Assembly: GCA_019912395.1 (NCBI GenBank)
Contig: JAIOIH010000062.1
Span: 62,001 to 126,000 of the forward strand
Length of the DNA stretch: 64,000 nucleotides
Source: Flavobacteriales bacterium
GTDB taxonomy: Bacteria; Bacteroidota; Bacteroidia; Flavobacteriales_F; PHOS-HE28
Direction of reading: 5' to 3'
Shown here: one piece after another, positions 1 through 64,000 of the stretch
Position numbering within the stretch: position 1 is the stretch's first letter
Layout of the letters: every line of letters starts with the position of its first letter
Translations under genes and position numbers: made by a program
The notes under the pieces: generated by a model
Database searches by the model: none
What the model was told of the DNA's origin: nothing
What the model saw: the letters and a program-made list of their open reading frames with translations, nothing else

Positions 1-258
1 GAGATCATGCGCATGCGCACCGTGGAAACCCCGGACCCCTTTGCCGTGACCATGGACCTCGGTCCGGGGAAAGGCCATCGGGAGATCTCCTTTGAAAAAC
101 CGGAGATCCCCGCCACCAATGCGATCCGCGAGGAGTTGCGCTCCTTTGCCGCTGCGATCCATGCCGATCGGCAACCCGAGGTACCCGCATCGGATGGCTT
201 GGCAGCGCTGGAACTGGCGCACCGGGTGTTGGAGGCCATGCAGATACGTACAGCCTGA
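1..258 (+). CDS. Gfo/Idh/MocA-family oxidoreductase, C-terminal fragment (5' end outside window)
   Basis: The frame is open from the left edge of the window, so this is the 3' end of a longer gene; about 85 residues are visible. The tail, with a segment like 'RQPEVPASDGLAALELAHRV' followed by LEAM, resembles the C-terminus of NAD(P)-dependent Gfo/Idh/MocA sugar oxidoreductases, where 'pvsg.dGl.al.la..il.si' closes the protein. The nucleotide-binding Rossmann half lies outside the window, so the substrate cannot be guessed. The family call rests on this tail alone. A lipoprotein gene follows about 50 bp downstream on the same strand. Confidence 0.6.
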   Translation, partial: EIMRMRTVETPDPFAVTMDLGPGKGHREISFEKPEIPATNAIREELRSFAAAIHADRQPEVPASDGLAALELAHRVLEAMQIRTA

Positions 259-306
259 CCCTCCATACTGATCCACGGCCCGATGCGTTACCCGCACAGG
301 AACATC

Positions 307-1155
307 ATGACCCGAACCCTGCTGCTCGCTGGCCTTTGTACCGCGCTGTTCACCGCCTGCAAGAAGGATGGTGCGATACCGGCATACGTTCAGATCAGCT
401 CCCCGGTGGTGGTGGATGCCGCCGGACAAGGGATCTCCTCGAAGATCACCGACCTATGGGTATTCGTGAACGACCAACCCGTGGGGGTGTGGGAGCCGGG
501 CAAGCGGATCCCCCTGATCGCAGCGGGCACGGCCACGGTGAAGGTGATCGCGGGGGTGCGCAAGAACGGCATCACGGACAACCGCATCCAGTATCCCTTC
601 TATGCCACCTGGCAGCAGCAAGTGGACCTGGTGCCGGAGCAAACTACACCATTGGCACCCCAGGTACAGTACTTCCCCGGCCTCGATCAATGGCTTGCCG
701 ACTTCAACACGGGCATTCGCTTCGATACGGTGGACTGCACGGCGACCATGCAATTGGTGGCATCGGACAGCACGCTCGTCGGGCAAGGGCTGCGCAACGG
801 CCGGATCGACCTGGACCCTGAACATTCGATGTACCGGGGAGTCAGCAGTGGGGACCCCTTCACCAACACGGGCAACGTGGCCTTCCTGGAACTGGACTAC
901 CGCAGTGATACCCGCCTATTGATCGGCGTGCGTTACCTCTTGAAGGGATGGCAGCGCGAGGTGGCCTACCTCTATGCCGTTCCCACGAAAAAGGCCGATG
1001 GGAGCATGCCGTGGAACAAGATCTACGTGGACCTGGCCGAACCGTGGAATGCGGGTGGCGCGTTGGACAAGCGGTTCTACATCAAGGCGGAGCTGGAGAA
1101 CGGGGCCACTTCGGGGGTGGTGGAGGTGGACAATATAAAATTGGTAAGGCCCTAG
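307..1155 (+). CDS. Predicted lipoprotein of unknown function (282 aa)
   Basis: A type II signal peptide is visible: Met-Thr-Arg, a hydrophobic stretch, then the lipobox F-T-A-C with Cys18, followed by Lys-Lys-Asp. The start at 307 is chosen because the ATG at 283 would add eight polar residues (MRYPHRNI) before the signal. The mature part is rich in beta-prone, polar sequence without a motif I recognise. The residue after Cys is Lys, so outer-membrane placement cannot be decided from sequence. Only 2 nt separate its stop from the sugar transferase at 1158, so the two are very probably co-transcribed and perhaps translationally coupled. That hints at a cell-surface polysaccharide context, but this is inference. 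Confidence 0.75.
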   Translation: MTRTLLLAGLCTALFTACKKDGAIPAYVQISSPVVVDAAGQGISSKITDLWVFVNDQPVGVWEPGKRIPLIAAGTATVKVIAGVRKNGITDNRIQYPFYATWQQQVDLVPEQTTPLAPQVQYFPGLDQWLADFNTGIRFDTVDCTATMQLVASDSTLVGQGLRNGRIDLDPEHSMYRGVSSGDPFTNTGNVAFLELDYRSDTRLLIGVRYLLKGWQREVAYLYAVPTKKADGSMPWNKIYVDLAEPWNAGGALDKRFYIKAELENGATSGVVEVDNIKLVRP

Positions 1156-1157
1156 GA

Positions 1158-2573
1158 ATGGGAAAGCGGGGCCTGGTGATACTTTATGTGATGGCCGACC
1201 TCGCCGCCACCGCCATCGCTTGGGCCTTGTTCTTCCTTTTCCGCAAGGTCTACCTGGAGCCGATCAAGTTCGGCCACAAGGTGCCGCTTGAAGTGGACCC
1301 GCACTTCTGGCTGGGCATGGCCATCATTCCCTGGTTCTGGGTCGGGCTCTTCCTGATGATCGGCGGGTATTCGGATGTGTACCGGCGCTTCCGCATCAAG
1401 GAACTTGGTCAGACGCTGCTGATCAGCGTCATTGGTACCATCGTGATCTTCTTCGTCCTGTTGTTGGATGACACCATCGCTGGCCCGGTCTACTACTACC
1501 GTTCCTCCGCAGCGTTGTTCCTGCTGAACTTCTCCTTTCTTTTCCTGTTCCGCTTTCTGATCACCAGCCGAACCGTGCGGCGCGTACACGACCGGAGGAT
1601 CGGCTTCAATACCCTGCTGGTGGGCGGGAACGAGCGTGCCATCGCCATCCACCAGGAGATCGAGAGCATGCCGAAATCCCCCGGAAACCGCTTCGTGGGC
1701 TTCGTGAACGTGAACGGAGGCGACCAGCACCTGGCCGAAAGTGGACTGCCCCGCCTGGGCCCCTGGGACGGCCTGCGCACCTTGATACCGGAACATGCCG
1801 TGGAGGAGGTCATCATTGCCGTGGAAAGCAGCGAGCATGCGCACATCAGCAAGATCCTGAACGAACTGGACGGCGCTGCGGTGCGCATCAAGATCATTCC
1901 GGACATGTACGACATCCTCGCGGGCAGCGTGAAGATGACGAGCATTTTCGGGGCACCGCTGATCGAGGTGAACCCGCAGATCATGCCCGCATGGCAGTTC
2001 GCATTGAAGCGCTTGATGGACATCACCTTCAGCGTGCTGGCCTTGATCATCCTCTCTCCACTTCTCGTGGTGATCGCCATTTTGGTCAAGCTGGGTTCAC
2101 CGGGACCGGTCTTTTTCCGCCAAGAGCGGATCGGCCTCTCGGGCAAACCCTTCCGGATCATCAAGTTCCGAAGCATGGTGGCCGATGCCGAGCGCCATGG
2201 ACCGCAGCTCAGCAGCACCTCGGACCCGCGCATCACCGGTATTGGTCGCATCCTGCGCCGGGCGCGCCTGGACGAGCTGCCCCAGTTCTGGAACGTGATC
2301 AAGGGCGATATGAGCCTGGTGGGGCCACGCCCGGAAAGGCAGCACTTCATTAACGAGATCCTCAAGGTGGCCCCGCATTACCGCCATCTGCACAAAGTGC
2401 GTCCGGGCCTCACCAGCTGGGGGCAGGTGAAGTTCGGCTACGCGGAGAACGTGGACCAGATGGTTCGCCGCCTGAAGTACGACATTCTCTACATCGAGAA
2501 CATGAGCATCGCAGTGGACCTGAAGATCCTGGCCTACACGGTGATCATCATCCTGAAGGGCGACGGCAAGTAA
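1158..2573 (+). CDS. Polyprenyl-phosphate sugar-1-phosphate transferase (exopolysaccharide initiating enzyme, WcaJ/WbaP type)
   Basis: This 471-residue integral membrane protein should transfer a sugar-1-phosphate from a UDP-sugar to undecaprenyl phosphate, the first step of exopolysaccharide or O-antigen assembly. The N-terminal third has four hydrophobic segments. A soluble CoA_binding_3-like region follows (about residues 150-270, 'TLLVGGNERAI'). The C-terminal bacterial sugar transferase domain begins near 'KRLMDITFSV' and carries the family signatures 'PVFFRQERIG', 'FRIIKFRSMV', 'RLDELPQFWNV' and 'DMSLVGPRPER'. The start at 1158 lies 2 nt after the lipoprotein stop. Reading further upstream in this frame only adds sequence overlapping that gene. 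No other polysaccharide genes follow, so the sugar is unknown. Confidence 0.93.
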   Translation: MGKRGLVILYVMADLAATAIAWALFFLFRKVYLEPIKFGHKVPLEVDPHFWLGMAIIPWFWVGLFLMIGGYSDVYRRFRIKELGQTLLISVIGTIVIFFVLLLDDTIAGPVYYYRSSAALFLLNFSFLFLFRFLITSRTVRRVHDRRIGFNTLLVGGNERAIAIHQEIESMPKSPGNRFVGFVNVNGGDQHLAESGLPRLGPWDGLRTLIPEHAVEEVIIAVESSEHAHISKILNELDGAAVRIKIIPDMYDILAGSVKMTSIFGAPLIEVNPQIMPAWQFALKRLMDITFSVLALIILSPLLVVIAILVKLGSPGPVFFRQERIGLSGKPFRIIKFRSMVADAERHGPQLSSTSDPRITGIGRILRRARLDELPQFWNVIKGDMSLVGPRPERQHFINEILKVAPHYRHLHKVRPGLTSWGQVKFGYAENVDQMVRRLKYDILYIENMSIAVDLKILAYTVIIILKGDGK

Positions 2574-2594
2574 GGGCGATGCATGCAACGCCCT

Positions 2595-2602
2595 TACTTT
2601 CG
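2595..2602 (+). promoter_or_regulatory. Candidate -7 promoter box before the hydroxybutyryl-CoA dehydrogenase gene
   Basis: TACTTTCG fits the Bacteroidota -7 element TAnnTTTG with one change. It ends exactly 4 nt before the ATG at 2607, which would place transcription start at or next to the start codon. No clear -33 TTTG box is seen. Confidence 0.35.
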
Positions 2603-2606
2603 CCGC

Positions 2607-3500
2607 ATGAAGATCTCCGTCATCGGCGCGGGCCAAATGGGCAACGGTATCGCGCACGTTTTCGCCCAGGGTGGCCACGACGTGGTGCTCATCGACATCG
2701 CACAGGCCAGCCTGGACAAGGCCATGGCCACCATCGGCAAGAACATGGGCCGGCAGGTGGAGAAAGGCAAGCTGACCGAGGAGGACAGGCAGTCCGCCCT
2801 GGCACGCATCACTACCAGCACCGACACGGCTACGGGGATAACAAACGCCGAGCTGGTGATCGAGGCTGCCACGGAAAACGTGGACCTGAAGCTGAAGATC
2901 TTCAAGGACATCGATGCGCATGCACCAAAGAGTTGCATTCTGGCCACCAACACCAGCAGCATCAGCATTACCAAGATAGCAGCGGCAACGGGCCGTCCCG
3001 GCCAGGTGATCGGCATGCACTTCATGAACCCCGTACCGGTGATGAAGCTGGTGGAGGTGATCCGTGGCTACAACACGAGCGATGCGGTAACGAGCACCGT
3101 AATGGAGCTGAGCCGCGCCATCGGCAAGGTGCCCGTGGAAGTGCGTGATTATTCAGGCTTCGTCGCGAACAGGATCCTGATGCCGATGATCAACGAGGCC
3201 ATTGAAACGCTCTTCCAGGGCGTGGGCGGCGTGGCGGAGATCGACACGGTGATGAAGCTGGGCATGGCGCACCCCATGGGTCCGCTGCAACTGGCGGACT
3301 TTATCGGGCTGGACACCTGCTTGGCGATCATGCGCGTACTGCACGACGGCTTCGGCCAACCGAAGTATGCTCCATGCCCCCTGCTTGTGCAGATGGTGAC
3401 CGCCGGGAAGCTCGGCGTGAAGAGCGGAGAGGGATTTTATGCGTACACGCCCGGCAGCAAGGACTTGGTGGTGGCACCCGCATTCGCATCCGGACGATGA
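2607..3500 (+). CDS. hbd: 3-hydroxybutyryl-CoA dehydrogenase / 3-hydroxyacyl-CoA dehydrogenase
   Basis: This enzyme oxidises (S)-3-hydroxyacyl-CoA to 3-oxoacyl-CoA with NAD+, or the reverse, in fatty-acid or butanoyl-CoA metabolism. The 297-residue length fits the short single-function family. It begins with the dinucleotide fold MKISVIGAGQMGNGIAHVFA (GxGxxG). It contains the family stretch 'THFMNP'-like 'GMHFMNPVPVMKLVEVI' holding the catalytic His, then 'DYSGFVANRILMPMINEA' and 'HPMGPLQLADFIGLD' of the C-terminal helical domain. The ATG at 2607 is preferred over 2583 because the Rossmann strand starts immediately after it and a promoter-like box lies 4 nt upstream. The stop overlaps the next start (ATGA). 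Confidence 0.93.
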   Translation: MKISVIGAGQMGNGIAHVFAQGGHDVVLIDIAQASLDKAMATIGKNMGRQVEKGKLTEEDRQSALARITTSTDTATGITNAELVIEAATENVDLKLKIFKDIDAHAPKSCILATNTSSISITKIAAATGRPGQVIGMHFMNPVPVMKLVEVIRGYNTSDAVTSTVMELSRAIGKVPVEVRDYSGFVANRILMPMINEAIETLFQGVGGVAEIDTVMKLGMAHPMGPLQLADFIGLDTCLAIMRVLHDGFGQPKYAPCPLLVQMVTAGKLGVKSGEGFYAYTPGSKDLVVAPAFASGR

Positions 3501-3997
3501 ACCGCCCACTCGTACCGCTTGTGGCCCTGCTGCTGCTCTTGGGCGCCTGTGGGCAAGCCGGTCCCGATGCGAGGGGCATAGGAGGTGATACCGGTACGGC
3601 CGAGGAACCAATGCATGAAACACACTGTTATTTGCAGGTCACCCATGGGGCACCCGAGGTGAGGGATACCGGCTTGGTTGCTGGTCCGGGGGATTCCCTT
3701 TTCATCCGGATGGACGTATTGGGTGAACTGGTGAACGGCGTGTACAAGTGGCTTCCCCTGGAGATGGATGCCGTAACGGGCACCTTCACCGGCACCTTGG
3801 AGAACGGGGTGGTCACCGCGCTCTACACGTACAGTTCGGAAGGCGAGACAGCCAAGCAGGAGATCCTCTTCAAACTGGCGGAAGGTGGCCTGCGCATAGG
3901 CAATGGTGAACTGGTGCAGGACCAGGGCGTATGGCTTTTCAAGGACAAAGGCCAAGCTGAATACGGGGATGCCATCCCGGAGGTACCTTGCAACTGA
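3497..3997 (+). CDS. Small predicted lipoprotein (166 aa)
   Basis: The start codon overlaps the dehydrogenase stop by 4 nt (ATGA), so translation is probably coupled. A lipoprotein signal peptide is clear: MNRPLVPLVALLLLLGAC with Cys in the lipobox L-G-A-C. The mature sequence contains beta-rich stretches ('VNGVYKWLPLEMDAVTGTF', 'YTYSSEGE') that recall small Bacteroidota periplasmic proteins, but I recognise no named family. Pairing with a cytoplasmic acyl-CoA enzyme is probably positional rather than functional. Confidence 0.8.
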   Translation: MNRPLVPLVALLLLLGACGQAGPDARGIGGDTGTAEEPMHETHCYLQVTHGAPEVRDTGLVAGPGDSLFIRMDVLGELVNGVYKWLPLEMDAVTGTFTGTLENGVVTALYTYSSEGETAKQEILFKLAEGGLRIGNGELVQDQGVWLFKDKGQAEYGDAIPEVPCN

Positions 3998-4070
3998 CCG
4001 CGTGGAAATACACGGCACACGGAACAGGCCCCGAACTTCCGGTTGCCGACCATCAGCAGATCGATCCGAC

Positions 4071-4787
4071 ATGAAAATGCGCACCAACACGCTGCTGGGC
4101 ACCGCAGCGATCCCCGGCAATGGCGGCGAGCTCCGTTTCTACAAGCGCGGCGATGATTTCGCCATCGAAGTGGTGGGCATCGACGGCGACCTGATGAATA
4201 GCGCAGTTCACGGCTCCGAAGAGCTGCTTGCGGAGATGGCGTTGCAGCGACTCCCCTCCCCCCTGACGGCCCGCGTGCTTGTGGGTGGGCTGGGCATGGG
4301 CTTCACCCTGCGGGCCGCGTTGAAGCACACCGGCCCGAAGTCACAGGTGGTGGTGGCGGAACTGGTGCCGGAGGTGATCGAATGGAACAAGGGGCCGCTC
4401 GGCGAAAAAGCAGGAAACCCCATGCAGGACCCGCGCACACTGGTGCGTGAAGGCGATGTGGCGGCGATCATCCGCGAACGCAAGGAAGCCTACGATACTA
4501 TTCTACTGGACACGGACAACGGCCCTGAAGGCTTGACGCAGAACGACAACCGGAAGATCTACAGTGAGGCGGGCGTACGGGCCATCCATGCCTGCCTGCG
4601 ACCGGGCGGCGTGCTGGCGGTGTGGAGCACGCATCCGGACAAGCCGTTCAGCCGCCGGTTGGGCATGGCTGGTTTCCGCGTGGAAGAAATACAAGTGCCC
4701 GCCACCGGAACGAAAGGAACCCGGCATACGTTATGGTTCGCGAAGAAGCTGCCACCGGAGCGGAAAGGACCGCCGAAACGGCGGTGA
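4071..4787 (+). CDS. Spermidine-synthase-like SAM-fold protein
   Basis: The 238-residue protein has the class I methyltransferase-like fold seen in polyamine aminopropyltransferases. 'ARVLVGGLGMGFTLRAAL' is the glycine-rich nucleotide loop, 'VVVAELVPEVIEWN' carries the acidic residue after strand beta2, and 'YDTILLDTDNGPEG' corresponds to the conserved acidic loop near the active site. It ends with 'RHTLWFAKK', typical of this group. It lacks the N-terminal beta-barrel of full spermidine synthases, so true aminopropyltransferase activity is uncertain. Many Bacteroidota carry this short form annotated as spermidine synthase. The start at 4071 follows a 73-nt gap after the lipoprotein. Confidence 0.72.
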   Translation: MKMRTNTLLGTAAIPGNGGELRFYKRGDDFAIEVVGIDGDLMNSAVHGSEELLAEMALQRLPSPLTARVLVGGLGMGFTLRAALKHTGPKSQVVVAELVPEVIEWNKGPLGEKAGNPMQDPRTLVREGDVAAIIRERKEAYDTILLDTDNGPEGLTQNDNRKIYSEAGVRAIHACLRPGGVLAVWSTHPDKPFSRRLGMAGFRVEEIQVPATGTKGTRHTLWFAKKLPPERKGPPKRR

Positions 4788-4885
4788 CCAGGAGCGACTT
4801 CCCCACAAGCGAAAGTCCAAGAACAAGTGCAATTCCCGCCTCCACCATCCTTGTGGACTTCGACCTTCGCATTCAGACCCCTGGA

Positions 4886-5869
4886 ATGAGCATGGCGGCA
4901 GCAGCGAATGAACCGGAAGCAACGGAGAAGGATCCTCCGCTGCACGTGGGCCCGAACGCGCGCAAGGCCGTCTTCATCATCGCCATGCTGCTCTGCCTCA
5001 GCCCGGCGATGAGCCCGCCCATGGCGCTGCTGCTGGGCCTGGTGCTTTCGGTCACGATCGGCGACCCCTTCGCGGAATTCAACCACAAGGCCACCGGTTG
5101 GCTGCTGAAGGCCTCCGTGGTGGGTCTCGGTTTCGGCATGAATCTGCAGCACGCCATCGCCGCCGGTAAGGACGGCTTGATCTTCACGGTCTTCTCCATC
5201 ACGGTCACGCTCGTCGCCGGCTGGATCATCGCCAAGCGCCTGAAGGTGGACGGCATCTCGGCCTTCCTCATCTCCAGCGGCACGGCCATCTGCGGGGGCA
5301 GCGCCATCGCCGCCGTATCACCCATCGTGCAGGCGGACCGCAAGCAGATGTCCGTCGCGCTCGGCACCGTCTTCATCCTGAACTCCGTGGCCCTGCTGGT
5401 CTTCCCGCTCCTCGGTCACCTGCTCAACATGAGCCAGCACGAGTTCGGCATGTGGTGTGCCATCGCCATCCACGACACGAGTTCCGTGGTGGGCGCGGCC
5501 GCGGCCTACGGCAACGAAGCCCTGCAAGTGGCCACCACCGTGAAACTCGAGCGCGCGCTGTGGATCATCCCGTTGTCGCTGATCACCGCGCTGGTGATGA
5601 AGGGTGGCGGCATGGTGAAGATCCCCTGGTTCATCGGCCTCTTCATCCTGGCCATGATCATCAGCAGCTATTTCCCACAGCACGCCGAGATCTATGGTTG
5701 GCTAGCCCTAGCGGCCAAACGCGGCCTCACGCTTACCCTCTTCCTCATCGGTGCCAGCCTCACCCTGGCCACCATGCGCGCGGTGGGCGTGAAGCCGATG
5801 GTATTGGGCATCCTGCTCTGGATCCTGATCAGCGTGATGTCGTTGATCGCGATCCTTTGGGTGGGATGA
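4886..5869 (+). CDS. YeiH/UPF0324-family membrane protein, putative sulfate exporter
   Basis: This 327-residue protein has about ten hydrophobic helices and matches the YeiH (Cons_hypoth698) family. Recognisable family features include 'GLVLSVTIGDPF', 'KASVVGLGFGMNLQ', 'SSGTAICGGSAIAAVSPIVQ' and 'WCAIAIHDTSSVVGAAAAYG'. The family is often called a putative sulfate exporter, but direct biochemical evidence is thin. The start at 4886 gives the usual length; upstream in-frame ATGs (for example 4733) would overlap the preceding gene and add a polar leader. A roughly 0.5-kb stretch without a gene follows. Confidence 0.85.
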   Translation: MSMAAAANEPEATEKDPPLHVGPNARKAVFIIAMLLCLSPAMSPPMALLLGLVLSVTIGDPFAEFNHKATGWLLKASVVGLGFGMNLQHAIAAGKDGLIFTVFSITVTLVAGWIIAKRLKVDGISAFLISSGTAICGGSAIAAVSPIVQADRKQMSVALGTVFILNSVALLVFPLLGHLLNMSQHEFGMWCAIAIHDTSSVVGAAAAYGNEALQVATTVKLERALWIIPLSLITALVMKGGGMVKIPWFIGLFILAMIISSYFPQHAEIYGWLALAAKRGLTLTLFLIGASLTLATMRAVGVKPMVLGILLWILISVMSLIAILWVG

Positions 5870-6382
5870 TCGCTTTTTCTCCAACCGGACCGAAGGAACA
5901 TCATTCAAGTCGACCAGACCCCATAGCAACCGATGCGGTCTTCATCGATAGCGGCGTGATGAGCGATGATCGGCGAATTGCGGCAGGAACACGATGCTGG
6001 CTTGAGTGAATTGAATTACACGCCGGAGCGGCCAGGTGAAAAAAAGTGAATGGATCCACTGCAGAAAACGACATGGACCCCTCCCGCTTTCACTGGCTCC
6101 GATCACCGATGATCAGCCTCTGGCAATCCAACAAACCGCAGCGGCACGCACTTCTTTCGCCCCTCCTGCAGCCGGTTTCGGACCCTAGCAGCCCTGGAGG
6201 CTACCCCACCGGTTTCCAAGGCTGTTGAAAACTGCACCCGGGGCCGGAAGGCCAGTATGATCTGCAGGATACCTTCGCCGACCGAAATCAAACCCTTGAC
6301 CCATTCGGCCCACGCCTTTATCGAAATTCCCGAACCCCATGGGAAAGCGGGCGTTAAGGCACCCGGACCAACCACCTCAACC
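5870..6382. other. 513-bp stretch without a recognisable gene
   Basis: I examined both strands and found only short frames with no recognisable protein, no tRNA-like clover leaf and no repeat shared with the rest of the window. An A-rich run lies near 6040. The last part, upstream of the small exported protein at 6383, may hold its promoter. Confidence 0.5.
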
Positions 6383-6889
6383 ATGATACATCCTCTTCAT
6401 CGTACCGCATTCATCTGCCTGGTCACCCTCCTGGGCCTTTTCGCCAGCGCGCACGTTGCGGCCCTTCCCCCGGCCGCACCCATGAACGAGGTGGCGCTGA
6501 CGGCCTGGATGGACCTGACGGACGGAACCGCGAACGGCGTTATCGTGGAGGTGAACGTGAACGGCACAAAGGACTGGGGCCGACCCGATGAGGACGGCCG
6601 GGTGGATCTGGTATTGCCCGCCAATGCAGTGGCGTTGATCCACTTCCGCAAGCCCGGACACCTTACGAAGACGGTGTCGGTGGACACACACAATATGCGT
6701 GACAGCTCCTTCAAGGGCAAAAAGGCGGGCCTCACCTTTGCGGTAAAGCTGGAGCCGGACACCGAAAAGGAGGGCCTTGCATACGCCGGTCCCGTGGCCA
6801 CGATCACGTTCGATGCGGCCAGTGGCGACCTGGTGATCGAGCAGGAGCAGTACTTGGTGCCGGTCCGCCAGCAGAAGGTGGTGTTCTGA
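6383..6889 (+). CDS. Small exported protein of unknown function (168 aa)
   Basis: The N-terminus MIHPLHRTAFICLVTLLGLF followed by A-S-A-H-V-A-A is a Sec signal peptide. The mature part has alternating beta strands, including 'GVIVEVNVNGTKDWGRPDED' and 'VALIHFRKPGHLTKTV'. This resembles a transthyretin-like or carboxypeptidase-regulatory-like beta sandwich often found as small periplasmic proteins in Bacteroidota, but the assignment is structural guesswork. The ATG at 6383 is chosen because it opens the signal peptide; the frame is open further upstream without a leader-like sequence. It stands alone between a gene-free stretch and a convergent gene. Confidence 0.7.
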   Translation: MIHPLHRTAFICLVTLLGLFASAHVAALPPAAPMNEVALTAWMDLTDGTANGVIVEVNVNGTKDWGRPDEDGRVDLVLPANAVALIHFRKPGHLTKTVSVDTHNMRDSSFKGKKAGLTFAVKLEPDTEKEGLAYAGPVATITFDAASGDLVIEQEQYLVPVRQQKVVF

Positions 6890-7047
6890 GCCGCGATGCT
6901 CCATCGCCAAGCGTTTGGAAAGAAGCTTGAATATATGGGCGTACGACCAACGACCTCTTTGGCCGTGTCGATCCAAGAGTACGGCCAACCTCGACCGGGT
7001 AACACGGAAGCTCCGCTGAGCGCGAAAATGATCAGCGGATATGCCTC

Positions 7048-7536
7048 CTACCACTCGCTCTGCAACGCGGCCTCCATGCTTGCGATGATGCGGCGAAGGA
7101 TGGTGTCCATGGCCTCGAAATCACTGCGCTTGTCCGTGGCCATCTTATCTTCCAACGGATACATGCCCACCGCGGCATATTGAAGGTCAGTGAGCGTATA
7201 CCGGTAGCGGTGTTCCTTGAGATCCACCGAGAGGTCGTACTCAACGAATTTCCGAGCGCGACCGGGCAGTGCCTCACGATCGTGGATCGAGTAACTGTCT
7301 CCAACCTCTGAGAGCGTGGTGTACTTGCTCTTCAAGGTGTCATAGTTCTGACTGATCCACCGGCTGAGCTTATCACGAAGCTCAGCCTTGGAGGCGGGAA
7401 GCTCGGCACTGATGCTCTGGTAGCAGTACTTGTTGGTTATGCTGTCACGCGGGATGATCTCCCGCTTTTTCTGTGCATCGGCATTGACGTAAAGCAATGC
7501 GACCGCCGCAACGGTCAGGAGGAGATGTTGGGCCAT
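7048..7536 (-). CDS. Exported DUF4468-like protein (162 aa)
   Basis: A signal peptide (MAQHLLLTVAAVALLYVNADAQ) is followed by a mature domain of about 140 residues. The pattern 'LRDKLSRWISQNYDTLKSKY', then short beta strands ('VEYDLSVDLKEHRYRYTLTD') and a C-terminal helix with 'FEAMDTILRRIIASMEAAL', is what DUF4468 (TBP-like fold) proteins of Bacteroidota show. That family has no established function. The reading frame stays open far upstream on the minus strand, but the ATG at 7536 precedes the signal peptide and the longer frame is antisense to the methyltransferase gene. The gene is divergent from that neighbour. Confidence 0.7.
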   Translation of the reverse strand: MAQHLLLTVAAVALLYVNADAQKKREIIPRDSITNKYCYQSISAELPASKAELRDKLSRWISQNYDTLKSKYTTLSEVGDSYSIHDREALPGRARKFVEYDLSVDLKEHRYRYTLTDLQYAAVGMYPLEDKMATDKRSDFEAMDTILRRIIASMEAALQSEW

Positions 7537-7632
7537 GGTTTTACGATTGGATAGCACAAGATAATATGACCACCGGAATTGCGACCAGCAACGGATGGCA
7601 TGGGAACCGGGGATCCACCATCCTCCTCTCCG

Positions 7633-7640
7633 TAGGTTTA
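7633..7640 (+). promoter_or_regulatory. Candidate -7 box 4 nt before the rRNA methyltransferase start
   Basis: TAGGTTTA resembles TAnnTTTG and ends 4 nt before the ATG at 7645. The same spacing occurs before the genes starting at 2607, 13239 and 23933. No convincing -33 element is visible. Confidence 0.3.
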
Positions 7641-7644
7641 CGGC

Positions 7645-8850
7645 ATGGCTGACCGCTCGATCCGCAATCCCGAACCCGAATTCCGGATGGCCGCCCAGAC
7701 CATGCATGGACTGGAAAAGGTATTGGCGGAGGAACTGCTCCGGCTGGGCGCAAAGGATGTGGAGACGCACAACCGCGCGGTGACCTTCACCGGCGACCGC
7801 GGCTTCATGTACAAGGCCAATCTCTGCCTTCGGACCGCCTTGCGCGTATTGATCCCCATCATGGACTTCACCGTGCGGAACGAGCAGGACCTCTATGCCG
7901 AGATCAAGAAGATCCCTTGGGAAGTGTACATGGGCCTGGAGGACAGCTTTGCCTTCAATGCCAAACTGAACTCCGCACGCTTCGGCCATTCGCAATATGT
8001 GGCGCAGCTGGCCAAGGATGCACTGGCGGATCGCTTCCGTGAGCGCACCGGCAAGCGGCCCTCGGTGGATACCGAGAACCCCGTGCTCCGCATCCGCCTC
8101 TTTGTGCATGGAGATCAGTGCTCGGTGGCCTTGGACAGCAGCGGTGACTCGCTGCACAAGCGCGGTTACCGTGACCAGACCAACCTGGCACCGCTGAACG
8201 AGGTGCTCGCGGCGGGCATGGTGCTGCTCTCCGGCTGGGACCGCACGAGCAACTTTGTCGACCCCATGTGCGGTTCGGGCACACTGCTGATCGAGGCGGC
8301 ATTGATCGCCGGCAACATCCCGCCGGGCGCATACCGCAAGGGTTTCGGCTTTCAACGGTGGAATGATTTCGATGCGGACCTCTGGCAAAGGATCCACGAT
8401 GGCGCCATGGAACGCATTAGCGGCAACAGGCCCTTGATCCTTGGGGGCGAGCTCTCGAAGAACGTGGCCCGCAAGGCCGAGACGAACATTGCCATCGCCG
8501 ATCTGAAGGATGAGATCCAGGTGATGAACCTCGGCTTCGAGGACCTGCCGGCCCCGGAAGGACGCGGCATCCTGATCATCAATCCGCCATACGGGGAGCG
8601 CATGGACGAGGACGTGGACATCAACGGGCTGTACAAGATGATCGGCGACACGCTGAAGAAGAACTGGGCGGGTTATGACGCATGGGTGCTCACCTCCAAC
8701 ATGGAGGCCGCCAAGCACATCAAGCTCACCCCGCGGCCGAAGATCCAGCTCTTCAATGGCGCATTGGACTGCCGCTTCATGCGGTATGAACTGTATGCCG
8801 GATCGCGTAGGCGGGAGCGGCCGGAGCAAGCTGCCGGATCAACGGAGTAG
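7645..8850 (+). CDS. THUMP-domain class I SAM-dependent RNA methyltransferase (RlmL N-terminal type)
   Basis: The 401-residue protein has a ferredoxin-like plus THUMP region (residues about 10-165, 'HGLEKVLAEELLRLGAKDVE', 'SVALDSSGDSLHKRGYR') and a C-terminal Rossmann methyltransferase domain. 'NFVDPMCGSGTLLIEAALIA' is the SAM loop and 'IINPPYGERM' is the NPPY catalytic motif of N2-guanine or N6-adenine methylases. It matches the m2G2445 23S rRNA methyltransferase domain found at the N-terminus of enterobacterial RlmL and as a stand-alone protein in Bacteroidota. Its last 12 bases overlap the 3' end of the convergent CHU_C gene. Confidence 0.9.
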   Translation: MADRSIRNPEPEFRMAAQTMHGLEKVLAEELLRLGAKDVETHNRAVTFTGDRGFMYKANLCLRTALRVLIPIMDFTVRNEQDLYAEIKKIPWEVYMGLEDSFAFNAKLNSARFGHSQYVAQLAKDALADRFRERTGKRPSVDTENPVLRIRLFVHGDQCSVALDSSGDSLHKRGYRDQTNLAPLNEVLAAGMVLLSGWDRTSNFVDPMCGSGTLLIEAALIAGNIPPGAYRKGFGFQRWNDFDADLWQRIHDGAMERISGNRPLILGGELSKNVARKAETNIAIADLKDEIQVMNLGFEDLPAPEGRGILIINPPYGERMDEDVDINGLYKMIGDTLKKNWAGYDAWVLTSNMEAAKHIKLTPRPKIQLFNGALDCRFMRYELYAGSRRRERPEQAAGSTE

Positions 8851-11800
8851 GTGGACGTACCCCGCCTTGTGGAACGGTTCGCCGGCAACGGTCACGGCCT
8901 CAATGATGTAGAAGTAGACGCCTTCACTGAGCAGTTCGCCACTGAAGGCATTCCGGCCATCCCAACTGGCGTTCCTGCCGGCCACCACGGCCACTTGCTG
9001 TCCCCAGCGATTGAAAACGCGGAGTTCAGCCTGTTTGAATCCAGGGCCTGCGAATTGGAACACATCGTTCACTCCGTCGCCGTTGGGCGTGATCACGTTA
9101 GGCGTTTCGGTCACCGGGTCCGGGGCATCGCAACTAATTACGTACGTGAGCCAGATCGCAGTGTCTCCGGCGCAATCACCCAGGACCGCATGGCACAGAT
9201 AGGCACCGCCATTTTCAGTGTTCACATCCGGTATCACGAGCTGGCTGCCGCTGTATGGGCCGCTTGGCGTAGACCAGAGAAACACGCTACCCGTGGTCCC
9301 CGCTGCGAAAAGGAAGAGGGTATCCCCAACGCAGACCTCCTCCTCCCCGGTGATCACGGGTGTTTGCGGCGCATCGAGCACCACGATGGCAGTGTACGCG
9401 GTATCGCTTGCACATCCGTTCAGCACATCCACGCATGCATACGTACCGTTGTGCATCGCATTGGCGATCGTGGGGCCGATCGAATCTCCTTGGAATACGC
9501 CCCAGGGAGTTGACCAATTGAAAATTGCCCCGGATGCGCCATCCGCGACCAGCAGCAGCATATCCCCGGTGCAGTACGCATCGTTACCGTTGATCACCGG
9601 AGCTGCGGGTACCTCCTGCACGAACACCACAACGGGAACAGGCTCGCCGGGGCATCCATTTTCCACCTGCAACAGAAAGAGGGTATCCGTGGTCAATGGC
9701 AGGTACGTCAATACCGCCCCTTCCGCCAGGAGTTCCGTTGTATCCGGCGAGGCATACCAGAAGAGGTCTCCTGATCCGGAACCCGTTAGTGTCACCACTT
9801 GCCCGGCGCAGATCGAATCCCCGGCGGCAGAGGCGGGTTGTGCGATCGATTGCGGAATCACAGCGATCGGGCCCGAGGAAACACTGCATCCGGCCGCATC
9901 GGTTGCGATCAATTCATACGTGCCCGGCGTGGTAACCACCAGTTGCTGCCCCGTTGCACCGGAAGGCAGCCATAGATAAGCCGAAGCACCGGGAGCCGTT
10001 AGCGTGATCGGCAGGTCTTGGCATAAGGCGAAGGTATCGGCGCCCAGGTCCGCACTGACACTGCTGTACACCACGTCATAACTGAGGTTCCAGTCATTCC
10101 CGCAACTGGATACGATGCACGAGTAGGTTCCGGGCGCAGAAACAGTTTGCACCAATGCATTCCCGGACAAGGGGGGTTGCCATTGCACCGTGCCACCGGG
10201 CTCAACCTCTATCTGTAGGCTCACGGATTCCCCGGGGCACAAGAGGCCGGCCGGCAGCCCGGAAATGAGGGGTGAACCAAAGAAGGAAATGGTGGCCGGG
10301 CCGTTGGAAACGCTGCATCCGGGGTAGAGCATGACCGTGAGGTAATAATCCCCCGGTTCATCCACCCAGATCGAATTGGAATGTGGAAGGAACGCCGTTC
10401 CCGGACCGGTCCAGATGTAGTCGGCACCAACGGCATCCGTGGAAAGCAGGACCAGCTCATTCGGGCATACCGTTCCGTTGGCAGGCTCCATGAACAAGGA
10501 CGGAGGCACCGGGCCGGAAACAACAACCGTTTGGTATTCCCCGGCACAGGGAAAGTTGTTCGATAGTGAGACCGGTATCGCGGAGTAGGTTCCGTTCTGG
10601 TCCACCAGAACGGTATCCGCGTTGGGCGATATCCAAACAATGCCCGGACCATTCCAAATGACCGTATCACAGTTGCTGCACGTGAAAGGGATCATCACGG
10701 TATCATCCACGCAACGCGGCACTACGAAGCTTGTGAACGTCACGCTCGGCTCATCCCCGACCTCCACGTACACGCTATCGGTGAAAATGAACGTGTACGG
10801 ATCTGTCGCACAATCCCCGTTCATCAGGACGACCTCGGAATGCACCGTGTACCATCCAGTCCCGTTCAGCTCCAAGCCCCAAGGGATCGGTTGGTACGCG
10901 TCAGTGATCCCGATCTGATCACATCCGCCCGTGGAGTGATAGGAAACCAAGTAGCCTAGAGGCATCTGCGTTTCCACACCGTCCACATACCACGTGTTGG
11001 TGAAATGGCCCGTGATGCAATTCGCATTACAGGTCTGGATGGTATCACTGCCGGTCAATTGGGAAGTAACCCCAGTGATGTTGAGGGGATCCACGATCTC
11101 GAAGACAAGTGGAAATTGGTTGCTACAGCCGCTCGATGAGTTCACCTGCAGCACATAGATCCCCGAAGCAGGAATATGGACGGTATCGCTGAAGGTGGTA
11201 TCCGACCCATTGATCCAGTAGGCCTGGTCCATCGAGCCCATCTGCTCGACCCAAAAAACCATGGGGCCACATGAGACGATCGGGCCTTGGATCGGCAGTT
11301 CCACGTTTTGGTAGGCTCCCGAACTATCCGAGACCGACGCTATGAGCGGAGTGTAGTTCACGAAGACGGAATCCGTCCAAGAAAGGCAACCGCTGCCACT
11401 GGACACGGTGAAGGAAACCCAGCCTGACGAGGACAGCCCGGTATATTCCAGCCCGGAACCCGTGGACCAAAGTTGATGGCTGAAAGGACCTGCCGTGGGG
11501 GTGGTTATCGAGCACAGTAGCTCTGTTCCACGCGGGAACGGCACGACCGATCCAAGTAAACTCGTCGCGGAGCAGATCGTGACCGTGTCCGGAGCTATCA
11601 CATCGTGGAAGGTGATCTGCACACCATCATCCAATGCTCCCCGATCACATTGTAGCACACCGCTCCGATCCCAGAAATCAAAAGGCTGCCGTCCTTCCAC
11701 GAAGCCTTTCGTCAGGAAGCCCGTTGCCAAACCGGTTCCGCTTGCCCAGGCCAGTTTGCCATAGTTGGGGTCATCGCAGAAGTTGAGACCTCCATTGGCT

Positions 11801-13239
11801 GAAAGGAAGGAACATGGTCCGATCGGATCGCCCCAAGCCGTGCTTCCCCTTGGCAGAAAGAGGAGCGATGTGAAAGCCCCGCTGAACAGCAGGCCATCCG
11901 GCGTATCGGCTATGGCACCCGCATCCGTTGCCGCTGATCCCCCGAATTGTTGGGCCTGCACGAAAGAGAGGTCCGCCGCTGCGTGTTTCGCAATGAAGAG
12001 GTCCGGTGATCCCATGGCGATAAAGAGACCATCCGCACCGTAGGCTACCTGAAGCCCGGTGAAACTGCATTCAAACTCGCCAAGGACCACCACCGAATCC
12101 GACTGTTCCGTGATGGAAGCCGCATGCACGCCGGAAGTCGAACCCATCGTGGCATTATCAAGCAGATCACCCGAGGGACTTGCCCGCAGGATGAAATATG
12201 CGTACGGAAAGGGGTTGGATATGGGTGTGGAAGTGGTTCCGTCGGACCAGTGCATCGTCCCGCTCACGTCGCCGGTCAACAGCAGGTCATTGGCGGAGGA
12301 CCATCGCAGGTCGCTGACCTGGTTGAAGCTGCCACCACCCGAACGGCGGAACCATTGCTCATTGCCCTGTGGATCGATGTTCAAGAGGTACAAGCCGTTG
12401 AGCACGGTGCCGGGGTGCATCACGTCAAACGTGATGGTGTCACTGAACTGCCCGGTGACATATAGCTGGTCATCGGGTCCACTTACGATATCCACAGCCG
12501 TGCAGTCCTTCGATCCCGTGCCTTGCTTCACCCATTGCAGGCTACCCGTAGCGGACCATGCCGCGATGAACACGTCGAAACTGGGCAACGCCGTGAATGG
12601 GTTGATCGCGCTATGAAGCGTTTCCGCAGCAAACACGGCATCGCCCTTGAACTTGCCGACCACGATAATATCCCCGGCGCTGTTCATCGTAATGCCACCG
12701 GGAGTATCCGTATATCCGGGGCTTCCAGCGGTGCGCACCCATTGCGCCTGGCCATCCGTCCCATTCAGCAAGGCCACGAACAGGTCCGTACTGCCTCCTT
12801 CCGCGGTCACATTCGTTCCGAAGAGATCGGCCGATCCGGTGAACACGCCCGTAACGGCAAGTCCCGCTGGTCCCAAGGCCAACTTCAGGCCGAGGTCCAC
12901 AGCGGCCCCTCCGGCATGGTGTGCCCATATCAAGGAACCGTTCGGGGCGAACTTGGCAACCAGCACATCGGGCCCTCCCGCCGTGGGGATCGTGGTGAGC
13001 ACGACGCCTGCCGAAGCGACCGTGGTGGTGGAACTCAGGTCACCGATCACATAGGCATTCCCTGCCGCGTCCACGGCGACATCCACGATATGGCAGGCCG
13101 CCGCACCATCGAACTTGTCCAACCAATGGACTTGGGCATTCGTGGAAAATGCGGGCATGCCCAACAACAGCACCACAATGAAGTGAAGCGCCGGTTTAGG
13201 TTTGATGGCCAGCCCATGGGTCCTTATCCGATCAGCCAT
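8839..13239 (-). CDS. Very large T9SS-exported surface protein with CHU_C (type B) sorting domain
   Basis: This 1466-residue protein starts with a signal peptide ('LHFIVVLLLGMPAFSTNAQ'). The first ~500 residues are SBBP-like propeller repeats with recurring phrases such as 'AVDAAGNAYVIGDL', 'LIWAHHAGGAAVDLG' and 'SAGDIIVVGKF'. A long stack of Ig/PKD-like modules with paired cysteines and 'tvCag..v.Lt..g' phrases follows (for example 'GDSICAGQVVTLTGSGSGDL'). The C-terminus is a gliding-motility-associated domain: 'NVITPNGDGVNDVFQFAGPG', 'FNRWGQQVAVV' and 'LSEGVYFYIIEA'. It is expected to pass the outer membrane through the type IX system and be attached to or released from the surface. Role unknown; adhesin-like. 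A promoter-like box lies 4 nt upstream of the start. Confidence 0.93.
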   Translation of the reverse strand: MADRIRTHGLAIKPKPALHFIVVLLLGMPAFSTNAQVHWLDKFDGAAACHIVDVAVDAAGNAYVIGDLSSTTTVASAGVVLTTIPTAGGPDVLVAKFAPNGSLIWAHHAGGAAVDLGLKLALGPAGLAVTGVFTGSADLFGTNVTAEGGSTDLFVALLNGTDGQAQWVRTAGSPGYTDTPGGITMNSAGDIIVVGKFKGDAVFAAETLHSAINPFTALPSFDVFIAAWSATGSLQWVKQGTGSKDCTAVDIVSGPDDQLYVTGQFSDTITFDVMHPGTVLNGLYLLNIDPQGNEQWFRRSGGGSFNQVSDLRWSSANDLLLTGDVSGTMHWSDGTTSTPISNPFPYAYFILRASPSGDLLDNATMGSTSGVHAASITEQSDSVVVLGEFECSFTGLQVAYGADGLFIAMGSPDLFIAKHAAADLSFVQAQQFGGSAATDAGAIADTPDGLLFSGAFTSLLFLPRGSTAWGDPIGPCSFLSANGGLNFCDDPNYGKLAWASGTGLATGFLTKGFVEGRQPFDFWDRSGVLQCDRGALDDGVQITFHDVIAPDTVTICSATSLLGSVVPFPRGTELLCSITTPTAGPFSHQLWSTGSGLEYTGLSSSGWVSFTVSSGSGCLSWTDSVFVNYTPLIASVSDSSGAYQNVELPIQGPIVSCGPMVFWVEQMGSMDQAYWINGSDTTFSDTVHIPASGIYVLQVNSSSGCSNQFPLVFEIVDPLNITGVTSQLTGSDTIQTCNANCITGHFTNTWYVDGVETQMPLGYLVSYHSTGGCDQIGITDAYQPIPWGLELNGTGWYTVHSEVVLMNGDCATDPYTFIFTDSVYVEVGDEPSVTFTSFVVPRCVDDTVMIPFTCSNCDTVIWNGPGIVWISPNADTVLVDQNGTYSAIPVSLSNNFPCAGEYQTVVVSGPVPPSLFMEPANGTVCPNELVLLSTDAVGADYIWTGPGTAFLPHSNSIWVDEPGDYYLTVMLYPGCSVSNGPATISFFGSPLISGLPAGLLCPGESVSLQIEVEPGGTVQWQPPLSGNALVQTVSAPGTYSCIVSSCGNDWNLSYDVVYSSVSADLGADTFALCQDLPITLTAPGASAYLWLPSGATGQQLVVTTPGTYELIATDAAGCSVSSGPIAVIPQSIAQPASAAGDSICAGQVVTLTGSGSGDLFWYASPDTTELLAEGAVLTYLPLTTDTLFLLQVENGCPGEPVPVVVFVQEVPAAPVINGNDAYCTGDMLLLVADGASGAIFNWSTPWGVFQGDSIGPTIANAMHNGTYACVDVLNGCASDTAYTAIVVLDAPQTPVITGEEEVCVGDTLFLFAAGTTGSVFLWSTPSGPYSGSQLVIPDVNTENGGAYLCHAVLGDCAGDTAIWLTYVISCDAPDPVTETPNVITPNGDGVNDVFQFAGPGFKQAELRVFNRWGQQVAVVAGRNASWDGRNAFSGELLSEGVYFYIIEAVTVAGEPFHKAGYVHLLR

Positions 13240-13243
13240 GCTG

Positions 13244-13251
13244 ACAAGATA
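13244..13251 (-). promoter_or_regulatory. Candidate -7 box before the large CHU_C gene
   Basis: On the minus strand TATCTTGT (TAnnTTTG-like, two changes) ends 4 nt before the ATG whose first base is 13239. It has the same geometry as three other boxes in the window. Confidence 0.28.
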
Positions 13252-13272
13252 AGCGGCTTGAAGGTCACCCGA

Positions 13273-13971
13273 TCAATTCGCGGAAACCACAGGCGTCTCC
13301 ACCCCGTACTTCCGGTACAGGCGGGCCTTGCGCTTCACCAAGCGGGCGGTGGCCTTCTCGGTGCGCGGTGCACGTGGGGTCACGGCCAGTTCGCCATTCT
13401 CGATGCGACGCACTACGGATTCCACGAGCTTGTCATCCCCTTCGGGATCATATTCACCCTTGAGGTCGTTGCCGAAGATCTTGGCGATCCCTTGCCACAT
13501 CCATGCCTGGAACGAGCCGCGGAGCTGCTTTACGATATCGTAGCTGGTGTGGCCGGTCTCGCGGTCGATGAGCTTCACCAGGATCCGGCCTTGGGTCATG
13601 GTAAGCCCCTTGATCTCCTGCTCGAACTCCGCACGCAATTCGGCCTCCGCAAGCTTCAGGTAGAGTTCTTGGTCCCCCTTCTTCCCGATCCCGGCGAGGT
13701 CATGGTCGTACTCATCCAACAGCCTGGCGGTGAGCTGGGCGTAGGGATAGACCTTCTGCACGTAGCGGGTGAGCCTGTCCGTGCGAGCCGCATTGCGGCG
13801 TGCCTTGCCCGTCAGCTTGGCTTCGATGCGCACGGCATCCAGCATGTACAGGGGCATGGTGTCGCTGCCTTGCACCATCACACGGACCACATCCACCTCT
13901 TGTGCCCGCACCACGGAACAGGTGGCGATGGCCAGCGCGATAGCGAACAGATATGTGGACAGGCTTCTCAA
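13273..13971 (-). CDS. DUF4294 exported protein (232 aa)
   Basis: A signal peptide (MRSLSTYLFAIALAIATCSV) precedes a mature part typical of DUF4294: 'DTMPLYMLDAVRIEAKLTGK', 'RLTRYVQKVYPYAQLTARLL' and 'GRILVKLIDRETGHTSYDIV' with 'RGSFQAWMWQGIAKIFGNDL'. This family is confined to Bacteroidota and has no known function; it is predicted periplasmic. The gene lies 33 bp upstream of the large CHU_C gene on the same strand, so the two may share a transcript. Confidence 0.88.
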   Translation of the reverse strand: MRSLSTYLFAIALAIATCSVVRAQEVDVVRVMVQGSDTMPLYMLDAVRIEAKLTGKARRNAARTDRLTRYVQKVYPYAQLTARLLDEYDHDLAGIGKKGDQELYLKLAEAELRAEFEQEIKGLTMTQGRILVKLIDRETGHTSYDIVKQLRGSFQAWMWQGIAKIFGNDLKGEYDPEGDDKLVESVVRRIENGELAVTPRAPRTEKATARLVKRKARLYRKYGVETPVVSAN

Positions 13972-14105
13972 GATCTGGTACTTGGCAGCAATTTACCACT
14001 TTAACGAGGGGAAAGGGCGCGGAGTTGTACAAATGTTACCCGTTCCGTTCGGGACTTCCCCTGCTTTTCCGGCTCGGCGGGCCGTGCCCCCGCGTGGTTG
14101 GAACT

Positions 14106-15602
14106 TCAACGCCGGTTGAGCCACCAGGGCGAGGGCTGATGGGCCTCCCTCCCATTTGCGATCGGCCTTTGGAGCTCCTCTTCATTCAGCCGGGCAGCGA
14201 TGAGGGCGGCGACGGCCATTTCATCGGGATCCGTTCCATCGAGCACTTCCGGTGCGAAATGGTCCTTCACAAAGAGCGTGTCGTACCTGCCGCTGCGGAA
14301 ACTTTGGTGCCCCATTACGAACCGGCAGAAAGGCAAGGTGGTCTCCACCCCGGCGATGGCATAGTCGTCGATGGCGCGTTCCATGCGGGCAATGGCTTCC
14401 TCGCGGTTGGCACCATGGACGATCAACTTGGCGATCATGGGATCGTAATGGATCGGTATGGCCATGCCTTCCTCGAAGCCATCGTCCACCCGCACACCGG
14501 GTCCTTGGGGAGGGCGATAAGTGGTGAGCGTACCGATGTCCGGCAGGAAATCGTTCGTGGGATCTTCCGCGTACACGCGTACCTCGATGGCATGACCATT
14601 GATCTTCAGGTCCTCCTGGCCGAAGGCGAGCTTCTCCCCGCACGCGATCTTGATCTGCTCCTTCACCAGGTCCAGCCCGCTGATCATTTCGGTGACGGGA
14701 TGTTCCACTTGAAGCCGGGTGTTCATCTCCATGAAATAGAAGTCCCCGCTGGCGTCCAACAGGAACTCCACCGTTCCGGCACCCACGTAGTCCACGCTTT
14801 TCGCCACTTTGACGGCGGCTTCGCCCATCTTCTTCCGCAGCGCGGGGGTCAGCACGGCACTTGGCGCCTCCTCGATCACCTTCTGGTGGCGTCGCTGGAT
14901 GCTGCATTCCCTTTCGAATACGTAAACCGTGTTGCCATGCATGTCCGCGAGCACCTGTACCTCGATGTGCCGCGGCCCCACCACGAACTTCTCGATGAAC
15001 ACGCTGCCATCGCCAAAAGCATTCTCCGCTTCGCTGATGGCGCGCTCCAGCCCTTCCTTCAGTTCGCTTTCCTTCTCCACGATGCGCATGCCCTTGCCTC
15101 CACCACCGGCAGCGGCCTTGATCAAAATGGGAAAGGTGATCGACCGGGCCACTTCCATGGCTTCCTTCAGGTCGGCCACCGCGCCTTCCGTGCCCGGCAC
15201 CAAGGGCACACCGTGCTTTTTCACGGCTTCCTTCGCAGCAAGCTTGTCGCCCATGATGTGCATGGCCTGCGGGGAGGGTCCGATGAAGGCGACACCCGCC
15301 TTCTCCAGCGCCTGGGCAAAGTCGCCGTTCTCACTGAGGAAGCCGTATCCCGGATGCACCGCGTCCACCTTGAGGTCCTTGCACACCTTGAGCAGCTTGT
15401 CGATCACCAGATAGCTATCCTTGCTGGGGGGCGGCCCGATACACACGGCCTCATCCGCAGCGCGTACGAATGGTGCATTGCGGTCGGCCTCGGAGAACAC
15501 CGCCACCGTGGCAATGCCCATCTCCTTGGCCGACCGCATGATCCGCAGTGCGATCTCGCCGCGGTTGGCGATCAGGACCTTGGTGATGGTGTGTTTCTTC
15601 AT
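14106..15602 (-). CDS. accC: Biotin carboxylase subunit of an acyl-CoA carboxylase
   Basis: Catalyses ATP-dependent carboxylation of biotin on a carrier protein, the first half-reaction of acetyl- or propionyl-CoA carboxylase. The 498-residue protein shows the N-terminal 'KVLIANRGEIALRIMRSAKE', the ATP-grasp glycine loop 'KAAAGGGGKGMRIV', 'FERECSIQRRHQKVIEEAPS' and 'FYFMEMNTRLQVEHPVTEMI' with the catalytic Arg. It is longer than E. coli AccC (about 450) and ends in a tail 'PSPWWLNRR'. That tail is more like biotin carboxylase subunits of propionyl- or methylcrotonyl-CoA carboxylases. No biotin carrier or carboxyltransferase gene is adjacent, so the acyl substrate is open. The start at 15602 opens the conserved N-terminus; upstream extension is unsupported. 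Confidence 0.9.
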   Translation of the reverse strand: MKKHTITKVLIANRGEIALRIMRSAKEMGIATVAVFSEADRNAPFVRAADEAVCIGPPPSKDSYLVIDKLLKVCKDLKVDAVHPGYGFLSENGDFAQALEKAGVAFIGPSPQAMHIMGDKLAAKEAVKKHGVPLVPGTEGAVADLKEAMEVARSITFPILIKAAAGGGGKGMRIVEKESELKEGLERAISEAENAFGDGSVFIEKFVVGPRHIEVQVLADMHGNTVYVFERECSIQRRHQKVIEEAPSAVLTPALRKKMGEAAVKVAKSVDYVGAGTVEFLLDASGDFYFMEMNTRLQVEHPVTEMISGLDLVKEQIKIACGEKLAFGQEDLKINGHAIEVRVYAEDPTNDFLPDIGTLTTYRPPQGPGVRVDDGFEEGMAIPIHYDPMIAKLIVHGANREEAIARMERAIDDYAIAGVETTLPFCRFVMGHQSFRSGRYDTLFVKDHFAPEVLDGTDPDEMAVAALIAARLNEEELQRPIANGREAHQPSPWWLNRR

Positions 15603-15694
15603 GGTGGTGCTTTGGGTCGATGGGGCGAAGATGCGAAGGGAAGTGAAAACTTGACCGGGCTGGTTAACTTGGCGGCATCCCTTCGGGATCACGA

Positions 15695-17938
15695 ATGACA
15701 CAGATTCCCGACCTGATCGCCGACCTTGGCCTCATTCTCTCCGTGGCTGCGGTGACCACTTTGGTCTTCAAGAAGATCAAGCAGCCCTTGGTGCTGGGCT
15801 ACATCATCGCGGGCGTACTCGTGGGTCCCCACGTCACCTTGCTGCCCACGGTCCTGGACGAGGAGAGCATCAAGGTCTGGTCCGAGCTGGGCGTGATCTT
15901 CCTGCTGTTCAGCCTGGGGTTGGAGTTCAGTTTCAAGAAGGTGGCGAAGGTGGGCGGCACCTCCGGGGTTACCGCCTTGGTTACCGTGGCCTTCATGCTG
16001 GCCACCGGTTACTTCACCGGCAGGGCGCTGGGGTGGACCAGCATGGACAGTCTCTTCCTGGGCGGCATCCTCTCCATTTCCAGTACCACCATCATCGTGC
16101 GGGCGCTGGACGAGCTGGGCTTGAAAACCCAGGTCTTCGCATCCGTGGTGGTGGGCGTGCTGGTGATCGAGGACATCGTGGCGGTGCTGTTGCTGGTACT
16201 GCTCAGCAGTTTGGCCGTGAGCCAGCACTTCTCCGGCGGGGCCATGCTTTGGGAACTTGGCAAACTGGGCTTCTTCCTCATCCTGTGGTTCGCCGGTGGG
16301 GTGTTCCTCATCCCCTCCATCCTGGCCCGCACGCGGAAGTTGATGAACGACGAGACCCTGTTGATCGTGGCGGTTGCCCTATGCCTCTCCATGGTGGTGC
16401 TGGCTGTGAACACCGGGTTCAGCGCGGCCTTGGGAGCTTTCATCATGGGCGCGTTGCTTGCGGAAACGGTGCAGGCGGAGCGGATCGAGCATTTGGTGAA
16501 GCCCGTAAAGGACCTCTTCGGGGCGATCTTCTTCGTGTCCGTGGGGATGTTGCTGGACCCCGCAATGCTGGTGGAGCATTGGGCCCCGGTATTGCTGATC
16601 TCCCTGGTGGTGATCATCGGCCAACCCCTGAGCGTGATGGCCGGCGCACTGCTGGCGGGTGAACCGTTGCCACGGGCGGTCCGCGTGGGGATGAGCCTTT
16701 CGCAGATCGGGGAATTCTCCTTCATCATCGCAACGCTGGGCCTCACGCTCGGCGTCACCAGCGCCTTCCTGTACCCGATCGCCGTGGCGGTCTCGGCGGT
16801 CACCACCTTCACCACGCCGTACATGATCAAGGCCTCCGGCCCTTTTGCCCTGCGCTTGGAACGCCTTCTCCCCGAACGCTGGACGGCAGCGTTGGAGCGT
16901 TATGGCCGCCAAGCGGACCAGGTGAAGGAGACCAGCGCATGGCAGGTCCTGTTGCGCTCCTACATCACGAATTTGGCGGTGTTCTCCGTGCTCTGCCTGG
17001 CCACCGTACTGGGGGCGGGTCCTGCGTTCATCGTGCTCTTCGGCGACCACTTCATGGGGATGGACGGAAAAGTTCTGGCCGGCCTGGCCACCTTCCTGTT
17101 GGTATTGCCGTTCATCTGGGCCATGTCCCTGCGGCGCATTGGCCGCAACGCCTACCGGCAGCTGTGGGTGAACAAGCGGCAGCTCCGGGGTCCCTTGGTG
17201 ATGCTGGAAGTGGTGCGATTGGCGGCGGCGGTGCTGGTGCTGGTGATGTTGGTGAACGTGTTCTTCAGCACGGGATGGGCCTTTGCGGCGCTTGTGGTAC
17301 TAATGACCTTTGCCGCAGTGATGTTCCGCCAACGGCTGCATCGTTTCTACTTGCGGATGGAGGAACGTTTCTTCCAGAACCTCAATCAGCGCGAGCGGAG
17401 CCTGAGGCGGACGGACCTGGCCCCGTGGGACATGCACTTGGCACAATTGCGCGTGCGGCCCGATTCCGCAGCTACCGGGCATAGCTTGAAGGAGCTGGGG
17501 CTGCGGGAGAAGCACGGCGTGAACATCGCGATGATCGAACGGACCAGTGGCCACACCCTTACCGCGCCCGGGCGCAACGACCACCTGCTTCCCGGAGACA
17601 ACCTGCTGGTGATCGGCACGGACCAGCAATTGGCAGCGTTGCAGGAGACCCTGGACATTCCCCGTGAAGGAACCGTGAAGCCCGGCCTGGCCAAGGAGGA
17701 CATCCGGCTGAAGCGCTTCCGCATTACGCCTCAATCGCCCTTGGTGGGCATGCGCATTCACGAGAGCGGCCTGCGCGATGCGGCCAGCGCCATGGTGGCG
17801 GGCATCGAGCGCGGGGACCTGCGCATCATGAACCCCGAAGGCACCATGGAGTTCCAAGCGGACGATGTGCTGTGGCTCGTGGGTAACGGGGATACCATAC
17901 GGGCCTTCATGGAAGAGAGGAAGGCGGTGCGGGAGTAG
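15695..17938 (+). CDS. KefB-like cation:proton antiporter with C-terminal TrkA-C domains
   Basis: This 747-residue inner-membrane protein begins with a Na+/H+ exchanger (CPA2) domain of about 12 helices. Visible features include 'KQPLVLGYIIAGVLVGPHVT', 'LGVIFLLFSLGLEFSF', 'SISSTTIIVRALDELGLK', 'VLVIEDIVAVLLLVLLSSL' and 'FFVSVGMLLDP'. A second hydrophobic block occupies about residues 410-540 (four helices) before two RCK_C/TrkA-C domains ('LRVRPDSAATGHSLKELGLR', 'FRITPQSPLVGMRIHESGLR'). It lacks the Rossmann TrkA-N domain of KefB/KefC, so regulation would be through TrkA-C ligands only. Likely role: K+ or Na+/H+ exchange. It is divergent from accC with about 90 bp between starts. Confidence 0.88.
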   Translation: MTQIPDLIADLGLILSVAAVTTLVFKKIKQPLVLGYIIAGVLVGPHVTLLPTVLDEESIKVWSELGVIFLLFSLGLEFSFKKVAKVGGTSGVTALVTVAFMLATGYFTGRALGWTSMDSLFLGGILSISSTTIIVRALDELGLKTQVFASVVVGVLVIEDIVAVLLLVLLSSLAVSQHFSGGAMLWELGKLGFFLILWFAGGVFLIPSILARTRKLMNDETLLIVAVALCLSMVVLAVNTGFSAALGAFIMGALLAETVQAERIEHLVKPVKDLFGAIFFVSVGMLLDPAMLVEHWAPVLLISLVVIIGQPLSVMAGALLAGEPLPRAVRVGMSLSQIGEFSFIIATLGLTLGVTSAFLYPIAVAVSAVTTFTTPYMIKASGPFALRLERLLPERWTAALERYGRQADQVKETSAWQVLLRSYITNLAVFSVLCLATVLGAGPAFIVLFGDHFMGMDGKVLAGLATFLLVLPFIWAMSLRRIGRNAYRQLWVNKRQLRGPLVMLEVVRLAAAVLVLVMLVNVFFSTGWAFAALVVLMTFAAVMFRQRLHRFYLRMEERFFQNLNQRERSLRRTDLAPWDMHLAQLRVRPDSAATGHSLKELGLREKHGVNIAMIERTSGHTLTAPGRNDHLLPGDNLLVIGTDQQLAALQETLDIPREGTVKPGLAKEDIRLKRFRITPQSPLVGMRIHESGLRDAASAMVAGIERGDLRIMNPEGTMEFQADDVLWLVGNGDTIRAFMEERKAVRE

Positions 17939-18011
17939 TGCCGATCTGAGGATCAGAAAATCAGAAGATCAGTACCTGTAGCTCCCGGAAGCTCGCGAGT
18001 TGATCGGGTAG

Positions 18012-18034
18012 TGCCGACCAGCCCCCCGTCGGCA
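18012..18034. terminator. Hairpin downstream of the antiporter gene
   Basis: TGCCGAC (18012-18018) and GTCGGCA (18028-18034) form a perfect 7-bp stem in the gap between the antiporter and UPF0158 genes. No U-run follows, so termination is only one possibility. Just upstream (17943-17975) lie short direct repeats of the type GATCAG. Confidence 0.35.
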
Positions 18035-18039
18035 TCCGA

Positions 18040-18047
18040 TACCTTGC
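18040..18047 (+). promoter_or_regulatory. Candidate -7 box before the UPF0158 gene
   Basis: TACCTTGC is TAnnTT followed by GC. It ends 9 nt before the ATG at 18057. The same octamer occurs at 33095-33102 upstream of the CUB/PKD CHU_C gene. Confidence 0.25.
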
Positions 18048-18056
18048 GATCAAATA

Positions 18057-18512
18057 ATGACCATGCCCCGTTTCACTGGTACACCCGCCATGATCGAGGA
18101 GGTCGCAGGAGAACTGGACGTTGGCTATCGCATGTTCGTCCACAGGTCCACCGGTTCGATCCGATCCATTATGGACCTCGAAAAATTCATCGACGTGGAT
18201 GAGGATATCCGTGAAAGCACCCAACAGTTTTTGGATCGGGAAAGCGTGGACTACGTGGAGGTGGAACGATGGAACACGCGGGAGGAATTTGAAATGATGG
18301 CCGGTTTTGCGGAGCAGCTCGCCGATGCACCAGCCGTGCAGGAGCAGCTCATCACGGCGCTCAACGGATCAAAGCCGTTCCGCAACTTCAAATTCATTAT
18401 CAACAACGCAGGACCGTACCGGCAACAATGGTTCGCCTTCAAGGACGCACGGCAACAGGCCTATGTGAAGAAGCGCCTGGAGTTGTTACTGGAAGACGAT
18501 CATCTGAAGTGA
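18057..18512 (+). CDS. UPF0158 family protein (151 aa)
   Basis: The sequence fits UPF0158: an early 'VGYRMFVHRSTGSIRSIMD', the central acidic 'VDYVEVERWNTREEFEMMAGF' and the conserved 'ALNGSKPFRNFKFIINNAG' with 'WFAFKDARQQAYVKKRLE'. It is predicted cytoplasmic. The family has no established function. Start could be 18057 or 18063 (second Met); the difference is two residues. The gene stands alone and converges on the hemerythrin gene. Confidence 0.85.
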   Translation: MTMPRFTGTPAMIEEVAGELDVGYRMFVHRSTGSIRSIMDLEKFIDVDEDIRESTQQFLDRESVDYVEVERWNTREEFEMMAGFAEQLADAPAVQEQLITALNGSKPFRNFKFIINNAGPYRQQWFAFKDARQQAYVKKRLELLLEDDHLK

Positions 18513-18620
18513 TCGTGTGAGGCATCCACACGAGCGAGGTTGTTCGCGGGCATCGAGCACAGCGACCCGGAGCGGACGGGAGCATAACCTCCCTTGATCC
18601 CCCACACGGCACGGCTTGCC

Positions 18621-19127
18621 TCACAACAGCAACGCCAGATCCCCAAGTCCGGCCCTTTCCAATGCGCGCTTGGCGGCACCCACGGCCTTGGGTGAGGGAT
18701 TGGGCGGATGCACCGGTACTTCGGTGGTTTGCCGGAGTACCTCCAGTATCTCCTCGGTACGGTCTTGGGCCAAGGCCTCGCACGCCTCATACATGCCGCC
18801 GGGTTCCTCCTCCAAGCGGTCGTGTTCCTCCAGTACGCGGAGGATCACCTTGATCAGTGCGGGCGTGGGCGGCATCACCATCAAGGCCGTGAGGGCACCG
18901 TGGTCCAGGCGGAGCTTGCCTTGGATGGGCAGGGGCACGCCGCCGTTCGCCTCCTGTGCGGCCGGGAAGAGAACCTTCTCCTCCATCTTGATGTGCGTCA
19001 GCAAGCCCGTACGGAAGGCATGGTAGAACTCCATACGGATTTGGCCCGGATGCTCGGTCGCCCTCTCCAGCAACTCATCCAGCCGCCGGTGGTCGGTGGT
19101 GAAGAAGTGGTGGAGCGGTTTGTTCAT
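18621..19127 (-). CDS. Hemerythrin-like HHE domain protein
   Basis: The 168-residue protein has the HHE metal-binding four-helix pattern. His residues appear in 'HHFFTTDHRRLDELL', 'HIKMEEKVLFPA', 'LRLDHGALTALM' and 'VLEEHDRLEEEPGGMYEACE', with acidic partners positioned for a non-haem di-iron site. Such proteins bind O2 or NO, or repair iron-sulfur clusters (YtfE/RIC-like). The neighbouring DUF2249 protein, 37 bp downstream on the same strand, is a typical companion in nitric-oxide or denitrification clusters. An NO-related role is plausible, but no nir or nor gene is in the window. Confidence 0.88.
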   Translation of the reverse strand: MNKPLHHFFTTDHRRLDELLERATEHPGQIRMEFYHAFRTGLLTHIKMEEKVLFPAAQEANGGVPLPIQGKLRLDHGALTALMVMPPTPALIKVILRVLEEHDRLEEEPGGMYEACEALAQDRTEEILEVLRQTTEVPVHPPNPSPKAVGAAKRALERAGLGDLALLL

Positions 19128-19164
19128 GTGTGGGATCGGGTTCCCCCGAATACCGTACGGTGCA

Positions 19165-19920
19165 TCACGCCTTGGTCTTCATCACCTTCACCTCCCACAC
19201 TTCAGGACCGGCCTGCACGTAATCCCAAGTGAACGGCTGCTCGTTCTCCGCCTCGATCTGGTAGTACAGCGGCTTGGGGTCGTGGTCGTTGGTGAAGATG
19301 AACGCCTCGCCGGGCTTCAGTTCCTCGAACGCCTGGAAAACCATCTCGTGGCGCTGCGCTGGATGGAACGGGCGCACATCGAAGGTATTCACCACCACAC
19401 CCGTGGTTGGTGCCGCTTCCTGTGCCGCCTCCTTGCGTATGTGTACCACGTACTCGCCGGGCTCCCGTTTCCTGTACGTCCAGGTGTGCTGGCCGCCGAA
19501 GCGCTCGTTGAAGATGGCATGGATCTCCTCCGGTTCCTGCGCTGCGATGATCTCCATGATGTGGCCCTCCTCCATCATGCCGTAGCGGTGGAACACCACG
19601 TGCTTCCGGTCCTTCTGGTCCACCTTGCGCAGGTCCATCAGCGTGGAGATATCGGTGAACTCGCGGCCCACGGAAGCTTCCTCGCGGGTCACCCTCACCT
19701 TCCAATCCATGCCGCCACGCCGCAGGTACTCCCAGCCCACCACATCGCCATGGATGGATCGGAACTCGTAGTAAAGCGGCAGCGGGTCATGGTCGTTGAT
19801 GAAGATGAAGCTTTCGCCCACGGGCAGCTCCTTGAACATCTTCAGCAGGGTGCGGTGCCGCTCAATGGGCACCAGTACGCGTACGTCAAGTTCCTCTGGA
19901 AGCTGGATCTTATCGGTCAT
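19165..19920 (-). CDS. Tandem DUF2249 domain protein
   Basis: Two DUF2249 modules are visible in 251 residues. The first has 'DVRVLVPIERHRTLLKMFKE' and 'GESFIFINDHDPLPLYYEF'. The second has 'DVRPFHPAQRHEMVFQAFEE' and 'GEAFIFTNDHDPKPLYYQIE', each ending in a Trp-rich strand ('WEYLRRGGMDWKVRV', 'FTWDYVQAGPEVWEVKV'). A linker of about 90 residues carries 'GHIMEIIAAQEPEEIHAIFN'. DUF2249 has no proven activity but co-occurs with hemerythrins and NO metabolism. The ATG at 19920 opens the first module; the longer open frame upstream has no matching sequence. Confidence 0.85.
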   Translation of the reverse strand: MTDKIQLPEELDVRVLVPIERHRTLLKMFKELPVGESFIFINDHDPLPLYYEFRSIHGDVVGWEYLRRGGMDWKVRVTREEASVGREFTDISTLMDLRKVDQKDRKHVVFHRYGMMEEGHIMEIIAAQEPEEIHAIFNERFGGQHTWTYRKREPGEYVVHIRKEAAQEAAPTTGVVVNTFDVRPFHPAQRHEMVFQAFEELKPGEAFIFTNDHDPKPLYYQIEAENEQPFTWDYVQAGPEVWEVKVMKTKA

Positions 19921-20127
19921 CTTTCTCTGTTGATGGGAATGTCGCATACACCTCTGCTTCGTGCAGCAAGGTTCTGTTCGATCGGATGCCCGACAAGGTA
20001 TGGCGTGCGGAACAGGCGGAGAATGACCGTGCTCAGCTTCAACTTCACGATCCCCGCGATGGTTATGGGAAACACAGAAGCTCACTCAGGGTCTCCGCCG
20101 GACGGCGGAAGACCGGGATCGGCAGAT

Positions 20128-20388
20128 ATGATCGAATGGAAGCAGGCCGACATGGGTTTCGGCACCTTCGGCGTGAAGTTCGCGAACCCCGACTTCGTGA
20201 AATACGCCGAGAGCTACGGCGCCACCGGCCACCGCATCCAGCGCTCCGAGGACTTTACAGCCACCTTGGAGCAGGCCTTCACGGCAGGCGGGGTACACCT
20301 CATCGACCTACCCGTGGATTATTCGCAGAACGGCCCCGTGCTCCTGGAGGAGATCCCGAGGGTGAGTGCGGAGTTGGATCTTGGGTGA
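20128..20388 (+). pseudogene. Relic of catabolic acetolactate synthase (C-terminal 86 residues only)
   Basis: The translation opens 'MIEWKQADMGFGTFGVKFAN' and continues 'DFVKYAESYGATGHRI' and 'GVHLIDLPVDYSQN'. This matches the last part of the thiamine-pyrophosphate-binding C-terminal domain of AlsS-type acetolactate synthases (usually about 550 residues). The rest of the enzyme is missing: sequence left of about 20125 does not continue the fold. A start codon happens to fall at the break, but a protein with only this piece cannot be active. It sits at the left edge of the accessory region, so truncation by a past insertion or deletion is the likely explanation. Confidence 0.75.
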
Positions 20389-20410
20389 AGGGTGCGCAAC
20401 ATTTCTCAAA

Positions 20411-20507
20411 TATGAAAATAGGGCTTTAGTTCCTACGTCTTTCGCCCGAAAGCAAAAAGGCAAACCGTGATGAACTTGTGGCAAGCGCTTCACGCCCTAT
20501 TTTTATA
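20411..20507. repeat. Long inverted repeat with nested hairpin, 3' flank of the protease gene
   Basis: TATGAAAATAGGGC (20411-20424) pairs with GCCCTATTTTTATA (20494-20507), 13 of 14 positions. The 69-nt interior holds a perfect hairpin CTTTCG-cc-CGAAAG (20439-20452) and a CGTGA/TCACG pair. It ends 17 nt before the stop of the AT-rich protease gene, on that gene's downstream side. It could be a terminator, or the edge of a mobile cassette; the sequence does not decide. Confidence 0.6.
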
Positions 20508-20524
20508 GTTGGTGTTGTGTGTAG

Positions 20525-21349
20525 TTATTTCTTTTCAGCTTTCCCAATCTCGATGAGTTGCTGGATAGTTTCAATAATGTGGTCTACCGGTTCAACTGAC
20601 GAAAGGCCAGAGTTTTCCTCGAAGGTAATCCTTGGCCGTTTGGTCTGAACACTAATGGCAACATCTTGGTAAGGAATGTAACTCTTAACAATACCTATTA
20701 AACCAGATTTGTAATTTGACTTTGTACCAGCCACAGCGGTAACTTCAGGTTTGATAAATAATGGGCCACCACTATTTCCAGGAAAAACTAATGCATCACA
20801 AAGAAAATCCTTCTTTCGGCCCTCGTATAAGTCACGAATACGAGCAATACAACCTTCTCGAACTATTACGTATTGCCTGTCTGTATCAAGCAACGCCATC
20901 GGAAAGCCAAGAACATAGACACCATGGCCTTCGGAAATTTCCATTTGGCGCATTTGCTCTAAACGAAAGGCCGTGTGATTTTCCTTTATATAGTCGAGTT
21001 TCATGCCTTGCTTCCTGACCAATTCAATATTTATGTAGAATACCCCGACATCAACATTTGGGTCGTTGTGGCCATGATAGTTAGTTTTCCCAGCGGAACC
21101 TTTGTCAATAATGAAATCTTTTGATGACTGATCAGTTGTTGGATTAAATTTTATACAAAACTGGTGATGATTTAAAGCGACATGTTTGTTCGTGACCAAA
21201 CAAATCTTGTGATACTCGATTTCCCCTTCGGTTACCCCAGTGTACATTCCAAAAAGAAACCCTGTCCCAATCCACTTTTTCCTTTTGTGTTCGTCAAGAA
21301 CTCCGATTGCTACAACGGTGTCTAAAGCGGATGGATGAAGTAATGCCAT
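20525..21349 (-). CDS. Trypsin-like serine protease, cytoplasmic, AT-rich (acquired)
   Basis: The 274-residue protein has a chymotrypsin-like fold with a visible triad: His56 in 'CLVTNKHVAL', Asp100 in 'HNDPNVDVGVF' and Ser193 in 'FPGNSGGPLF'. There is no signal peptide or membrane segment, unlike HtrA/Deg proteases, and no PDZ domain. A 60-residue C-terminal tail ends in a helix ('VDHIIETIQQLIEIGKAEKK'). Base composition is conspicuously AT-rich compared with every neighbour, so recent transfer is likely. It lies between an acetolactate synthase relic, a palindromic flank and an integrase relic. Stand-alone intracellular trypsin-like domains occur in bacterial conflict systems, so a defence role is possible but unproven. 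Confidence 0.88.
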   Translation of the reverse strand: MALLHPSALDTVVAIGVLDEHKRKKWIGTGFLFGMYTGVTEGEIEYHKICLVTNKHVALNHHQFCIKFNPTTDQSSKDFIIDKGSAGKTNYHGHNDPNVDVGVFYINIELVRKQGMKLDYIKENHTAFRLEQMRQMEISEGHGVYVLGFPMALLDTDRQYVIVREGCIARIRDLYEGRKKDFLCDALVFPGNSGGPLFIKPEVTAVAGTKSNYKSGLIGIVKSYIPYQDVAISVQTKRPRITFEENSGLSSVEPVDHIIETIQQLIEIGKAEKK

Positions 21350-21363
21350 AGGGTGATTTTGTA

Positions 21364-21391
21364 ATTATACACAACTACTCAGTTGATGTAA
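21364..21391 (-). promoter_or_regulatory. Candidate sigma-70-style promoter of the protease gene
   Basis: Read on the minus strand, TTACAT (21386-21391) and TATAAT (21364-21369) are separated by 16 nt, and TATAAT lies 14 nt upstream of the ATG. The -10 is a perfect match to the proteobacterial consensus rather than the TAnnTTTG-like boxes seen elsewhere. In AT-rich DNA this may be chance. Confidence 0.3.
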
Positions 21392-21462
21392 CAGGTATTG
21401 ATATTTCGCCTATGTGAGGTATGCATATCGTGCCTTTTCGGCACGTAAAGCACACATTCAAC

Positions 21463-21570
21463 CTAGATGTCCAGATCATCCAATGCGTTGCGGTTCTTGC
21501 CCAAAGCCTTGGTGCTGTCATCGGTGCGGATCTCCGTGTTGGAACTGTGGCCTAACTGGGATCGAATATA
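21463..21570 (-). pseudogene. Decayed C-terminus of a tyrosine recombinase / integrase
   Basis: Minus-strand translation gives 'YIRSQLGHSSNTEIRTDD' followed by 'STKALGKNRNALDDLDI' and a stop. This is the end of a Bacteroidota phage-type integrase, where 'LLGHSSsktTEIYTHvs' precedes the last helix. Three residues are deleted after GHSS, and the catalytic Tyr of TEIYTH is replaced by Arg, so the fragment is inactive. Everything N-terminal of it is lost where the repeat element at 21571 begins. It supports a mobile origin for the adjacent AT-rich protease. Confidence 0.7.
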
Positions 21571-21729
21571 GCCTAAACACCGGCGCGCCTGCCTGCCTTT
21601 GGCAGGGGAGTTAGGCCTTCCGATACCTATCGGAACAGTACCTCCGGGAAGCGGCCGTCCTCCCGTGCCATCCGATCCTCTCCGAGGATAGTTCATGAAG
21701 GGAAGTCTCGCGCAGAGATGTGCCGTGAT
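21571..21729. repeat. Dispersed repeat, copy A (also at 24143 and partly at 22377)
   Basis: Bases 21575-21616 are identical over 42 positions to 24143-24184. The remainder (CGATACCTCCGGG-like through CCCGTGCCATCCGAT and AAGTCTCGCG) matches copies B and C with scattered changes. It contains the hairpins CCTGCC-ttt-GGCAGG and TTCCGATA-cc-TATCGGAA (21618-21635); the sequence from the second arm of the latter to about 21641 is absent from copy B. The element abuts the stop codon of the 21730 gene and the broken end of the integrase relic. Confidence 0.8.
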
Positions 21730-22311
21730 CTACCGCTTGCGTTTAGGAGGTTTGCATTCCTTGCAAAAGGCATTCAACCCCTCAATTTCTTGCAGTACTT
21801 CCTCGCGGAGTCCGAATAATTCTTCCCTGTTCCGTCCCAAGTCGGTGGCTTTAGCCGCATTTGTGTGCCTCACAGCAAATTCTTGTTGGATCTGATCGAA
21901 AACAGGACGGAAGAAGTTCATGTCCGAAAAAGCCCCTTTCTCTTCATAGAGTTTCTCTCTCAACTTCCGGGCATACAATTCGGCCAGGTCAAAGTCATAG
22001 CGTGCGAAAAGAAGGAGGTCCATTGCCGTTGAGCTATCCGGGGCGACCAGGACGGCCGCGTCACGCTTGAATGTGCAGTTCACCTTATCGTTGAAATTTT
22101 TCGTGAACATGAACTGTGCGTTGGACATGTAAAAGGCGAAATCAAAGCTCGCTGATGTGTTCAAGCTATAGATGTTACTCCCCCCGATCTGTGTGGCCGG
22201 TGATCTGAAATCGGAAAGTTGAAGTTCGTAGTCCTTGCTCCACTCAATTGTATTCTGGCCGAATGCGATCGTTGACAGAAGCAATAGTGCCGATGTGAAT
22301 AGTTGCCTCAT
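21730..22311 (-). CDS. Exported DUF922-like protein with a degenerate active-site motif (193 aa)
   Basis: A signal peptide is followed by 'IEWSKDYELQLSDFRSP', the usual opening of DUF922-type Bacteroidota proteins ('W..d..L.wsDF.g'). The central region ends in 'FDLAELYARKLREKLYEEK', which corresponds to the family's helix after 'kHEqlHFDIaElyARklrk'. At the HExxH position this protein reads 'LLLFARYDFDLAEL', so the metal-ligand histidines and the catalytic Glu are missing. If the family is a metallopeptidase, this member should be inactive. Family assignment is from recalled motifs. The Met at 22311 begins a better signal peptide than the one at 22335. The gene is bracketed by repeat copies A and C. 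Confidence 0.65.
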   Translation of the reverse strand: MRQLFTSALLLLSTIAFGQNTIEWSKDYELQLSDFRSPATQIGGSNIYSLNTSASFDFAFYMSNAQFMFTKNFNDKVNCTFKRDAAVLVAPDSSTAMDLLLFARYDFDLAELYARKLREKLYEEKGAFSDMNFFRPVFDQIQQEFAVRHTNAAKATDLGRNREELFGLREEVLQEIEGLNAFCKECKPPKRKR

Positions 22312-22361
22312 AGCGTGGTGGGCTGGAGGGGACATGTGCTCATCTGCTGCGGCCTGAGAAG

Positions 22362-22369
22362 GAAAGATA
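22362..22369 (-). promoter_or_regulatory. Candidate -7 box of the DUF922-like gene
   Basis: Minus-strand TATCTTTC within CCTATCTTTCC; the identical 11-mer precedes the CotH-family gene at 58631-58641. It lies 26 nt upstream of the ATG at 22335 and directly after repeat copy C. Confidence 0.35.
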
Positions 22370-22376
22370 GGACTCT

Positions 22377-22439
22377 GCCCGTGCCATCCGATACTCTCCC
22401 AGCATTATTCTGGAGCCAAAAGTCTCGCGTCACAATGCT
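22377..22439. repeat. Dispersed repeat, partial copy C
   Basis: From GCCCGTGCCATCCGAT through AAAAGTCTCGCG this matches the distal half of copies A and B in the same orientation. It fills the gap between the beta-helix gene stop (22440) and the promoter-like box of the next minus-strand gene. The proximal hairpin half is missing. Confidence 0.65.
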
Positions 22440-23933
22440 CTATTCCACCACGATCTTCCCCACGTAGTTCACACCCTGCCCATCGGCTCTCAACAGATAG
22501 GGCCCCGTGCGCAGGTCATGCAGCACCAGGGTCCGGTCCAATGGCCCTTGCCCCGAACGGACCAGCTGTCCCTTGGCGTTGCACAGCGCATACTGTTCCA
22601 AGGGCTGTTCGCTCCGAATGGTCACTTCCCCGCTTGATGGATTCGGGTAGATCGTCAGTGCATCTTCCGCGGACGGAGACCCGATGCCGGTGGTGATATC
22701 GCAAGGAGAGAAGGGCATGAAGTACACGGGACCGAGCGAATTGTCATCGGCGGAATCGAAGATGACCGTGGCAACGGCGGCGGAGTCCATGTCGGCGGTT
22801 TCGTAGTCCCAGCAGTTGTTCATGGCCGGCACGGCGTTGGGCGTGTTGTTGTACAGGGCGTAGATCACGCCGCCATTGCCGTTCCCGGCAAAGGAGTTGC
22901 CGCCGGGGTTGAAGCTCGCCTCAACCGTGTCGCCGAGGTTGGTCATCACCGCATTCTGCAAGGTGATACCCCACAGGTTTCCCGAGATTTGATTGCCCGA
23001 CACCATGGAGACGTTGGTGATCCCACCGTTCAGGTTGATGCCGCTTCCGCCCAAGTTCGGGTCACCCTGCGTGTTGTTGTCGGTGATGATGTTGTTGCTG
23101 ATCAACGAGCTTACGCTGCTGCCGGTCACCGCGATGCCGTAGCGGTTGTCCACCACCGTGTTACTGTCGATCACAACGTGTCCTTCCACGCCCAAGAGCG
23201 AGGAGAAGGCGATGCCCCCGGCCATGGTGTTGGCGGGATCGCCGGTGACGATATTGTTCAGGATCCGCGTGGTGTCCGCGCCGGATGGGCCCAGGTTGAT
23301 CTGCGGCCTGTTCTGGTTCGCGAAGCCATTGTACAGGAAATTGCAATGGCTGATCTGCGGGGCAGCGGATAGGTTGGCCGCCGAGGAAATGGCGGCCGCT
23401 TCGTTGTTCAAAAAATCCACGTGGTCAATGATCGCTTGGCCACGCGAGAGCTCCAAGGCCGCACCAGTGGTGGCATTCGAGACCTGGCCGGAGATGGTGC
23501 AATGGGAGAGGATGAGGTTGCCGGTGAGGCATTTGATGCCGCCGCCCTCCAGGATGCTGGTACGCTGCAGGTATACGCTGGAACTGTCCTCGAAGCGCAT
23601 GCCCTGATGCGGTTGCCCGGCGACCTCGCTGGTGATGTAAAGCTGGTCCACCGGCGCGGCGATGAAGCTGCCCGCGATGTTGATGGATGCCGAGGCCGCA
23701 AGCGCCCAGGTCACATCGGCGGTGATCAGCAGCGTGTCCGTTGCCGCCAGGGTGAAGTCCGCATTCTGCAAATAGCTGGTACCCGAAGTGGCGGTGAACA
23801 CGCCGCCCGAGATGTCGACCAGCTCGGAAAGGCCGTAGGATTGGCCCGTGCCGGGCGTGGTGTATTGGGCATGAGCGGGGTTCAGCAGCAATGCCACGGG
23901 GAGGAGGACGAACGGGCGTAGAATCGTTTTCAT
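22440..23933 (-). CDS. Right-handed beta-helix surface protein with T9SS type A sorting domain
   Basis: The 497-residue protein has a signal peptide (MKTILRPFVLLPVALLLNPA) and about ten parallel beta-helix coils typical of pectate-lyase-like or NosD-like repeats ('HCNFLYNGFANQNRPQINLG', 'VIDSNTVVDNRYGIAVTGSS', 'MVSGNQISGNLWGITLQNAV'). The C-terminus is a type IX type A sorting domain: 'LTIYPNPSSGEVTIRSEQPL', 'YALCNAKGQLVRSGQG' and 'GPYLLRADGQGVNYVGKIVV'. Such proteins bind or cleave polysaccharide, but no lyase active site is obvious here. A box-like TAGCTTTA lies 4 nt before the start. Repeat copy C begins at its stop codon. Confidence 0.9.
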   Translation of the reverse strand: MKTILRPFVLLPVALLLNPAHAQYTTPGTGQSYGLSELVDISGGVFTATSGTSYLQNADFTLAATDTLLITADVTWALAASASINIAGSFIAAPVDQLYITSEVAGQPHQGMRFEDSSSVYLQRTSILEGGGIKCLTGNLILSHCTISGQVSNATTGAALELSRGQAIIDHVDFLNNEAAAISSAANLSAAPQISHCNFLYNGFANQNRPQINLGPSGADTTRILNNIVTGDPANTMAGGIAFSSLLGVEGHVVIDSNTVVDNRYGIAVTGSSVSSLISNNIITDNNTQGDPNLGGSGINLNGGITNVSMVSGNQISGNLWGITLQNAVMTNLGDTVEASFNPGGNSFAGNGNGGVIYALYNNTPNAVPAMNNCWDYETADMDSAAVATVIFDSADDNSLGPVYFMPFSPCDITTGIGSPSAEDALTIYPNPSSGEVTIRSEQPLEQYALCNAKGQLVRSGQGPLDRTLVLHDLRTGPYLLRADGQGVNYVGKIVVE

Positions 23934-23937
23934 GGGG

Positions 23938-23945
23938 TAAAGCTA
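23938..23945 (-). promoter_or_regulatory. Candidate -7 box before the beta-helix gene
   Basis: Minus-strand TAGCTTTA (TAnnTTTG with one change) ends 4 nt before the ATG whose first base is 23933. Confidence 0.28.
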
Positions 23946-23989
23946 ATTTCCGGTGCCAAGGGTACCTCGGTCCGTAAGGCCCTCGGGTT

Positions 23990-24142
23990 TTCCGGCCACG
24001 CCTGACTTGCCCTGAGCTTGTCGACGGGCGGCGCGGCCGGTCCAAAGAGGGGAACCACGGATCCACACGCTCCGATAAGTATCGGAGCGACACGGACCTT
24101 GCTTCGCCGCAGCGGCTACGCGAAGGCGCGTAAATACCGCCC
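23990..24142. repeat. Nest of short dispersed repeats
   Basis: Three recognisable pieces lie head to tail. CCCTGAGCTTGTCGACGGG (24010-24028) is a form of the very common 'GAGCTTGTCGAAGG' interspersed repeat that translates as STSSG. The phrase GGAACCACGGATCCACACG is interrupted by a 9-bp hairpin GCTCCGATA-ag-TATCGGAGC (24069-24088) before resuming GACACGGACC. CTTCGCCGCAGCGGCTACG with GCGAAGG is a further palindromic unit. No gene is visible. Confidence 0.6.
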
Positions 24143-24265
24143 AAACACCGGCGCGCCTGCCTGCCTTTGGCAGGGGAGTTAGGCAACCGATACCTCCGGG
24201 GAATAGCCGTCCACCCGTGCCAGCTGATCCTCTCCGAGCATTGTTCCGGAAGCGGAAGTCTTGTG
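24143..24265. repeat. Dispersed repeat, copy B
   Basis: The first 42 bases (24143-24184) are identical to 21575-21616 and the rest matches copy A with substitutions and one deletion (the second arm of copy A's TTCCGATA hairpin and a few bases after it). It is in the same orientation as copies A and C and lies about 66 bp beyond the stop of the minus-strand gene at 24332. Confidence 0.8.
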
Positions 24266-24331
24266 CCAAGATGAGGGGACAATGGGGGACGTGGCCGTTT
24301 GCTGGAGCGTGGGACGGGGACGATAAGTCGG

Positions 24332-24658
24332 TCACGCCCTCAGCTTCTCGAGCATCTCATCGGTCAGTGGATCGGCATACACGCCGTACGCATTCACCAT
24401 GACGCCCTTGATCCCGTACTTCTCGGAAGAGATGGCATACACGATGGCCCCGTCACCCGGGTCGGAGCTTCCTTCAAAGCGGAAATACTCGTCAATGTTG
24501 AAATCGGCCGGACTGAGCCTCTGGTCCCCTTGGCTGCGGTCGATGCCGTCGGCCTTCAGGTTGAAGTCCTCGGTGTAGCCTTTTGCTTTCAGCCGGTTCA
24601 GGATCTCTGAAAGGGGGGGCATCACGTTCTGCATGTTGGGCGTGCGCTTCTTTTCCAT
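24332..24658 (-). CDS. Small conserved Bacteroidota protein of the family often named 'phosphoribosylpyrophosphate synthetase'
   Basis: The 108-residue sequence has the family pattern 'LSEILNRLKAKGYTEDFNLK', then 'LSPADFNIDEYFRFEGSSDP', 'GAIVYAISSEKYGIKGVMVN' and 'AYGVYADPLTDEMLEKLR'. Databases often label it phosphoribosylpyrophosphate synthetase, but it has neither the PRPP-binding loop nor the length (about 310) of that enzyme, so the name is almost certainly a propagated error. Function unknown; cytoplasmic. It lies 41 bp downstream of the pirin gene on the same strand. Confidence 0.75.
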   Translation of the reverse strand: MEKKRTPNMQNVMPPLSEILNRLKAKGYTEDFNLKADGIDRSQGDQRLSPADFNIDEYFRFEGSSDPGDGAIVYAISSEKYGIKGVMVNAYGVYADPLTDEMLEKLRA

Positions 24659-24699
24659 GGGGGGATGTTTCAGTGAGGTTCTTCGGGGTCCTTATCAGC

Positions 24700-25590
24700 T
24701 CAAGCGGTTTTCTTCGGTGGTGCTCCCGGCAGCGGCACGAACTCCGTTTCGCCCGGCACGGGCACGAACTTTTGGTCGATCCAGCGCTGGCGCGCCGCAT
24801 CGATCAGCTCCCGGCTGGTGGCCACGAAGTTCCAATCGATGTGCCGTGGCTCGGGCATCGCTTCGCCACCGAAGAGGAACACCGTGGTACCGGCCTCCAT
24901 GGTGAAGCGGCAGATCGAGGGGTTCTTGGCCACGAGGATCTGTCCCGGTCCAAAACGATCGCCGTCGTTGGTGATGGCGCCTTCGAGGATGTAGAGCCCG
25001 ACCTCCCCGTACAAGGCATGGCCGATGTCCAGCACGCGCTCCTGTGGGCTCACCAGCTTCACCATGTAGCAACGGCTCTGTACAGGTACCGGCGAGCGGT
25101 GCCCCATAACCTCGCCGGCCACCAGTTTGTAGCGGACACCATCTTCCTCCCATACCGGCAGTTCCCCTTCCGCAGCGTGGAAGAAGCTGGGTTCCATCTG
25201 CTCCAGTTCCTTGGGCAGCGCCACCCAGATCTGCAGCCCGTGCAAGCGTTTGGAGGTCTTGCGCAGGCGCTCCGGCGTCCGTTCCGAATGCACGATGCCC
25301 CCGCCCGCGGTCATCCAGTTCACCGCCCCGGGATTGATCTCCATTGCCGTGCCGAGGCTGTCGCGATGCATGATGGTCCCCTCGAACAAATAGGTGAGCG
25401 TGCTCAGCCCGATGTGCGGATGCGGCGGCACATCGAAGTTGGTCCTCTCGTCCATCTCCAACGGTCGCATGTGGTCCAAGTAGATGAAGGGGCCCACCAT
25501 GCGCTTCTCCCGGAAGGGCAGCAGGCGGCCAACCAGGAAGTTCCCGATGTTCCGGGCGCGTTCCTCGATGATGACGGAGATGTTGGACAT
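24700..25590 (-). CDS. Pirin family bicupin protein
   Basis: The 296-residue protein shows the pirin N-terminal cupin with 'GPFIYLDHMRPLEM', the metal-site phrase 'PPHPHIGLSTLTYLFEGTIM' and 'GAVNWMTAGGGIVHSERTP'. A C-terminal pirin_C domain follows ('RCYMVKLVSPQERVLDIGHA' to 'FGGEAMPEP'). His and Glu residues of the first cupin that bind Fe in human pirin and E. coli YhhW are present. Some members have quercetin dioxygenase activity; others are redox or regulatory proteins. The ATG at 25590 opens the conserved domain. A single-domain cupin gene and a YceI gene lie upstream on the same strand. Confidence 0.92.
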   Translation of the reverse strand: MSNISVIIEERARNIGNFLVGRLLPFREKRMVGPFIYLDHMRPLEMDERTNFDVPPHPHIGLSTLTYLFEGTIMHRDSLGTAMEINPGAVNWMTAGGGIVHSERTPERLRKTSKRLHGLQIWVALPKELEQMEPSFFHAAEGELPVWEEDGVRYKLVAGEVMGHRSPVPVQSRCYMVKLVSPQERVLDIGHALYGEVGLYILEGAITNDGDRFGPGQILVAKNPSICRFTMEAGTTVFLFGGEAMPEPRHIDWNFVATSRELIDAARQRWIDQKFVPVPGETEFVPLPGAPPKKTA

Positions 25591-25843
25591 TGTTGCGGGT
25601 TGGTATCCGGCTTTGCGCAAGGGACTTCAATACTGAGCCATACGTGATCACTTCAGCGAGCACCCGGTTCGTACTGGCCTCGTGGAAGGTGCCCGGTGTG
25701 AAGATACGCTCATCCCGACCGGTGCGAAGGGTCGGTGCCACCTGTGGGGCGGCATCGGCGACCTTCAAAATGGACAAGGCCGGGCACCTTTCCCTCGCGC
25801 CGGAACCGGGAGGGCAGGTAATGCACGGACGTTGGAGGGCGCG

Positions 25844-26140
25844 CTATTGATCAAAGAACTTGAACTCGATACCGGTGGGCATCACATGCACCGCCTTCAG
25901 GTCCTGGACCGCCCTGATCTGGTGTACAATATCCGGCGGGACGATGAAGCTGTCCCCCTGCCGAAGGACATGATCGGTACCGGCCAATGCCAATACACAT
26001 TCCCCTTGCGTCACGGTGAGTACGGACTCCAAGTTGGCCAAGTGTTTCGGCAGGAGTTCCCCCGCCTTGGCTTCCATCTGCTTGGCCGTGAATTTCCTTC
26101 CCGTGGCCAGTAATTTGATCTTGGGTTTTGTGACTTCCAT
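25844..26140 (-). CDS. Small single-domain cupin protein (98 aa)
   Basis: The sequence contains cupin motif 1-like 'KHLANLESVLTVTQGECVLA' and motif 2-like 'LRQGDSFIVPPDIVHQIRAV', the beta-barrel core of RmlC-type cupins. Some canonical metal ligands are present (His in PPDIVHQI) but motif 1 lacks the HxH pair, so enzymatic activity is doubtful and small-ligand binding is an alternative. The ATG at 26140 follows an AAGG sequence that could serve as ribosome-binding site. Confidence 0.8.
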   Translation of the reverse strand: MEVTKPKIKLLATGRKFTAKQMEAKAGELLPKHLANLESVLTVTQGECVLALAGTDHVLRQGDSFIVPPDIVHQIRAVQDLKAVHVMPTGIEFKFFDQ

Positions 26141-26243
26141 CCTTAATCCGATTTTAAAAATCTCCGTCCCCTTGGAGGCGGTTGTGCATGAAGCGGGAGG
26201 AGGCATGGGGAAGGACGAGCGCACGCACTTCTCCGAGCCCTTG

Positions 26244-26267
26244 CCTGCTCTGAGCGAAGTTGAAGGG
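26244..26267. repeat. Single copy of a widespread interspersed repeat (LSEVEG type)
   Basis: CTGAGCGAAGTTGAAGGG within 26249-26267 belongs to the same dispersed family as 24010-24028 (core CTGAGC..GTCGAAGG). It lies between the cupin and YceI genes, just after the YceI stop. Confidence 0.5.
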
Positions 26268-26279
26268 TGGTGGATGTAT

Positions 26280-26834
26280 TTACTGTTTCACGAATTGCAC
26301 TTCCGCACTGATCCGCACCTCATCACCCACCAGTACGCCACCCGTCTCCAGCGCCGAGTTCCAGTTCAGGCCCCAATCCTTGCGGTTGATCTTGCCGCTG
26401 AGCGAGAAGCCCGCTTTCTCATTGCCGGATGGATCGGTGATGGTGCCACCGAACTCCACGTCCAGCGTTACCGGCTTGGTGATGTCCTTGATGGTGAGAT
26501 CGCCCTTCAGCTTATAGTCGCTGCCGCCAACATGCTCCATCGACGTGCTTGTGAAGGACAGTTGGGGATGGTTCTCCGCGTCGAAGAAATCGGCGCTTTG
26601 CAAGTGCTTGTCGCGGTTCTCATCGTTGGTGAAGACCTCTGCGGTGTCCATGGTGGCTTGCACCTTCGCATGGCTGAAGTCCTTGCCCACGGCTTCGATG
26701 CTGGCATTGATCTTCCGGAATTCGCCCTTCACGTTGGCGATCATCAGGTGCCTCACTTGGAAATTGACCTCGCTGTGGGAGGGGTCGACCAGCCACTTCG
26801 TGCGGGTCGTCGTAGGGGTTGCTGCTGTTGTCAT
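26280..26834 (-). CDS. YceI family lipid-binding-like protein
   Basis: The 184-residue protein has the YceI lipocalin-like barrel signature: 'WLVDPSHSEVNFQVRHLMIA' with 'NVKGEFRKINASI' at the start, then 'QATMDTAEVFTNDENRDKHL', 'SADFFDAENHPQLSFTSTSM' and 'LTIKDITKPVTLDVEFGGTI'. The family binds polyisoprenoids or acts in stress responses. Unlike most relatives it has no obvious signal peptide from the ATG at 26834, suggesting a cytosolic form. The frame is open upstream, but that sequence is not signal-like. Confidence 0.9.
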   Translation of the reverse strand: MTTAATPTTTRTKWLVDPSHSEVNFQVRHLMIANVKGEFRKINASIEAVGKDFSHAKVQATMDTAEVFTNDENRDKHLQSADFFDAENHPQLSFTSTSMEHVGGSDYKLKGDLTIKDITKPVTLDVEFGGTITDPSGNEKAGFSLSGKINRKDWGLNWNSALETGGVLVGDEVRISAEVQFVKQ

Positions 26835-27256
26835 GGTGTATTGATCGTTGATGGTGAGCGTGTACTTGACGCCTGCGCTTCGCGGCGTGGACCGGAAGAA
26901 CGCTTGCACCTCCCCCATTGTTCGCCTACGGGATGAACGCCGAAGAACCTGTTCAGGATCTCGCAATGAAGAAGACCGGGGGCAGGCAGGCCCCAAACCT
27001 CGCACGAGCATCCACGCTAGTGCGCATGTCGTCACCGCCCACGCATCCACCGCCACCTCCTTATGCACTGCCTCCGGTACCACTGAGCCAAAAGCCCGAA
27101 TGCGCTGAAGAGCCTAGAGGCTTGAACAAATCAAAAGGCCTTTACCGCCGAAGCTGAAATAAGCCGAAGAGCCCGAAAAGCCAAAGCGGCCCAGGCCGAA
27201 TGCCTGCATACCCTGAGGAGCCTGAACGCCGGGATCATCTGATCGACCGATCGACC
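26835..27256. other. 422-bp gap with decayed GCC-GAA simple repeats
   Basis: No gene is recognisable on either strand. From about 27098 to 27233 short units of the form GCCGAA, GCCCGAA, GCTGAA and GCCTGAA recur roughly every 8-15 bases, as if an AGCCGAAA-type tandem repeat had decayed. Confidence 0.5.
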
Positions 27257-28447
27257 TCAACCCAGCACCTCCTTCACCCGGTCCGCTGCTTCTTGCAGCG
27301 AAATGGCGCTGAGCACCTGCAATCCGCTCTTGTCGATCAGCTCCTTGGCCTCCTTGGCATTGGTGCCTTGGAGGCGCACGATGATGGGCACCTTGATGTC
27401 GCCGATGTTCTTGTAGGCATCCACCACGCCTTGGGCCACGCGGTCGCAGCGTACGATGCCGCCGAAGATGTTCACCAAGATCGCTTTCACATTGGGGTCC
27501 TTCAGGATGATGCGGAAGCCTTTTTCCACACGGGCCGCGTCGGCGGTACCGCCCACGTCGAGGAAGTTCGCCGGGCTGCCACCGCTGAGCTTGATGATGT
27601 CCATGGTGGCCATGGCAAGGCCTGCGCCGTTCACCATGCAGCCCACGTTACCGTCCAGCTTCACATAGTTCAGGCCCGCTTCGCCCGCCTCCACTTCAAT
27701 GGGGTCCTCCTCGCTCTTGTCACGCATCTCCACATAGTCCGGGTGGCGGTAGAGCGCATTGCCGTCCAAACGCACCTTGGCATCCACGGCGATGATCTTG
27801 TCGTCACTGGTCTTCAGCACGGGATTGATCTCGAACATGACGCTGTCGCTGCCTTCATAGGCCTTGTACAGGGCTGTCACGAACTTCATCATCTCCTTCT
27901 TCGCGGCACCGGAAAGCCCGAGCTTGGTCGCGATCTTGTTGCACTGGAACGGGCGCAGGCCCACGCGCGGGTCCACCTCCTCCTTGAAGATGAGCTCCGG
28001 TGTCTTCTCCGCCACCTCCTCGATGTCCATGCCGCCCTCGGTGCTGTACATGATGATGTTGCGGGCACTGGCACGATCGAGCAGCACGCCCATGTAGAAC
28101 TCATTCGGCTCGCTCGCGCCGGGGTAGTAGACATCCTCGGCGATGAGCACCTTGCTCACTTTCTTGCCCTGGGGCGGCGTTTGGGGCGTCTTCAGCATCA
28201 TGCCGATGATCGCCTCGGAGCGCTCGCGCACTTCGTCGATGGTCTTGGCGAGCTTCACTCCCCCACCCTTCCCACGGCCACCGGCATGGACCTGGGCCTT
28301 GATCACCCACCATTTGGTGCCGGTCTCCTGGCTGAGGCGCTTGGCCTGGTCCACCGCCTCATCGGCGTTGTAGGCCACCAGCCCGCGCTGCACGCGGACA
28401 CCGAACTGTGAAAGGATGCTCTTGCCTTGATATTCGTGAAGGTTCAT
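27257..28447 (-). CDS. sucC: Succinyl-CoA synthetase (succinate-CoA ligase), beta subunit
   Basis: The 396-residue subunit carries the ATP-grasp domain and the CoA-ligase C-terminal domain of the TCA-cycle enzyme converting succinyl-CoA, ADP/GDP and phosphate to succinate and ATP/GTP. Visible hallmarks are 'MNLHEYQGKSILSQFGV', 'VIKAQVHAGGRGKGGGVKLA', 'DSVMFEINPVL', 'DGNVGCMVNGAGLAMATMDI' and 'GGTADAARVEKGFRII', then 'ILVNIFGGIVRCDRVAQGVV'. The alpha subunit gene is not adjacent, as is common in Bacteroidota. A promoter-like TACATTCG box lies 45 nt upstream. Confidence 0.96.
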   Translation of the reverse strand: MNLHEYQGKSILSQFGVRVQRGLVAYNADEAVDQAKRLSQETGTKWWVIKAQVHAGGRGKGGGVKLAKTIDEVRERSEAIIGMMLKTPQTPPQGKKVSKVLIAEDVYYPGASEPNEFYMGVLLDRASARNIIMYSTEGGMDIEEVAEKTPELIFKEEVDPRVGLRPFQCNKIATKLGLSGAAKKEMMKFVTALYKAYEGSDSVMFEINPVLKTSDDKIIAVDAKVRLDGNALYRHPDYVEMRDKSEEDPIEVEAGEAGLNYVKLDGNVGCMVNGAGLAMATMDIIKLSGGSPANFLDVGGTADAARVEKGFRIILKDPNVKAILVNIFGGIVRCDRVAQGVVDAYKNIGDIKVPIIVRLQGTNAKEAKELIDKSGLQVLSAISLQEAADRVKEVLG

Positions 28448-28492
28448 GGGTTGAGATCTGCGGATGGGCCCGGCCTTATGGTGGGCAGGCCG

Positions 28493-28500
28493 CGAATGTA
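28493..28500 (-). promoter_or_regulatory. Candidate -7 box of sucC
   Basis: Minus-strand TACATTCG followed by CGGCC. The same TAYATTCGCGGCC string precedes the small basic protein gene at 37139 (box at 37158-37165). Confidence 0.35.
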
Positions 28501-28557
28501 ACGGCTGATCGATGGACATGATCCATGCGCGACTTCATCGGCCCGATCCGTTGTTCG

Positions 28558-28565
28558 TTCCTTTG
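28558..28565 (+). promoter_or_regulatory. Candidate -7 box of the mechanosensitive channel gene
   Basis: TTCCTTTG, followed by CGG, differs from TAnnTTTG at one position and ends 14 nt before the ATG at 28580. Confidence 0.25.
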
Positions 28566-28579
28566 CGGCCCCTGAACGC

Positions 28580-29902
28580 ATGAAGAACAACGAATTACCA
28601 GCGCTCTACGACCTGCTCGTCACCCCCTTGCACAAGCTGCTGGCCAACTGGGGGGTCTCGCAGGAACATCTTGCATGGGTGGGGCTCCTGGTGGGCGGTG
28701 CACTGGTGCTCACCTTGATGTTGCTCCTCTCCAAGGTGTTGAACTGGGTGCTCACCCTCCTATTGAAGCGGTTGGCGGTGAGGACGGAATCCAAGTTTGA
28801 TGACTTCCTGGTGAAACGCCGCACTCCGCGGTACGTGGCCCGCATCGTGCCGCTGGTACTGGCGTTCAACCTGATCCCTGTGGTACTGGCGAATTTTCCG
28901 CGCGGAGTGCCTTTGGTGGAAGCCCTGTTCAATGTCTTCTTCATCCTGCTGGCCATCCGCATCCTTCGCTCGGTGATCGATGCTTCCATGGACACCCTCA
29001 AGCTCAAGGAGGCGTACAGCGGCAAACCCTTGGACAGCTACGCGCAGGTGATCTCCTTGATCCTGTGGATCATTGCGGGCGTCCTCATTTTCTCCCAGCT
29101 CACGGGCCGCTCCGCGCTGGCATTCCTCACGGCCATGGGCGCCGCATCCGCAGTGATGCTCCTGATCTTCAAGGACACCATCCTGGGCTTCGTGGCCAGC
29201 ATCCAGATCAGCGCCAATGACCTGGTCCGCTTGGGCGATTGGATCACCATGGAAAAATATGGCGCGGACGGGGATGTGTCGGAGATCAACCTCACCACGG
29301 TGAAGGTGATCAACTTCGACAAGACCATCACCACCATCCCCACCTACGCGCTGATCTCCGATTCCTTCCAGAACTGGCGCGGCATGCAACAGGCCGGCGG
29401 CCGGCGGATCAAGCGCAGCATCCGCATCAAGATGAGCTCCATCCGCTACTTGGACGAGGAGGAGATCGATGCCTTGCGCCCCATTGAGCTGCTCACGTCC
29501 TTTATCGACAGGCGAAGGGAGGAGATCCGCCAATACAACGCGACGCACGAGGTGGACAAGAGCATCCTGGTGAACGGTCGCAACCTCACCAACGTGGGCC
29601 TCTTCCGCCATTACATGGAACGCTACGCCTTGGACTATCCCGGTGTGCATCCGGATATGACACGGATGGTACGCCAACTTGCGCCCGATGAACGCGGGCT
29701 CCCCTTGGAACTATACTGCTTCAGCAAGGATACCCGCTGGGTGGTGTATGAGCACCTGATGGCTGATATTTTCGACCACCTGCTGGCCTCCACGGGCTAC
29801 TTCGGCCTGGAGGTCTTCGAGAACCCGGCCTCGGATGATATCCGGTCCTTGGGCGGAAGGATCGCACGGATCGGGAGGGAGAGCGGAGAGCGGGAAAGTT
29901 GA
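28580..29902 (+). CDS. YbdG-like mechanosensitive ion channel (MscS family)
   Basis: The 440-residue inner-membrane protein has five hydrophobic segments followed by the MscS pore helix and beta domain ('AFLTAMGAASAVMLLIFKDT', 'ILGFVASIQISANDLVRLGD', 'GDVSEINLTTVKVINFDKTI'). The long soluble C-terminus with 'NVGLFRHYMERYALDYPGVH' and 'RGLPLELYCFSKDTRWVVYE' marks the YbdG (miniconductance, MscM) branch rather than short MscS. It would release solutes during hypo-osmotic shock. It is divergent from sucC. Confidence 0.92.
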   Translation: MKNNELPALYDLLVTPLHKLLANWGVSQEHLAWVGLLVGGALVLTLMLLLSKVLNWVLTLLLKRLAVRTESKFDDFLVKRRTPRYVARIVPLVLAFNLIPVVLANFPRGVPLVEALFNVFFILLAIRILRSVIDASMDTLKLKEAYSGKPLDSYAQVISLILWIIAGVLIFSQLTGRSALAFLTAMGAASAVMLLIFKDTILGFVASIQISANDLVRLGDWITMEKYGADGDVSEINLTTVKVINFDKTITTIPTYALISDSFQNWRGMQQAGGRRIKRSIRIKMSSIRYLDEEEIDALRPIELLTSFIDRRREEIRQYNATHEVDKSILVNGRNLTNVGLFRHYMERYALDYPGVHPDMTRMVRQLAPDERGLPLELYCFSKDTRWVVYEHLMADIFDHLLASTGYFGLEVFENPASDDIRSLGGRIARIGRESGERES

Positions 29903-29947
29903 TGATTCACCACAGAGACACGGGGAAATGCAGGTTTTAAGTGGAAT
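29903..29947. repeat. Fragment of a common 'CACAGAGACACGG' interspersed repeat
   Basis: CACCACAGAGACACGGGG (29909-29926) belongs to a dispersed sequence family seen between genes in many bacteria. A degenerate pair of related pieces lies at 41553-41570 and 41693-41708. Confidence 0.4.
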
Positions 29948-30046
29948 GGTACAGGGTATTGGGTACAGGGTACAGGATACAATGCCCGTGGCCTCAAATA
30001 CCCCGTACCCGGTACTCGGTACCCGGTACTCGATACCCTGTACCCC
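29948..30046. repeat. Palindromic array of heptamer repeats abutting the lolD start
   Basis: The left arm is five 7-bp units (GGTACAG, GGTATTG, GGTACAG, GGTACAG, GATACAA; 29948-29982). The right arm is six units of form NNNGTAC or NNNATAC (CCCGTAC, CCGGTAC, TCGGTAC, CCGGTAC, TCGATAC, CCTGTAC; 30002-30043). The arms are complementary: GGGTACAGGGTA (29961-29972) pairs perfectly with TACCCTGTACCC (30034-30045). The right arm ends one base before the ATG of lolD, so an RNA hairpin would bury the ribosome-binding region. Confidence 0.8.
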
Positions 30047-30694
30047 ATGATCCAAGCATCCACCATCCACAAACGCTTCGGCGATCTTGAGGTCCTGAAA
30101 GGCGTGGACCTGCACGTGGCCAAGGGCGAAGTGGTGAGCATCGTGGGCGCCAGCGGCGCGGGGAAGACCACGTTGTTGCAGATCCTCGGCACACTCGAGA
30201 AGCCGGACAGCGGAAGCCTGCTGATCAATGGTGAGGAAGTAACGAAGCTGAGCAGCAAGACCCTCAGCGCATTCCGCAACCGGCACATCGGCTTCGTGTT
30301 CCAGTTCCACCATTTGCTGCCGGAATTCACCGCGTTGGAGAATACCATGATGCCGGGTTTGATCGCAGGGAAGTCCAAGGCCGAATGCACCATCCGTGCC
30401 GAGGAGCTGCTCACCCGCCTGAACGTGATCGCCCGCAAGGAGCACAAGCCGAGCCAGCTCAGCGGCGGCGAACAGCAGCGCGTGGCCGTGGCCCGGGCAC
30501 TCTTCAACAACCCGAGCGTGGTGCTCGCGGATGAGCCCAGCGGCAACCTCGATTCCGCGCATGCCAAGGAACTGCACCAGCTCTTCTTCGACCTGCGAAA
30601 GGAATTGGGCCAGACCTTCGTGATCGTGACGCACAATGAGGAATTGGCGGAGATGGCGGACCGGAGGCTGGTGATCAAGGACGGGGTGATCTAG
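30047..30694 (+). CDS. lolD: LolD-type ABC transporter ATPase (lipoprotein release)
   Basis: The 215-residue ATPase has Walker A 'GASGAGKTT', Q-loop '[17 protein letters not shown]', signature '[19 protein letters not shown]', Walker B '[13 protein letters not shown]' and the H-loop '[11 protein letters not shown]'. The 'EFTALEN' phrase and overall length match LolD of the LolCDE complex, which extracts outer-membrane lipoproteins from the inner membrane. MacB-type ATPases are an alternative. The partner permeases LolC/E are not in the window. The start codon directly follows the heptamer repeat array and has no visible ribosome-binding site. Confidence 0.88.
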
Positions 30695-30976
30695 AACGAC
30701 AGGACGATCACTTGTGACCGGGGAAAGACCAAGGTGCTGCCGGATCATGCCGACAACACTGTTGGAAGTGAAGTTCAACGAAATGGGAACTTGCTTTTGG
30801 GTCACTCAAGATCGCGTACGATCGGAATGCCGTCGCGGCTCGGGGGCCGGGATGACAGCCCAGCATGGCAACTTCTCAGGAACGAGTGTTTGCGATCCTG
30901 TTCGGCCTCACGCTCTTCCAGCATCCCGGTGATCCGGAAGGAGCTTCCTGAAGGAGTTGCTTTTGAACGCGGTGTT

Positions 30977-30984
30977 TATCTTCG
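30977..30984 (+). promoter_or_regulatory. Candidate -7 box before the 30991 gene
   Basis: TATCTTCG (TAnnTTTG with one change) ends 6 nt before the ATG at 30991. Confidence 0.3.
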
Positions 30985-30990
30985 CATGCC

Positions 30991-31521
30991 ATGTGCTCCC
31001 GGATCATCTTCAGTGCAAGCTTGGCCTTCCTTGCTCAGGGCAGTGCCGCTCAGGGTCCGTTGGAACCAAGCCGGAGCTCTTCGGATTCCGTTGCCATCGT
31101 GGAAGCCATCCATCGGACAGAACCTTGGATCGCGGATCAACTTGAGGCCATGAAAATCTCAACCGACCCTGTCGAGATCCGGGCTCTGGCGATGGATCTC
31201 TCGCAACGCACCGACAGTTTGGCCGGCCAATTCCGAAAGGTGTTCCCCGACAATGACGATGGATGGATGCTTTTTGGCCTCTACTCGGGCCTTGCCGCCG
31301 CATCTGACGCTAGCGCTCCGGGCTTGGCCGCAGTCTATCGGTCCTCAGCCGCCACTGCGTTGTATAGTGGCGATAGCCCCTACCGCCCGGAGATGTACAA
31401 GTCCCTGAATTCGATCTCGGAACGAGCTTGGTCACTGGCACGATCGAAGCGCCCCGAGCGTTCCCAACGGCTGCTCGATAAGTTGACGGCTGAACATCTG
31501 GACTTGATCTTCGCCCTTTAA
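30991..31521 (+). CDS. Exported protein of unknown function (176 aa)
   Basis: The N-terminus MCSRIIFSASLAFLAQGSAA looks like a short signal peptide with cleavage near AQG. The rest is mostly helical and polar ('EPWIADQLEAMKISTDPVEI', 'SERAWSLARSKRPERSQRLL') and matches no family I recognise. Codon use is less biased than in the neighbours, so it may be a lineage-specific gene. It follows a 296-bp gap after lolD, and a promoter-like box sits 6 nt upstream. Confidence 0.6.
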   Translation: MCSRIIFSASLAFLAQGSAAQGPLEPSRSSSDSVAIVEAIHRTEPWIADQLEAMKISTDPVEIRALAMDLSQRTDSLAGQFRKVFPDNDDGWMLFGLYSGLAAASDASAPGLAAVYRSSAATALYSGDSPYRPEMYKSLNSISERAWSLARSKRPERSQRLLDKLTAEHLDLIFAL

Positions 31522-31589
31522 GAGCCTGTTCGGGATCGAAGGAATAAACCCAAATGGCTATCTTGGGCAACCCAAAACCCGGTAAGACC

Positions 31590-32384
31590 ATGCGCTTCGC
31601 CCTCCCCCTGATCGCCGTCCTTTTGTCCATACCCGCCACAGCACAGTCCGATGCGCAGCAAAAGGCCCTTGAAAGCCTTCAGCAGAATGGCGCATACGTG
31701 AGCAGTGGTGTTAGCGATGTGAAGGTGGAGGACGATAACGACCCGTTCACGCCCAATGAATTCGTGGGTAGCTTCCGCATGGAGGTACACAGCTTCGTGA
31801 AAGGCGTGGAGGCCAAGGAGAGCCCCACGAACATGCGCTACTGGAGCAGCCCGGACATGACGTTGATCGGCATCTCCCCGGAGGGAAGCAAAGGAGCCCA
31901 GATCAAGATGCTCACCGACCTGAAGGGCAAGTGGAGCTACATGCTCATGACCGATGAGAAAGGCAACAAGACGGGGATGAAGAGTCGCAAGAAGAAGATC
32001 ACGTTCAACACGAGCGAGAGCGATAGTGGGAAGGACAACGGCAAGTTCACCGTTACGACGGAGACCAAGGTGATAGAGGGGCACACCTGTACCAAGGTGG
32101 TCGGTACCACGGAGGAAGGCACATGGACCGGCTGGGTGGCCAAGGACATCGTTGTTCCCTTCGGGGATATCGCCAATAGCATGAGCCGCAGCGCGATCCA
32201 GAAGAAAAAGCAGAACTGGGAGGGCCTGCAGGGGTTTCCGCTGGAGTATGAAATGGAGGACAAGAACGGGAAGGACAAGACGGTGGTCCATGTGAAGGAC
32301 CTGAAGATCGGTGCCGTGGACCCCGGCGTTTTTTCCATCTCCGACTACAAGATCATGGAGATCCCGGGTATGCCGGGCCAGTGA
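31590..32384 (+). CDS. DUF4412-family exported protein (264 aa)
   Basis: A signal peptide (MRFALPLIAVLLSIPATA) precedes a mature region with the DUF4412 pattern: a strand 'VGSFRMEVHSF', 'NMRYWSSPDMTLIGI', 'KMLTDLKGKWSYMLMTDEKG' and 'KVIEGHTCTKVVGTTEEGTW', ending in 'GFPLEYEMEDKNGKDKTVVH'. The family is predicted periplasmic or outer-membrane associated, with a lipoprotein-carrier-like beta fold and no proven role. The Met at 31590 opens the signal peptide; the ATG at 31554 would add 12 residues. Confidence 0.82.
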   Translation: MRFALPLIAVLLSIPATAQSDAQQKALESLQQNGAYVSSGVSDVKVEDDNDPFTPNEFVGSFRMEVHSFVKGVEAKESPTNMRYWSSPDMTLIGISPEGSKGAQIKMLTDLKGKWSYMLMTDEKGNKTGMKSRKKKITFNTSESDSGKDNGKFTVTTETKVIEGHTCTKVVGTTEEGTWTGWVAKDIVVPFGDIANSMSRSAIQKKKQNWEGLQGFPLEYEMEDKNGKDKTVVHVKDLKIGAVDPGVFSISDYKIMEIPGMPGQ

Positions 32385-32463
32385 ACACGGCGATCGAGCG
32401 GTCGGCTTCCCACACGCGGCACCCAGCTTGCAGGTACCCGAGCGGCCATTGATCGAAAAACGC

Positions 32464-32471
32464 GACCTTTG
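32464..32471 (+). promoter_or_regulatory. Candidate -7 box of the J-domain/KTSC gene
   Basis: GACCTTTG followed by C; the same nonamer occurs at 49222-49230 and, on the minus strand, at 39025-39032 upstream of ettA. The start codon is 63 nt downstream. Confidence 0.3.
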
Positions 32472-32534
32472 CCCGCTTTTTCGGCAACAGCAGGCCGCGT
32501 TGCTGTTCGCCATGGCCAATAAGCACCCCGTGCC

Positions 32535-32984
32535 ATGAAGAAGATCACAGATAGCCGCAAGCTCATCGGAGCTACATCGGCCACCACGCTGAAGGAATTG
32601 AACACCTTGTACAAGGGCTTGATGAAAACCCATCACCCGGACCGTTTCCCCCACGATGAGGAGAAGCGCGAGGAGGCGGAGGGGTTGAGCAAACACCTGA
32701 TCGACGCCTATAAATTCCTGGAAAGCATCCATCCGGAAACGCATGCCTCGAATGCTGAGGACTTCGAAAAGACCGTGGCCAGCACCATCACGGACTGGCA
32801 CTATAAGTCCCTCACGTTGCATGTGACCTTCGGTGATGGCAGCACCTACGAGTTCTATGGCGTGCAACCGAAGACCTACAACAAGTTCGTGAACACGGAC
32901 GGCAACACGCGCTTTGCGAAGCGGCACATCTTCGGCGCGTTCACCCATCGCAAGGTCACGGGAGCAACCCCGGCACAGGGTTGA
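32535..32984 (+). CDS. J-domain-like / KTSC fusion protein (149 aa)
   Basis: Residues 1-65 form a J-domain-like hairpin: 'LKELNTLYKGLMKTHHPDRF' holds the HPD motif (His34-Pro-Asp36), followed by the helix 'GLSKHLIDAYKFLES'. Residues about 88-140 are a KTSC domain ('YKSLTLHVTFGDGSTYEFYG', 'VQPKTYNKFVNTDGNTRF', 'RHIFGAFTHRK'). J-domains stimulate DnaK, and KTSC is a small presumed nucleic-acid or protein-binding module named after lysyl-tRNA-synthetase fusions. The pairing suggests a specialised co-chaperone, but no substrate can be inferred. It is cytoplasmic and stands alone. Confidence 0.78.
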   Translation: MKKITDSRKLIGATSATTLKELNTLYKGLMKTHHPDRFPHDEEKREEAEGLSKHLIDAYKFLESIHPETHASNAEDFEKTVASTITDWHYKSLTLHVTFGDGSTYEFYGVQPKTYNKFVNTDGNTRFAKRHIFGAFTHRKVTGATPAQG

Positions 32985-33094
32985 TCAAACAGCCGCCTGA
33001 GGATCCAACCACGAACCTTTTTCCCGGCACCGGGCCACCTTCGGGCCGAAGTTTTCGTCCTTGCTCCAGACAGCACCGATCTGTCGCCCCAACG

Positions 33095-33102
33095 TACCTT
33101 GC
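33095..33102 (+). promoter_or_regulatory. Candidate -7 box of the CUB/PKD CHU_C gene
   Basis: TACCTTGC, identical to 18040-18047, ends 28 nt before the ATG at 33131. Confidence 0.25.
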
Positions 33103-33130
33103 TACCCGATCCACACCGGTTCCCGCGCCC

Positions 33131-36100
33131 ATGCGAAATGTTCTGACCTTGCCCTTGCGAACCCTTTTCAGCCTCTGCTTTCTGGCCTGTGCCGGCACCT
33201 TGGTACAGGCGCAGCAGTTCAGCATATCCGGTGGCGACATCTCCACGTGCTCCGGTGTATTGGAGGATACCGGTGGCCCTACCGGTTCATATGGGAACAA
33301 TGAGAATTTCACGATAACCATTTGCCCGGACATCCCGGGGGATGCCATCTCCTTGAACTGGATAGTCTTCGACCTGAGCCAGCAGTTGCCCAACCCACTG
33401 GACCGGATCAGGATCTGGGACGGGAACAGCACGGCTGCCACCTTCCTGGGAGAATACACAGGCACGGCACTCCAAGGCTTGATCAGCTCGGCCACCCTGT
33501 ACAACCTCAGTGGCTGCCTCACGGTGCAGTTCACCTCCAACAGTGGCGGGGTGGGCAATTTCGCTGCCGGGATCACCTGCTACACCCCGTGTGAGCGACC
33601 TACCGCAGTGGCCACCATGACGGAACCGACGCCTGCGCTGATCTGTGTAGGTGAGGAGGTTTCCTTTGATGGTACCGGATCCTACCCCGCTGCGGGTACC
33701 ACGTTCACCCTCGTGGAATACAACTGGGATTTTGATGATGGCACCATCGTGGACTCCCCCACCGCCACGCATAGCTGGTCCGAGCCGGGTGAATATGTGG
33801 TCCAGCTGAACCTGGTGGACGACAATGGCTGCGTGAACGCCAACGTGGTGGACCTACAGGTGCTGGTGAGCACCACGCCCGTGTTCGCAGGGACCATGGA
33901 AAGCGTGGAGACCTGCCTGGGTGCCACCGTGGACCTGAACGCCGTGGTGACGCCGGTTACTTGGACGGGGATCCCTGAAGCCAATTTTGGGGACGGTGTC
34001 TACCTGCCGGACGACCTGGGGATCCCGTTCACGAGTGAACTGGTCTTTACCCAGTTCGATCCAGGCCAGACGGTGGTGAGCACAAGTGATATTCTTTCGG
34101 TCTGCGTGAATATGGAGCACAGCTTCCTGGGCGATCTGGTGGTGCAACTGAGCTGCCCCGGCGGGCAAACAATGGTCATGCACCAGCAGGGCGGCGGTGG
34201 CACCTATATCGGCGGTGCCAATGACGGGGACAGCAACCAAAATCCCGTGGCGGGCGAGTGCTGGAACTACTGCTGGAGCCCCACGTCCACCTTGGGTACT
34301 TGGGCCCAAAGCGCCAACAATGGAGCCACCCCGCATGTGATGCAGGGCGGAACCCCGCCCAACAATGCATTGATCCCGGACACCTATACCTCGCTGCAGC
34401 CCTTCACCAACCTGATCGGTTGCCCGCTGAACGGCACTTGGACCTTCACCATCACAGACCTCTGGGGAGCTGACAACGGTTTCCTGTGCGATTGGTCGCT
34501 GAACTTCGACCCGGCCATCATTCCCGATGCCACGCAGTTCACTCCGGTGCTCGGAAGCACGATCGACTCCGCTGGATGGACGGGACCTGCCCTGGTCACT
34601 GACCCTACGAATCCACTTGCTGGGATAGCCACACCTTCCGGTCCGGGCTCGTACGATTACAGCTTCCATGTGACCGACAACTTCGGTTGCACTTACGACA
34701 CTTCCATTACCGTGATCGTTGCACCACAGATGGAGGTGGATGCCGGACCGGACCTGACCCTCTGCAACGATTCCCTGCCGATGGCCGGAGCGATCACCGC
34801 CAACGGCCCCCCCTCCACCTGCACGTGGACCATTGGCCTGTACGATAGCTGGGGCGATGGCTGGAACGGGAACGGCTCGATCACCGTGACCGTGGACGGG
34901 GTCAGTACGAACTACACCAACCAAAGTGGCGGAGGAAACCAGCAGACCGCCAACATCACGGTGAGCAGCGGCTCCACGGTGAGCATCTCCTACAATCCGG
35001 GCAGTTTCAACAACGAGAACTCCTTCACCCTGTTCGATGACCAGGGAACCGTGGTGTATGCATCGCCCAACAATCCTCCCGCCGGCCAGAACTGGGCCGG
35101 AACGGCCCTTTGCGGAGGAGCTCCTCCGGTGACCTTCCAATGGACCCCGGTTACGGGGTTGGCTGACCCCTCAGATCCTGAAAGTCTGGTGTGGGTCACC
35201 GATTCCACTTGGTACCATCTATCGGTCTATCCCACCGGCAGCCCCGAGTGTGCCGTGAGCGACAGTGTGCTGGTGGTACCACCCCCACAATTGGATCCCG
35301 GTGAGGATGGAACCGCGATCGTCTGCGAGTCCTCACCGGCCTTCCTGATGACCGACTCCCTGGGCGGCACCCCCGACCTTGGTGGCTTATGGACCTCGGC
35401 CCAAGGTAGCGAACCCGACACCTTCACACCGGTGGGCCATGCCCCGGGCTTGTACGCGTTCACCTATACCGTGACCACCCCGGCTGGCTGCATGGGCACA
35501 TCACAGCTGGAGGTTACGGTGATCCCTGACACGGACCCCACCTGCTGCGGGGTTCCCGATGCCGGCGAGGACAACTACTCCTGCACACTTTCCATTGAAC
35601 TTCAGGCTACACCGGGCAACACCGGCGTGGGCGAATGGAGCGGACCCGTCGGCGCTGTTTTTGCCGACATGCTGTCACCCAACACCACCGTGACCATGCC
35701 ACCCGGCGGGGGTGGGTCACACTGGTTCTATTGGCGTGAGAACGATGGGGCGTACTGCAACACCGTGGACAGTGTGCTGATGACGTTCACCGACCCCATT
35801 GTAATGACTTTCAGCACCACCGATGCGGTGTGCTTCACTTACTGCGACGGCACCGCAAAGGTGACGACCACGGGGGGGAACACGGCCGATGACTTTACCT
35901 ACACGTGGTCCGCGGGAACCGCAGGGGCAGCTCCGGACAGCGTGAGCGGCCTCTGTGCGGGTACCTATCAGTTGATGCTGACGGATGACAACGGTTGCAC
36001 CGCCACCGACAGCCTCACCATCTCCGAACCGGTGCTCCTCCAGATCGATTCAATGGCCAGCCTGCCTGTTACCTGCTCCGGTGATTGCGATGGCCAAGTG

Positions 36101-36802
36101 ATGATCCACGATGCCGAAGCCGTGGAATACAGCTTCAACGGCGGTGCGGTCTGGGATAGTGACCCCGTGCTGACGGATGCGTGCGAAGGCTTGTACCAGC
36201 TCCGCATCCGTGATGCCGCAGGTTGCTTGGGCATCGGTGCCATCATGGTCACCGGCCCCCCACCGGTTGAAGCGGATTTCGTGTGGGGACCCACACCCGC
36301 CACCGTGGACAACCCGATCCTGTATTTCCACAGCACGAGCACCGGTGCACAGCGGTACCTCTGGGATATTGCAGGGCTTGCCCAAAGCACCCATTCGGAC
36401 ACTTCGTACATCTTCAGCAACAGGGAGCCGGGTGTTTACCCGATCTGCCTTACCGCATACAACTACAACGAGTGCCAGGATTCCACGTGCTACGACGTGA
36501 CCATCGAGGATGTGCTGGAGCCCTATGTGCCCAACGCGTTCACCCCGAACGGTGATGGCCAGAACGACGTGTTCCTCATGAGCACCAACATCCCTGCGAC
36601 CACGAAGTTCGAGATGCTCATCTATGACCGGTGGGGCCAGCTCGTCTTCAAAACAGAGGACCCGTACGAACCCTGGCTGGGCAGTAAGAACAACAGCGGC
36701 GCGGTGCTATCCTCCGGCGTGTACGTATACCGGATCCGATACGAGATCGCCCGCACACAGAGCAAGCGGGAACTGATGGGCCATGTCTCGCTGCTGAAAT
36801 AA
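33131..36802 (+). CDS. T9SS-exported multidomain surface protein (CUB-like, PKD, P-domain, CHU_C)
   Basis: The 1223-residue protein has a signal peptide (MRNVLTLPLRTLFSLCFLAC) followed by a CUB-like domain ('CSGVLEDTGGPTGSYGNNEN', 'IRIWDGNSTAATFLGEYTGT'). A PKD domain ('VEYNWDFDDGTIVDSPTATH', 'GEYVVQLNLVDDNGC') comes next, then a proprotein-convertase P-like domain ('MEHSFLGDLVVQLSCPGG', 'LNGTWTFTITDLWGADNG'). Further Ig-like and SprB-type modules follow ('TCTWTIGLYDSWGDGWNGNG', 'CTATDSLTISEP'). It ends with the CHU_C domain 'NAFTPNGDGQNDVF' and 'IYDRWGQLVFKTEDPYEPW'. It is exported by type IX secretion. Likely an adhesin; no catalytic domain is apparent. Confidence 0.93.
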   Translation: MRNVLTLPLRTLFSLCFLACAGTLVQAQQFSISGGDISTCSGVLEDTGGPTGSYGNNENFTITICPDIPGDAISLNWIVFDLSQQLPNPLDRIRIWDGNSTAATFLGEYTGTALQGLISSATLYNLSGCLTVQFTSNSGGVGNFAAGITCYTPCERPTAVATMTEPTPALICVGEEVSFDGTGSYPAAGTTFTLVEYNWDFDDGTIVDSPTATHSWSEPGEYVVQLNLVDDNGCVNANVVDLQVLVSTTPVFAGTMESVETCLGATVDLNAVVTPVTWTGIPEANFGDGVYLPDDLGIPFTSELVFTQFDPGQTVVSTSDILSVCVNMEHSFLGDLVVQLSCPGGQTMVMHQQGGGGTYIGGANDGDSNQNPVAGECWNYCWSPTSTLGTWAQSANNGATPHVMQGGTPPNNALIPDTYTSLQPFTNLIGCPLNGTWTFTITDLWGADNGFLCDWSLNFDPAIIPDATQFTPVLGSTIDSAGWTGPALVTDPTNPLAGIATPSGPGSYDYSFHVTDNFGCTYDTSITVIVAPQMEVDAGPDLTLCNDSLPMAGAITANGPPSTCTWTIGLYDSWGDGWNGNGSITVTVDGVSTNYTNQSGGGNQQTANITVSSGSTVSISYNPGSFNNENSFTLFDDQGTVVYASPNNPPAGQNWAGTALCGGAPPVTFQWTPVTGLADPSDPESLVWVTDSTWYHLSVYPTGSPECAVSDSVLVVPPPQLDPGEDGTAIVCESSPAFLMTDSLGGTPDLGGLWTSAQGSEPDTFTPVGHAPGLYAFTYTVTTPAGCMGTSQLEVTVIPDTDPTCCGVPDAGEDNYSCTLSIELQATPGNTGVGEWSGPVGAVFADMLSPNTTVTMPPGGGGSHWFYWRENDGAYCNTVDSVLMTFTDPIVMTFSTTDAVCFTYCDGTAKVTTTGGNTADDFTYTWSAGTAGAAPDSVSGLCAGTYQLMLTDDNGCTATDSLTISEPVLLQIDSMASLPVTCSGDCDGQVMIHDAEAVEYSFNGGAVWDSDPVLTDACEGLYQLRIRDAAGCLGIGAIMVTGPPPVEADFVWGPTPATVDNPILYFHSTSTGAQRYLWDIAGLAQSTHSDTSYIFSNREPGVYPICLTAYNYNECQDSTCYDVTIEDVLEPYVPNAFTPNGDGQNDVFLMSTNIPATTKFEMLIYDRWGQLVFKTEDPYEPWLGSKNNSGAVLSSGVYVYRIRYEIARTQSKRELMGHVSLLK

Positions 36803-36946
36803 GCGGTGGCCGGCAACGCCGCGATCGGGGGTACTGGGCTGAAGTCCGATGAAGGGGCAGCGCCCGGACCGTCATCCCAAAGGGATACCGCAATGCCCGT
36901 AAGGTTCAACGGTCCCCGATCAGTCGGGTCCATTATGATCGACTTG

Positions 36947-36960
36947 CCCCGAAGCCGGGG
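36947..36960. terminator. Short GC hairpin between convergent genes
   Basis: CCCCG-aagc-CGGGG lies between the CHU_C gene and the small basic-protein gene, where bidirectional termination would be expected. No T-run follows. Confidence 0.3.
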
Positions 36961-36995
36961 ATCAAATGATGCCCAACTTCCTTACAGGCGAGTGC

Positions 36996-37139
36996 TCAAG
37001 CCTTCTTGGCCGACTTCTTCACTGCCTTCTTGGTGGTCGCAGCCTTGACGGGAGATGCTGCGGTAGCCTCCCTCCACTTTGCGAGTTTCTCGGTGGCCTT
37101 GCGCTTGCGGATGGCTTGCGCCCTTGGATCCTGTGGCAT
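36996..37139 (-). CDS. Very small Lys/Ala-rich basic protein (47 aa), histone-H1-tail-like
   Basis: The minus-strand frame starts MPQDPRAQAIRKRKATEKLA, continues KWREATAASPVKAATTKK and ends AVKKSAKKA before TGA. The second half is a KAA/KKA-rich tail like that of histone-H1-like nucleoid proteins (Hc1 type) and other nucleic-acid-binding tails. It has its own promoter-like box (TATATTCG) 18 nt upstream. It is probably a small nucleoid- or ribosome-associated protein. Being this short, it could also be missed or spurious, but the composition is coherent and the start is well placed. Confidence 0.62.
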   Translation of the reverse strand: MPQDPRAQAIRKRKATEKLAKWREATAASPVKAATTKKAVKKSAKKA

Positions 37140-37157
37140 CGTTCGTTAATTGGGCCG

Positions 37158-37165
37158 CGAATATA
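37158..37165 (-). promoter_or_regulatory. Candidate -7 box of the small basic protein gene
   Basis: Minus-strand TATATTCG followed by CGGCC, almost identical to the sucC box (TACATTCGCGGCC). Confidence 0.33.
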
Positions 37166-37277
37166 GGTCGACGGTGCCGATCAACAAGATGTTCACGAAC
37201 GGTTGCCCTAGTAGTGGCATCCTTCAGCGCCCAAGAAATTCCCGCCTTCACTGGAGACCAATTGCGTGGCAGTTCGA

Positions 37278-38978
37278 TCACCCCCGCACCAGCTTCCGGT
37301 ACTTCAAGCGCTTGGGCACCACATCCCCTACCCGCTTCCTGTAGTTCTCCTCGTAGTCGCTGAAGCCGCCCTCGAACCAGTAAACGTTGCTATCGCCCTC
37401 GAATGCGAGGATGTGCGTGCATACGCGGTCCAGGAACCAACGGTCGTGGCTGATGATGACGGCGCATCCACTGTAGTCCTGGATGCCTTCTTCCAAGGCT
37501 CGCAGGGTGTTCACGTCCAGGTCGTTGGTCGGTTCGTCGAGCAGGAGCACGTTGCTGCCGTTCTTCAGTGTCATGGCCAAGTGCAGGCGGTTGCGTTCCC
37601 CCCCGGAGAGTATGCCCACCTTTTTGTTCTGGTCCGGGCCGGTAAAGTTGAACCGCGCGAGGTAGGCGCGGCTGTTCACCAAGGTCCCGCCGATGGACAT
37701 CATCTCCTGGCTGTTGCTCAGCACCTCCCATACGGTCTTTTCCGGCGAGAGGTCCTTGTGGCTTTGATCCACATACGCCAGTTGCACGGTATCGCCGAGG
37801 GTGATCGTGCCGGAATCGGCCTTCTCCTCCCCCATCACCATGCGGAACAGCGTGGTCTTGCCCGCGCCGTTCGGGCCGATGATGCCGACGATGCCGGCGG
37901 GCGGCAGCGTGAAGCTGACATCCTCGAAGAGCACGCGGTCGCCAAAGGCCTTGGACACGTTCTTGAACTCGATCACCTTGTCGCCCAAGCGTTGTCCGTT
38001 GGGAATGAAGATCTCCAGCTTGGATTCCTTCTCCTTCACGGTCTCGCTCTGCATCTTCTCGTAGTTCTCCAGGCGGGCCTTGCTCTTGGTGCGGCGCGCC
38101 TTGGCATTACTGCGCACCCACTCAAGTTCCTGCTTGAGGATGCGGTTGCGCTTGCTTTCACTTTTTTCCTCCTGCGTCAGTCGGGCGGTCTTCTGCTCCA
38201 GCCAATTGGTGTAGTTGCCCTTGTAGGGGATGCCTTCTCCCCGGTCCAGTTCCAGGATCCAGCCGGCCACGTTGTCCAGGAAATAGCGATCGTGGGTGAT
38301 AGCGATCACCGTGCCCTTGTAGCTGTCCAGGTGTTGCTCCAGCCAGGCCACGCTCTCGGCATCCAAGTGGTTGGTCGGTTCGTCCAGCAGCAGGATGTCC
38401 GGTGCTTGCAGAAGCAGGCGGCACAAGGCCACCCGGCGACGTTCTCCACCGGAAAGCACACTGATCTTGGCATCCGGCTCCGGGCAGCGCAGTGCATCCA
38501 TGGCAATATCCAACTTCTGGTCGATCTCCCATGCGCCGTTGGCCTCGATCTTATCCTGGAGCGCACCCTGCCGGGTGATCAGCTTCTCCATCTTGTCCGG
38601 ATCCTCGAGCACTTCGGGGTCGGCGAACTTGTTGTTCACGTCCTCATATTCCTTCAGCAGGTCCATGATGGGTTGCACGCCTTCTCGCACGATCTCGATC
38701 ACGGTCTTGCTCTCGTCCAGCACCGGCTCCTGTTCCAAGTGCCCGATGCTGTACCCCGGGGTAAGGTGTACTTCGCCTTGATACTCGGTGTCCTTCCCGG
38801 CGATGATGCGCATCAAGGTGGATTTCCCCGAACCGTTGAGCCCAAGGATCCCGATCTTGGCTCCATAGTAGAAACCGAGGTAGATATCCTTGAGAATGGT
38901 TTTCCCCGTAGGTAGGGTCTTCCCCACCTTCACCATGTTGTAAATGATCTGCCTGCCTTCTTCTGCCATCTTTGCCAC
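37278..38978 (-). CDS. ettA: EttA, energy-dependent translational throttle ABC-F ATPase
   Basis: The 566-residue protein has two ABC cassettes and no membrane segment. The first has Walker A 'GLNGSGKST', signature 'LSGGERRRVALCRLLL' and Walker B 'DILLLDEPTNHLD'. The second has 'GPNGAGKTT', 'LSGGERNRLHLAMTLK' and 'NVLLLDEPTNDLD'. The charged linker between them ('EWVRSNAKARRTKSKARLEN') and an inserted arm in the first cassette are diagnostic of EttA. It binds the ribosomal E site and gates entry into elongation according to ATP/ADP. The start could be 38978 or 38969. A GACCTTTG box lies about 46 nt upstream. Confidence 0.95.
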   Translation of the reverse strand: MAKMAEEGRQIIYNMVKVGKTLPTGKTILKDIYLGFYYGAKIGILGLNGSGKSTLMRIIAGKDTEYQGEVHLTPGYSIGHLEQEPVLDESKTVIEIVREGVQPIMDLLKEYEDVNNKFADPEVLEDPDKMEKLITRQGALQDKIEANGAWEIDQKLDIAMDALRCPEPDAKISVLSGGERRRVALCRLLLQAPDILLLDEPTNHLDAESVAWLEQHLDSYKGTVIAITHDRYFLDNVAGWILELDRGEGIPYKGNYTNWLEQKTARLTQEEKSESKRNRILKQELEWVRSNAKARRTKSKARLENYEKMQSETVKEKESKLEIFIPNGQRLGDKVIEFKNVSKAFGDRVLFEDVSFTLPPAGIVGIIGPNGAGKTTLFRMVMGEEKADSGTITLGDTVQLAYVDQSHKDLSPEKTVWEVLSNSQEMMSIGGTLVNSRAYLARFNFTGPDQNKKVGILSGGERNRLHLAMTLKNGSNVLLLDEPTNDLDVNTLRALEEGIQDYSGCAVIISHDRWFLDRVCTHILAFEGDSNVYWFEGGFSDYEENYRKRVGDVVPKRLKYRKLVRG

Positions 38979-39024
38979 GTATTTCAGCGGAAAGGAACGT
39001 ACCTGAGCCGCTATTTTGCGGCTG

Positions 39025-39032
39025 CAAAGGTC
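39025..39032 (-). promoter_or_regulatory. Candidate -7 box of ettA
   Basis: Minus-strand GACCTTTG followed by C, the same string as at 32464 and 49222. Confidence 0.3.
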
Positions 39033-39092
39033 CGTGATCTTTTCCGATCGGCGGAGCGGGTGGTTCAGCCGCCCTGTTAATGCCTCACAAGG

Positions 39093-40607
39093 CTAGCGGG
39101 TACCGAACAGTTCCAAACGGCCCCAGCCCTGCAGCAACTGGAGATCGGGGAGGGATGCCCGGCTCAGTTCCGCATCCAACAGCACGCCTTCCACTGTTTG
39201 CCCGTGGCCCGGTGATACCAGCACATAAGTCCTTCCGGCAGCTCGCCCCCGACGGAGCACTTGCGGATCGCCATGTTCGCGTGCCAGATAGAAGCCCACG
39301 GGTGCATTCCAAGGCAATTGCACGCACACCCGGTCATCGCTATTGGTGTTGGTCTTTATCCAGGCGGCGGCCATTTGTGCTTCCGGGTAGCGCTCCACTG
39401 TATCACCCTCACCGCGCACACCGAGCCAACCGAAGATCAGGAGCATGGCCGCACCGGCGACAAGCGTTCGTTGGGACTTGGTGAAGTTGGGCACCATCTT
39501 GTCCCGTACCACTTTCAGCAGGTAGAACAGGCCGATGGCGCTTCCCAGATGGAATACCGGCAGGCTGAAGGTCCAAACCGCCGGCGGAGCCACTACCAAC
39601 TGTAGCAGCACCAAGGGCACGGTGCCCACCACCAGAGCGAACAGGAGCAGGCGGTACTTCACGCTGATGTAGGCCGCATAGGTCATGCCTACAGCTCCGG
39701 CGAACGCCAAGAATGAAGAGGACGTGCCAGTGAAATAGGCCCAGAGATCGAACGCCCGGTCCTGTTGCGAGTTGACAAAAGAGGTCCACGTATTTTCCAC
39801 CACCGATGGATGGTGAAGGAGTTGATCCAAGCTGTGAACCACCACCACGGGCGTATAGAAGAGAAGAACGAGGGTGCAGGAAAGCAGCAATGCACCGGTC
39901 AGCTTCATCACACGGCGCCGTAAAGAGCTCTGGTAATTGGAGACCAGCATGAAGAAAGCCCAGGAAAAAACCATCACGGCCGGATAGATCATCGCCGGGG
40001 AGACCCACATGCCCAATGCGCAGAACAGGGCCAGGAACGCGGCGCTCACCAAATTATCGGACTTCACGAAATGCCGCGCTGCCAGCAGGGAACTGATGGT
40101 AAAGAGCCAAATGAAGCTGTAGCCCCGGGCGATGGCCGAGTATTCCACCAACGGTCCGTTCACCGCCACCAGGCACAACGTGATCACGGCGATGTGGCGA
40201 TTGAACACCACACGGGCGAAGGCATAGCACAGCGGCATCACCAGTATTCCGGCCAGCAGTGCGGGAAGGCGCAGGGACCAGGGTTGCACGCCGAAGACCA
40301 AGGTGGAGGCCCGTGCCAAGGCGGAGAAGAGGATCTGGTTGCTGGTGAACAAATAATCGCTGAACAGGAAGCTGAACGAACGGCCGGCGTAATGCACGTA
40401 GGTCAGTGCCTCGTCGTAGGTCACCGGCTCGTTCATCCGCAAAATGCGCAGCACCACGCCCACTAGCAGGACAAAGAGCACGAATCGTTTGTGGTTGGTA
40501 CTGGACCGGGCAAAGAGGCGCGAGAGCGAGGTGCGCAGGTCTGCCCGGAATCCCTTCCACCCGGGTTGATGTTCCTTTCTACGGCGGCGTTTCGATCTTT
40601 CAGCCAT
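39093..40607 (-). CDS. GT39/ArnT-like membrane glycosyltransferase
   Basis: The 504-residue protein has about ten hydrophobic helices and the GT-C features of the dolichyl-phosphate-mannosyltransferase-like superfamily. 'RMNEPVTYDEALTYVHYAGR' holds the acidic residue pair of the first periplasmic loop, and 'LPALLAGILVMPLCYAFARV' is the typical following helix. A soluble C-terminal part carries 'AAAWIKTNTNSDDRVCVQLP'. It should transfer a sugar from a polyprenyl-phosphate donor on the outer face of the inner membrane; the acceptor is unknown. A very basic N-terminus (MAERSKRRRRKEH) supports the start at 40607. Confidence 0.82.
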   Translation of the reverse strand: MAERSKRRRRKEHQPGWKGFRADLRTSLSRLFARSSTNHKRFVLFVLLVGVVLRILRMNEPVTYDEALTYVHYAGRSFSFLFSDYLFTSNQILFSALARASTLVFGVQPWSLRLPALLAGILVMPLCYAFARVVFNRHIAVITLCLVAVNGPLVEYSAIARGYSFIWLFTISSLLAARHFVKSDNLVSAAFLALFCALGMWVSPAMIYPAVMVFSWAFFMLVSNYQSSLRRRVMKLTGALLLSCTLVLLFYTPVVVVHSLDQLLHHPSVVENTWTSFVNSQQDRAFDLWAYFTGTSSSFLAFAGAVGMTYAAYISVKYRLLLFALVVGTVPLVLLQLVVAPPAVWTFSLPVFHLGSAIGLFYLLKVVRDKMVPNFTKSQRTLVAGAAMLLIFGWLGVRGEGDTVERYPEAQMAAAWIKTNTNSDDRVCVQLPWNAPVGFYLAREHGDPQVLRRGRAAGRTYVLVSPGHGQTVEGVLLDAELSRASLPDLQLLQGWGRLELFGTR

Positions 40608-40732
40608 GCGGGGGCGGACGGTCACGGATCGAACACGATCGATATGCTTGGAAGGTCCTGCGCCAAAAATAGAGGACGTGGAGGAATGGAACCGTTGGGG
40701 TTCGCAACTTCGCAGACCAGGAAACCGCTCGA

Positions 40733-41539
40733 ATGACACGCATTACCGAATCCCCCTCCCATTACGACCATCTCGAACGCATGTCCACCGGGGAGCTTCT
40801 GCAGAGCATCAACGCGGAGGATCGCACCGTGGCGGATGCCGTGGCCAGGGTGATCCCCAAGCTGGAGCCACTGGTGGACGCGATCACGGAACGCATGCGG
40901 CGCGGTGGAAGGCTGTTCTACATCGGGGCCGGTACCAGCGGTCGGCTCGGTATCGTGGATGCCAGTGAATGCCCGCCCACCTTCGGGGTTCCGCACGGCA
41001 TGGTGGTGGGCCTCATTGCGGGTGGCGACACCGCCATCCGCAAGGCGGTGGAGTTCGCTGAGGATGATCTGGAGCAAGGCTGGAAAGATCTCCAAGAGCA
41101 TGCGATCGGTGCGGATGATTCAGTGATCGGGATCGCTGCCAGCGGTGGTACACCCTATGTGGTAGGCGCCTTGGAGCAGGCCCGTATGGCCGGTGTGCTT
41201 ACAGCCTGCATCACCTGCAATCCCGGAAGCCCTGTCACACAGGTGTGCGAGCATCCGCTAGTGGCGGTAGTGGGTCCGGAGTTCGTCACCGGAAGCACGC
41301 GCATGAAGAGCGGCACGGCCCAAAAGCTGATCCTGAACATGACCAGTACCAGCGTCATGATCAAGCTGGGCTGCGTTAAGGGCAATCGCATGGTGGACAT
41401 GCAGTTGAGCAACAACAAGCTCGTGGACCGCGGCACACGTATGGTGATGGACAGCCTTGGTGTGGACTACGACACGGCGAACGCACTGCTGAAGAAACAT
41501 GGCAGCGTGCGGAAGGCGGTGGAGAGGGGAAGTCAATAA
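40733..41539 (+). CDS. murQ: N-acetylmuramic acid 6-phosphate etherase
   Basis: The enzyme cleaves the lactyl ether of MurNAc-6-phosphate to GlcNAc-6-phosphate and D-lactate in cell-wall recycling. The 268-residue protein has the SIS-domain pattern 'GGRLFYIGAGTSGRLGIVDA', then 'SECPPTFGVP', 'DDSVIGIAASGGTPYVVGAL', 'ITCNPGSPVTQVCEH' and 'PEFVTGSTRMKSGTAQKLIL'. The Glu of the 'AEDD' stretch corresponds to the catalytic acid region. It is divergent from the glycosyltransferase gene; no MurNAc kinase or PTS gene is adjacent. Confidence 0.95.
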   Translation: MTRITESPSHYDHLERMSTGELLQSINAEDRTVADAVARVIPKLEPLVDAITERMRRGGRLFYIGAGTSGRLGIVDASECPPTFGVPHGMVVGLIAGGDTAIRKAVEFAEDDLEQGWKDLQEHAIGADDSVIGIAASGGTPYVVGALEQARMAGVLTACITCNPGSPVTQVCEHPLVAVVGPEFVTGSTRMKSGTAQKLILNMTSTSVMIKLGCVKGNRMVDMQLSNNKLVDRGTRMVMDSLGVDYDTANALLKKHGSVRKAVERGSQ

Positions 41540-41718
41540 GAACAGGGTATCGCCGCAGAGGCACGGAGAACCCGAACCTCAACGTCGGGCTTGTCCATTC
41601 GTCAAGTGCTTGTTCCTCAGCGTCCCAGCGACCATCCAGACCTGCATTTCTCTACGCCCATGCAGCTCCATTCGCCCACATGCAATTCTCGACGTCTCCG
41701 CGTCCCGGCGGCCCTGCC

Positions 41719-43989
41719 CTAGAACGGATAACCGATCGCGATATTGAAGACCATGTTGTCAAAGATCTTCGGCTTCAGGTCATCGAAGACCCAGCGGTCT
41801 CCTTTGGGCAATGCGGGATCACGCAACGGTGTGGCCAAGTCCAATCGCACCACGATCACTTGGGGGTCAAAACGCAATCCGAAGCCCGCGCCTAGGGCCA
41901 ATTCGTCCAAGGCAGTACTCCATCCGAATTTTGCACCGGGCCGTTGTGGATCATCATTGAACAGCCAGATGTTGCCCGCGTCCGCGAAGAGTGCGCCCTT
42001 GAAAAAGCCAGCGATGGTGAACCGGAATTCGGTATTCACCTCGAACTTGATGTCGCCCGTTTGATCGACCAGGGCATCATCATTCCGGACGGGCACATAG
42101 CTTCCCGGTCCCACGCTACGGGCACGGAAGGCGCGCAGGCTGTTGGTTCCACCGGAGTAGAATTGCTTCACATAGGGCAGTACCTCGGAATTGCCATAGG
42201 GAAGCCCCGCACTCACCAGCAGCCGTGTGGCCAGCATGTCCCCCTTCCTGCCCAATGGCTGATAGTATCGCAGTTCGGGCCGAAAGCGCACATACTGGGA
42301 AAAGACTTCACCCAAAAGCGTGTATCCCCCGTCCGGCCGGGGGCCACTGGCCCGCATGCCCATGGAAAGGAGATTGCCCGCTTCGTCCACTCCAAGGCTC
42401 ACCAACACCCAGCCCTGTAACGGTTTCCGCTGCTTGCTACTGATGGTGAAGGTGTAACCCGTCCCGATGATGAACTGCTGCTCGAAACTGCGTTGTATGG
42501 CCGGGTTCTCACTGAGGAAAGTGGTGAAATCATCCGATGAATAGTAGAGGTTGTTGTAGCTCACCTCGATCAGGCTCACTTCATGCCAGATGCGTTGGTT
42601 CTGTTTCCAATTGTAGTTCAAGGAAACAAGAAAGGACTTGAGCCCATAGAGGTTGATGCGGCGGAAGAGCCCATAGCCGAGATCGATACGCGTGATGGGC
42701 ACGGACGCCCGCGTAGTCCGCAGGAAATGAAAGGGAACGATGCGCGGGAACTGCAGGGAGATCTTTCCGCCAAATTCATATGCATTGGTCCCTTTCTGCG
42801 CTCCGGCCACTTGGGTCTCGAAATTTCCGTTCAGGTCCGCGCTGAAGGTTTCCGCCCCTCGGAACAGGTCGCGGTCCTTGAAGCCCACCCGCAGTCCCGG
42901 TCCCACAAAATTATTGCTTTTGGCCGTGGCGTTCAGCTCTGAAAAGAGCGACCAGCGCTTGTGCGGATAGAGCAGCACATCCGTCTTGAGGACGCCGGGG
43001 CTCACGTTGTCCTCCGTGAAGCGCACCTCCACGTTGCGAAAGACGCCATAGCTCTGCAGGTAGCGCGTGGTGTTATCCTCCTGTCGCTCCGAGTAGTGCT
43101 GCCCTTCCTTCAGGAACACGCCCCGCGTAATGGCCGAGGGGCGATAGTTGTTCAGGTAGTTGATGTAGTACAGGCTGTCCACCACGGTAGTGTCGTTCGG
43201 TGGCAACAGTGGATCCTGGTCTCCATGGACGTATATCTTTCCAAGCGTGTACTTCCGGAGTACTGCGGGGGCCGTTCCCGGTTTGATGCGCAAGGCAAGG
43301 TGGAGGCGGTGGTCTCCGACGCTGGTATCGGCGACGAATTCGAGATGATCCGCCTTCAGCTGGTACCAGCCGTGGTTCCGGACCTGCGAAACCACCCTGC
43401 TGCGCTCCGTGGTCAATTCACCAAGGTCATAGAGGTCACCGTTCTTGACCTGGGAATCGTCCTGTGTTCGTGCTATTTGGCGGTGCAGCTCATCCGAACT
43501 GTCGGCGTAGGTGATGGTGTGGATCCGGTAAGGTGTTCCGGCGGAAACGGTAAAGGTGACCTTGGCCTTTCGCCGTGTGCGGTCCACGGAGTAGTTGCTT
43601 TGCGCGTTGAAATAGCCATGGTTCACCAGCCGGTTGGCCATGGCCGCCGTGATGTCCGGCAAGGGCACGTCCGGGATAAGGACCGGTGCCGATCCGATCT
43701 TGTTGCGCAGGGTGTTCCCGAGGCCCTTCGGCTCCTTGGGTTCCTTGATCATGTTGTGCAAGGCAACCGTCGGGCGCATACCCAGCACGATGTTGTTCGG
43801 GTCGGGGCGTACCAATCCCTCCAGTTCACGGGTCAACGCCTTCTTGTTCTGCACCGGATCATCGGTCCAATTGATCGAAAAACCAGTGAACATCGGCTTT
43901 TCCTCGGTAGTGTGCTTCATGCCCGTGCACGAGGTCAGCAGCCCGATGGCGATCGGCAGGAAGATGCGCGCTGTGGATCCCCTGTCCAT
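41719..43989 (-). CDS. TamL: lipoprotein BamA/TamA-family outer-membrane beta-barrel
   Basis: The 756-residue protein begins with a lipobox (L-L-T-S-C, Cys21). POTRA-like modules follow ('TYADSSDELHRQIARTQDDS', 'LKEGQHYSERQEDNTTRYLQ', 'SYGVFRNVEVRFTEDN'), then a 16-strand-type Omp85 barrel with the loop motif 'YSGGTNSLRAFRARSVGPG' and the closing strand 'IFDNMVFNIAIGYPF' ending in Phe. A lipid-anchored TamA variant (TamL) is typical of Bacteroidota and works with TamB to insert outer-membrane proteins or move lipids. Its ATG overlaps the tamB stop by one base (TAATG), so the pair is translationally coupled. Confidence 0.93.
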   Translation of the reverse strand: MDRGSTARIFLPIAIGLLTSCTGMKHTTEEKPMFTGFSINWTDDPVQNKKALTRELEGLVRPDPNNIVLGMRPTVALHNMIKEPKEPKGLGNTLRNKIGSAPVLIPDVPLPDITAAMANRLVNHGYFNAQSNYSVDRTRRKAKVTFTVSAGTPYRIHTITYADSSDELHRQIARTQDDSQVKNGDLYDLGELTTERSRVVSQVRNHGWYQLKADHLEFVADTSVGDHRLHLALRIKPGTAPAVLRKYTLGKIYVHGDQDPLLPPNDTTVVDSLYYINYLNNYRPSAITRGVFLKEGQHYSERQEDNTTRYLQSYGVFRNVEVRFTEDNVSPGVLKTDVLLYPHKRWSLFSELNATAKSNNFVGPGLRVGFKDRDLFRGAETFSADLNGNFETQVAGAQKGTNAYEFGGKISLQFPRIVPFHFLRTTRASVPITRIDLGYGLFRRINLYGLKSFLVSLNYNWKQNQRIWHEVSLIEVSYNNLYYSSDDFTTFLSENPAIQRSFEQQFIIGTGYTFTISSKQRKPLQGWVLVSLGVDEAGNLLSMGMRASGPRPDGGYTLLGEVFSQYVRFRPELRYYQPLGRKGDMLATRLLVSAGLPYGNSEVLPYVKQFYSGGTNSLRAFRARSVGPGSYVPVRNDDALVDQTGDIKFEVNTEFRFTIAGFFKGALFADAGNIWLFNDDPQRPGAKFGWSTALDELALGAGFGLRFDPQVIVVRLDLATPLRDPALPKGDRWVFDDLKPKIFDNMVFNIAIGYPF

Positions 43990-46900
43990 TATTCTTCACC
44001 GTTCGGCACTTTCGGAGGGCTGCTTTCGCGCGCGTCGCGTTGCTTGGCCTTGTCCGCCTCCTCCTGCTCCCTGCGCTTCTGTTCGGCCTCCCGGGCGGCA
44101 GTGCGTGCGCGCTCGTTCTCCTCGAATTCCTTCGTGTACTGGATCGCCACCCCGCTATCGATGATGTCCCCGTCGTAGAGGTCGAAGGCGTTCTCGTAGA
44201 AACCGCGCAACCGGTACTTCCCTTCAGGCGTCAATTTGTAATAGACCACATACTGCGCGTTCCGCGTGTTCGAGATATTGCCGGCCTGCTCGTTCTGCTC
44301 ATCCACCCCTACGGAGCCACCCACCTCAAAGCTGAGCCTGTCGTGCAGGAAGCTCTTGCTCACCTTGTAGTCCACCGAGGTGCGTTGGTAGGTGGAATTG
44401 CCCTCGGCCTGATCCACGGTACTCACCCCGAGCGAGATGTCCACACCTTTCACGTACTTGCCCGTTAGCTTGTTCATCTGGTCCGTGAGTATGCCGTTCA
44501 CGGAATTGCGTGCTGCAGAGGAGACCAATCCGCTGGAGGCGGCTGTTTCCGCGTTCTCCTCAGGAATGAACGCATTGGTGACCAGCAAACCGAAGACCTG
44601 CCGGTTCCGATCATCCACATGCCCTTTCTGCGACAGTTGATCCAGCCGTGCAGCCACCATGGGATAGCTGTTCCTGTACTGCCGGTCCAGATCGATCCCG
44701 AAGTCGATGGCCGGTCTTTCGATGCTTCCATCCACGCTGATGATCACGGAGAATGGCAGGCGCTGCTGCAGTCGGTTCTGTTGTTCCTGCGATAAGGCCG
44801 AGCTGCCGGCCACCAAACCATAGGGCGCAGCTTCCGCCGTATAGCGCGCCTTGATGTCGAGCTTTGCATTGAGCGGATCGCCGTTCCAAGTGACAGCACT
44901 GCCCTTCACCAGGTCGAAGCGTTTTTTCACCATCCCGTAGAACTCGAGGGTATAGCCGCCGTCCTCCACCACGAATGGCCCCGACAACGTCATGTCCCCC
45001 TTGGAATTGTAAGTAAAGTAGAGGTCACCCGTTCCGCTGAAACTTGCCGCATCGCCAGTAGTGGGGTCCAGCACCACGCTGAACTTCGCCGTATGGTCCA
45101 CCAATAGGTGAAGGTCCAGCTCGAAGCCCTTGAGCTTGGCCTTGAGGGAATCCTGAAGGACCTGGCCGTCCGAGGCCACGCCGACGCTATCCGATGGGGT
45201 CTCCCCGTTGGTGAACACCACAATGCCCTCGTGGCTCACCATTTTCACTTCGCTTCCCGGCAGGACGATGGAGAAATCGGTCCCGTTGAGCACATGGATC
45301 TCGCCCTGCAGCTTCGGCAGGTTCGCTGTTCCGGTTATGGTGAGGTCCAAGCCAGCCAGCACATCGCCATAGAAAAGTTCGTTGTCCCCGCGCACGCTGT
45401 TCACCAATTGGAAACCATCAGTGCGGAGCGAAAGGTCCAACCGAGGGTCCGAAAGATCCCTGGTACTGATATCGCCGTTCAAACTGAATGCATTTCCGAG
45501 GCTGTCCTTCAGCGTGAATTTTCTCAGGTGGATCCCCGCATCGTCAAAGGTGATGCGTTCCTTTTCCAGCTTGAAGAGACTTCGCGTCGCAAGCAGGCCA
45601 ATGCGGGTATTGACGAAGGTGAGGTCGCCGTTCAAAGCGGGCTTTCCCCGTACCATGTCAAACTTGGTCGTTCCATTCAGCCCGCCTGCGAGTTCGTACA
45701 GGAAACCCTTGAAAATGGGACGGAAGACATTGAGCTCCGTGAATCCTATCTCAGCCTGCGCATGTATCTCCGGGGAACTTCCGGAAGCATCCACCGTGGC
45801 TGTTCCATCCAACGCGTTCGCTCCGTTCTTCAGTTTCAGCGAAGCGGTGTACTGCGCCTCCTGTATCTCCTGAGCCTTTACGTTGAGATCACCCAGCGCA
45901 GTGCCCATAAGCTGGAGCGAGGCGATGGTCAAGTCGGCATCCAAACCGGCGTTCCCATCCGTGGGCAGGTCCACATGGCCGGTAAGCTCACCGGCAACAA
46001 AGGGCACGGAATCCTGCGAGGTCACGAAGTTCAACAGCGTACCGAACTGGAATTGCTCCAGATCGATGCGCGTGGCGTTCTCACGGGTGAATATCCGTAG
46101 CCGTTGCGGCCCGCTGCGGAGCATAAAGTTCTCCGCGACGAGCCCGTGTTCGGTAAAATGCAACTTGTTCGCCGGGTCTGCAGACCATGGATCACTGTTC
46201 AGCACAAGACCTTTCGGCTCAACGTGAAGGGTGGAACCCTGTGCGTCTCGCTCCAAGGCCATCGTAACCACATAGCTGGGTGGGAACTCCCCGTTCTGCA
46301 CGCGCAAGTGGCTTACCAAAGCGTCTTCCTCGGCCGTGTTCGTCAGCGTAAGGCCGAAGATTCCGAGGGAATCGCGGGTGATGCTCCGGATCGCCAGCCT
46401 TGAATCGAGATCGCTTCCCTTTGCATGCACATCCAGCGTGAGCTGCTCCACCAATACGCTGTCGTAGTTCAGCTCCGGAATATCGATGTTCAACGTGAGC
46501 ACATCCGCATCACTGTCGTAATGCCCTTTGAAATTATCGAGATGGATGGCATGGAGCTTTGGAACAACAAGACCGGTAAGCCAATCGCTGTTCGGCAGCG
46601 TGATGGCCAGGTCCATGAACGTGCCTGGAACAGGACTGAAATTGGGATCGGGCTTGAAGTAATTGGCCAATTTCCCCTTCGCTTTCGTCAGCATACTGTC
46701 CATGGCCACGTTGGTGCGGAAATTCACGGTGAGGCCGTCGCTGTCCAGGTCCAAGGCCGTGCTATCCTCGCCCAAGCGCGCCATTAGCATGAACCGCTCG
46801 AACTGGAACGCTTGTTCCGCATTGAATAGCCGAAGTCGATCTGCAGTGAGCGCGATGGTTCCGTTGCTCGCTGTATCCAGTGCAACCTCACCCTGGAACG

Positions 46901-49169
46901 CACCTTCCGCATCCAGCCTGTACGCCGTGAGGCCCAGGCCATCCATCTGAAGCCGGTCGAAATCCAAGTTCATCCTCATGGCCCAGCTATCAGCCTTCTC
47001 CGGCCATTTGCCACGGGCATCCAATGCCATCTTCACAGGAACTGCATCGGTGGAGAGTTGAACGAACAAAGAATCGCCCTGCACCTCGCCGTTCAGCCTC
47101 AAACTGGAAAGATCAATACCGCTGAAGCGTAGCTGGGATGGCACCAAGGTGAGCGTTGCGGTGCGCGAGGAAAGGTTCAGGTCCTTGGCATCCGCTGTCA
47201 TCTGAAGGCTGACGATGCCGACCGCGGTATCACCGGTGAACCGACTGACGGCAAACCGATCCACGCTCAAGTTGGCCGCGAAATTGTCAGGAAGCTTTTC
47301 CTTCCAGCCCGAAACCTCCGCAGTCCCCGCAACATGTCCCACATCGCTGTCCACGTTCAAGCGCGCCTGCATCCTTCCATCGCGACCCTTCGCATGCACT
47401 GAGGCGGTGAGCCTACGGGGCGTCACCGCGCCGTCAGGAACGAACCCCTGCATCACCTGCCTGAAGCCCTTACCCAACGTGAATTCATTGAGGTTCACTT
47501 CCAGATCGGTGCGTGGCCATTGATCCATCCGGCTCACCCGCCCGGCCAAGTGGATCGCCGACCCGGCATTGCCGGTCACGTCCATCCGCACCGTGTCCAG
47601 TTGCACCATGGAGCCGGAGATGTCCACCTTCACATCCCATTGCTCCTTCGTGCCCTCCCGGATGTACTTCCCCGCACCGAACTCCGCCAGCAACGGACGC
47701 AGGAGGACCGGGTCCAATGTGGATCGAAGATCCACCACTATGGGCACATGGTCCGGTTCGCGATAGAAAGCTGTCAGATCTTCCGGGGTTGCCACGGCGT
47801 TGAACACTATCCTGTTCCCGGCCACCTCCACTCGCCCGTTCTCCAGGGCGAGCCGCTGCGGAATGGCATCCAGTTCCACGGCCAAGGAAACGCGTTTGCT
47901 TTCCGGACCAAGTTGCAAGTCCACATCCAATTTCCCTGCATGAAGCCGTTCGTTGTTCAATACCAGTTCCTCAATGCCCAAGCCGAGGTTCCGAAGTACC
48001 ATGCACTCCGGATCGAACAGCTTCTCAGGCTCCGCGATGGTTTCGGTATACATCGCCAATTGCCCGTCCGAGATCTCCACCGAGCGTGCGGTCACATCCC
48101 AATCGCGCACATAAAATCGGAACCCGTCATTTTCCCCGAGCCAAGGCGGGGCCACGTGCACGGTATCCTCCACATCCGCACGCCTTGGCGAGCGCATGCC
48201 GAGGACGGGGGAACCAAGCTCGATCTTCCTGAATGCCACCTGCTGCTTGGACAGGTCCATCCGGTCCGCCTTCAAGTTCGCACGGGGTAATTGAAGCCAT
48301 AGACTATCTCCTTTCGCCTCATCCTTCATGGTGAAGGCGATGTGTTCAAGGTTCAATGCATTGAACCGGATGTCCATCCCGGCCAAGGGATTTTCGAGCT
48401 GTGGATAGCTATCCGGCCTTGGCGGACCGGAAGCCATGCGCAGATCAACGCGGGTGTCCCGCAGATCCAGATCATCCACATGGAACCGCATGGCTGTGGG
48501 ATCGAACGCATCGAAGTCCACCGCAAGTGAACCGAGCCGGAGCGCCAGTTGCAATTGTGAAGGTTGCAGGTCCAGGTCCGCGTGGATGCGTTCCAAGGAA
48601 ACGGAACCGATGGTAAAGTCCCACCCTCCCGTGGTATCGACGGGTTCCTGCACGGCATTGGCATCACCTTGGAGCGCAGTAAGGATATGATCGAAGTTGA
48701 ACACGCCATCGCGAGCCTGCGTTACCGAGGCACGCACATCAGCGAGGTCCACGGAACTGAGCGAGATGCGCTTGTGCAACAGTGCAGTAAGGCTGGCGTG
48801 CGTCTTCAGTGCTCCGGCATAGAGCAGTGTATCGCCATTCTGCTGGTGGAACAGCACACCTTCCAAGCTCACGCCCATGGGAAAGCGCAGTGCCAAATGC
48901 TCCAATTGTACCGGTGTACCGATCTTTTCCTCCAGAAAGGCCACTGCCCTGGTTCGAAGGAAGTTCTGCACCGGAGGGAGGTAGATGAGCACTGCAGCGA
49001 GCGCTAGAAGAAGGAATGGCAGGAGTATCAGCCACGCAATTACCCTCGCGATACGGTGCCTTAACGAGAGCCAACGGGGTCGGTCGATCCGGGCCAGGTT
49101 ATTTTTGGATGCTTTGGACAGGGTGCGTGAATGTAGGCGGGTGGGGTAAAATGCTCGAACAAAGATCAA
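43989..49169 (-). CDS. tamB: TamB (DUF490) translocation and assembly module protein
   Basis: About 1,725 residues: one N-terminal membrane anchor ('VIAWLILLPFLLLALAAVLI'), a very long beta-taco body, and the C-terminal DUF490 domain ('GDMTLSGPFVVEDGGYTLEF', 'LPFSVIISVDGSIERPAIDF'), then a charged tail. It bridges inner and outer membranes and partners with TamL, whose start overlaps its stop. The start is uncertain: no ATG precedes the anchor. TTG codons at 49232 and 49169 and a GTG at 49211 are possible. I take 49169 as the nearest conventional codon, but a CTG at 49121 would give a tidier Lys-rich N-terminus (SKASKNNLARIDRPRW) and has a promoter-like box just upstream. Confidence 0.9.
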   Translation of the reverse strand: MIFVRAFYPTRLHSRTLSKASKNNLARIDRPRWLSLRHRIARVIAWLILLPFLLLALAAVLIYLPPVQNFLRTRAVAFLEEKIGTPVQLEHLALRFPMGVSLEGVLFHQQNGDTLLYAGALKTHASLTALLHKRISLSSVDLADVRASVTQARDGVFNFDHILTALQGDANAVQEPVDTTGGWDFTIGSVSLERIHADLDLQPSQLQLALRLGSLAVDFDAFDPTAMRFHVDDLDLRDTRVDLRMASGPPRPDSYPQLENPLAGMDIRFNALNLEHIAFTMKDEAKGDSLWLQLPRANLKADRMDLSKQQVAFRKIELGSPVLGMRSPRRADVEDTVHVAPPWLGENDGFRFYVRDWDVTARSVEISDGQLAMYTETIAEPEKLFDPECMVLRNLGLGIEELVLNNERLHAGKLDVDLQLGPESKRVSLAVELDAIPQRLALENGRVEVAGNRIVFNAVATPEDLTAFYREPDHVPIVVDLRSTLDPVLLRPLLAEFGAGKYIREGTKEQWDVKVDISGSMVQLDTVRMDVTGNAGSAIHLAGRVSRMDQWPRTDLEVNLNEFTLGKGFRQVMQGFVPDGAVTPRRLTASVHAKGRDGRMQARLNVDSDVGHVAGTAEVSGWKEKLPDNFAANLSVDRFAVSRFTGDTAVGIVSLQMTADAKDLNLSSRTATLTLVPSQLRFSGIDLSSLRLNGEVQGDSLFVQLSTDAVPVKMALDARGKWPEKADSWAMRMNLDFDRLQMDGLGLTAYRLDAEGAFQGEVALDTASNGTIALTADRLRLFNAEQAFQFERFMLMARLGEDSTALDLDSDGLTVNFRTNVAMDSMLTKAKGKLANYFKPDPNFSPVPGTFMDLAITLPNSDWLTGLVVPKLHAIHLDNFKGHYDSDADVLTLNIDIPELNYDSVLVEQLTLDVHAKGSDLDSRLAIRSITRDSLGIFGLTLTNTAEEDALVSHLRVQNGEFPPSYVVTMALERDAQGSTLHVEPKGLVLNSDPWSADPANKLHFTEHGLVAENFMLRSGPQRLRIFTRENATRIDLEQFQFGTLLNFVTSQDSVPFVAGELTGHVDLPTDGNAGLDADLTIASLQLMGTALGDLNVKAQEIQEAQYTASLKLKNGANALDGTATVDASGSSPEIHAQAEIGFTELNVFRPIFKGFLYELAGGLNGTTKFDMVRGKPALNGDLTFVNTRIGLLATRSLFKLEKERITFDDAGIHLRKFTLKDSLGNAFSLNGDISTRDLSDPRLDLSLRTDGFQLVNSVRGDNELFYGDVLAGLDLTITGTANLPKLQGEIHVLNGTDFSIVLPGSEVKMVSHEGIVVFTNGETPSDSVGVASDGQVLQDSLKAKLKGFELDLHLLVDHTAKFSVVLDPTTGDAASFSGTGDLYFTYNSKGDMTLSGPFVVEDGGYTLEFYGMVKKRFDLVKGSAVTWNGDPLNAKLDIKARYTAEAAPYGLVAGSSALSQEQQNRLQQRLPFSVIISVDGSIERPAIDFGIDLDRQYRNSYPMVAARLDQLSQKGHVDDRNRQVFGLLVTNAFIPEENAETAASSGLVSSAARNSVNGILTDQMNKLTGKYVKGVDISLGVSTVDQAEGNSTYQRTSVDYKVSKSFLHDRLSFEVGGSVGVDEQNEQAGNISNTRNAQYVVYYKLTPEGKYRLRGFYENAFDLYDGDIIDSGVAIQYTKEFEENERARTAAREAEQKRREQEEADKAKQRDARESSPPKVPNGEE
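49128..49135 (-). promoter_or_regulatory. Candidate -7 box for tamB if translation begins at CTG 49121
   Basis: Minus-strand TACATTCA (TAnnTTTG with two changes) ends 6 nt before CTG (first base 49121), the last possible start before the membrane anchor. Confidence 0.2.
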
Positions 49170-49221
49170 GCCCCATCGTTCATTCCCGACGCATTTCCCT
49201 TGCGTTTCCACCTGCGGGAAA

Positions 49222-49229
49222 GACCTTTG
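49222..49229 (+). promoter_or_regulatory. Candidate -7 box before the 49237 gene
   Basis: GACCTTTG followed by C ends 7 nt before the ATG at 49237. It lies inside the longest possible tamB reading frame on the other strand. Confidence 0.35.
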
Positions 49230-49236
49230 CAACCGG

Positions 49237-49812
49237 ATGCATGCAATTGAACCCTACTTCAACTGGCGTCACCTCTACACAGCGGAGGAGGATGCACGTT
49301 CCCCGTTCCATGGCACCGAGCACAGCGAATTCGAGTTTACACACGCGGTGTACGACCATGCGTTGCACCCGCAGTGGGAGGCCTTCGGAAGCAGCACCCT
49401 CTACCTCAAGATCCTCTTCGCCGACTACGACGAAGGGTTCGTGATCATCGAGTTCATCGGCGAGTGGAATGACCTGCTGCACAACGACATCATGTACCTT
49501 AAGCGGGATGTGATCGAACCGCTGATTGCGGAAGGGATCAACAAGTTCATGCTGATCGGGGAGAACGTCCTCAACTTCCATTCCGGGGAAGAGGACTACT
49601 ATTCGGAATGGTTCGAGGAGGCCATGGATGCGGACGGCTGGATCGCGTTGATCAACTTCCTGCCACATGTGCGCGAAGACCTCCGATCGGCCGATCTGGA
49701 CCAGTATCTCGTGTTCGGCGGCAAATTGGACGAGATGGGATGGCGCACCATGGAACCCGACGAGCTTCTTGCGCGGGTGGCCGCCCACGTAACGAAGCGG
49801 ATCGGGCAGTGA
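49237..49812 (+). CDS. Conserved cytoplasmic protein of unknown function (191 aa)
   Basis: The acidic, Trp- and Phe-rich protein opens MHAIEPYFNWRHLYTAEEDA and contains 'TLYLKILFADYDEGFVIIEF', 'KRDVIEPLIAEGINKFMLIG' and 'DADGWIALINFLPHVREDL'. It has no signal or membrane segment. The sequence looks like a conserved Bacteroidota protein I have seen only as hypothetical; I cannot name a domain. A GACCTTTG box 7 nt upstream suggests a transcript with almost no leader. It is divergent from tamB with essentially no gap. Confidence 0.75.
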   Translation: MHAIEPYFNWRHLYTAEEDARSPFHGTEHSEFEFTHAVYDHALHPQWEAFGSSTLYLKILFADYDEGFVIIEFIGEWNDLLHNDIMYLKRDVIEPLIAEGINKFMLIGENVLNFHSGEEDYYSEWFEEAMDADGWIALINFLPHVREDLRSADLDQYLVFGGKLDEMGWRTMEPDELLARVAAHVTKRIGQ

Positions 49813-50088
49813 GGGTTGACCATTTCGTATAAGGGACCTCAAAGGACCTTGGACGAATGGCCCAAACGCTAGTCGTTGGGTCATCCAAGCCCGAAAAATG
49901 GGAGATTTCCTCAGGAAACTGATCGTGGAGCACCGCCGGATGACAGAATGAGAACGCGTGCCCGACCGCGCTTTCGTGTAGCCGCTTCGGGCTGCTCCGC
50001 CAAAGCGCGACGGCACGCGGAGCAAGGAGGATCTGCACGAAGGTCCGATGACCCCGGAGGAAGGTTCCTCGTGATGTGCACAGGCCTG
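49813..50088. other. 276-bp gap with an inverted repeat
   Basis: CGCGCTTT and AAAGCGCG (near 49969 and 50003) form a perfect 8-bp inverted repeat around GTAGCCGCTTCGG. That core resembles the palindromic unit at 24112-24140. No gene is visible. The position between convergent genes would suit a terminator. Confidence 0.4.
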
Positions 50089-51246
50089 TCAGGACGCTTC
50101 CCCGGCCCTGAGATCGGAGAGGTAGCTATTGACATAATTCTCCCAGGACATGGCCTTCGTTGCCTCGTGGGCTGCAATGGCTTTTTCGGTCCATGCCCGC
50201 TCGTCCTGGAAGAGCGTTGTGATGGCTTGCGCCAGGTCATGAGGGCGAGTGGAACCGAGCGCATGTCCCACCTTGTTGATATCACCGAAGGTGCGTGCAA
50301 ATTCACCGTACGGGAAGATCACCACCGGTGTGTAGAGGAACAAGGCCTCACAAGAGGCGGAGAAAGCTGCCCATTTCGGGTTGGGGTTCACGAACAAGCG
50401 CGAACGTTCGAGTATGTCGAAATAAGTGCGTTTTTGGCCGGGGTTGCCCTTGTCCAGGTAACCGTGGAACTTCATGTTCCGCGGCGCGGATGGCAGGTCC
50501 CGTCGATCCATGCCGATCACGTTGACCGTTAGTTCCGGCCGGTCCATGCCGTTAAGGATCTCCACGGCCTCGGCCAAGCGTTCCAATCCCTCCTTGTACT
50601 TCAGGCTCCCGATGAAGACCAGCTCATTGCCTTCCCACTTTCGCGCGAGCAGTACGTTCCGGTCCGCGTTCAGACGGTCCATGTTCACCACGTTGCCGTA
50701 GTATTTCACTTTGCTCCCATGCACCCTTCTCAAGCTCGTGGCCAGGTCCGGGAACAGAGCAATGATGAGCGCGGCTTCCTTGAGGTTCCTGCGTTCCTCA
50801 ATAATGGTGGGTTTTTCCAGACTATCCGGCTTCCGCTCATCAAAATAGGCAATGTGCTGCTCGAAGGTTTGATCACAGAACAAGGTGTAGGGCCTATTAT
50901 TCCCGGTGGCGAAGGAAAAGGTCATGAACACGCAGTGCCCTTCCGGATACCGCCGCAAGGCACGTTGTATCTTGGCATTCACCACGTGCCGGTTCATTCT
51001 GCTGCGGATATAAGTGAACCGGGTCTGCCTGCCGACGAGCCGGCAGAAAACCTTCCAAGGCACATCAAAAAGCAATTGCACAAAGCGTGAAGGAGCGATA
51101 TTCACATGATGAACCCGATGGCCACGCTGCTCCAACGTGCGCGTAAAGAAGAACGGCATGTTGGACCAGGTGCTCGGCTTGCGCGAATCCCCAATGGAGA
51201 ACACGATGAACTCAGGAATCACGGGATCATTGATCTTGGAACTCAT
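50089..51246 (-). CDS. GT-B fold glycosyltransferase (group 1-like)
   Basis: The 385-residue soluble protein has an N-terminal Rossmann half starting 'FIVFSIGDSRKPSTWSNMPF' and a C-terminal half with 'NELVFIGSLKYKEGLERLAE' (the 'f.G.l....Kg...l..A' donor-site pattern), 'NMKFHGYLDKG' and 'SRLFVNPNPKWAAFSASCEA'. The canonical Glu of E-x7-E is placed in 'CEALFLYTPVVIFPYGEF'. It resembles glycosyltransferases of LPS or capsule synthesis, but no such cluster is nearby, so donor and acceptor are unknown. Confidence 0.75.
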   Translation of the reverse strand: MSSKINDPVIPEFIVFSIGDSRKPSTWSNMPFFFTRTLEQRGHRVHHVNIAPSRFVQLLFDVPWKVFCRLVGRQTRFTYIRSRMNRHVVNAKIQRALRRYPEGHCVFMTFSFATGNNRPYTLFCDQTFEQHIAYFDERKPDSLEKPTIIEERRNLKEAALIIALFPDLATSLRRVHGSKVKYYGNVVNMDRLNADRNVLLARKWEGNELVFIGSLKYKEGLERLAEAVEILNGMDRPELTVNVIGMDRRDLPSAPRNMKFHGYLDKGNPGQKRTYFDILERSRLFVNPNPKWAAFSASCEALFLYTPVVIFPYGEFARTFGDINKVGHALGSTRPHDLAQAITTLFQDERAWTEKAIAAHEATKAMSWENYVNSYLSDLRAGEAS

Positions 51247-51421
51247 TCCCTATGCACGAACAGATACCAGTCCTTCCGGCAGAAAGGGGGACCTTGCGGT
51301 ATGTACAGGGCTGGTACGCACCCGAATGCGATCAATTTTCCGCCAAGGTAATATTACCAAGTACGGTCCGCTTCACGGGGAAGTGAAGCCCTGACCCCGT
51401 GACCAGGGGTTGTGGAGCACA

Positions 51422-51868
51422 TTAGGCGCGTTTCGCTCCAAGGAGCAATTTCATGACCAGCCGGTCTATCGGAAGGTCCACGTCATGTTCCGTGGCCTGA
51501 TCCAAGGGAATCCAACGGAAGTGTTGCCCCGGTTCGGCCCCTGCCCCTTGTGCCGGTGCTCCGTCCTTGATCGAATCCGGATCGCTCACTCGGAACGTGT
51601 AATAGATGCTGACGATCTGGTCCTCTTCACAGTACGCGCTGGGCTGGAAGAAGTCCGTGGTGTAGAAATGGCGGAGGTCCTTGGCCTCCATGCCCACCTC
51701 TTCCAAGATCTCGCGACGCAGGCATTCCAACGTTCCTTCTCCCGGCACCAACCCTCCTCCGGGAAACTTGACCACGGGTGCATTCTTGATCATCTCATTG
51801 GAAACCAGTACACAGCCAGCATGCAGCAGGATCCCATAGACCCGGATGTTGAACCTGGAAACCGTCAT
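51422..51868 (-). CDS. Nudix hydrolase
   Basis: The 148-residue protein contains a perfect Nudix box: G-x5-E-x7-R-E-x2-E-E-x-G-x in 'GLVPGEGTLECLRREILEEV' followed by GM. It would hydrolyse a nucleoside diphosphate linked to another moiety; the substrate cannot be predicted. The ATG overlaps the mnmD stop by 4 nt (ATGA), so the two form a coupled pair. Confidence 0.92.
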   Translation of the reverse strand: MTVSRFNIRVYGILLHAGCVLVSNEMIKNAPVVKFPGGGLVPGEGTLECLRREILEEVGMEAKDLRHFYTTDFFQPSAYCEEDQIVSIYYTFRVSDPDSIKDGAPAQGAGAEPGQHFRWIPLDQATEHDVDLPIDRLVMKLLLGAKRA

Positions 51869-52545
51869 CGCGGGCGGATGGCCTTCAGCATCCTGTATTT
51901 TCCCGGTGGCCCCGGAACGCGTTCGGCACGCAGGCCCGCCTCGATCATGGCCCGGCGCACATCGCCCTTGGCACAGTAGGTCACCACCAGTGCTTCCGGT
52001 CGCATGGCCCGATATACGCGCCGAAATACGTCGACCGTCCACATGTCAGGTTGGACCGCAGGTGCGAACGCATCGAAGTAGACGAGGTCGAACGCCTCGT
52101 TGGCATCCAAATGCTGTACTTCCCGTCTCTCCCTGTGGAAATGGAATAGCGCCGATAGCTCCACGGCTCCCCCGTTGCGCATGTTCATCATGGCCGTGTA
52201 CCCTTCCTGCCGTTCCGGCGCACCGATCACCGCGGTGTGGTGCAAGTGCTCATGGAGTCCTGCCGGCAATGGGAATGGTTCCAGGGCCCAATAGTTCACG
52301 TTGATCCCCAGCCGGTCGCTCTCGGACCAGGTCAGCAAGGCGTTCAAGCCCGTTCCGAGGCCCACTTCAAGAATATCGAGCTTGCGTTTCCCCGTTGCCA
52401 ACAGGCCTTGCTCGATATAGACGTGCCGACTCTCCGTCAATGCCCCGTAGAGCGAATGGTAGTGTTCCCCCAAGGTCGCACTGTCCAGAGTATAGGAGCC
52501 GTCCGCGGTGCGAACGGGGACCAGGTCGGTCGGCGGAACGAACAT
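51865..52545 (-). CDS. mnmD: MnmD: tRNA 5-methylaminomethyl-2-thiouridine-forming methyltransferase
   Basis: The 226-residue protein matches the stand-alone methyltransferase domain of MnmC: N-terminal 'LVPVRTADGSYTLDSATLGE' with 'HYHSLYGALTESRHVYIEQG', SAM loop 'DILEVGLGTGLNALL' and the catalytic region 'FDLVYFDAFAPAVQPDMW'. It methylates nm5s2U34 of tRNAs for Lys, Glu and Gln to mnm5s2U34. The FAD-dependent half of E. coli MnmC is absent, as usual outside proteobacteria. The next gene, a Nudix hydrolase, starts inside its stop. Confidence 0.92.
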   Translation of the reverse strand: MFVPPTDLVPVRTADGSYTLDSATLGEHYHSLYGALTESRHVYIEQGLLATGKRKLDILEVGLGTGLNALLTWSESDRLGINVNYWALEPFPLPAGLHEHLHHTAVIGAPERQEGYTAMMNMRNGGAVELSALFHFHRERREVQHLDANEAFDLVYFDAFAPAVQPDMWTVDVFRRVYRAMRPEALVVTYCAKGDVRRAMIEAGLRAERVPGPPGKYRMLKAIRPR

Positions 52546-52597
52546 GAATTGGGACAGGCTGCTTGAACCCCGCCAAGATACTGTCAGGAAGGCATCC

Positions 52598-54613
52598 TCA
52601 CAGGACGCGGATCTCGGTTCTTCGGTTCAAGGCCTTCTCCCCGTTCGTTCCGTGTGGTGCAACAGGACGGCTTGACCCGTACCCCTTGGCCTGCAACCTG
52701 TCGGGTTGGATGCCATGCTCAACCAACCAGTTCAACACCACGTAAGCCCTGGCCTCGCTTAGCTCTTGGTTGGGAATTGGCCCTGCATCGCTGTCGGTAT
52801 GGCCGCCGATCTCGATCCGCAGCCGGGGATTGTCCTTGAGGAATTCAGCCAGTCGTTCCAACTCGGCGGTAGAGGTCGCATTCAACTTGTAACTGTCGCG
52901 ATCGAAGAGGATGTTCCTCATGACCTCCGCATTGCCGGAGGTCAAGGGCTTCAGGTCCATGTCCATTCGAACCTCGCCATCCGCGTTGTCCACATGTTCC
53001 GTATGCAGCAAATATCCCTTCGCGGTGACGTGTACCGCGTAGGGCTTGCCTGCCGGTACCAAGGCCGTATAGGCACCGGTCCTGGGATCGGCGGTGAAGG
53101 TGGCATTGAAGGCGGGTTCCTCCAAGCTCATCAATTCGATGGTGGCCTCGATGGGTTCCATCATTTTCAACCCTTTGATGAATCCGATGAGGCGCATGAG
53201 TTCCTCCTTTTCACGCAAGGGAACTCCCGCCCCCGCACTGGCCAGCATGGCTGTTTCCGCTACTTGGCCATCCATTCCAAGATCAACCCTGTAGATATCG
53301 TCGCCGCCCATTCCTCCGGGGCGAACGCTGTTGAAATACCCCACTGTACCTTCCTCATTGAGCATCAGGAACTGGTCATCACCCGGTGAATTGATGGGCC
53401 ATCCGAGGTTTTCCGGCCTGGACCAGCGTCCATCCACGAAGTTGGACTTGAACAGGTCGTACCCCCCCATGGAGGTATGCCCCTGGCTGGCGAAGAAGAT
53501 GGTGCTGCCGTCGCCGGGCGCGAACACGCCCTCTTCATCATAGGGGGTGTTGATGTCCGGGCCGAGGTTCTCCGCGGCTCCCCACTCGCCCGTGGTTTCA
53601 TTCCAAGGGCTGCGATAGATGTCGCTTCCGCCCAGGCCGCCTTCACGGCTGCTGACGAAGTAGGTCCATTTACCGTCGGAGGTGCGCCATGCACTGCTTT
53701 CCTGGGCGCTGCTGTTCACCACCTCCGACAGGGGCACAGGCTCCGACCAGACCCCCCCGGTTCGTTCGCTGGTGTACAGATCTCCGCCGTTCTTCTCGTC
53801 GCGGTACATGATCATGCTTTCACCATTCGCCGCCAGGGAAACCGTGGCATCGTTTCGCGGACCGTTCAGCGCCCCGGCCAGCGGCTCCGGCGTGGACCAT
53901 CCGTTGGCTTCCCAATGGCTGCCGTATATATCCTCGAACCACGAATTATTGACCTTGTTCACCTTGCCTCCGGTGGATCCCGGGCGACGACTGGTGAAGT
54001 ACAGGGCGCCCTTCCCGTCCCAAAGCGCACCATACTCGCTTCCTGAAGTGTTGATCGCGGGTCCCGCGTTCATCACTCTGGCCCGCGTTGGAGCGTTCAT
54101 GTACTGCTTTCCATGGCCGCACTCCACAATGTGCTTGTCCACCATGTTGTAGGTGCGATCGGGATCGGGCGTTCGCCTGATGATCTCGGCGTGTCGCTGG
54201 AATTCGGCGATGGCCTCATCCCATTTGGCGTTGAGCTGCAGCGCATACCCCAGGAGGAAATGCACACGGGGCAGGAAGGGGTCCAGTTCCGCCGCACGCT
54301 GCAAGTGGCCCAACGCGCTGGAGGGCACCGGCCCGTTGAGCAGGCAGACCGCGATCTTGAAATTGAGCTCGGCGTTGTCCGGGTTGATGCCATAGGCCTG
54401 TTCGTAGGCTGCCATCGCGGCATCGTGATCGATCCCTCCCTTGATGGCCAGGGCATCCGCCTTCTTCATGGCGGCAAGCGCTTCCTTCAACTGGCCGGCA
54501 TCCGGTATGTGGACCTTGTCGAAGGGGACATCGCTCGCTTGTGACGGGGATTGAGCGTGTAGCCAGCAAGTCGCCGGAAGGAGGAGGGCCAGGGAAATAG
54601 CACGACGGAACAT
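52598..54613 (-). CDS. Outer-membrane OmpA-family protein with TPR and PD40 repeats
   Basis: The 671-residue exported protein has three parts. TPR helices (about residues 40-135, 'AAMAAYEQAYGINPDNAELN') come first. PD40 beta-propeller blades follow (about 190-440) with recurring 'GALYFTSRRPGS', 'WTYFVSSREGGLGGSDIYRS', 'TIFFASQGHTSMGGYDLFKS' and 'VGYFNSVRPGGMGGDDIYRV'. A carboxypeptidase-regulatory-like segment precedes the C-terminal OmpA domain ('NILFDRDSYKLNATSTAELE', 'RIEIGGHTDSDAG', 'NRRTEIRVL'), which binds peptidoglycan. This architecture is common in Bacteroidota, including the T9SS component PorE; the identity with PorE is only a possibility here. Confidence 0.9.
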   Translation of the reverse strand: MFRRAISLALLLPATCWLHAQSPSQASDVPFDKVHIPDAGQLKEALAAMKKADALAIKGGIDHDAAMAAYEQAYGINPDNAELNFKIAVCLLNGPVPSSALGHLQRAAELDPFLPRVHFLLGYALQLNAKWDEAIAEFQRHAEIIRRTPDPDRTYNMVDKHIVECGHGKQYMNAPTRARVMNAGPAINTSGSEYGALWDGKGALYFTSRRPGSTGGKVNKVNNSWFEDIYGSHWEANGWSTPEPLAGALNGPRNDATVSLAANGESMIMYRDEKNGGDLYTSERTGGVWSEPVPLSEVVNSSAQESSAWRTSDGKWTYFVSSREGGLGGSDIYRSPWNETTGEWGAAENLGPDINTPYDEEGVFAPGDGSTIFFASQGHTSMGGYDLFKSNFVDGRWSRPENLGWPINSPGDDQFLMLNEEGTVGYFNSVRPGGMGGDDIYRVDLGMDGQVAETAMLASAGAGVPLREKEELMRLIGFIKGLKMMEPIEATIELMSLEEPAFNATFTADPRTGAYTALVPAGKPYAVHVTAKGYLLHTEHVDNADGEVRMDMDLKPLTSGNAEVMRNILFDRDSYKLNATSTAELERLAEFLKDNPRLRIEIGGHTDSDAGPIPNQELSEARAYVVLNWLVEHGIQPDRLQAKGYGSSRPVAPHGTNGEKALNRRTEIRVL

Positions 54614-54693
54614 GGGCAGTTGGGGCCGTATTTAGTTCACAGCGCCTGTTGATACGCGATACGCACGGAGAAGTTCCCGGAGTGCTTGGCGGG

Positions 54694-54701
54694 TACATTT
54701 G
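54694..54701 (+). promoter_or_regulatory. Perfect TAnnTTTG box upstream of the M42 peptidase
   Basis: TACATTTG matches the -7 consensus exactly and lies 34 nt before the ATG at 54736. No -33 TTTG is seen at the usual 19-nt spacing. Confidence 0.4.
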
Positions 54702-54735
54702 GCCCCGCTTGAAAGGCCAAGCACAACAAAGCAAC

Positions 54736-55890
54736 ATGGCAAAGAAGAAGAACACGGGAACAAGCGCCAAGAAGCGCGATACGCCGGCCGGGAAGGCCCC
54801 CAACAAGAACAAGAGCATCCTCACTGCGAAGTCCTTGGACTTCATGGAGCGATACCTGAACAATGCAAGCCCAACGGGGTTCGAGAGCAGCGGCCAGCGG
54901 ATGTGGTTGGACCACATTGGCCCATGGGTGGATACGTATTTCACCGACCCCTATGGCACTGCCGTGGGAGTGGTAAATCCCTCGGCCAAATACAAGGTGG
55001 TGATCGAGGCCCATGCGGACGAGATCAGCTGGTTCGTCCATTATATCACCAATGAAGGTTTCATCTACGTACGCCGGAACGGGGGTAGCGACCACATGAT
55101 CGCTCCGAGCAAACGCGTGAACATCCATACGGACAAGGGCATCGTAAAGGCGATCTTCGGATGGCCGGCCATCCATGTGCGCACCCCCAAGAACGACCCC
55201 GCCCCCTCGCTGGACAATATATTCCTGGACTGCGGATGTGCCAGCAAGGAGGAAGTGGAGAAGCTGGGCGTTCACGTGGGTTGCGTGATCACCTACGAGG
55301 ATGAATTCATGGTGCTGAACGGCAAGACCTTCGTGGGCCGGGCCCTGGACAATCGCATGGGCGGTTTCATGATCGCCGAGGTGGCCCGCTTGCTGAAGGA
55401 ACAGAAGGTGAAGCTGCCCTTTGGCCTCTACGTCACCAACAGCGTGCAGGAGGAAGTTGGCCTGCGCGGGGCGGAAATGATCGTGGAGCGGATCAAACCG
55501 GACCTGGCCTTGGTTACGGACGTAACGCACGACACGCAATCACCCATGATGAACAAGATCCAAAGCGGTGATATTGCCTGTGGCAAAGGCCCTGTACTGG
55601 CCTACGGCCCAGCCGTTCACAACAATCTCCTGAAAAAGGTGATCGCTGCGGCCGGGACCAACAAGATCCCGTTCCAACGCTCAGCGGTGAGCCGGGCCAC
55701 CGGTACCGATACGGACGCGTTCGCCTATGGTGCCGCAGGAGTACCAAGCGCCCTTATCAGCTTGCCCCTCCGGTACATGCATACCACGGTGGAGAGCGTT
55801 GACCGGCAGGATGTGGAGAACGTGATCAAATTGATCCTGGCCACGCTGCGGTCGTTGAAGGCGAACGAGGACCTGCGGTACTTCAAGTGA
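54736..55890 (+). CDS. M42-family glutamyl/leucyl-type metallo-aminopeptidase
   Basis: The 384-residue enzyme carries the di-metal ligands of peptidase family M42: His in 'VIEAHADEISWFV', bridging Asp in 'VGRALDNRMGGFM', the catalytic Glu pair in 'NSVQEEVGLRGAEM', Asp in 'LALVTDVTHDT' and the last His in 'LRYMHTTVESV'. M42 enzymes form cytoplasmic tetrahedral dodecamers that trim peptides. A Lys-rich 25-residue extension (MAKKKNTGTSAKKRDTPAGK) precedes the usual start of the fold; it is unusual but follows a good promoter box. Confidence 0.92.
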   Translation: MAKKKNTGTSAKKRDTPAGKAPNKNKSILTAKSLDFMERYLNNASPTGFESSGQRMWLDHIGPWVDTYFTDPYGTAVGVVNPSAKYKVVIEAHADEISWFVHYITNEGFIYVRRNGGSDHMIAPSKRVNIHTDKGIVKAIFGWPAIHVRTPKNDPAPSLDNIFLDCGCASKEEVEKLGVHVGCVITYEDEFMVLNGKTFVGRALDNRMGGFMIAEVARLLKEQKVKLPFGLYVTNSVQEEVGLRGAEMIVERIKPDLALVTDVTHDTQSPMMNKIQSGDIACGKGPVLAYGPAVHNNLLKKVIAAAGTNKIPFQRSAVSRATGTDTDAFAYGAAGVPSALISLPLRYMHTTVESVDRQDVENVIKLILATLRSLKANEDLRYFK

Positions 55891-55899
55891 CCTCACTGC

Positions 55900-56592
55900 A
55901 TGCGGCTACGCCTCGACGACAATGAACGCGGTGCTTTTCACTACCTCTTCGGTGGGGTGGTGGTGGTCATTTTGTTGAAGGGCATTGCCTTCCTCGCGGA
56001 TCGATTGGGACCCTCCCTTTCGGCAGACCAGGCAGCCCTGCGTCCATTTCAGCAGGGCTATCCGCTGTTGCGTGGTGAACTTGCGGTGGTAGCCACACCG
56101 ACCGGCCTCACCGAGCGCTTGATCTTGGCGGTGGTTCTGGCTGTCGGGGCCACCTTCATGTTGGCCGTACTGCTGGCCCTGTTGAGCACCGCATGGCACC
56201 GGAGCGGAGGCCGGGGCCGACGGATCGCCGTGCGCTTGGTACTGATGCTCACCCTGGTGTGGTCGGTTTACGCCGCCTTCCTGCTTCCGATCAAGGAAAC
56301 GCGCGTGGAAAAAGGGGAGTTGCTCATCCGGGAGCGCCGGTCGTTCATCGGCGACATTCCATGGCCACTGAGCCTCCATGAACGCCGACTTTCCAGCGGG
56401 GAGGTGCTATGGGTCGAAGGAGGGAGCGACCCTCCGGTTGCGAGGGAAAAAGGCAAGGCCTGGATCGATGTGGTCACCACTGCCGGCACGGAACGAGCCG
56501 CATGGGTACGCGGCTTGGATGCCAAGGACGAATTGGAACTTCTACGTGCAGCCAGCGATGGGGCAGCCGTGCTGGAGCGGGAGCTTCGCTGA
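55900..56592 (+). CDS. Membrane protein of unknown function (230 aa)
   Basis: Three hydrophobic segments are visible ('FGGVVVVILLKGIAFLADRL', 'LILAVVLAVGATFMLAVLLA', 'VRLVLMLTLVWSVYAAFLL'). A cytoplasmic or periplasmic domain of about 95 residues follows, with 'KGELLIRERRSFIGDIPWPL' and 'AKDELELLRAASDGAAVLER'. I do not recognise the family. It begins 9 bp after the peptidase stop and is probably in the same transcript. Confidence 0.68.
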   Translation: MRLRLDDNERGAFHYLFGGVVVVILLKGIAFLADRLGPSLSADQAALRPFQQGYPLLRGELAVVATPTGLTERLILAVVLAVGATFMLAVLLALLSTAWHRSGGRGRRIAVRLVLMLTLVWSVYAAFLLPIKETRVEKGELLIRERRSFIGDIPWPLSLHERRLSSGEVLWVEGGSDPPVAREKGKAWIDVVTTAGTERAAWVRGLDAKDELELLRAASDGAAVLERELR

Positions 56593-56696
56593 GCCGCAAC
56601 CCGTCCAGTCCTATGATGTGCCAGGACAGCATCGCCGGGCAATGGCACTTTCGTGCCAACTTCAATAACTTGCATGCACCACCTCGTTCGTGCCCG

Positions 56697-57131
56697 ATGC
56701 ACATCCGGTTCATCAAGCCCGCTGAAACCCATGCCCTGCGCCAGCAGGTGCTTCGCCCCGGCCAACCCCTGGAAGAGATGGAGTGGTCCAAGGACCGGGC
56801 TTCGGGGAATTTCCACCTCGGCGTTCAAGAGGAGGAGGACCTCATCGCGATCGCTTCGTTCTTCCGTGAACGAAATGAGTTCCTTCGCGGATGGATCCAG
56901 TACCGATTGAGGGGAATGGCGACCGCTCCACGCCATCAGGGAAAAGGGTTCGGAACTCGACTGCTTCAATTCGGGATGGGACACCTGCGCGACATGAAGG
57001 CCGATCTGCTCTGGTGCAACGCCCGCGAAAACGCGGTCGGCTTTTATGCGAGGGCAGGTTTCAAGGGCGAAGGTCAGACCTTTCTGATCGAGGGAATTGG
57101 CATCCATCACCTGATGTACCACCGACTTTGA
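56697..57131 (+). CDS. GNAT-family N-acetyltransferase
   Basis: The 144-residue protein shows the GNAT core: beta4 'DLIAIASFFRERNEF', the acetyl-CoA loop 'LRGMATAPRHQGKGFGTRLL' (Q/R-x-x-G-x-G/A) and 'CNARENAVGFYARAGFKGEG'. The substrate is unknown. The ATG at 56697 starts the first strand; the frame is open upstream without homologous sequence. The stop overlaps the TTG start of the next gene (TTGA). Confidence 0.88.
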   Translation: MHIRFIKPAETHALRQQVLRPGQPLEEMEWSKDRASGNFHLGVQEEEDLIAIASFFRERNEFLRGWIQYRLRGMATAPRHQGKGFGTRLLQFGMGHLRDMKADLLWCNARENAVGFYARAGFKGEGQTFLIEGIGIHHLMYHRL

Positions 57132-58552
57132 AGCACACGGCCCGCCCCTCGCACAACTGGATGGTGCCGGCATTGATGCTGCTGAACCTGCTGCTCAAGG
57201 TCGCGTGGTCCGGCGTACATGAACTGGCCGGCGACGAGCCGTTCACCGTGTACTGGGCACAACGACCATTGGGGGAATTGTTCGGAATGCTCCGCACCGA
57301 GAACAACCCCCCACTGTACTTTCTGCTCATGCATGGCTGGAGCCAACTGGTTCCCTTGGACCCGGCGTGGTTGAGGATCCCCTCGGCGATCTTCAGCACG
57401 CTGACCGTATGGCCGCTTTTCCTGCTGGGCAGGCATTTGGGCGGGATCGCCACAGGGGTGCTTGCTTCCCTCCTGTTCACCTTCAGCCAGCACGGCTATG
57501 GCTTTGCCCATGAGGTGCGCGCGTATTCCTTGCTTGTTCTTGCTTGTACCTGGGCCGTCTGGCAGTTGGTTCGCTTGGCGGATGATCCCCTGCGTCACCC
57601 GGCGTTGCGCCCTGCATCGATCCTTTGGCTGGTCGTTGCGAACATTCTGGCCACCTGGGCCCATTATTTCGGCTGGCTCATGGTGGGCCTTGAACTGGTC
57701 CTGGTCTTCACAGTGCCGATGCTGCGACCGGTACGGGTGAAGATGCTTGCCGCCGCTGCACTCACTGCGCTATGCAGCGCGCCCGTGGCCGGCATTGTAC
57801 TTTCCCGGGCCGGCACGAGCCTCGGGCAAGGCACATGGCTGGAAGCTCCGGGATGGGAGGAGCCGTACAACATGGTGATGCGTTGGGCCAACGCCCCGGT
57901 GGTGGCGGTGATCTTCCTGGCCCTGATCGCATTCGCCCTGGTACGCAGCTCCGCTCGTTCCCCACGGATGGCCATCCCGTTGTATTGGACCGCCGTACCG
58001 CTTATCGGCATGTTCCTGGTCTCGTTCTCCTTTCCGATCTACTTGGACCGCTACCTGCTTTTTGCCTCCATCGGGTTCTACCTGCTGGTTGCCCTTGCCG
58101 CGACCTCCGTCCCGGGTGCTCCATGGGTACGCCATTTGGTTTCCGCAGGATGCGTTCTGGCAATGGCTGTGACGTTCGCGCCTTGGAAAAGCAACAACAT
58201 GCATCCTTCCCGTGTGGTGGCCCAGGTGGATGCCTGGCGCGAGGGTCGCACTGCCGTGATCATGCAGCCCGCCTGGTACGACCTCACCTATGCCTGGGCG
58301 ACGGACCCGGGCTTGTTCCGGGGGGCGGCACCGATCGGCATGGCCCTGCACGAGAGGGATGTGTTCCCCGTGACCGGGGATGCCATGCCACCATTGGACA
58401 GCAGCTTCACCACCGTGGTCCATATCGATGCGTGGGCATCGCTTACCGACCCCGGTCATCGGGTGCTGAACGGCTTGAGATCGCGGTACGTTCAGGTGGA
58501 TTCCGTGGAAGCGGACCGCAAGGTGATGGTCCGATCATTTCGCGCACACTGA
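57128..58552 (+). CDS. GT39-like polytopic glycosyltransferase
   Basis: The 474-residue protein has about ten hydrophobic helices and the GT-C layout. 'VHELAGDEPFTVYWAQRPLG' holds the acidic motif of the first loop, 'TENNPPLYFLLMHGWSQLV' is a hallmark of the PMT-like family, and 'FSQHGYGFAHEVRAYSLLVL' is the following conserved region. It should use a polyprenyl-phosphate sugar donor. The start is taken as TTG at 57128, which overlaps the GNAT stop and supplies a basic N-terminus; the alternative is ATG 57161. It is the second such enzyme in the window besides 39093-40607. Confidence 0.82.
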   Translation: MKHTARPSHNWMVPALMLLNLLLKVAWSGVHELAGDEPFTVYWAQRPLGELFGMLRTENNPPLYFLLMHGWSQLVPLDPAWLRIPSAIFSTLTVWPLFLLGRHLGGIATGVLASLLFTFSQHGYGFAHEVRAYSLLVLACTWAVWQLVRLADDPLRHPALRPASILWLVVANILATWAHYFGWLMVGLELVLVFTVPMLRPVRVKMLAAAALTALCSAPVAGIVLSRAGTSLGQGTWLEAPGWEEPYNMVMRWANAPVVAVIFLALIAFALVRSSARSPRMAIPLYWTAVPLIGMFLVSFSFPIYLDRYLLFASIGFYLLVALAATSVPGAPWVRHLVSAGCVLAMAVTFAPWKSNNMHPSRVVAQVDAWREGRTAVIMQPAWYDLTYAWATDPGLFRGAAPIGMALHERDVFPVTGDAMPPLDSSFTTVVHIDAWASLTDPGHRVLNGLRSRYVQVDSVEADRKVMVRSFRAH

Positions 58553-58631
58553 TGTCCCAGGCACCGAGACATCCCTTCTTCGCGTCCTAGGACGGGAATC
58601 CGTTAGGTTACCGCCGCTCAGTCGGACATCC

Positions 58632-58639
58632 TATCTTTC
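58632..58639 (+). promoter_or_regulatory. Candidate -7 box of the CotH-family gene
   Basis: TATCTTTC inside CCTATCTTTCC, identical to the minus-strand box at 22362-22369. It ends 10 nt before the ATG at 58650. Confidence 0.37.
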
Positions 58640-58649
58640 CGACCCCGTA

Positions 58650-61397
58650 TTGCAGATGCTCAAACCGTCCCTTCTTCTCGCCGCGCTCATCAGCGTTCCG
58701 GCATCCGCCCAGGTGGTGATCAACGAAGTGAACACCTCGAACATGAACGGCATCACCGACAGTTTCGGTGAACGGGAGGATTGGGTGGAGCTCTACAACA
58801 CCACCACGGCCAATGTGGACCTGAGCGGCTGGTACATAAGCAACAAGGTGAACAACCCGGCCAAATGGGCATTTCCGGCAGGGGCCTCCATCCCTGCGAA
58901 CGGATACCTGATGGTGTATTGCAGCAAGCGGAACACTGCGGCCGGGGGTGCCTTTCATACCAGCTTCAAATTGAACCAAACGGACGATGACCATGTAGTA
59001 CTCTCCGATCCGAGCGTTACCATTATCGATGATGTGCTTTTGGATCCGCCCACGAAGTTGGATAACAGCCGCGGGCGCACCACCGACGGGGCCACCACTT
59101 GGTCGCTCTTCCTCAACCCAACCCCCAATGCGCCCAATGCCGGTGCTTCACCGGATTACACAGCGCGGCCCGAGCTCAGCCCGGGAGCCGGCTTTTATGG
59201 AGGTGCCATGGACGTGAGCATGAGCACTTCCGACCCGAACTCGACCATCCGCTACACACTTGACGGCTCCGAGCCCACGGCCGCTTCCACCGCGTACACT
59301 GGTCCCGTAAACATCGCCGCCACCACGGTGGTGCGCGCGGCCTGTTTCAGCTCAACCCCAGGTGTTCCACCCAGCTTCATCGAAACGAACACCTACTTCA
59401 TCGGGATCACCCATACCACTGCGGTCCTCAGCATTGCAGGGGACCAGGTTGACGATCTGCTGAACGGGAATGGCGGTTTGGAACCTTATGGTTCCTTCGA
59501 GTATTTCGGGCCGGACCAGCAGCTTCGCGACGAGGCCACCGGGCAGTTCAACGAGCACGGCAATGATTCATGGGCGTATGATCAGCGCGGTTTCGACTAC
59601 ATCACGAGGGACCAAACCGGATACAACGATGCCATCCACTACCCCATCTTCAACGCCTCCAACCGGGGGAAGTACCAAAGGTTGATCATCAAGGCAGCGG
59701 CCAATGACAACTACCCGTTCGAGAATGGCGGCGCCTACATCCGGGACGCCTACGTACACAGTTTGGCGCAGGCCGGCGGGCTGAAGTTGGACGTGCGTAC
59801 ATACGAACCCTGCGTGCTGTACATGAACGGCCAGTACTGGGGTGTATACGAGATCCGGGAGAAGTGCGATGATCATGACTACACGAATAAGTACTACGAC
59901 CAGGACGAGTACGACCTGCAATACCTGAAGACCTGGGGCTGGACGTGGAGCGAGTACGGCGGTGCCCAAGCTCAAGCCGATTGGGACGCGCTTTTGGCCT
60001 ACATCATGAGCAACAACATGGGCGACCCCACGGCCTTTGCCTATGTGGATGGACAGTACAATTGGAAGAGCTTGGTGGATTACGTGGTACTCAACAGCTA
60101 CACCGTCTGTACGGACTGGCTGAACTGGAACACCGCTTGGTGGCGCGGTTTCAACCCCGCCGGGGAGCACAAGAAATGGGGCTACACCTTGTGGGACAAC
60201 GATGCCACCTTCGGCCACTACATCAACTACACCAACGTGCCACAGACCACGCCGGACGCGGACCCGTGCAATGCCGAGGCGCTGCCCGATCCCGGAGATC
60301 AAGGTCACATCCCCATCCTTCAGAAGCTGATGGATGAGAACCCGATGGTCCACGATTACTACGTGAACCGCTACATCGACCTGGGAAATACCCTGTTCAG
60401 CTGCCAAACGATGTTGCCTTACCTGGACAGCCTGATCAACTTGATCACGCCGGAGATGCCCGGCCAGGTCGCGCGATGGGGTGGCACCATGGCCGGCTGG
60501 GAAGCCAACGTACAGAGCATGCGGGCCTTCATCGAGGCACGCTGCACCGCCATCCAACAGGGCATGGTGGACTGCTATGACCTCACCGGGCCGGACACCG
60601 TGGTCTTTCGGGTGGAACCGCCCCTGAGCGGCACCATCAAGATCAACTCCATCACCCCGGCACAATTCCCCTTCGCCGGGCTGTATTACGGAGGTATCGC
60701 AACCACCTTGCAAGCCAAAGCGGAGCCCGATTGGGTATTCGACCATTGGGAAACGATCCACGCCAGTCCCAATCCCACCCTCACCGACTCCCTCGTGACC
60801 ATCAATTTTTCCGGGACGGACACGGTGATCGCGCACTTTGCCCCCCCGGTCAAATACCCCGTGGTCCTGCTCACCGATCCACCGAACACGGCATCCATCC
60901 TGTACAATGCGGACCTGTACAGCACCTTTCCCGTCACCGTGGAACGCATTCCGGAATCCATTGACACCCTTACCGTGTTCCCCTCGATGTACTACACTTT
61001 CCTGTATTGGGAATTCAAGTACAATACCCCCAATCAGAACGATTCCACCCTGAAGACCATTCCCGTGACGATCTTCTACCCTGACACCATCATCGCCCAC
61101 TTGGAGCCGCAGGAGTATGTCTATTACGGCCCCAACGCCTTCACACCGAACGGTGACGGCATCAACGACACATGGCGCCCGGTGAACAACGTGGTGAACC
61201 TGGATAACTACCTCCTCCAGATCTTCGACCGTTGGGGCAGGGAACTCTTCACCAGCACCGATCCCTTTGAGGAATGGGACGGCACCGCGGATGGCAAGTT
61301 GGTTCCACTGGGCGTGTATGCATACCGGGCAAAGATGTACGACGCCATCACCAAGGATGAGCACAACGTGAGCGGGCACGTGACCGTGGTTCCCTGA
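58650..61397 (+). CDS. T9SS-exported CotH-kinase-family protein with lamin-tail and CHU_C domains
   Basis: The 915-residue protein has a signal peptide, then a lamin-tail domain (LTD, 'VVINEVNTSNMNGITDSFGE', 'DWVELYNTTTANVDLSGWYI'). A chitobiase-like C-terminal module follows ('STIRYTLDGSEPTAASTAYT'). The CotH kinase domain carries 'YMNGQYWGVYEIREKCDDHD' and 'DYVVLNSYTVCTDWLNWNTA', and the metal-binding 'WGYTLWDNDATFGHY'. Repeat-like beta modules and a CHU_C sorting domain ('NAFTPNGDGINDTW', 'IFDRWGRELFTSTDPF') close it. Bacillus CotH is a protein kinase of spore coat; secreted bacterial homologues are poorly studied. The key Asp residues are present, so phosphotransfer outside the cell, or an ATP-independent role, is possible. 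Confidence 0.92.
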   Translation: MQMLKPSLLLAALISVPASAQVVINEVNTSNMNGITDSFGEREDWVELYNTTTANVDLSGWYISNKVNNPAKWAFPAGASIPANGYLMVYCSKRNTAAGGAFHTSFKLNQTDDDHVVLSDPSVTIIDDVLLDPPTKLDNSRGRTTDGATTWSLFLNPTPNAPNAGASPDYTARPELSPGAGFYGGAMDVSMSTSDPNSTIRYTLDGSEPTAASTAYTGPVNIAATTVVRAACFSSTPGVPPSFIETNTYFIGITHTTAVLSIAGDQVDDLLNGNGGLEPYGSFEYFGPDQQLRDEATGQFNEHGNDSWAYDQRGFDYITRDQTGYNDAIHYPIFNASNRGKYQRLIIKAAANDNYPFENGGAYIRDAYVHSLAQAGGLKLDVRTYEPCVLYMNGQYWGVYEIREKCDDHDYTNKYYDQDEYDLQYLKTWGWTWSEYGGAQAQADWDALLAYIMSNNMGDPTAFAYVDGQYNWKSLVDYVVLNSYTVCTDWLNWNTAWWRGFNPAGEHKKWGYTLWDNDATFGHYINYTNVPQTTPDADPCNAEALPDPGDQGHIPILQKLMDENPMVHDYYVNRYIDLGNTLFSCQTMLPYLDSLINLITPEMPGQVARWGGTMAGWEANVQSMRAFIEARCTAIQQGMVDCYDLTGPDTVVFRVEPPLSGTIKINSITPAQFPFAGLYYGGIATTLQAKAEPDWVFDHWETIHASPNPTLTDSLVTINFSGTDTVIAHFAPPVKYPVVLLTDPPNTASILYNADLYSTFPVTVERIPESIDTLTVFPSMYYTFLYWEFKYNTPNQNDSTLKTIPVTIFYPDTIIAHLEPQEYVYYGPNAFTPNGDGINDTWRPVNNVVNLDNYLLQIFDRWGRELFTSTDPFEEWDGTADGKLVPLGVYAYRAKMYDAITKDEHNVSGHVTVVP

Positions 61398-61465
61398 GTT
61401 ACTGCTTTGGACAGGACGTGGTTCCCCTGTGGTTCCAAACACTCCGCATACCTTCGGAACCGTAG

Positions 61466-62398
61466 ATGCGCAACCATCCGGTCACCTTCTTTCTTCTTCT
61501 TGCCTTTGGGACAAGCTGGGGCATTTTCGCCGTGGGCAAATGGGTGTTGGGCATATCCTCGGGGCTTGGCTGGACGATCACGTCGGCGCTGTTCATGCTG
61601 GGGCCGGCCTTGGCCGCAGTGGTGCATCGGCGTTGGAACGGGCAGAGCTGGCCTGAACTGGGCGTTGTGCGCTCCGGGATCCGTTGGAAATGGATGGGCA
61701 TCGCGGTGGCCATCGCCATGGCACTGCCCCCGTTCACGCTGTTCTTCAATTGGCTTCTGGGCGATGTGATGCGGCTCGGCCCGTTCGGCCACACAGCGAT
61801 CAGCAAGGCCATGGTGTTGTCCACGGTGGAAGCACAATTGGCAGTATCCGATGCGGCGCCTGGCCAGACCGAAACCGCATTGGAGCAGCTCTCCGCGTTG
61901 CCCCTGAACGGTTTCGCCATTCTGCTGATCGCCTTGGTAGCGGGTGCCTTGGCGGGCTGCACCGTGAATTTCGTCTTTGCGATGGGCGAGGAACTGGGAT
62001 GGCGCGGTACGCTGTACCACTTCACCCGGCGTTGGGGGCTGTGGAAGCATGTGGGCTTCACCGGGCTGGTTTGGGGACTTTGGCATGCTCCGCTGATCCT
62101 GGAAGGCCATAATTATCCCGACCATCCGGTCATCGGCGTGGGCTTTATGTGCCTGTTGACCACCGCCTTGGCCTTGCCCCTGGCCTGGGTCCGGTACCGC
62201 AGTGGCTGCGTGTGGTCCGCCGGGGTATTGCACGGCACGGTGAACGGTGTGGCCGGTATCAGTGTGCTTTTTACCCAAGGGACATCCAGCTTGGCCGGTG
62301 GCGCTACGGGCCTTTCAGCGGTGCTGGGATTGATCGTGATCAGTGCATTGCTTTTCATCCTCGATCCACAATTTCGCAGGCAATTCAGTCAGCCATGA
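61466..62398 (+). CDS. CPBP-family intramembrane metalloprotease (Rce1-like)
   Basis: The 310-residue protein has about eight hydrophobic helices and the family motifs 'MGEELGWRGTLYH' (EExxxR), 'VWGLWHAPLILEGHN' and 'VLHGTVNGVAG' that form the glutamate-based active site. CPBP proteins process prenylated proteins in eukaryotes and act in bacteriocin immunity or envelope functions in bacteria; the substrate is unknown here. Its stop overlaps the start of the next gene (ATGA). Confidence 0.9.
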   Translation: MRNHPVTFFLLLAFGTSWGIFAVGKWVLGISSGLGWTITSALFMLGPALAAVVHRRWNGQSWPELGVVRSGIRWKWMGIAVAIAMALPPFTLFFNWLLGDVMRLGPFGHTAISKAMVLSTVEAQLAVSDAAPGQTETALEQLSALPLNGFAILLIALVAGALAGCTVNFVFAMGEELGWRGTLYHFTRRWGLWKHVGFTGLVWGLWHAPLILEGHNYPDHPVIGVGFMCLLTTALALPLAWVRYRSGCVWSAGVLHGTVNGVAGISVLFTQGTSSLAGGATGLSAVLGLIVISALLFILDPQFRRQFSQP

Positions 62399-63027
62399 AG
62401 GCCGTGCCTTGGTGCATACCGTTCCTTATGGCCTGTGGAGGCGCCCCGTATCAACAGGTGGTGAAGGACCCGTCCGGGCGCGTTCGCGCGGAAGTGACGC
62501 GCATGGGCGGCAGAAAGGAAGGCCCGGTCCGCTTCTTCAATTATGATGGCAGCCTGCTTACCACAGGCGTGTATGCCAACGACAGTCGGCATGGCGCATG
62601 GACCACGATCGATCCGACCGGAGACACCTTATCGATCGTCAACTATCACTACGGCCGAAAGGATGGACTGCAAGGCTATTGGGCCCCGAACGGGCAATTG
62701 CTCCGGTTGGAGCGGTTCAAACAGGGAGAACCCCACGGCCCGCTGTACCGCTTCTTCTCCGATGGAACACCACGCCAGATCACCTGGTACGATCACGGGA
62801 TCCCCGACGGCGACTACGTGGAATGGTACAAGACCGATAGCACCAGTATCGCCATCACCGTGGGTGAGTTCACCAAGGGGAAACGTTCAGGCAAGTGGAC
62901 CCGGATCTATGGCAATGGCCGGGTGAACAGCCAAGGCAGATATGCCGACGGCATTAAGGTGGGCATCTGGCGCACTTGGGACCCGCAAGGCCATCTGCTC
63001 CGGACGGTGGATCACGGACCGCCCTAA
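62395..63027 (+). CDS. MORN-repeat (YwqK-like) lipoprotein
   Basis: A short lipoprotein signal (MKAVPWCIPFLMACGG; lipobox L-M-A-C) precedes about seven MORN-type repeats of the form 'G...GpW......G' ('GGRKEGPVRFFNYDGSLLTT', 'DSRHGAWTTIDPTGDTL', 'KGKRSGKWTRIYGNGRVNSQ', 'DGIKVGIWRTWDPQGHLL'). The group is often labelled 'toxin-antitoxin system YwqK family antitoxin', which is unlikely to apply to a lipoprotein. The ATGA overlap with the CPBP protease gene suggests that the two act together or at least are translated together. Confidence 0.87.
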   Translation: MKAVPWCIPFLMACGGAPYQQVVKDPSGRVRAEVTRMGGRKEGPVRFFNYDGSLLTTGVYANDSRHGAWTTIDPTGDTLSIVNYHYGRKDGLQGYWAPNGQLLRLERFKQGEPHGPLYRFFSDGTPRQITWYDHGIPDGDYVEWYKTDSTSIAITVGEFTKGKRSGKWTRIYGNGRVNSQGRYADGIKVGIWRTWDPQGHLLRTVDHGPP

Positions 63028-63056
63028 CGGCGGACAGGGCGCAAGGCATCAACAAT

Positions 63057-64000
63057 TCACGGCAGTACTTTCCCGGGATTCATGATCCCTTGGGGATCGA
63101 AGAGCTGCTTTATCCCGCGCATCAGGGCGATCTGCACGGGATCGAAGGCCACGTCCATGTAAGGCCGTTGTACCAGACCGATACCATGTTCGCCACTGAG
63201 GGTGCCTCCCAGATCCACCGTGTATTGGAAGATCTCGCGGATCGCCTTGGGCAAGTCCTGCGTCCAAGCCGCGTCGCTCATTTCACCCTTGATGATGTTG
63301 ACGTGCAGGTTGCCATCACCGGCATGTCCGTAGCACACGCTCCTGAAACCGTACCGACCACCTACTTCCTTCACCTTTGCCAACAAGCGCGGCAAGGCAT
63401 AGCGCGGCACAACCGTGTCCTCCTCCTTGTACACGCTGTTGCTCTTCACGGCTTCCCCCACCCGGCGACGCATCAGCCAGAGTGCATCCTTTTCCGCAGC
63501 GGTTTCCGCAAAAAGCACCTCTTGGCAATCAAATTGCTCCATCACTCCGAGGATGGTCTCACAATCGCGCATCAGCACGTCCCCGTGGTTGCCGTCCACT
63601 TCGATCAGCAAGTGAGCGGCGGTATCATCAGCTATCGCGATGTTCACACCTTTCACAAAACGCAGCGTCCAATCGATCGCATCGCGTTCCATGAACTCCA
63701 ATGCGCTCGGGGTGATACCGGCACGGAACACGGCGCTCACCGCTTCGCACGCCTTTTGCGCGTCGCGGAAAGGAACCAGCATCAGACGTGTCTCCTGGGG
63801 CAGTGGCACCAGACGCAACACGGCCCTTGTGATGATACCGAGCGTACCCTCGCTCCCCACCATCAGGCGGGTCAGGTCGTAGCCGGTGGCGTTCTTCAGG
63901 GTGTTGGCACCGGTCCAGATCACTTCGCCGCTGGGAAGAACCACTTGCAGGTTGAGGGCAAAGTCACGGGTAACGCCATACTTCACGGCACGGGGTCCAC
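63057..64000 (-). CDS. FAD-linked oxidase, C-terminal part (GlcD / D-lactate dehydrogenase type; 5' end outside window)
   Basis: The gene runs off the right edge of the window. The visible ~310 residues include the end of the FAD_binding_4 domain ('NLQVVLPSGEVIWTGANTLK', 'YDLTRLMVGSEGTLGII') and the whole FAD-oxidase C domain ('SVCYGHAGDGNLHVNIIK', 'GTLSGEHGIGLVQRPYM', 'LFDPQGIMNPGKVLP'). Family members oxidise D-lactate, glycolate or D-2-hydroxyglutarate. The substrate cannot be told from this half. A GTG at 63986 is not the true start, because homologous sequence ('GPRAVKYGV') continues to the window end. Confidence 0.92.
   Translation of the reverse strand, partial: GPRAVKYGVTRDFALNLQVVLPSGEVIWTGANTLKNATGYDLTRLMVGSEGTLGIITRAVLRLVPLPQETRLMLVPFRDAQKACEAVSAVFRAGITPSALEFMERDAIDWTLRFVKGVNIAIADDTAAHLLIEVDGNHGDVLMRDCETILGVMEQFDCQEVLFAETAAEKDALWLMRRRVGEAVKSNSVYKEEDTVVPRYALPRLLAKVKEVGGRYGFRSVCYGHAGDGNLHVNIIKGEMSDAAWTQDLPKAIREIFQYTVDLGGTLSGEHGIGLVQRPYMDVAFDPVQIALMRGIKQLFDPQGIMNPGKVLP

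Follow-up and report, generated by a model that had tools for sequence, protein, structure and literature searches.

Integron integrases are held to be defined by an IntI-specific domain around patch III, and the usual integron finder requires this domain (PMC9668308). In chromosomal integrons of the Treponema type, intI is transcribed toward attI (PMC3607928). As for hosts, only In0 elements had previously been known from Bacteroidetes, and the survey with IntegronFinder 2.0 then added one complete integron, in Salinibacter (PMC9024848). A second group of described systems concerns bacterial immunity, in which a trypsin-fold protease activates a pro-nuclease; pairs of a trypsin-like protease and a gated MBL nuclease are associated with Hachiman, AVAST, Lamassu and DRT (PMC12799240).

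The locus described here may touch both groups. In the DNA analyzed (64 kb, hereafter the window), the initial annotation pointed out an AT-rich, recently acquired single-gene module inserted between relics. With a probability of about 0.88, we regard this unit as a single mobile gene cassette that belongs to an integron-like system. The foreign cassette sits at a conserved attI-like crossover, behind an integrase gene cut to 35 codons. The features are as follows.

20400..21374, minus strand: integron-type gene cassette of 975 bp (cassette start, one gene and attC)
21363..21375, minus strand: cassette start G^TTGTGTATAATT, with the crossover between 21375 and 21374
20525-21349, minus strand: protease gene, 274 aa, DegS/HtrA-like serine protease, cytoplasmic, PDZ-less, H56-D100-S193
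20400..20526, minus strand: attC site, with R'' box 20514-20526, outer arms 20494-20511 and 20407-20424, and R' crossover G^TT at 20400/20399
21376..21462, minus strand: attI-like region, from the integrase stop to the crossover
21463..21570, minus strand: integrase relic, the final 35 codons of a tyrosine-recombinase gene that belongs to the platform (...NALDDLDI-stop)
20128..20388, plus strand: left-flank relic outside the cassette, recognized from its translation

The palindrome 3' of the protease gene is real, its 18-nt arms (20407-20424 and 20494-20511) being 89% complementary. It had been taken for a flank, but comparison identifies it as an integron-type recombination site (attC). The bare single-strand fold is just moderately better than that of shuffled sequences (z -2.1; 6 of 200 shuffles equal it), so the significance of the palindrome rests on comparison with other genomes. 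When the 129-bp flank was used as a query against 395 genomes of the class, almost all matches outside its own genome fell into a single genus, g9 of family f9, whose repeats are 84-88% identical to the palindrome. An attC profile made from g9-family copies alone matches the window at 20529-20397 (E 1.3e-27). Across 23 sites the outer attC helices are paired in 95.7% of cells, and the covariation score of the outer stem is 0.277 versus 0.085 for shuffled versions, exceeding every one of 500 shuffles as well as each slid version; the R''/L''/L'/R' stem is thus conserved as a structure beyond its sequence. The cores of the window sites read GTTGTGT and GTTGCGC and those of g9 GTTGNNN, which do not fit the canonical RYYYAAC / GTTRRRY, and a strict scan gave no canonical site at the window locus. 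A search of the attC/cassette region against Rfam returned no match. Another palindrome at 21550-21615 (GCCTAAC...GTTAGGC) was considered as a canonical attC and dropped because of its overlap with the relic of the integrase and with a short repeat recurring near 24162. This short repeat, with a TGCCTTTGGCAG core, occupies 21575-21620 as well as the position near 24162, and the first of the two copies lies directly against the end at which the integrase relic is truncated.

The limits of the cassette follow from a rule of integron-type recombination. In an integron cassette, the start and the R'' box of the cassette's site make up one attC in the circular form, which requires the start to agree with the reverse complement of that box. 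In the window, GTTGTGTATAATT (21375-21363) matches GTTGTGTGTAGTT of the R'' box (20514-20526) at 11 of 13 positions, and a scan of the 64 kb found the start/R'' motif solely at the two ends of the cassette (0.05 expected). Since the rule is obeyed, the cassette spans 20400-21374, with one gene between G^TT crossovers, its own 3' attC and a start that agrees with R''. The junctions, previously placed at about 20390-20410 and 21391-21460, are thereby sharpened to 20399/20400 and 21374/21375. The TATAAT-type promoter proposed upstream of the gene is read differently here: the box (21364-21392) lies in the conserved cassette start, and promoter-like matches number 3 against 3.0 expected.

The same organization is seen at larger scale in g9. 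In one of its genomes (G052), 25 palindrome matches are lined up in series of one orientation, frequently located at contig ends, and the profile search shows more sites, with a spacing between a few hundred and about 3,000 bases; where read, these repeats come after the stop codon of a gene. Over 27 consecutive pairs, the cassette start agrees with the reverse complement of R'' at a mean of 11.1 of 13 positions, versus 7.7 for mismatched pairs (0 of 10,000 permutations as good). The integrase stop codon of G052 abuts a cassette start (TAG^TTGTGGTTAAT). The long f9 arrays in G052 (L215-L222) mix at least two attC sequence classes, and contigs tend to end inside arrays. The g9 arrays have 41-45% GC, and the protease gene 41%. 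The protease itself was present in no g9 genome searched, so the donor is inferred from attC and base composition.

Both flanking relics noticed in the initial annotation are real. The left one (20128-20388) presumably represents an acetolactate synthase C-terminus. The right-hand relic corresponds to the 3' terminus of a tyrosine-recombinase gene, the integrase of the platform itself. The integrase end and the attI-like region are 86% identical over 209 columns to a sister genome of the genus (G004:C2), and this homology ends at GAGTAG^TT, beyond which the sister has a different cassette; a second genome, G011, agrees. In the first cassettes of G004 (895 bp, 35% GC) and of G008 (865 bp, 34% GC), the start agrees with the cassette's own R'' at all 10 positions. 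The integrase gene of G004 itself is split into two parts separated by about 2.2 kb (G004:C2:310024-313085, L225), with attI and cassettes intact, an interruption which we take to be an IS66-type insertion. The source genome of the window also possesses an intact integrase on another contig (G000:C67:33082-34251; L227, L258), followed by attI-like sequence and a G^TT start near the contig end. A simple test found no attC behind this cassette start.

We therefore propose the following course of events. A cassette in circular form, derived from a relative of genus g9, would have entered attI by attC x attI recombination through the integrase of this lineage, excision and insertion being predicted steps; subsequent truncation of the integrase gene would have left the cassette frozen. 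Entry by another route, i.e., homologous recombination, a transposon or prophage decay, with the palindrome as a merely adjoining repeat, might be suspected because the genus has other interspersed palindromes, one of which adjoins the stop codon of a protease homolog in G016, and because a Mu-like phage carries one homolog. However, both cassette ends coincide with G^TT crossovers and show the mutual match typical of cassette ends, the attI homology of the sister breaks off at the same base, and the interspersed repeat of the genus differs in sequence from the window palindrome. Such a route is accordingly very improbable. With integron-type insertion as the preferred reading, a vague "AT-rich island" becomes a base-resolved recombination event with a likely donor lineage.

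The distribution of the gene within the genus is patchy, and its attC is of another family, which fits the view of a recently acquired module in the form of one cassette. Among 44 other genomes of the genus, a homolog is found only in G016 (48% identity) and a distant relative in G021, and the other 42 show no significant similarity. In G004, G028 and G031, the DUF2249 gene that flanks the unit in the window adjoins instead a gene that appears to be multicopper-oxidase-like. A search of sister genomes for a clean empty site at this locus gave none, as the DUF2249-SucC stretch is too divergent. The palindrome beside the G016 homolog was tried as an attC and rejected, being the interspersed repeat of the genus, and by eye the homolog does not follow the cassette rule. 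This repeat (GGGCGTGCCC...CACGCG) occurs in G016:C47 and 7 other genomes (L089-L100), with up to 13 copies per genome. The surroundings of the G016 homolog (L050:5105-6470) include, on the opposite strand, genes for a LexA/S24-type regulator and for a TIR-domain protein, in addition to a DUF2188 gene.

The cargo is a 274-residue protease, whose catalytic triad is found at His56, Asp100 and Ser193, as first annotated. In an alignment of 40 sequences including the window protein, H56 and S193 are invariant and D100 is at least 90% conserved, and the match to Pfam Trypsin_2 exceeds the cut-off. The gene has 40.6% GC and 38% GC3, whereas most neighboring genes have 54-63% GC and 68-86% GC3. The initial observation that it is far more AT-rich than its neighbors is confirmed (41% in surroundings of about 60% GC); among the neighbors, the gene at 21730-22335 is lower than most, at 49%. 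An AlphaFold2 model (pLDDT 90.6) has its nearest fold in PDZ-less DegS (Z 20.6, 2.4 A over 191 residues), and in the model the chain closes with a helix directly after the catalytic domain. The window protease therefore seems to share with the HtrA/DegP family the trypsin-fold catalytic domain, judging from the model, and lacks the C-terminal PDZ domain, no PDZ model matching it. A signal peptide has no room, since the starts of the relatives align from Met1 (MALIPP). Unlike DegS, DegP and HtrA, the protein shows no visible signal or membrane anchor and is carried on mobile units. The residue at the base of S1 is L187 in the alignment and is not acidic; therefore, the enzyme is predicted, as a guess from the alignment, to cut behind small or hydrophobic residues and not behind Lys/Arg. 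The window protease would then carry out cytoplasmic proteolysis with a non-tryptic specificity.

Neither scans of genome_contigs and viral_contigs with a single sequence nor a search of phage records gave a match, and a three-sequence alignment used as the query retrieved 50 loci in genome_contigs and 21 viral loci. The 40 aligned members, the window protein included, come from many bacterial phyla and from archaea. They share the triad, an N-terminus close to MALIPP and, toward the C-terminus, an ENSGL-like motif. In the tree, the window protein groups with members from Bacteroidota (support 86/94). In Anaerosomatales, one relative (L118) is preceded by a true intI (478 bits with TIGR02249) and by a canonical attC of 88 bp, and one from an archaeon (L115) lies before an attC-like site. 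A homolog of 49% identity occupies 10001-10792 of a Mu-like phage contig (L158), near transposition genes and between an unknown gene and a gene for a DNA-binding protein. Six relatives, from two parts of the tree, are preceded by a type I restriction-modification gene, hsdM in L141, L142 and L145 and hsdS in L122, L124 and L126. These subunits are the commonest neighbor family, as counted without a formal background estimate, and type I restriction-modification genes make up a tiny share of a genome. Most relatives, like the window gene, lie away from recognized defense genes, and no fused defense domain was seen. The HsdS-like subunit beside the relative in L124 (8211-10001) has an N-terminal nucleotidyltransferase-like stretch.

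What the protease does can be approached from these associations. The likeliest role, to which we give slightly less than even odds, is that of a protease against phages or mobile elements, which may act alone or beside type I restriction-modification and would cut a protein of the phage or of the host in the course of infection. The PADLOC model PDC-S45 (a phage defense candidate) matches at 2.9e-26, over positions 30-240 of 293, compared with 1e-103 or better for core members. Like PDC-S45, the window protein is a stand-alone trypsin-like protease of about 280 aa with a significant, if weak, model match; however, it forms with its relatives a branch well apart from the core proteins. In a literature search of incomplete coverage, a single mention of PDC-S45 was found. 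The early suggestion of defense or abortive infection thus gains from the PDC-S45 match, the restriction-modification neighbors and the Mu-like phage relative, and keeps its conditional form. A general intracellular protease of quality control or regulation, with no defense role and mobilized simply because integrons may capture any useful gene, is possible though not probable: the nearest fold is that of the DegS/HtrA housekeeping proteases, many relatives are surrounded by ordinary metabolic genes, and for some the position is conserved among related species, but such a function sits poorly with the patchiness in the genus, the spread over Bacteria and Archaea, the recurrent restriction-modification neighbors and phage carriage.

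An effector of abortive infection, which once triggered would kill the cell by cleaving an essential host protein, is unlikely. Trypsin-fold proteases do act in immunity, e.g., in nuclease activation (PMC12799240), and stand-alone protease genes are among the defense candidates listed in PADLOC; on the other side, no partner sensor, regulator or pro-enzyme was recognized in the cassette or adjoining it, nor was an MBL nuclease or a fused defense domain seen. Compared with the protease-MBL nuclease pairs (PMC12799240), the window protein shares a cytoplasmic trypsin-fold protease in a mobile, defense-linked setting and differs in being a single-domain, unfused protein of 274 aa; no MBL nuclease gene adjoining the protease was recognized in the window. 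For the tentatively preferred anti-phage role, this conserved cross-domain family of small cytoplasmic proteases, found with integrons, type I restriction-modification and phage, offers a concrete candidate for anti-phage testing.

The integrases behind these cassettes are unusual. Intact ones have about 390-445 aa, with an N-terminal extension of about 100 residues common to genera g1 and g9, and those of the window's genus and of g9 lack the IntI-specific stretch of about 40 residues that is present in the IntI of L118. The two integrases tested against NCBIfam fall below the cut-off of TIGR02249 (216 bits against 265) and above that of NF040815, a model for site-specific tyrosine recombinase/integron integrase (224 bits against 220). 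An integrase adjoining attI and cassettes is seen in G004, G008 and G052, and in G000:C67 as judged by the cassette start; in the window it is a relic. In two further families, two start/R''-matched cassettes lie behind the same integrase type in G087 (L286) and one clear cassette in G094 (L281). Related integrases, not all of which need be integron integrases, occur in 161 of 390 genomes of the class. Cassettes behind or among such systems were recognized in families f1, f9 and f44, and less surely in f5; the cassette-following test failed or was ambiguous at several integrase loci. A literature search of incomplete coverage gave no description of such integrons in this class. The chances seem evenly balanced that the class has a widespread integron type of its own, which the usual finder would miss, with a Xer-like integrase that carries an extra N-terminal domain and lacks the IntI-specific one, and that a cytoplasmic and probably defensive protease passed from one family to another on a cassette of this type.

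Set beside integron cassettes and sedentary chromosomal integrons, the system has cassettes of one gene followed by an attC hairpin on its 3' side, which are inserted at G^TT, form arrays of a single orientation and agree at their start with R'', and it resembles the Treponema type in that the integrase gene points toward attI and the cassettes. It differs in the roughly 100 extra N-terminal residues of its integrases, in a core of GTTG instead of the textbook GTTRRRY, and in its hosts, which belong to a class with little in IntegronFinder 2.0 (PMC9024848). Because its integrases lack the IntI-specific domain, the system is not filed as a canonical integron, although it appears to work like one. 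Since the integrases of these non-canonical systems are without the very domain by which the integron type is defined, the need for this domain is opened to a direct test.
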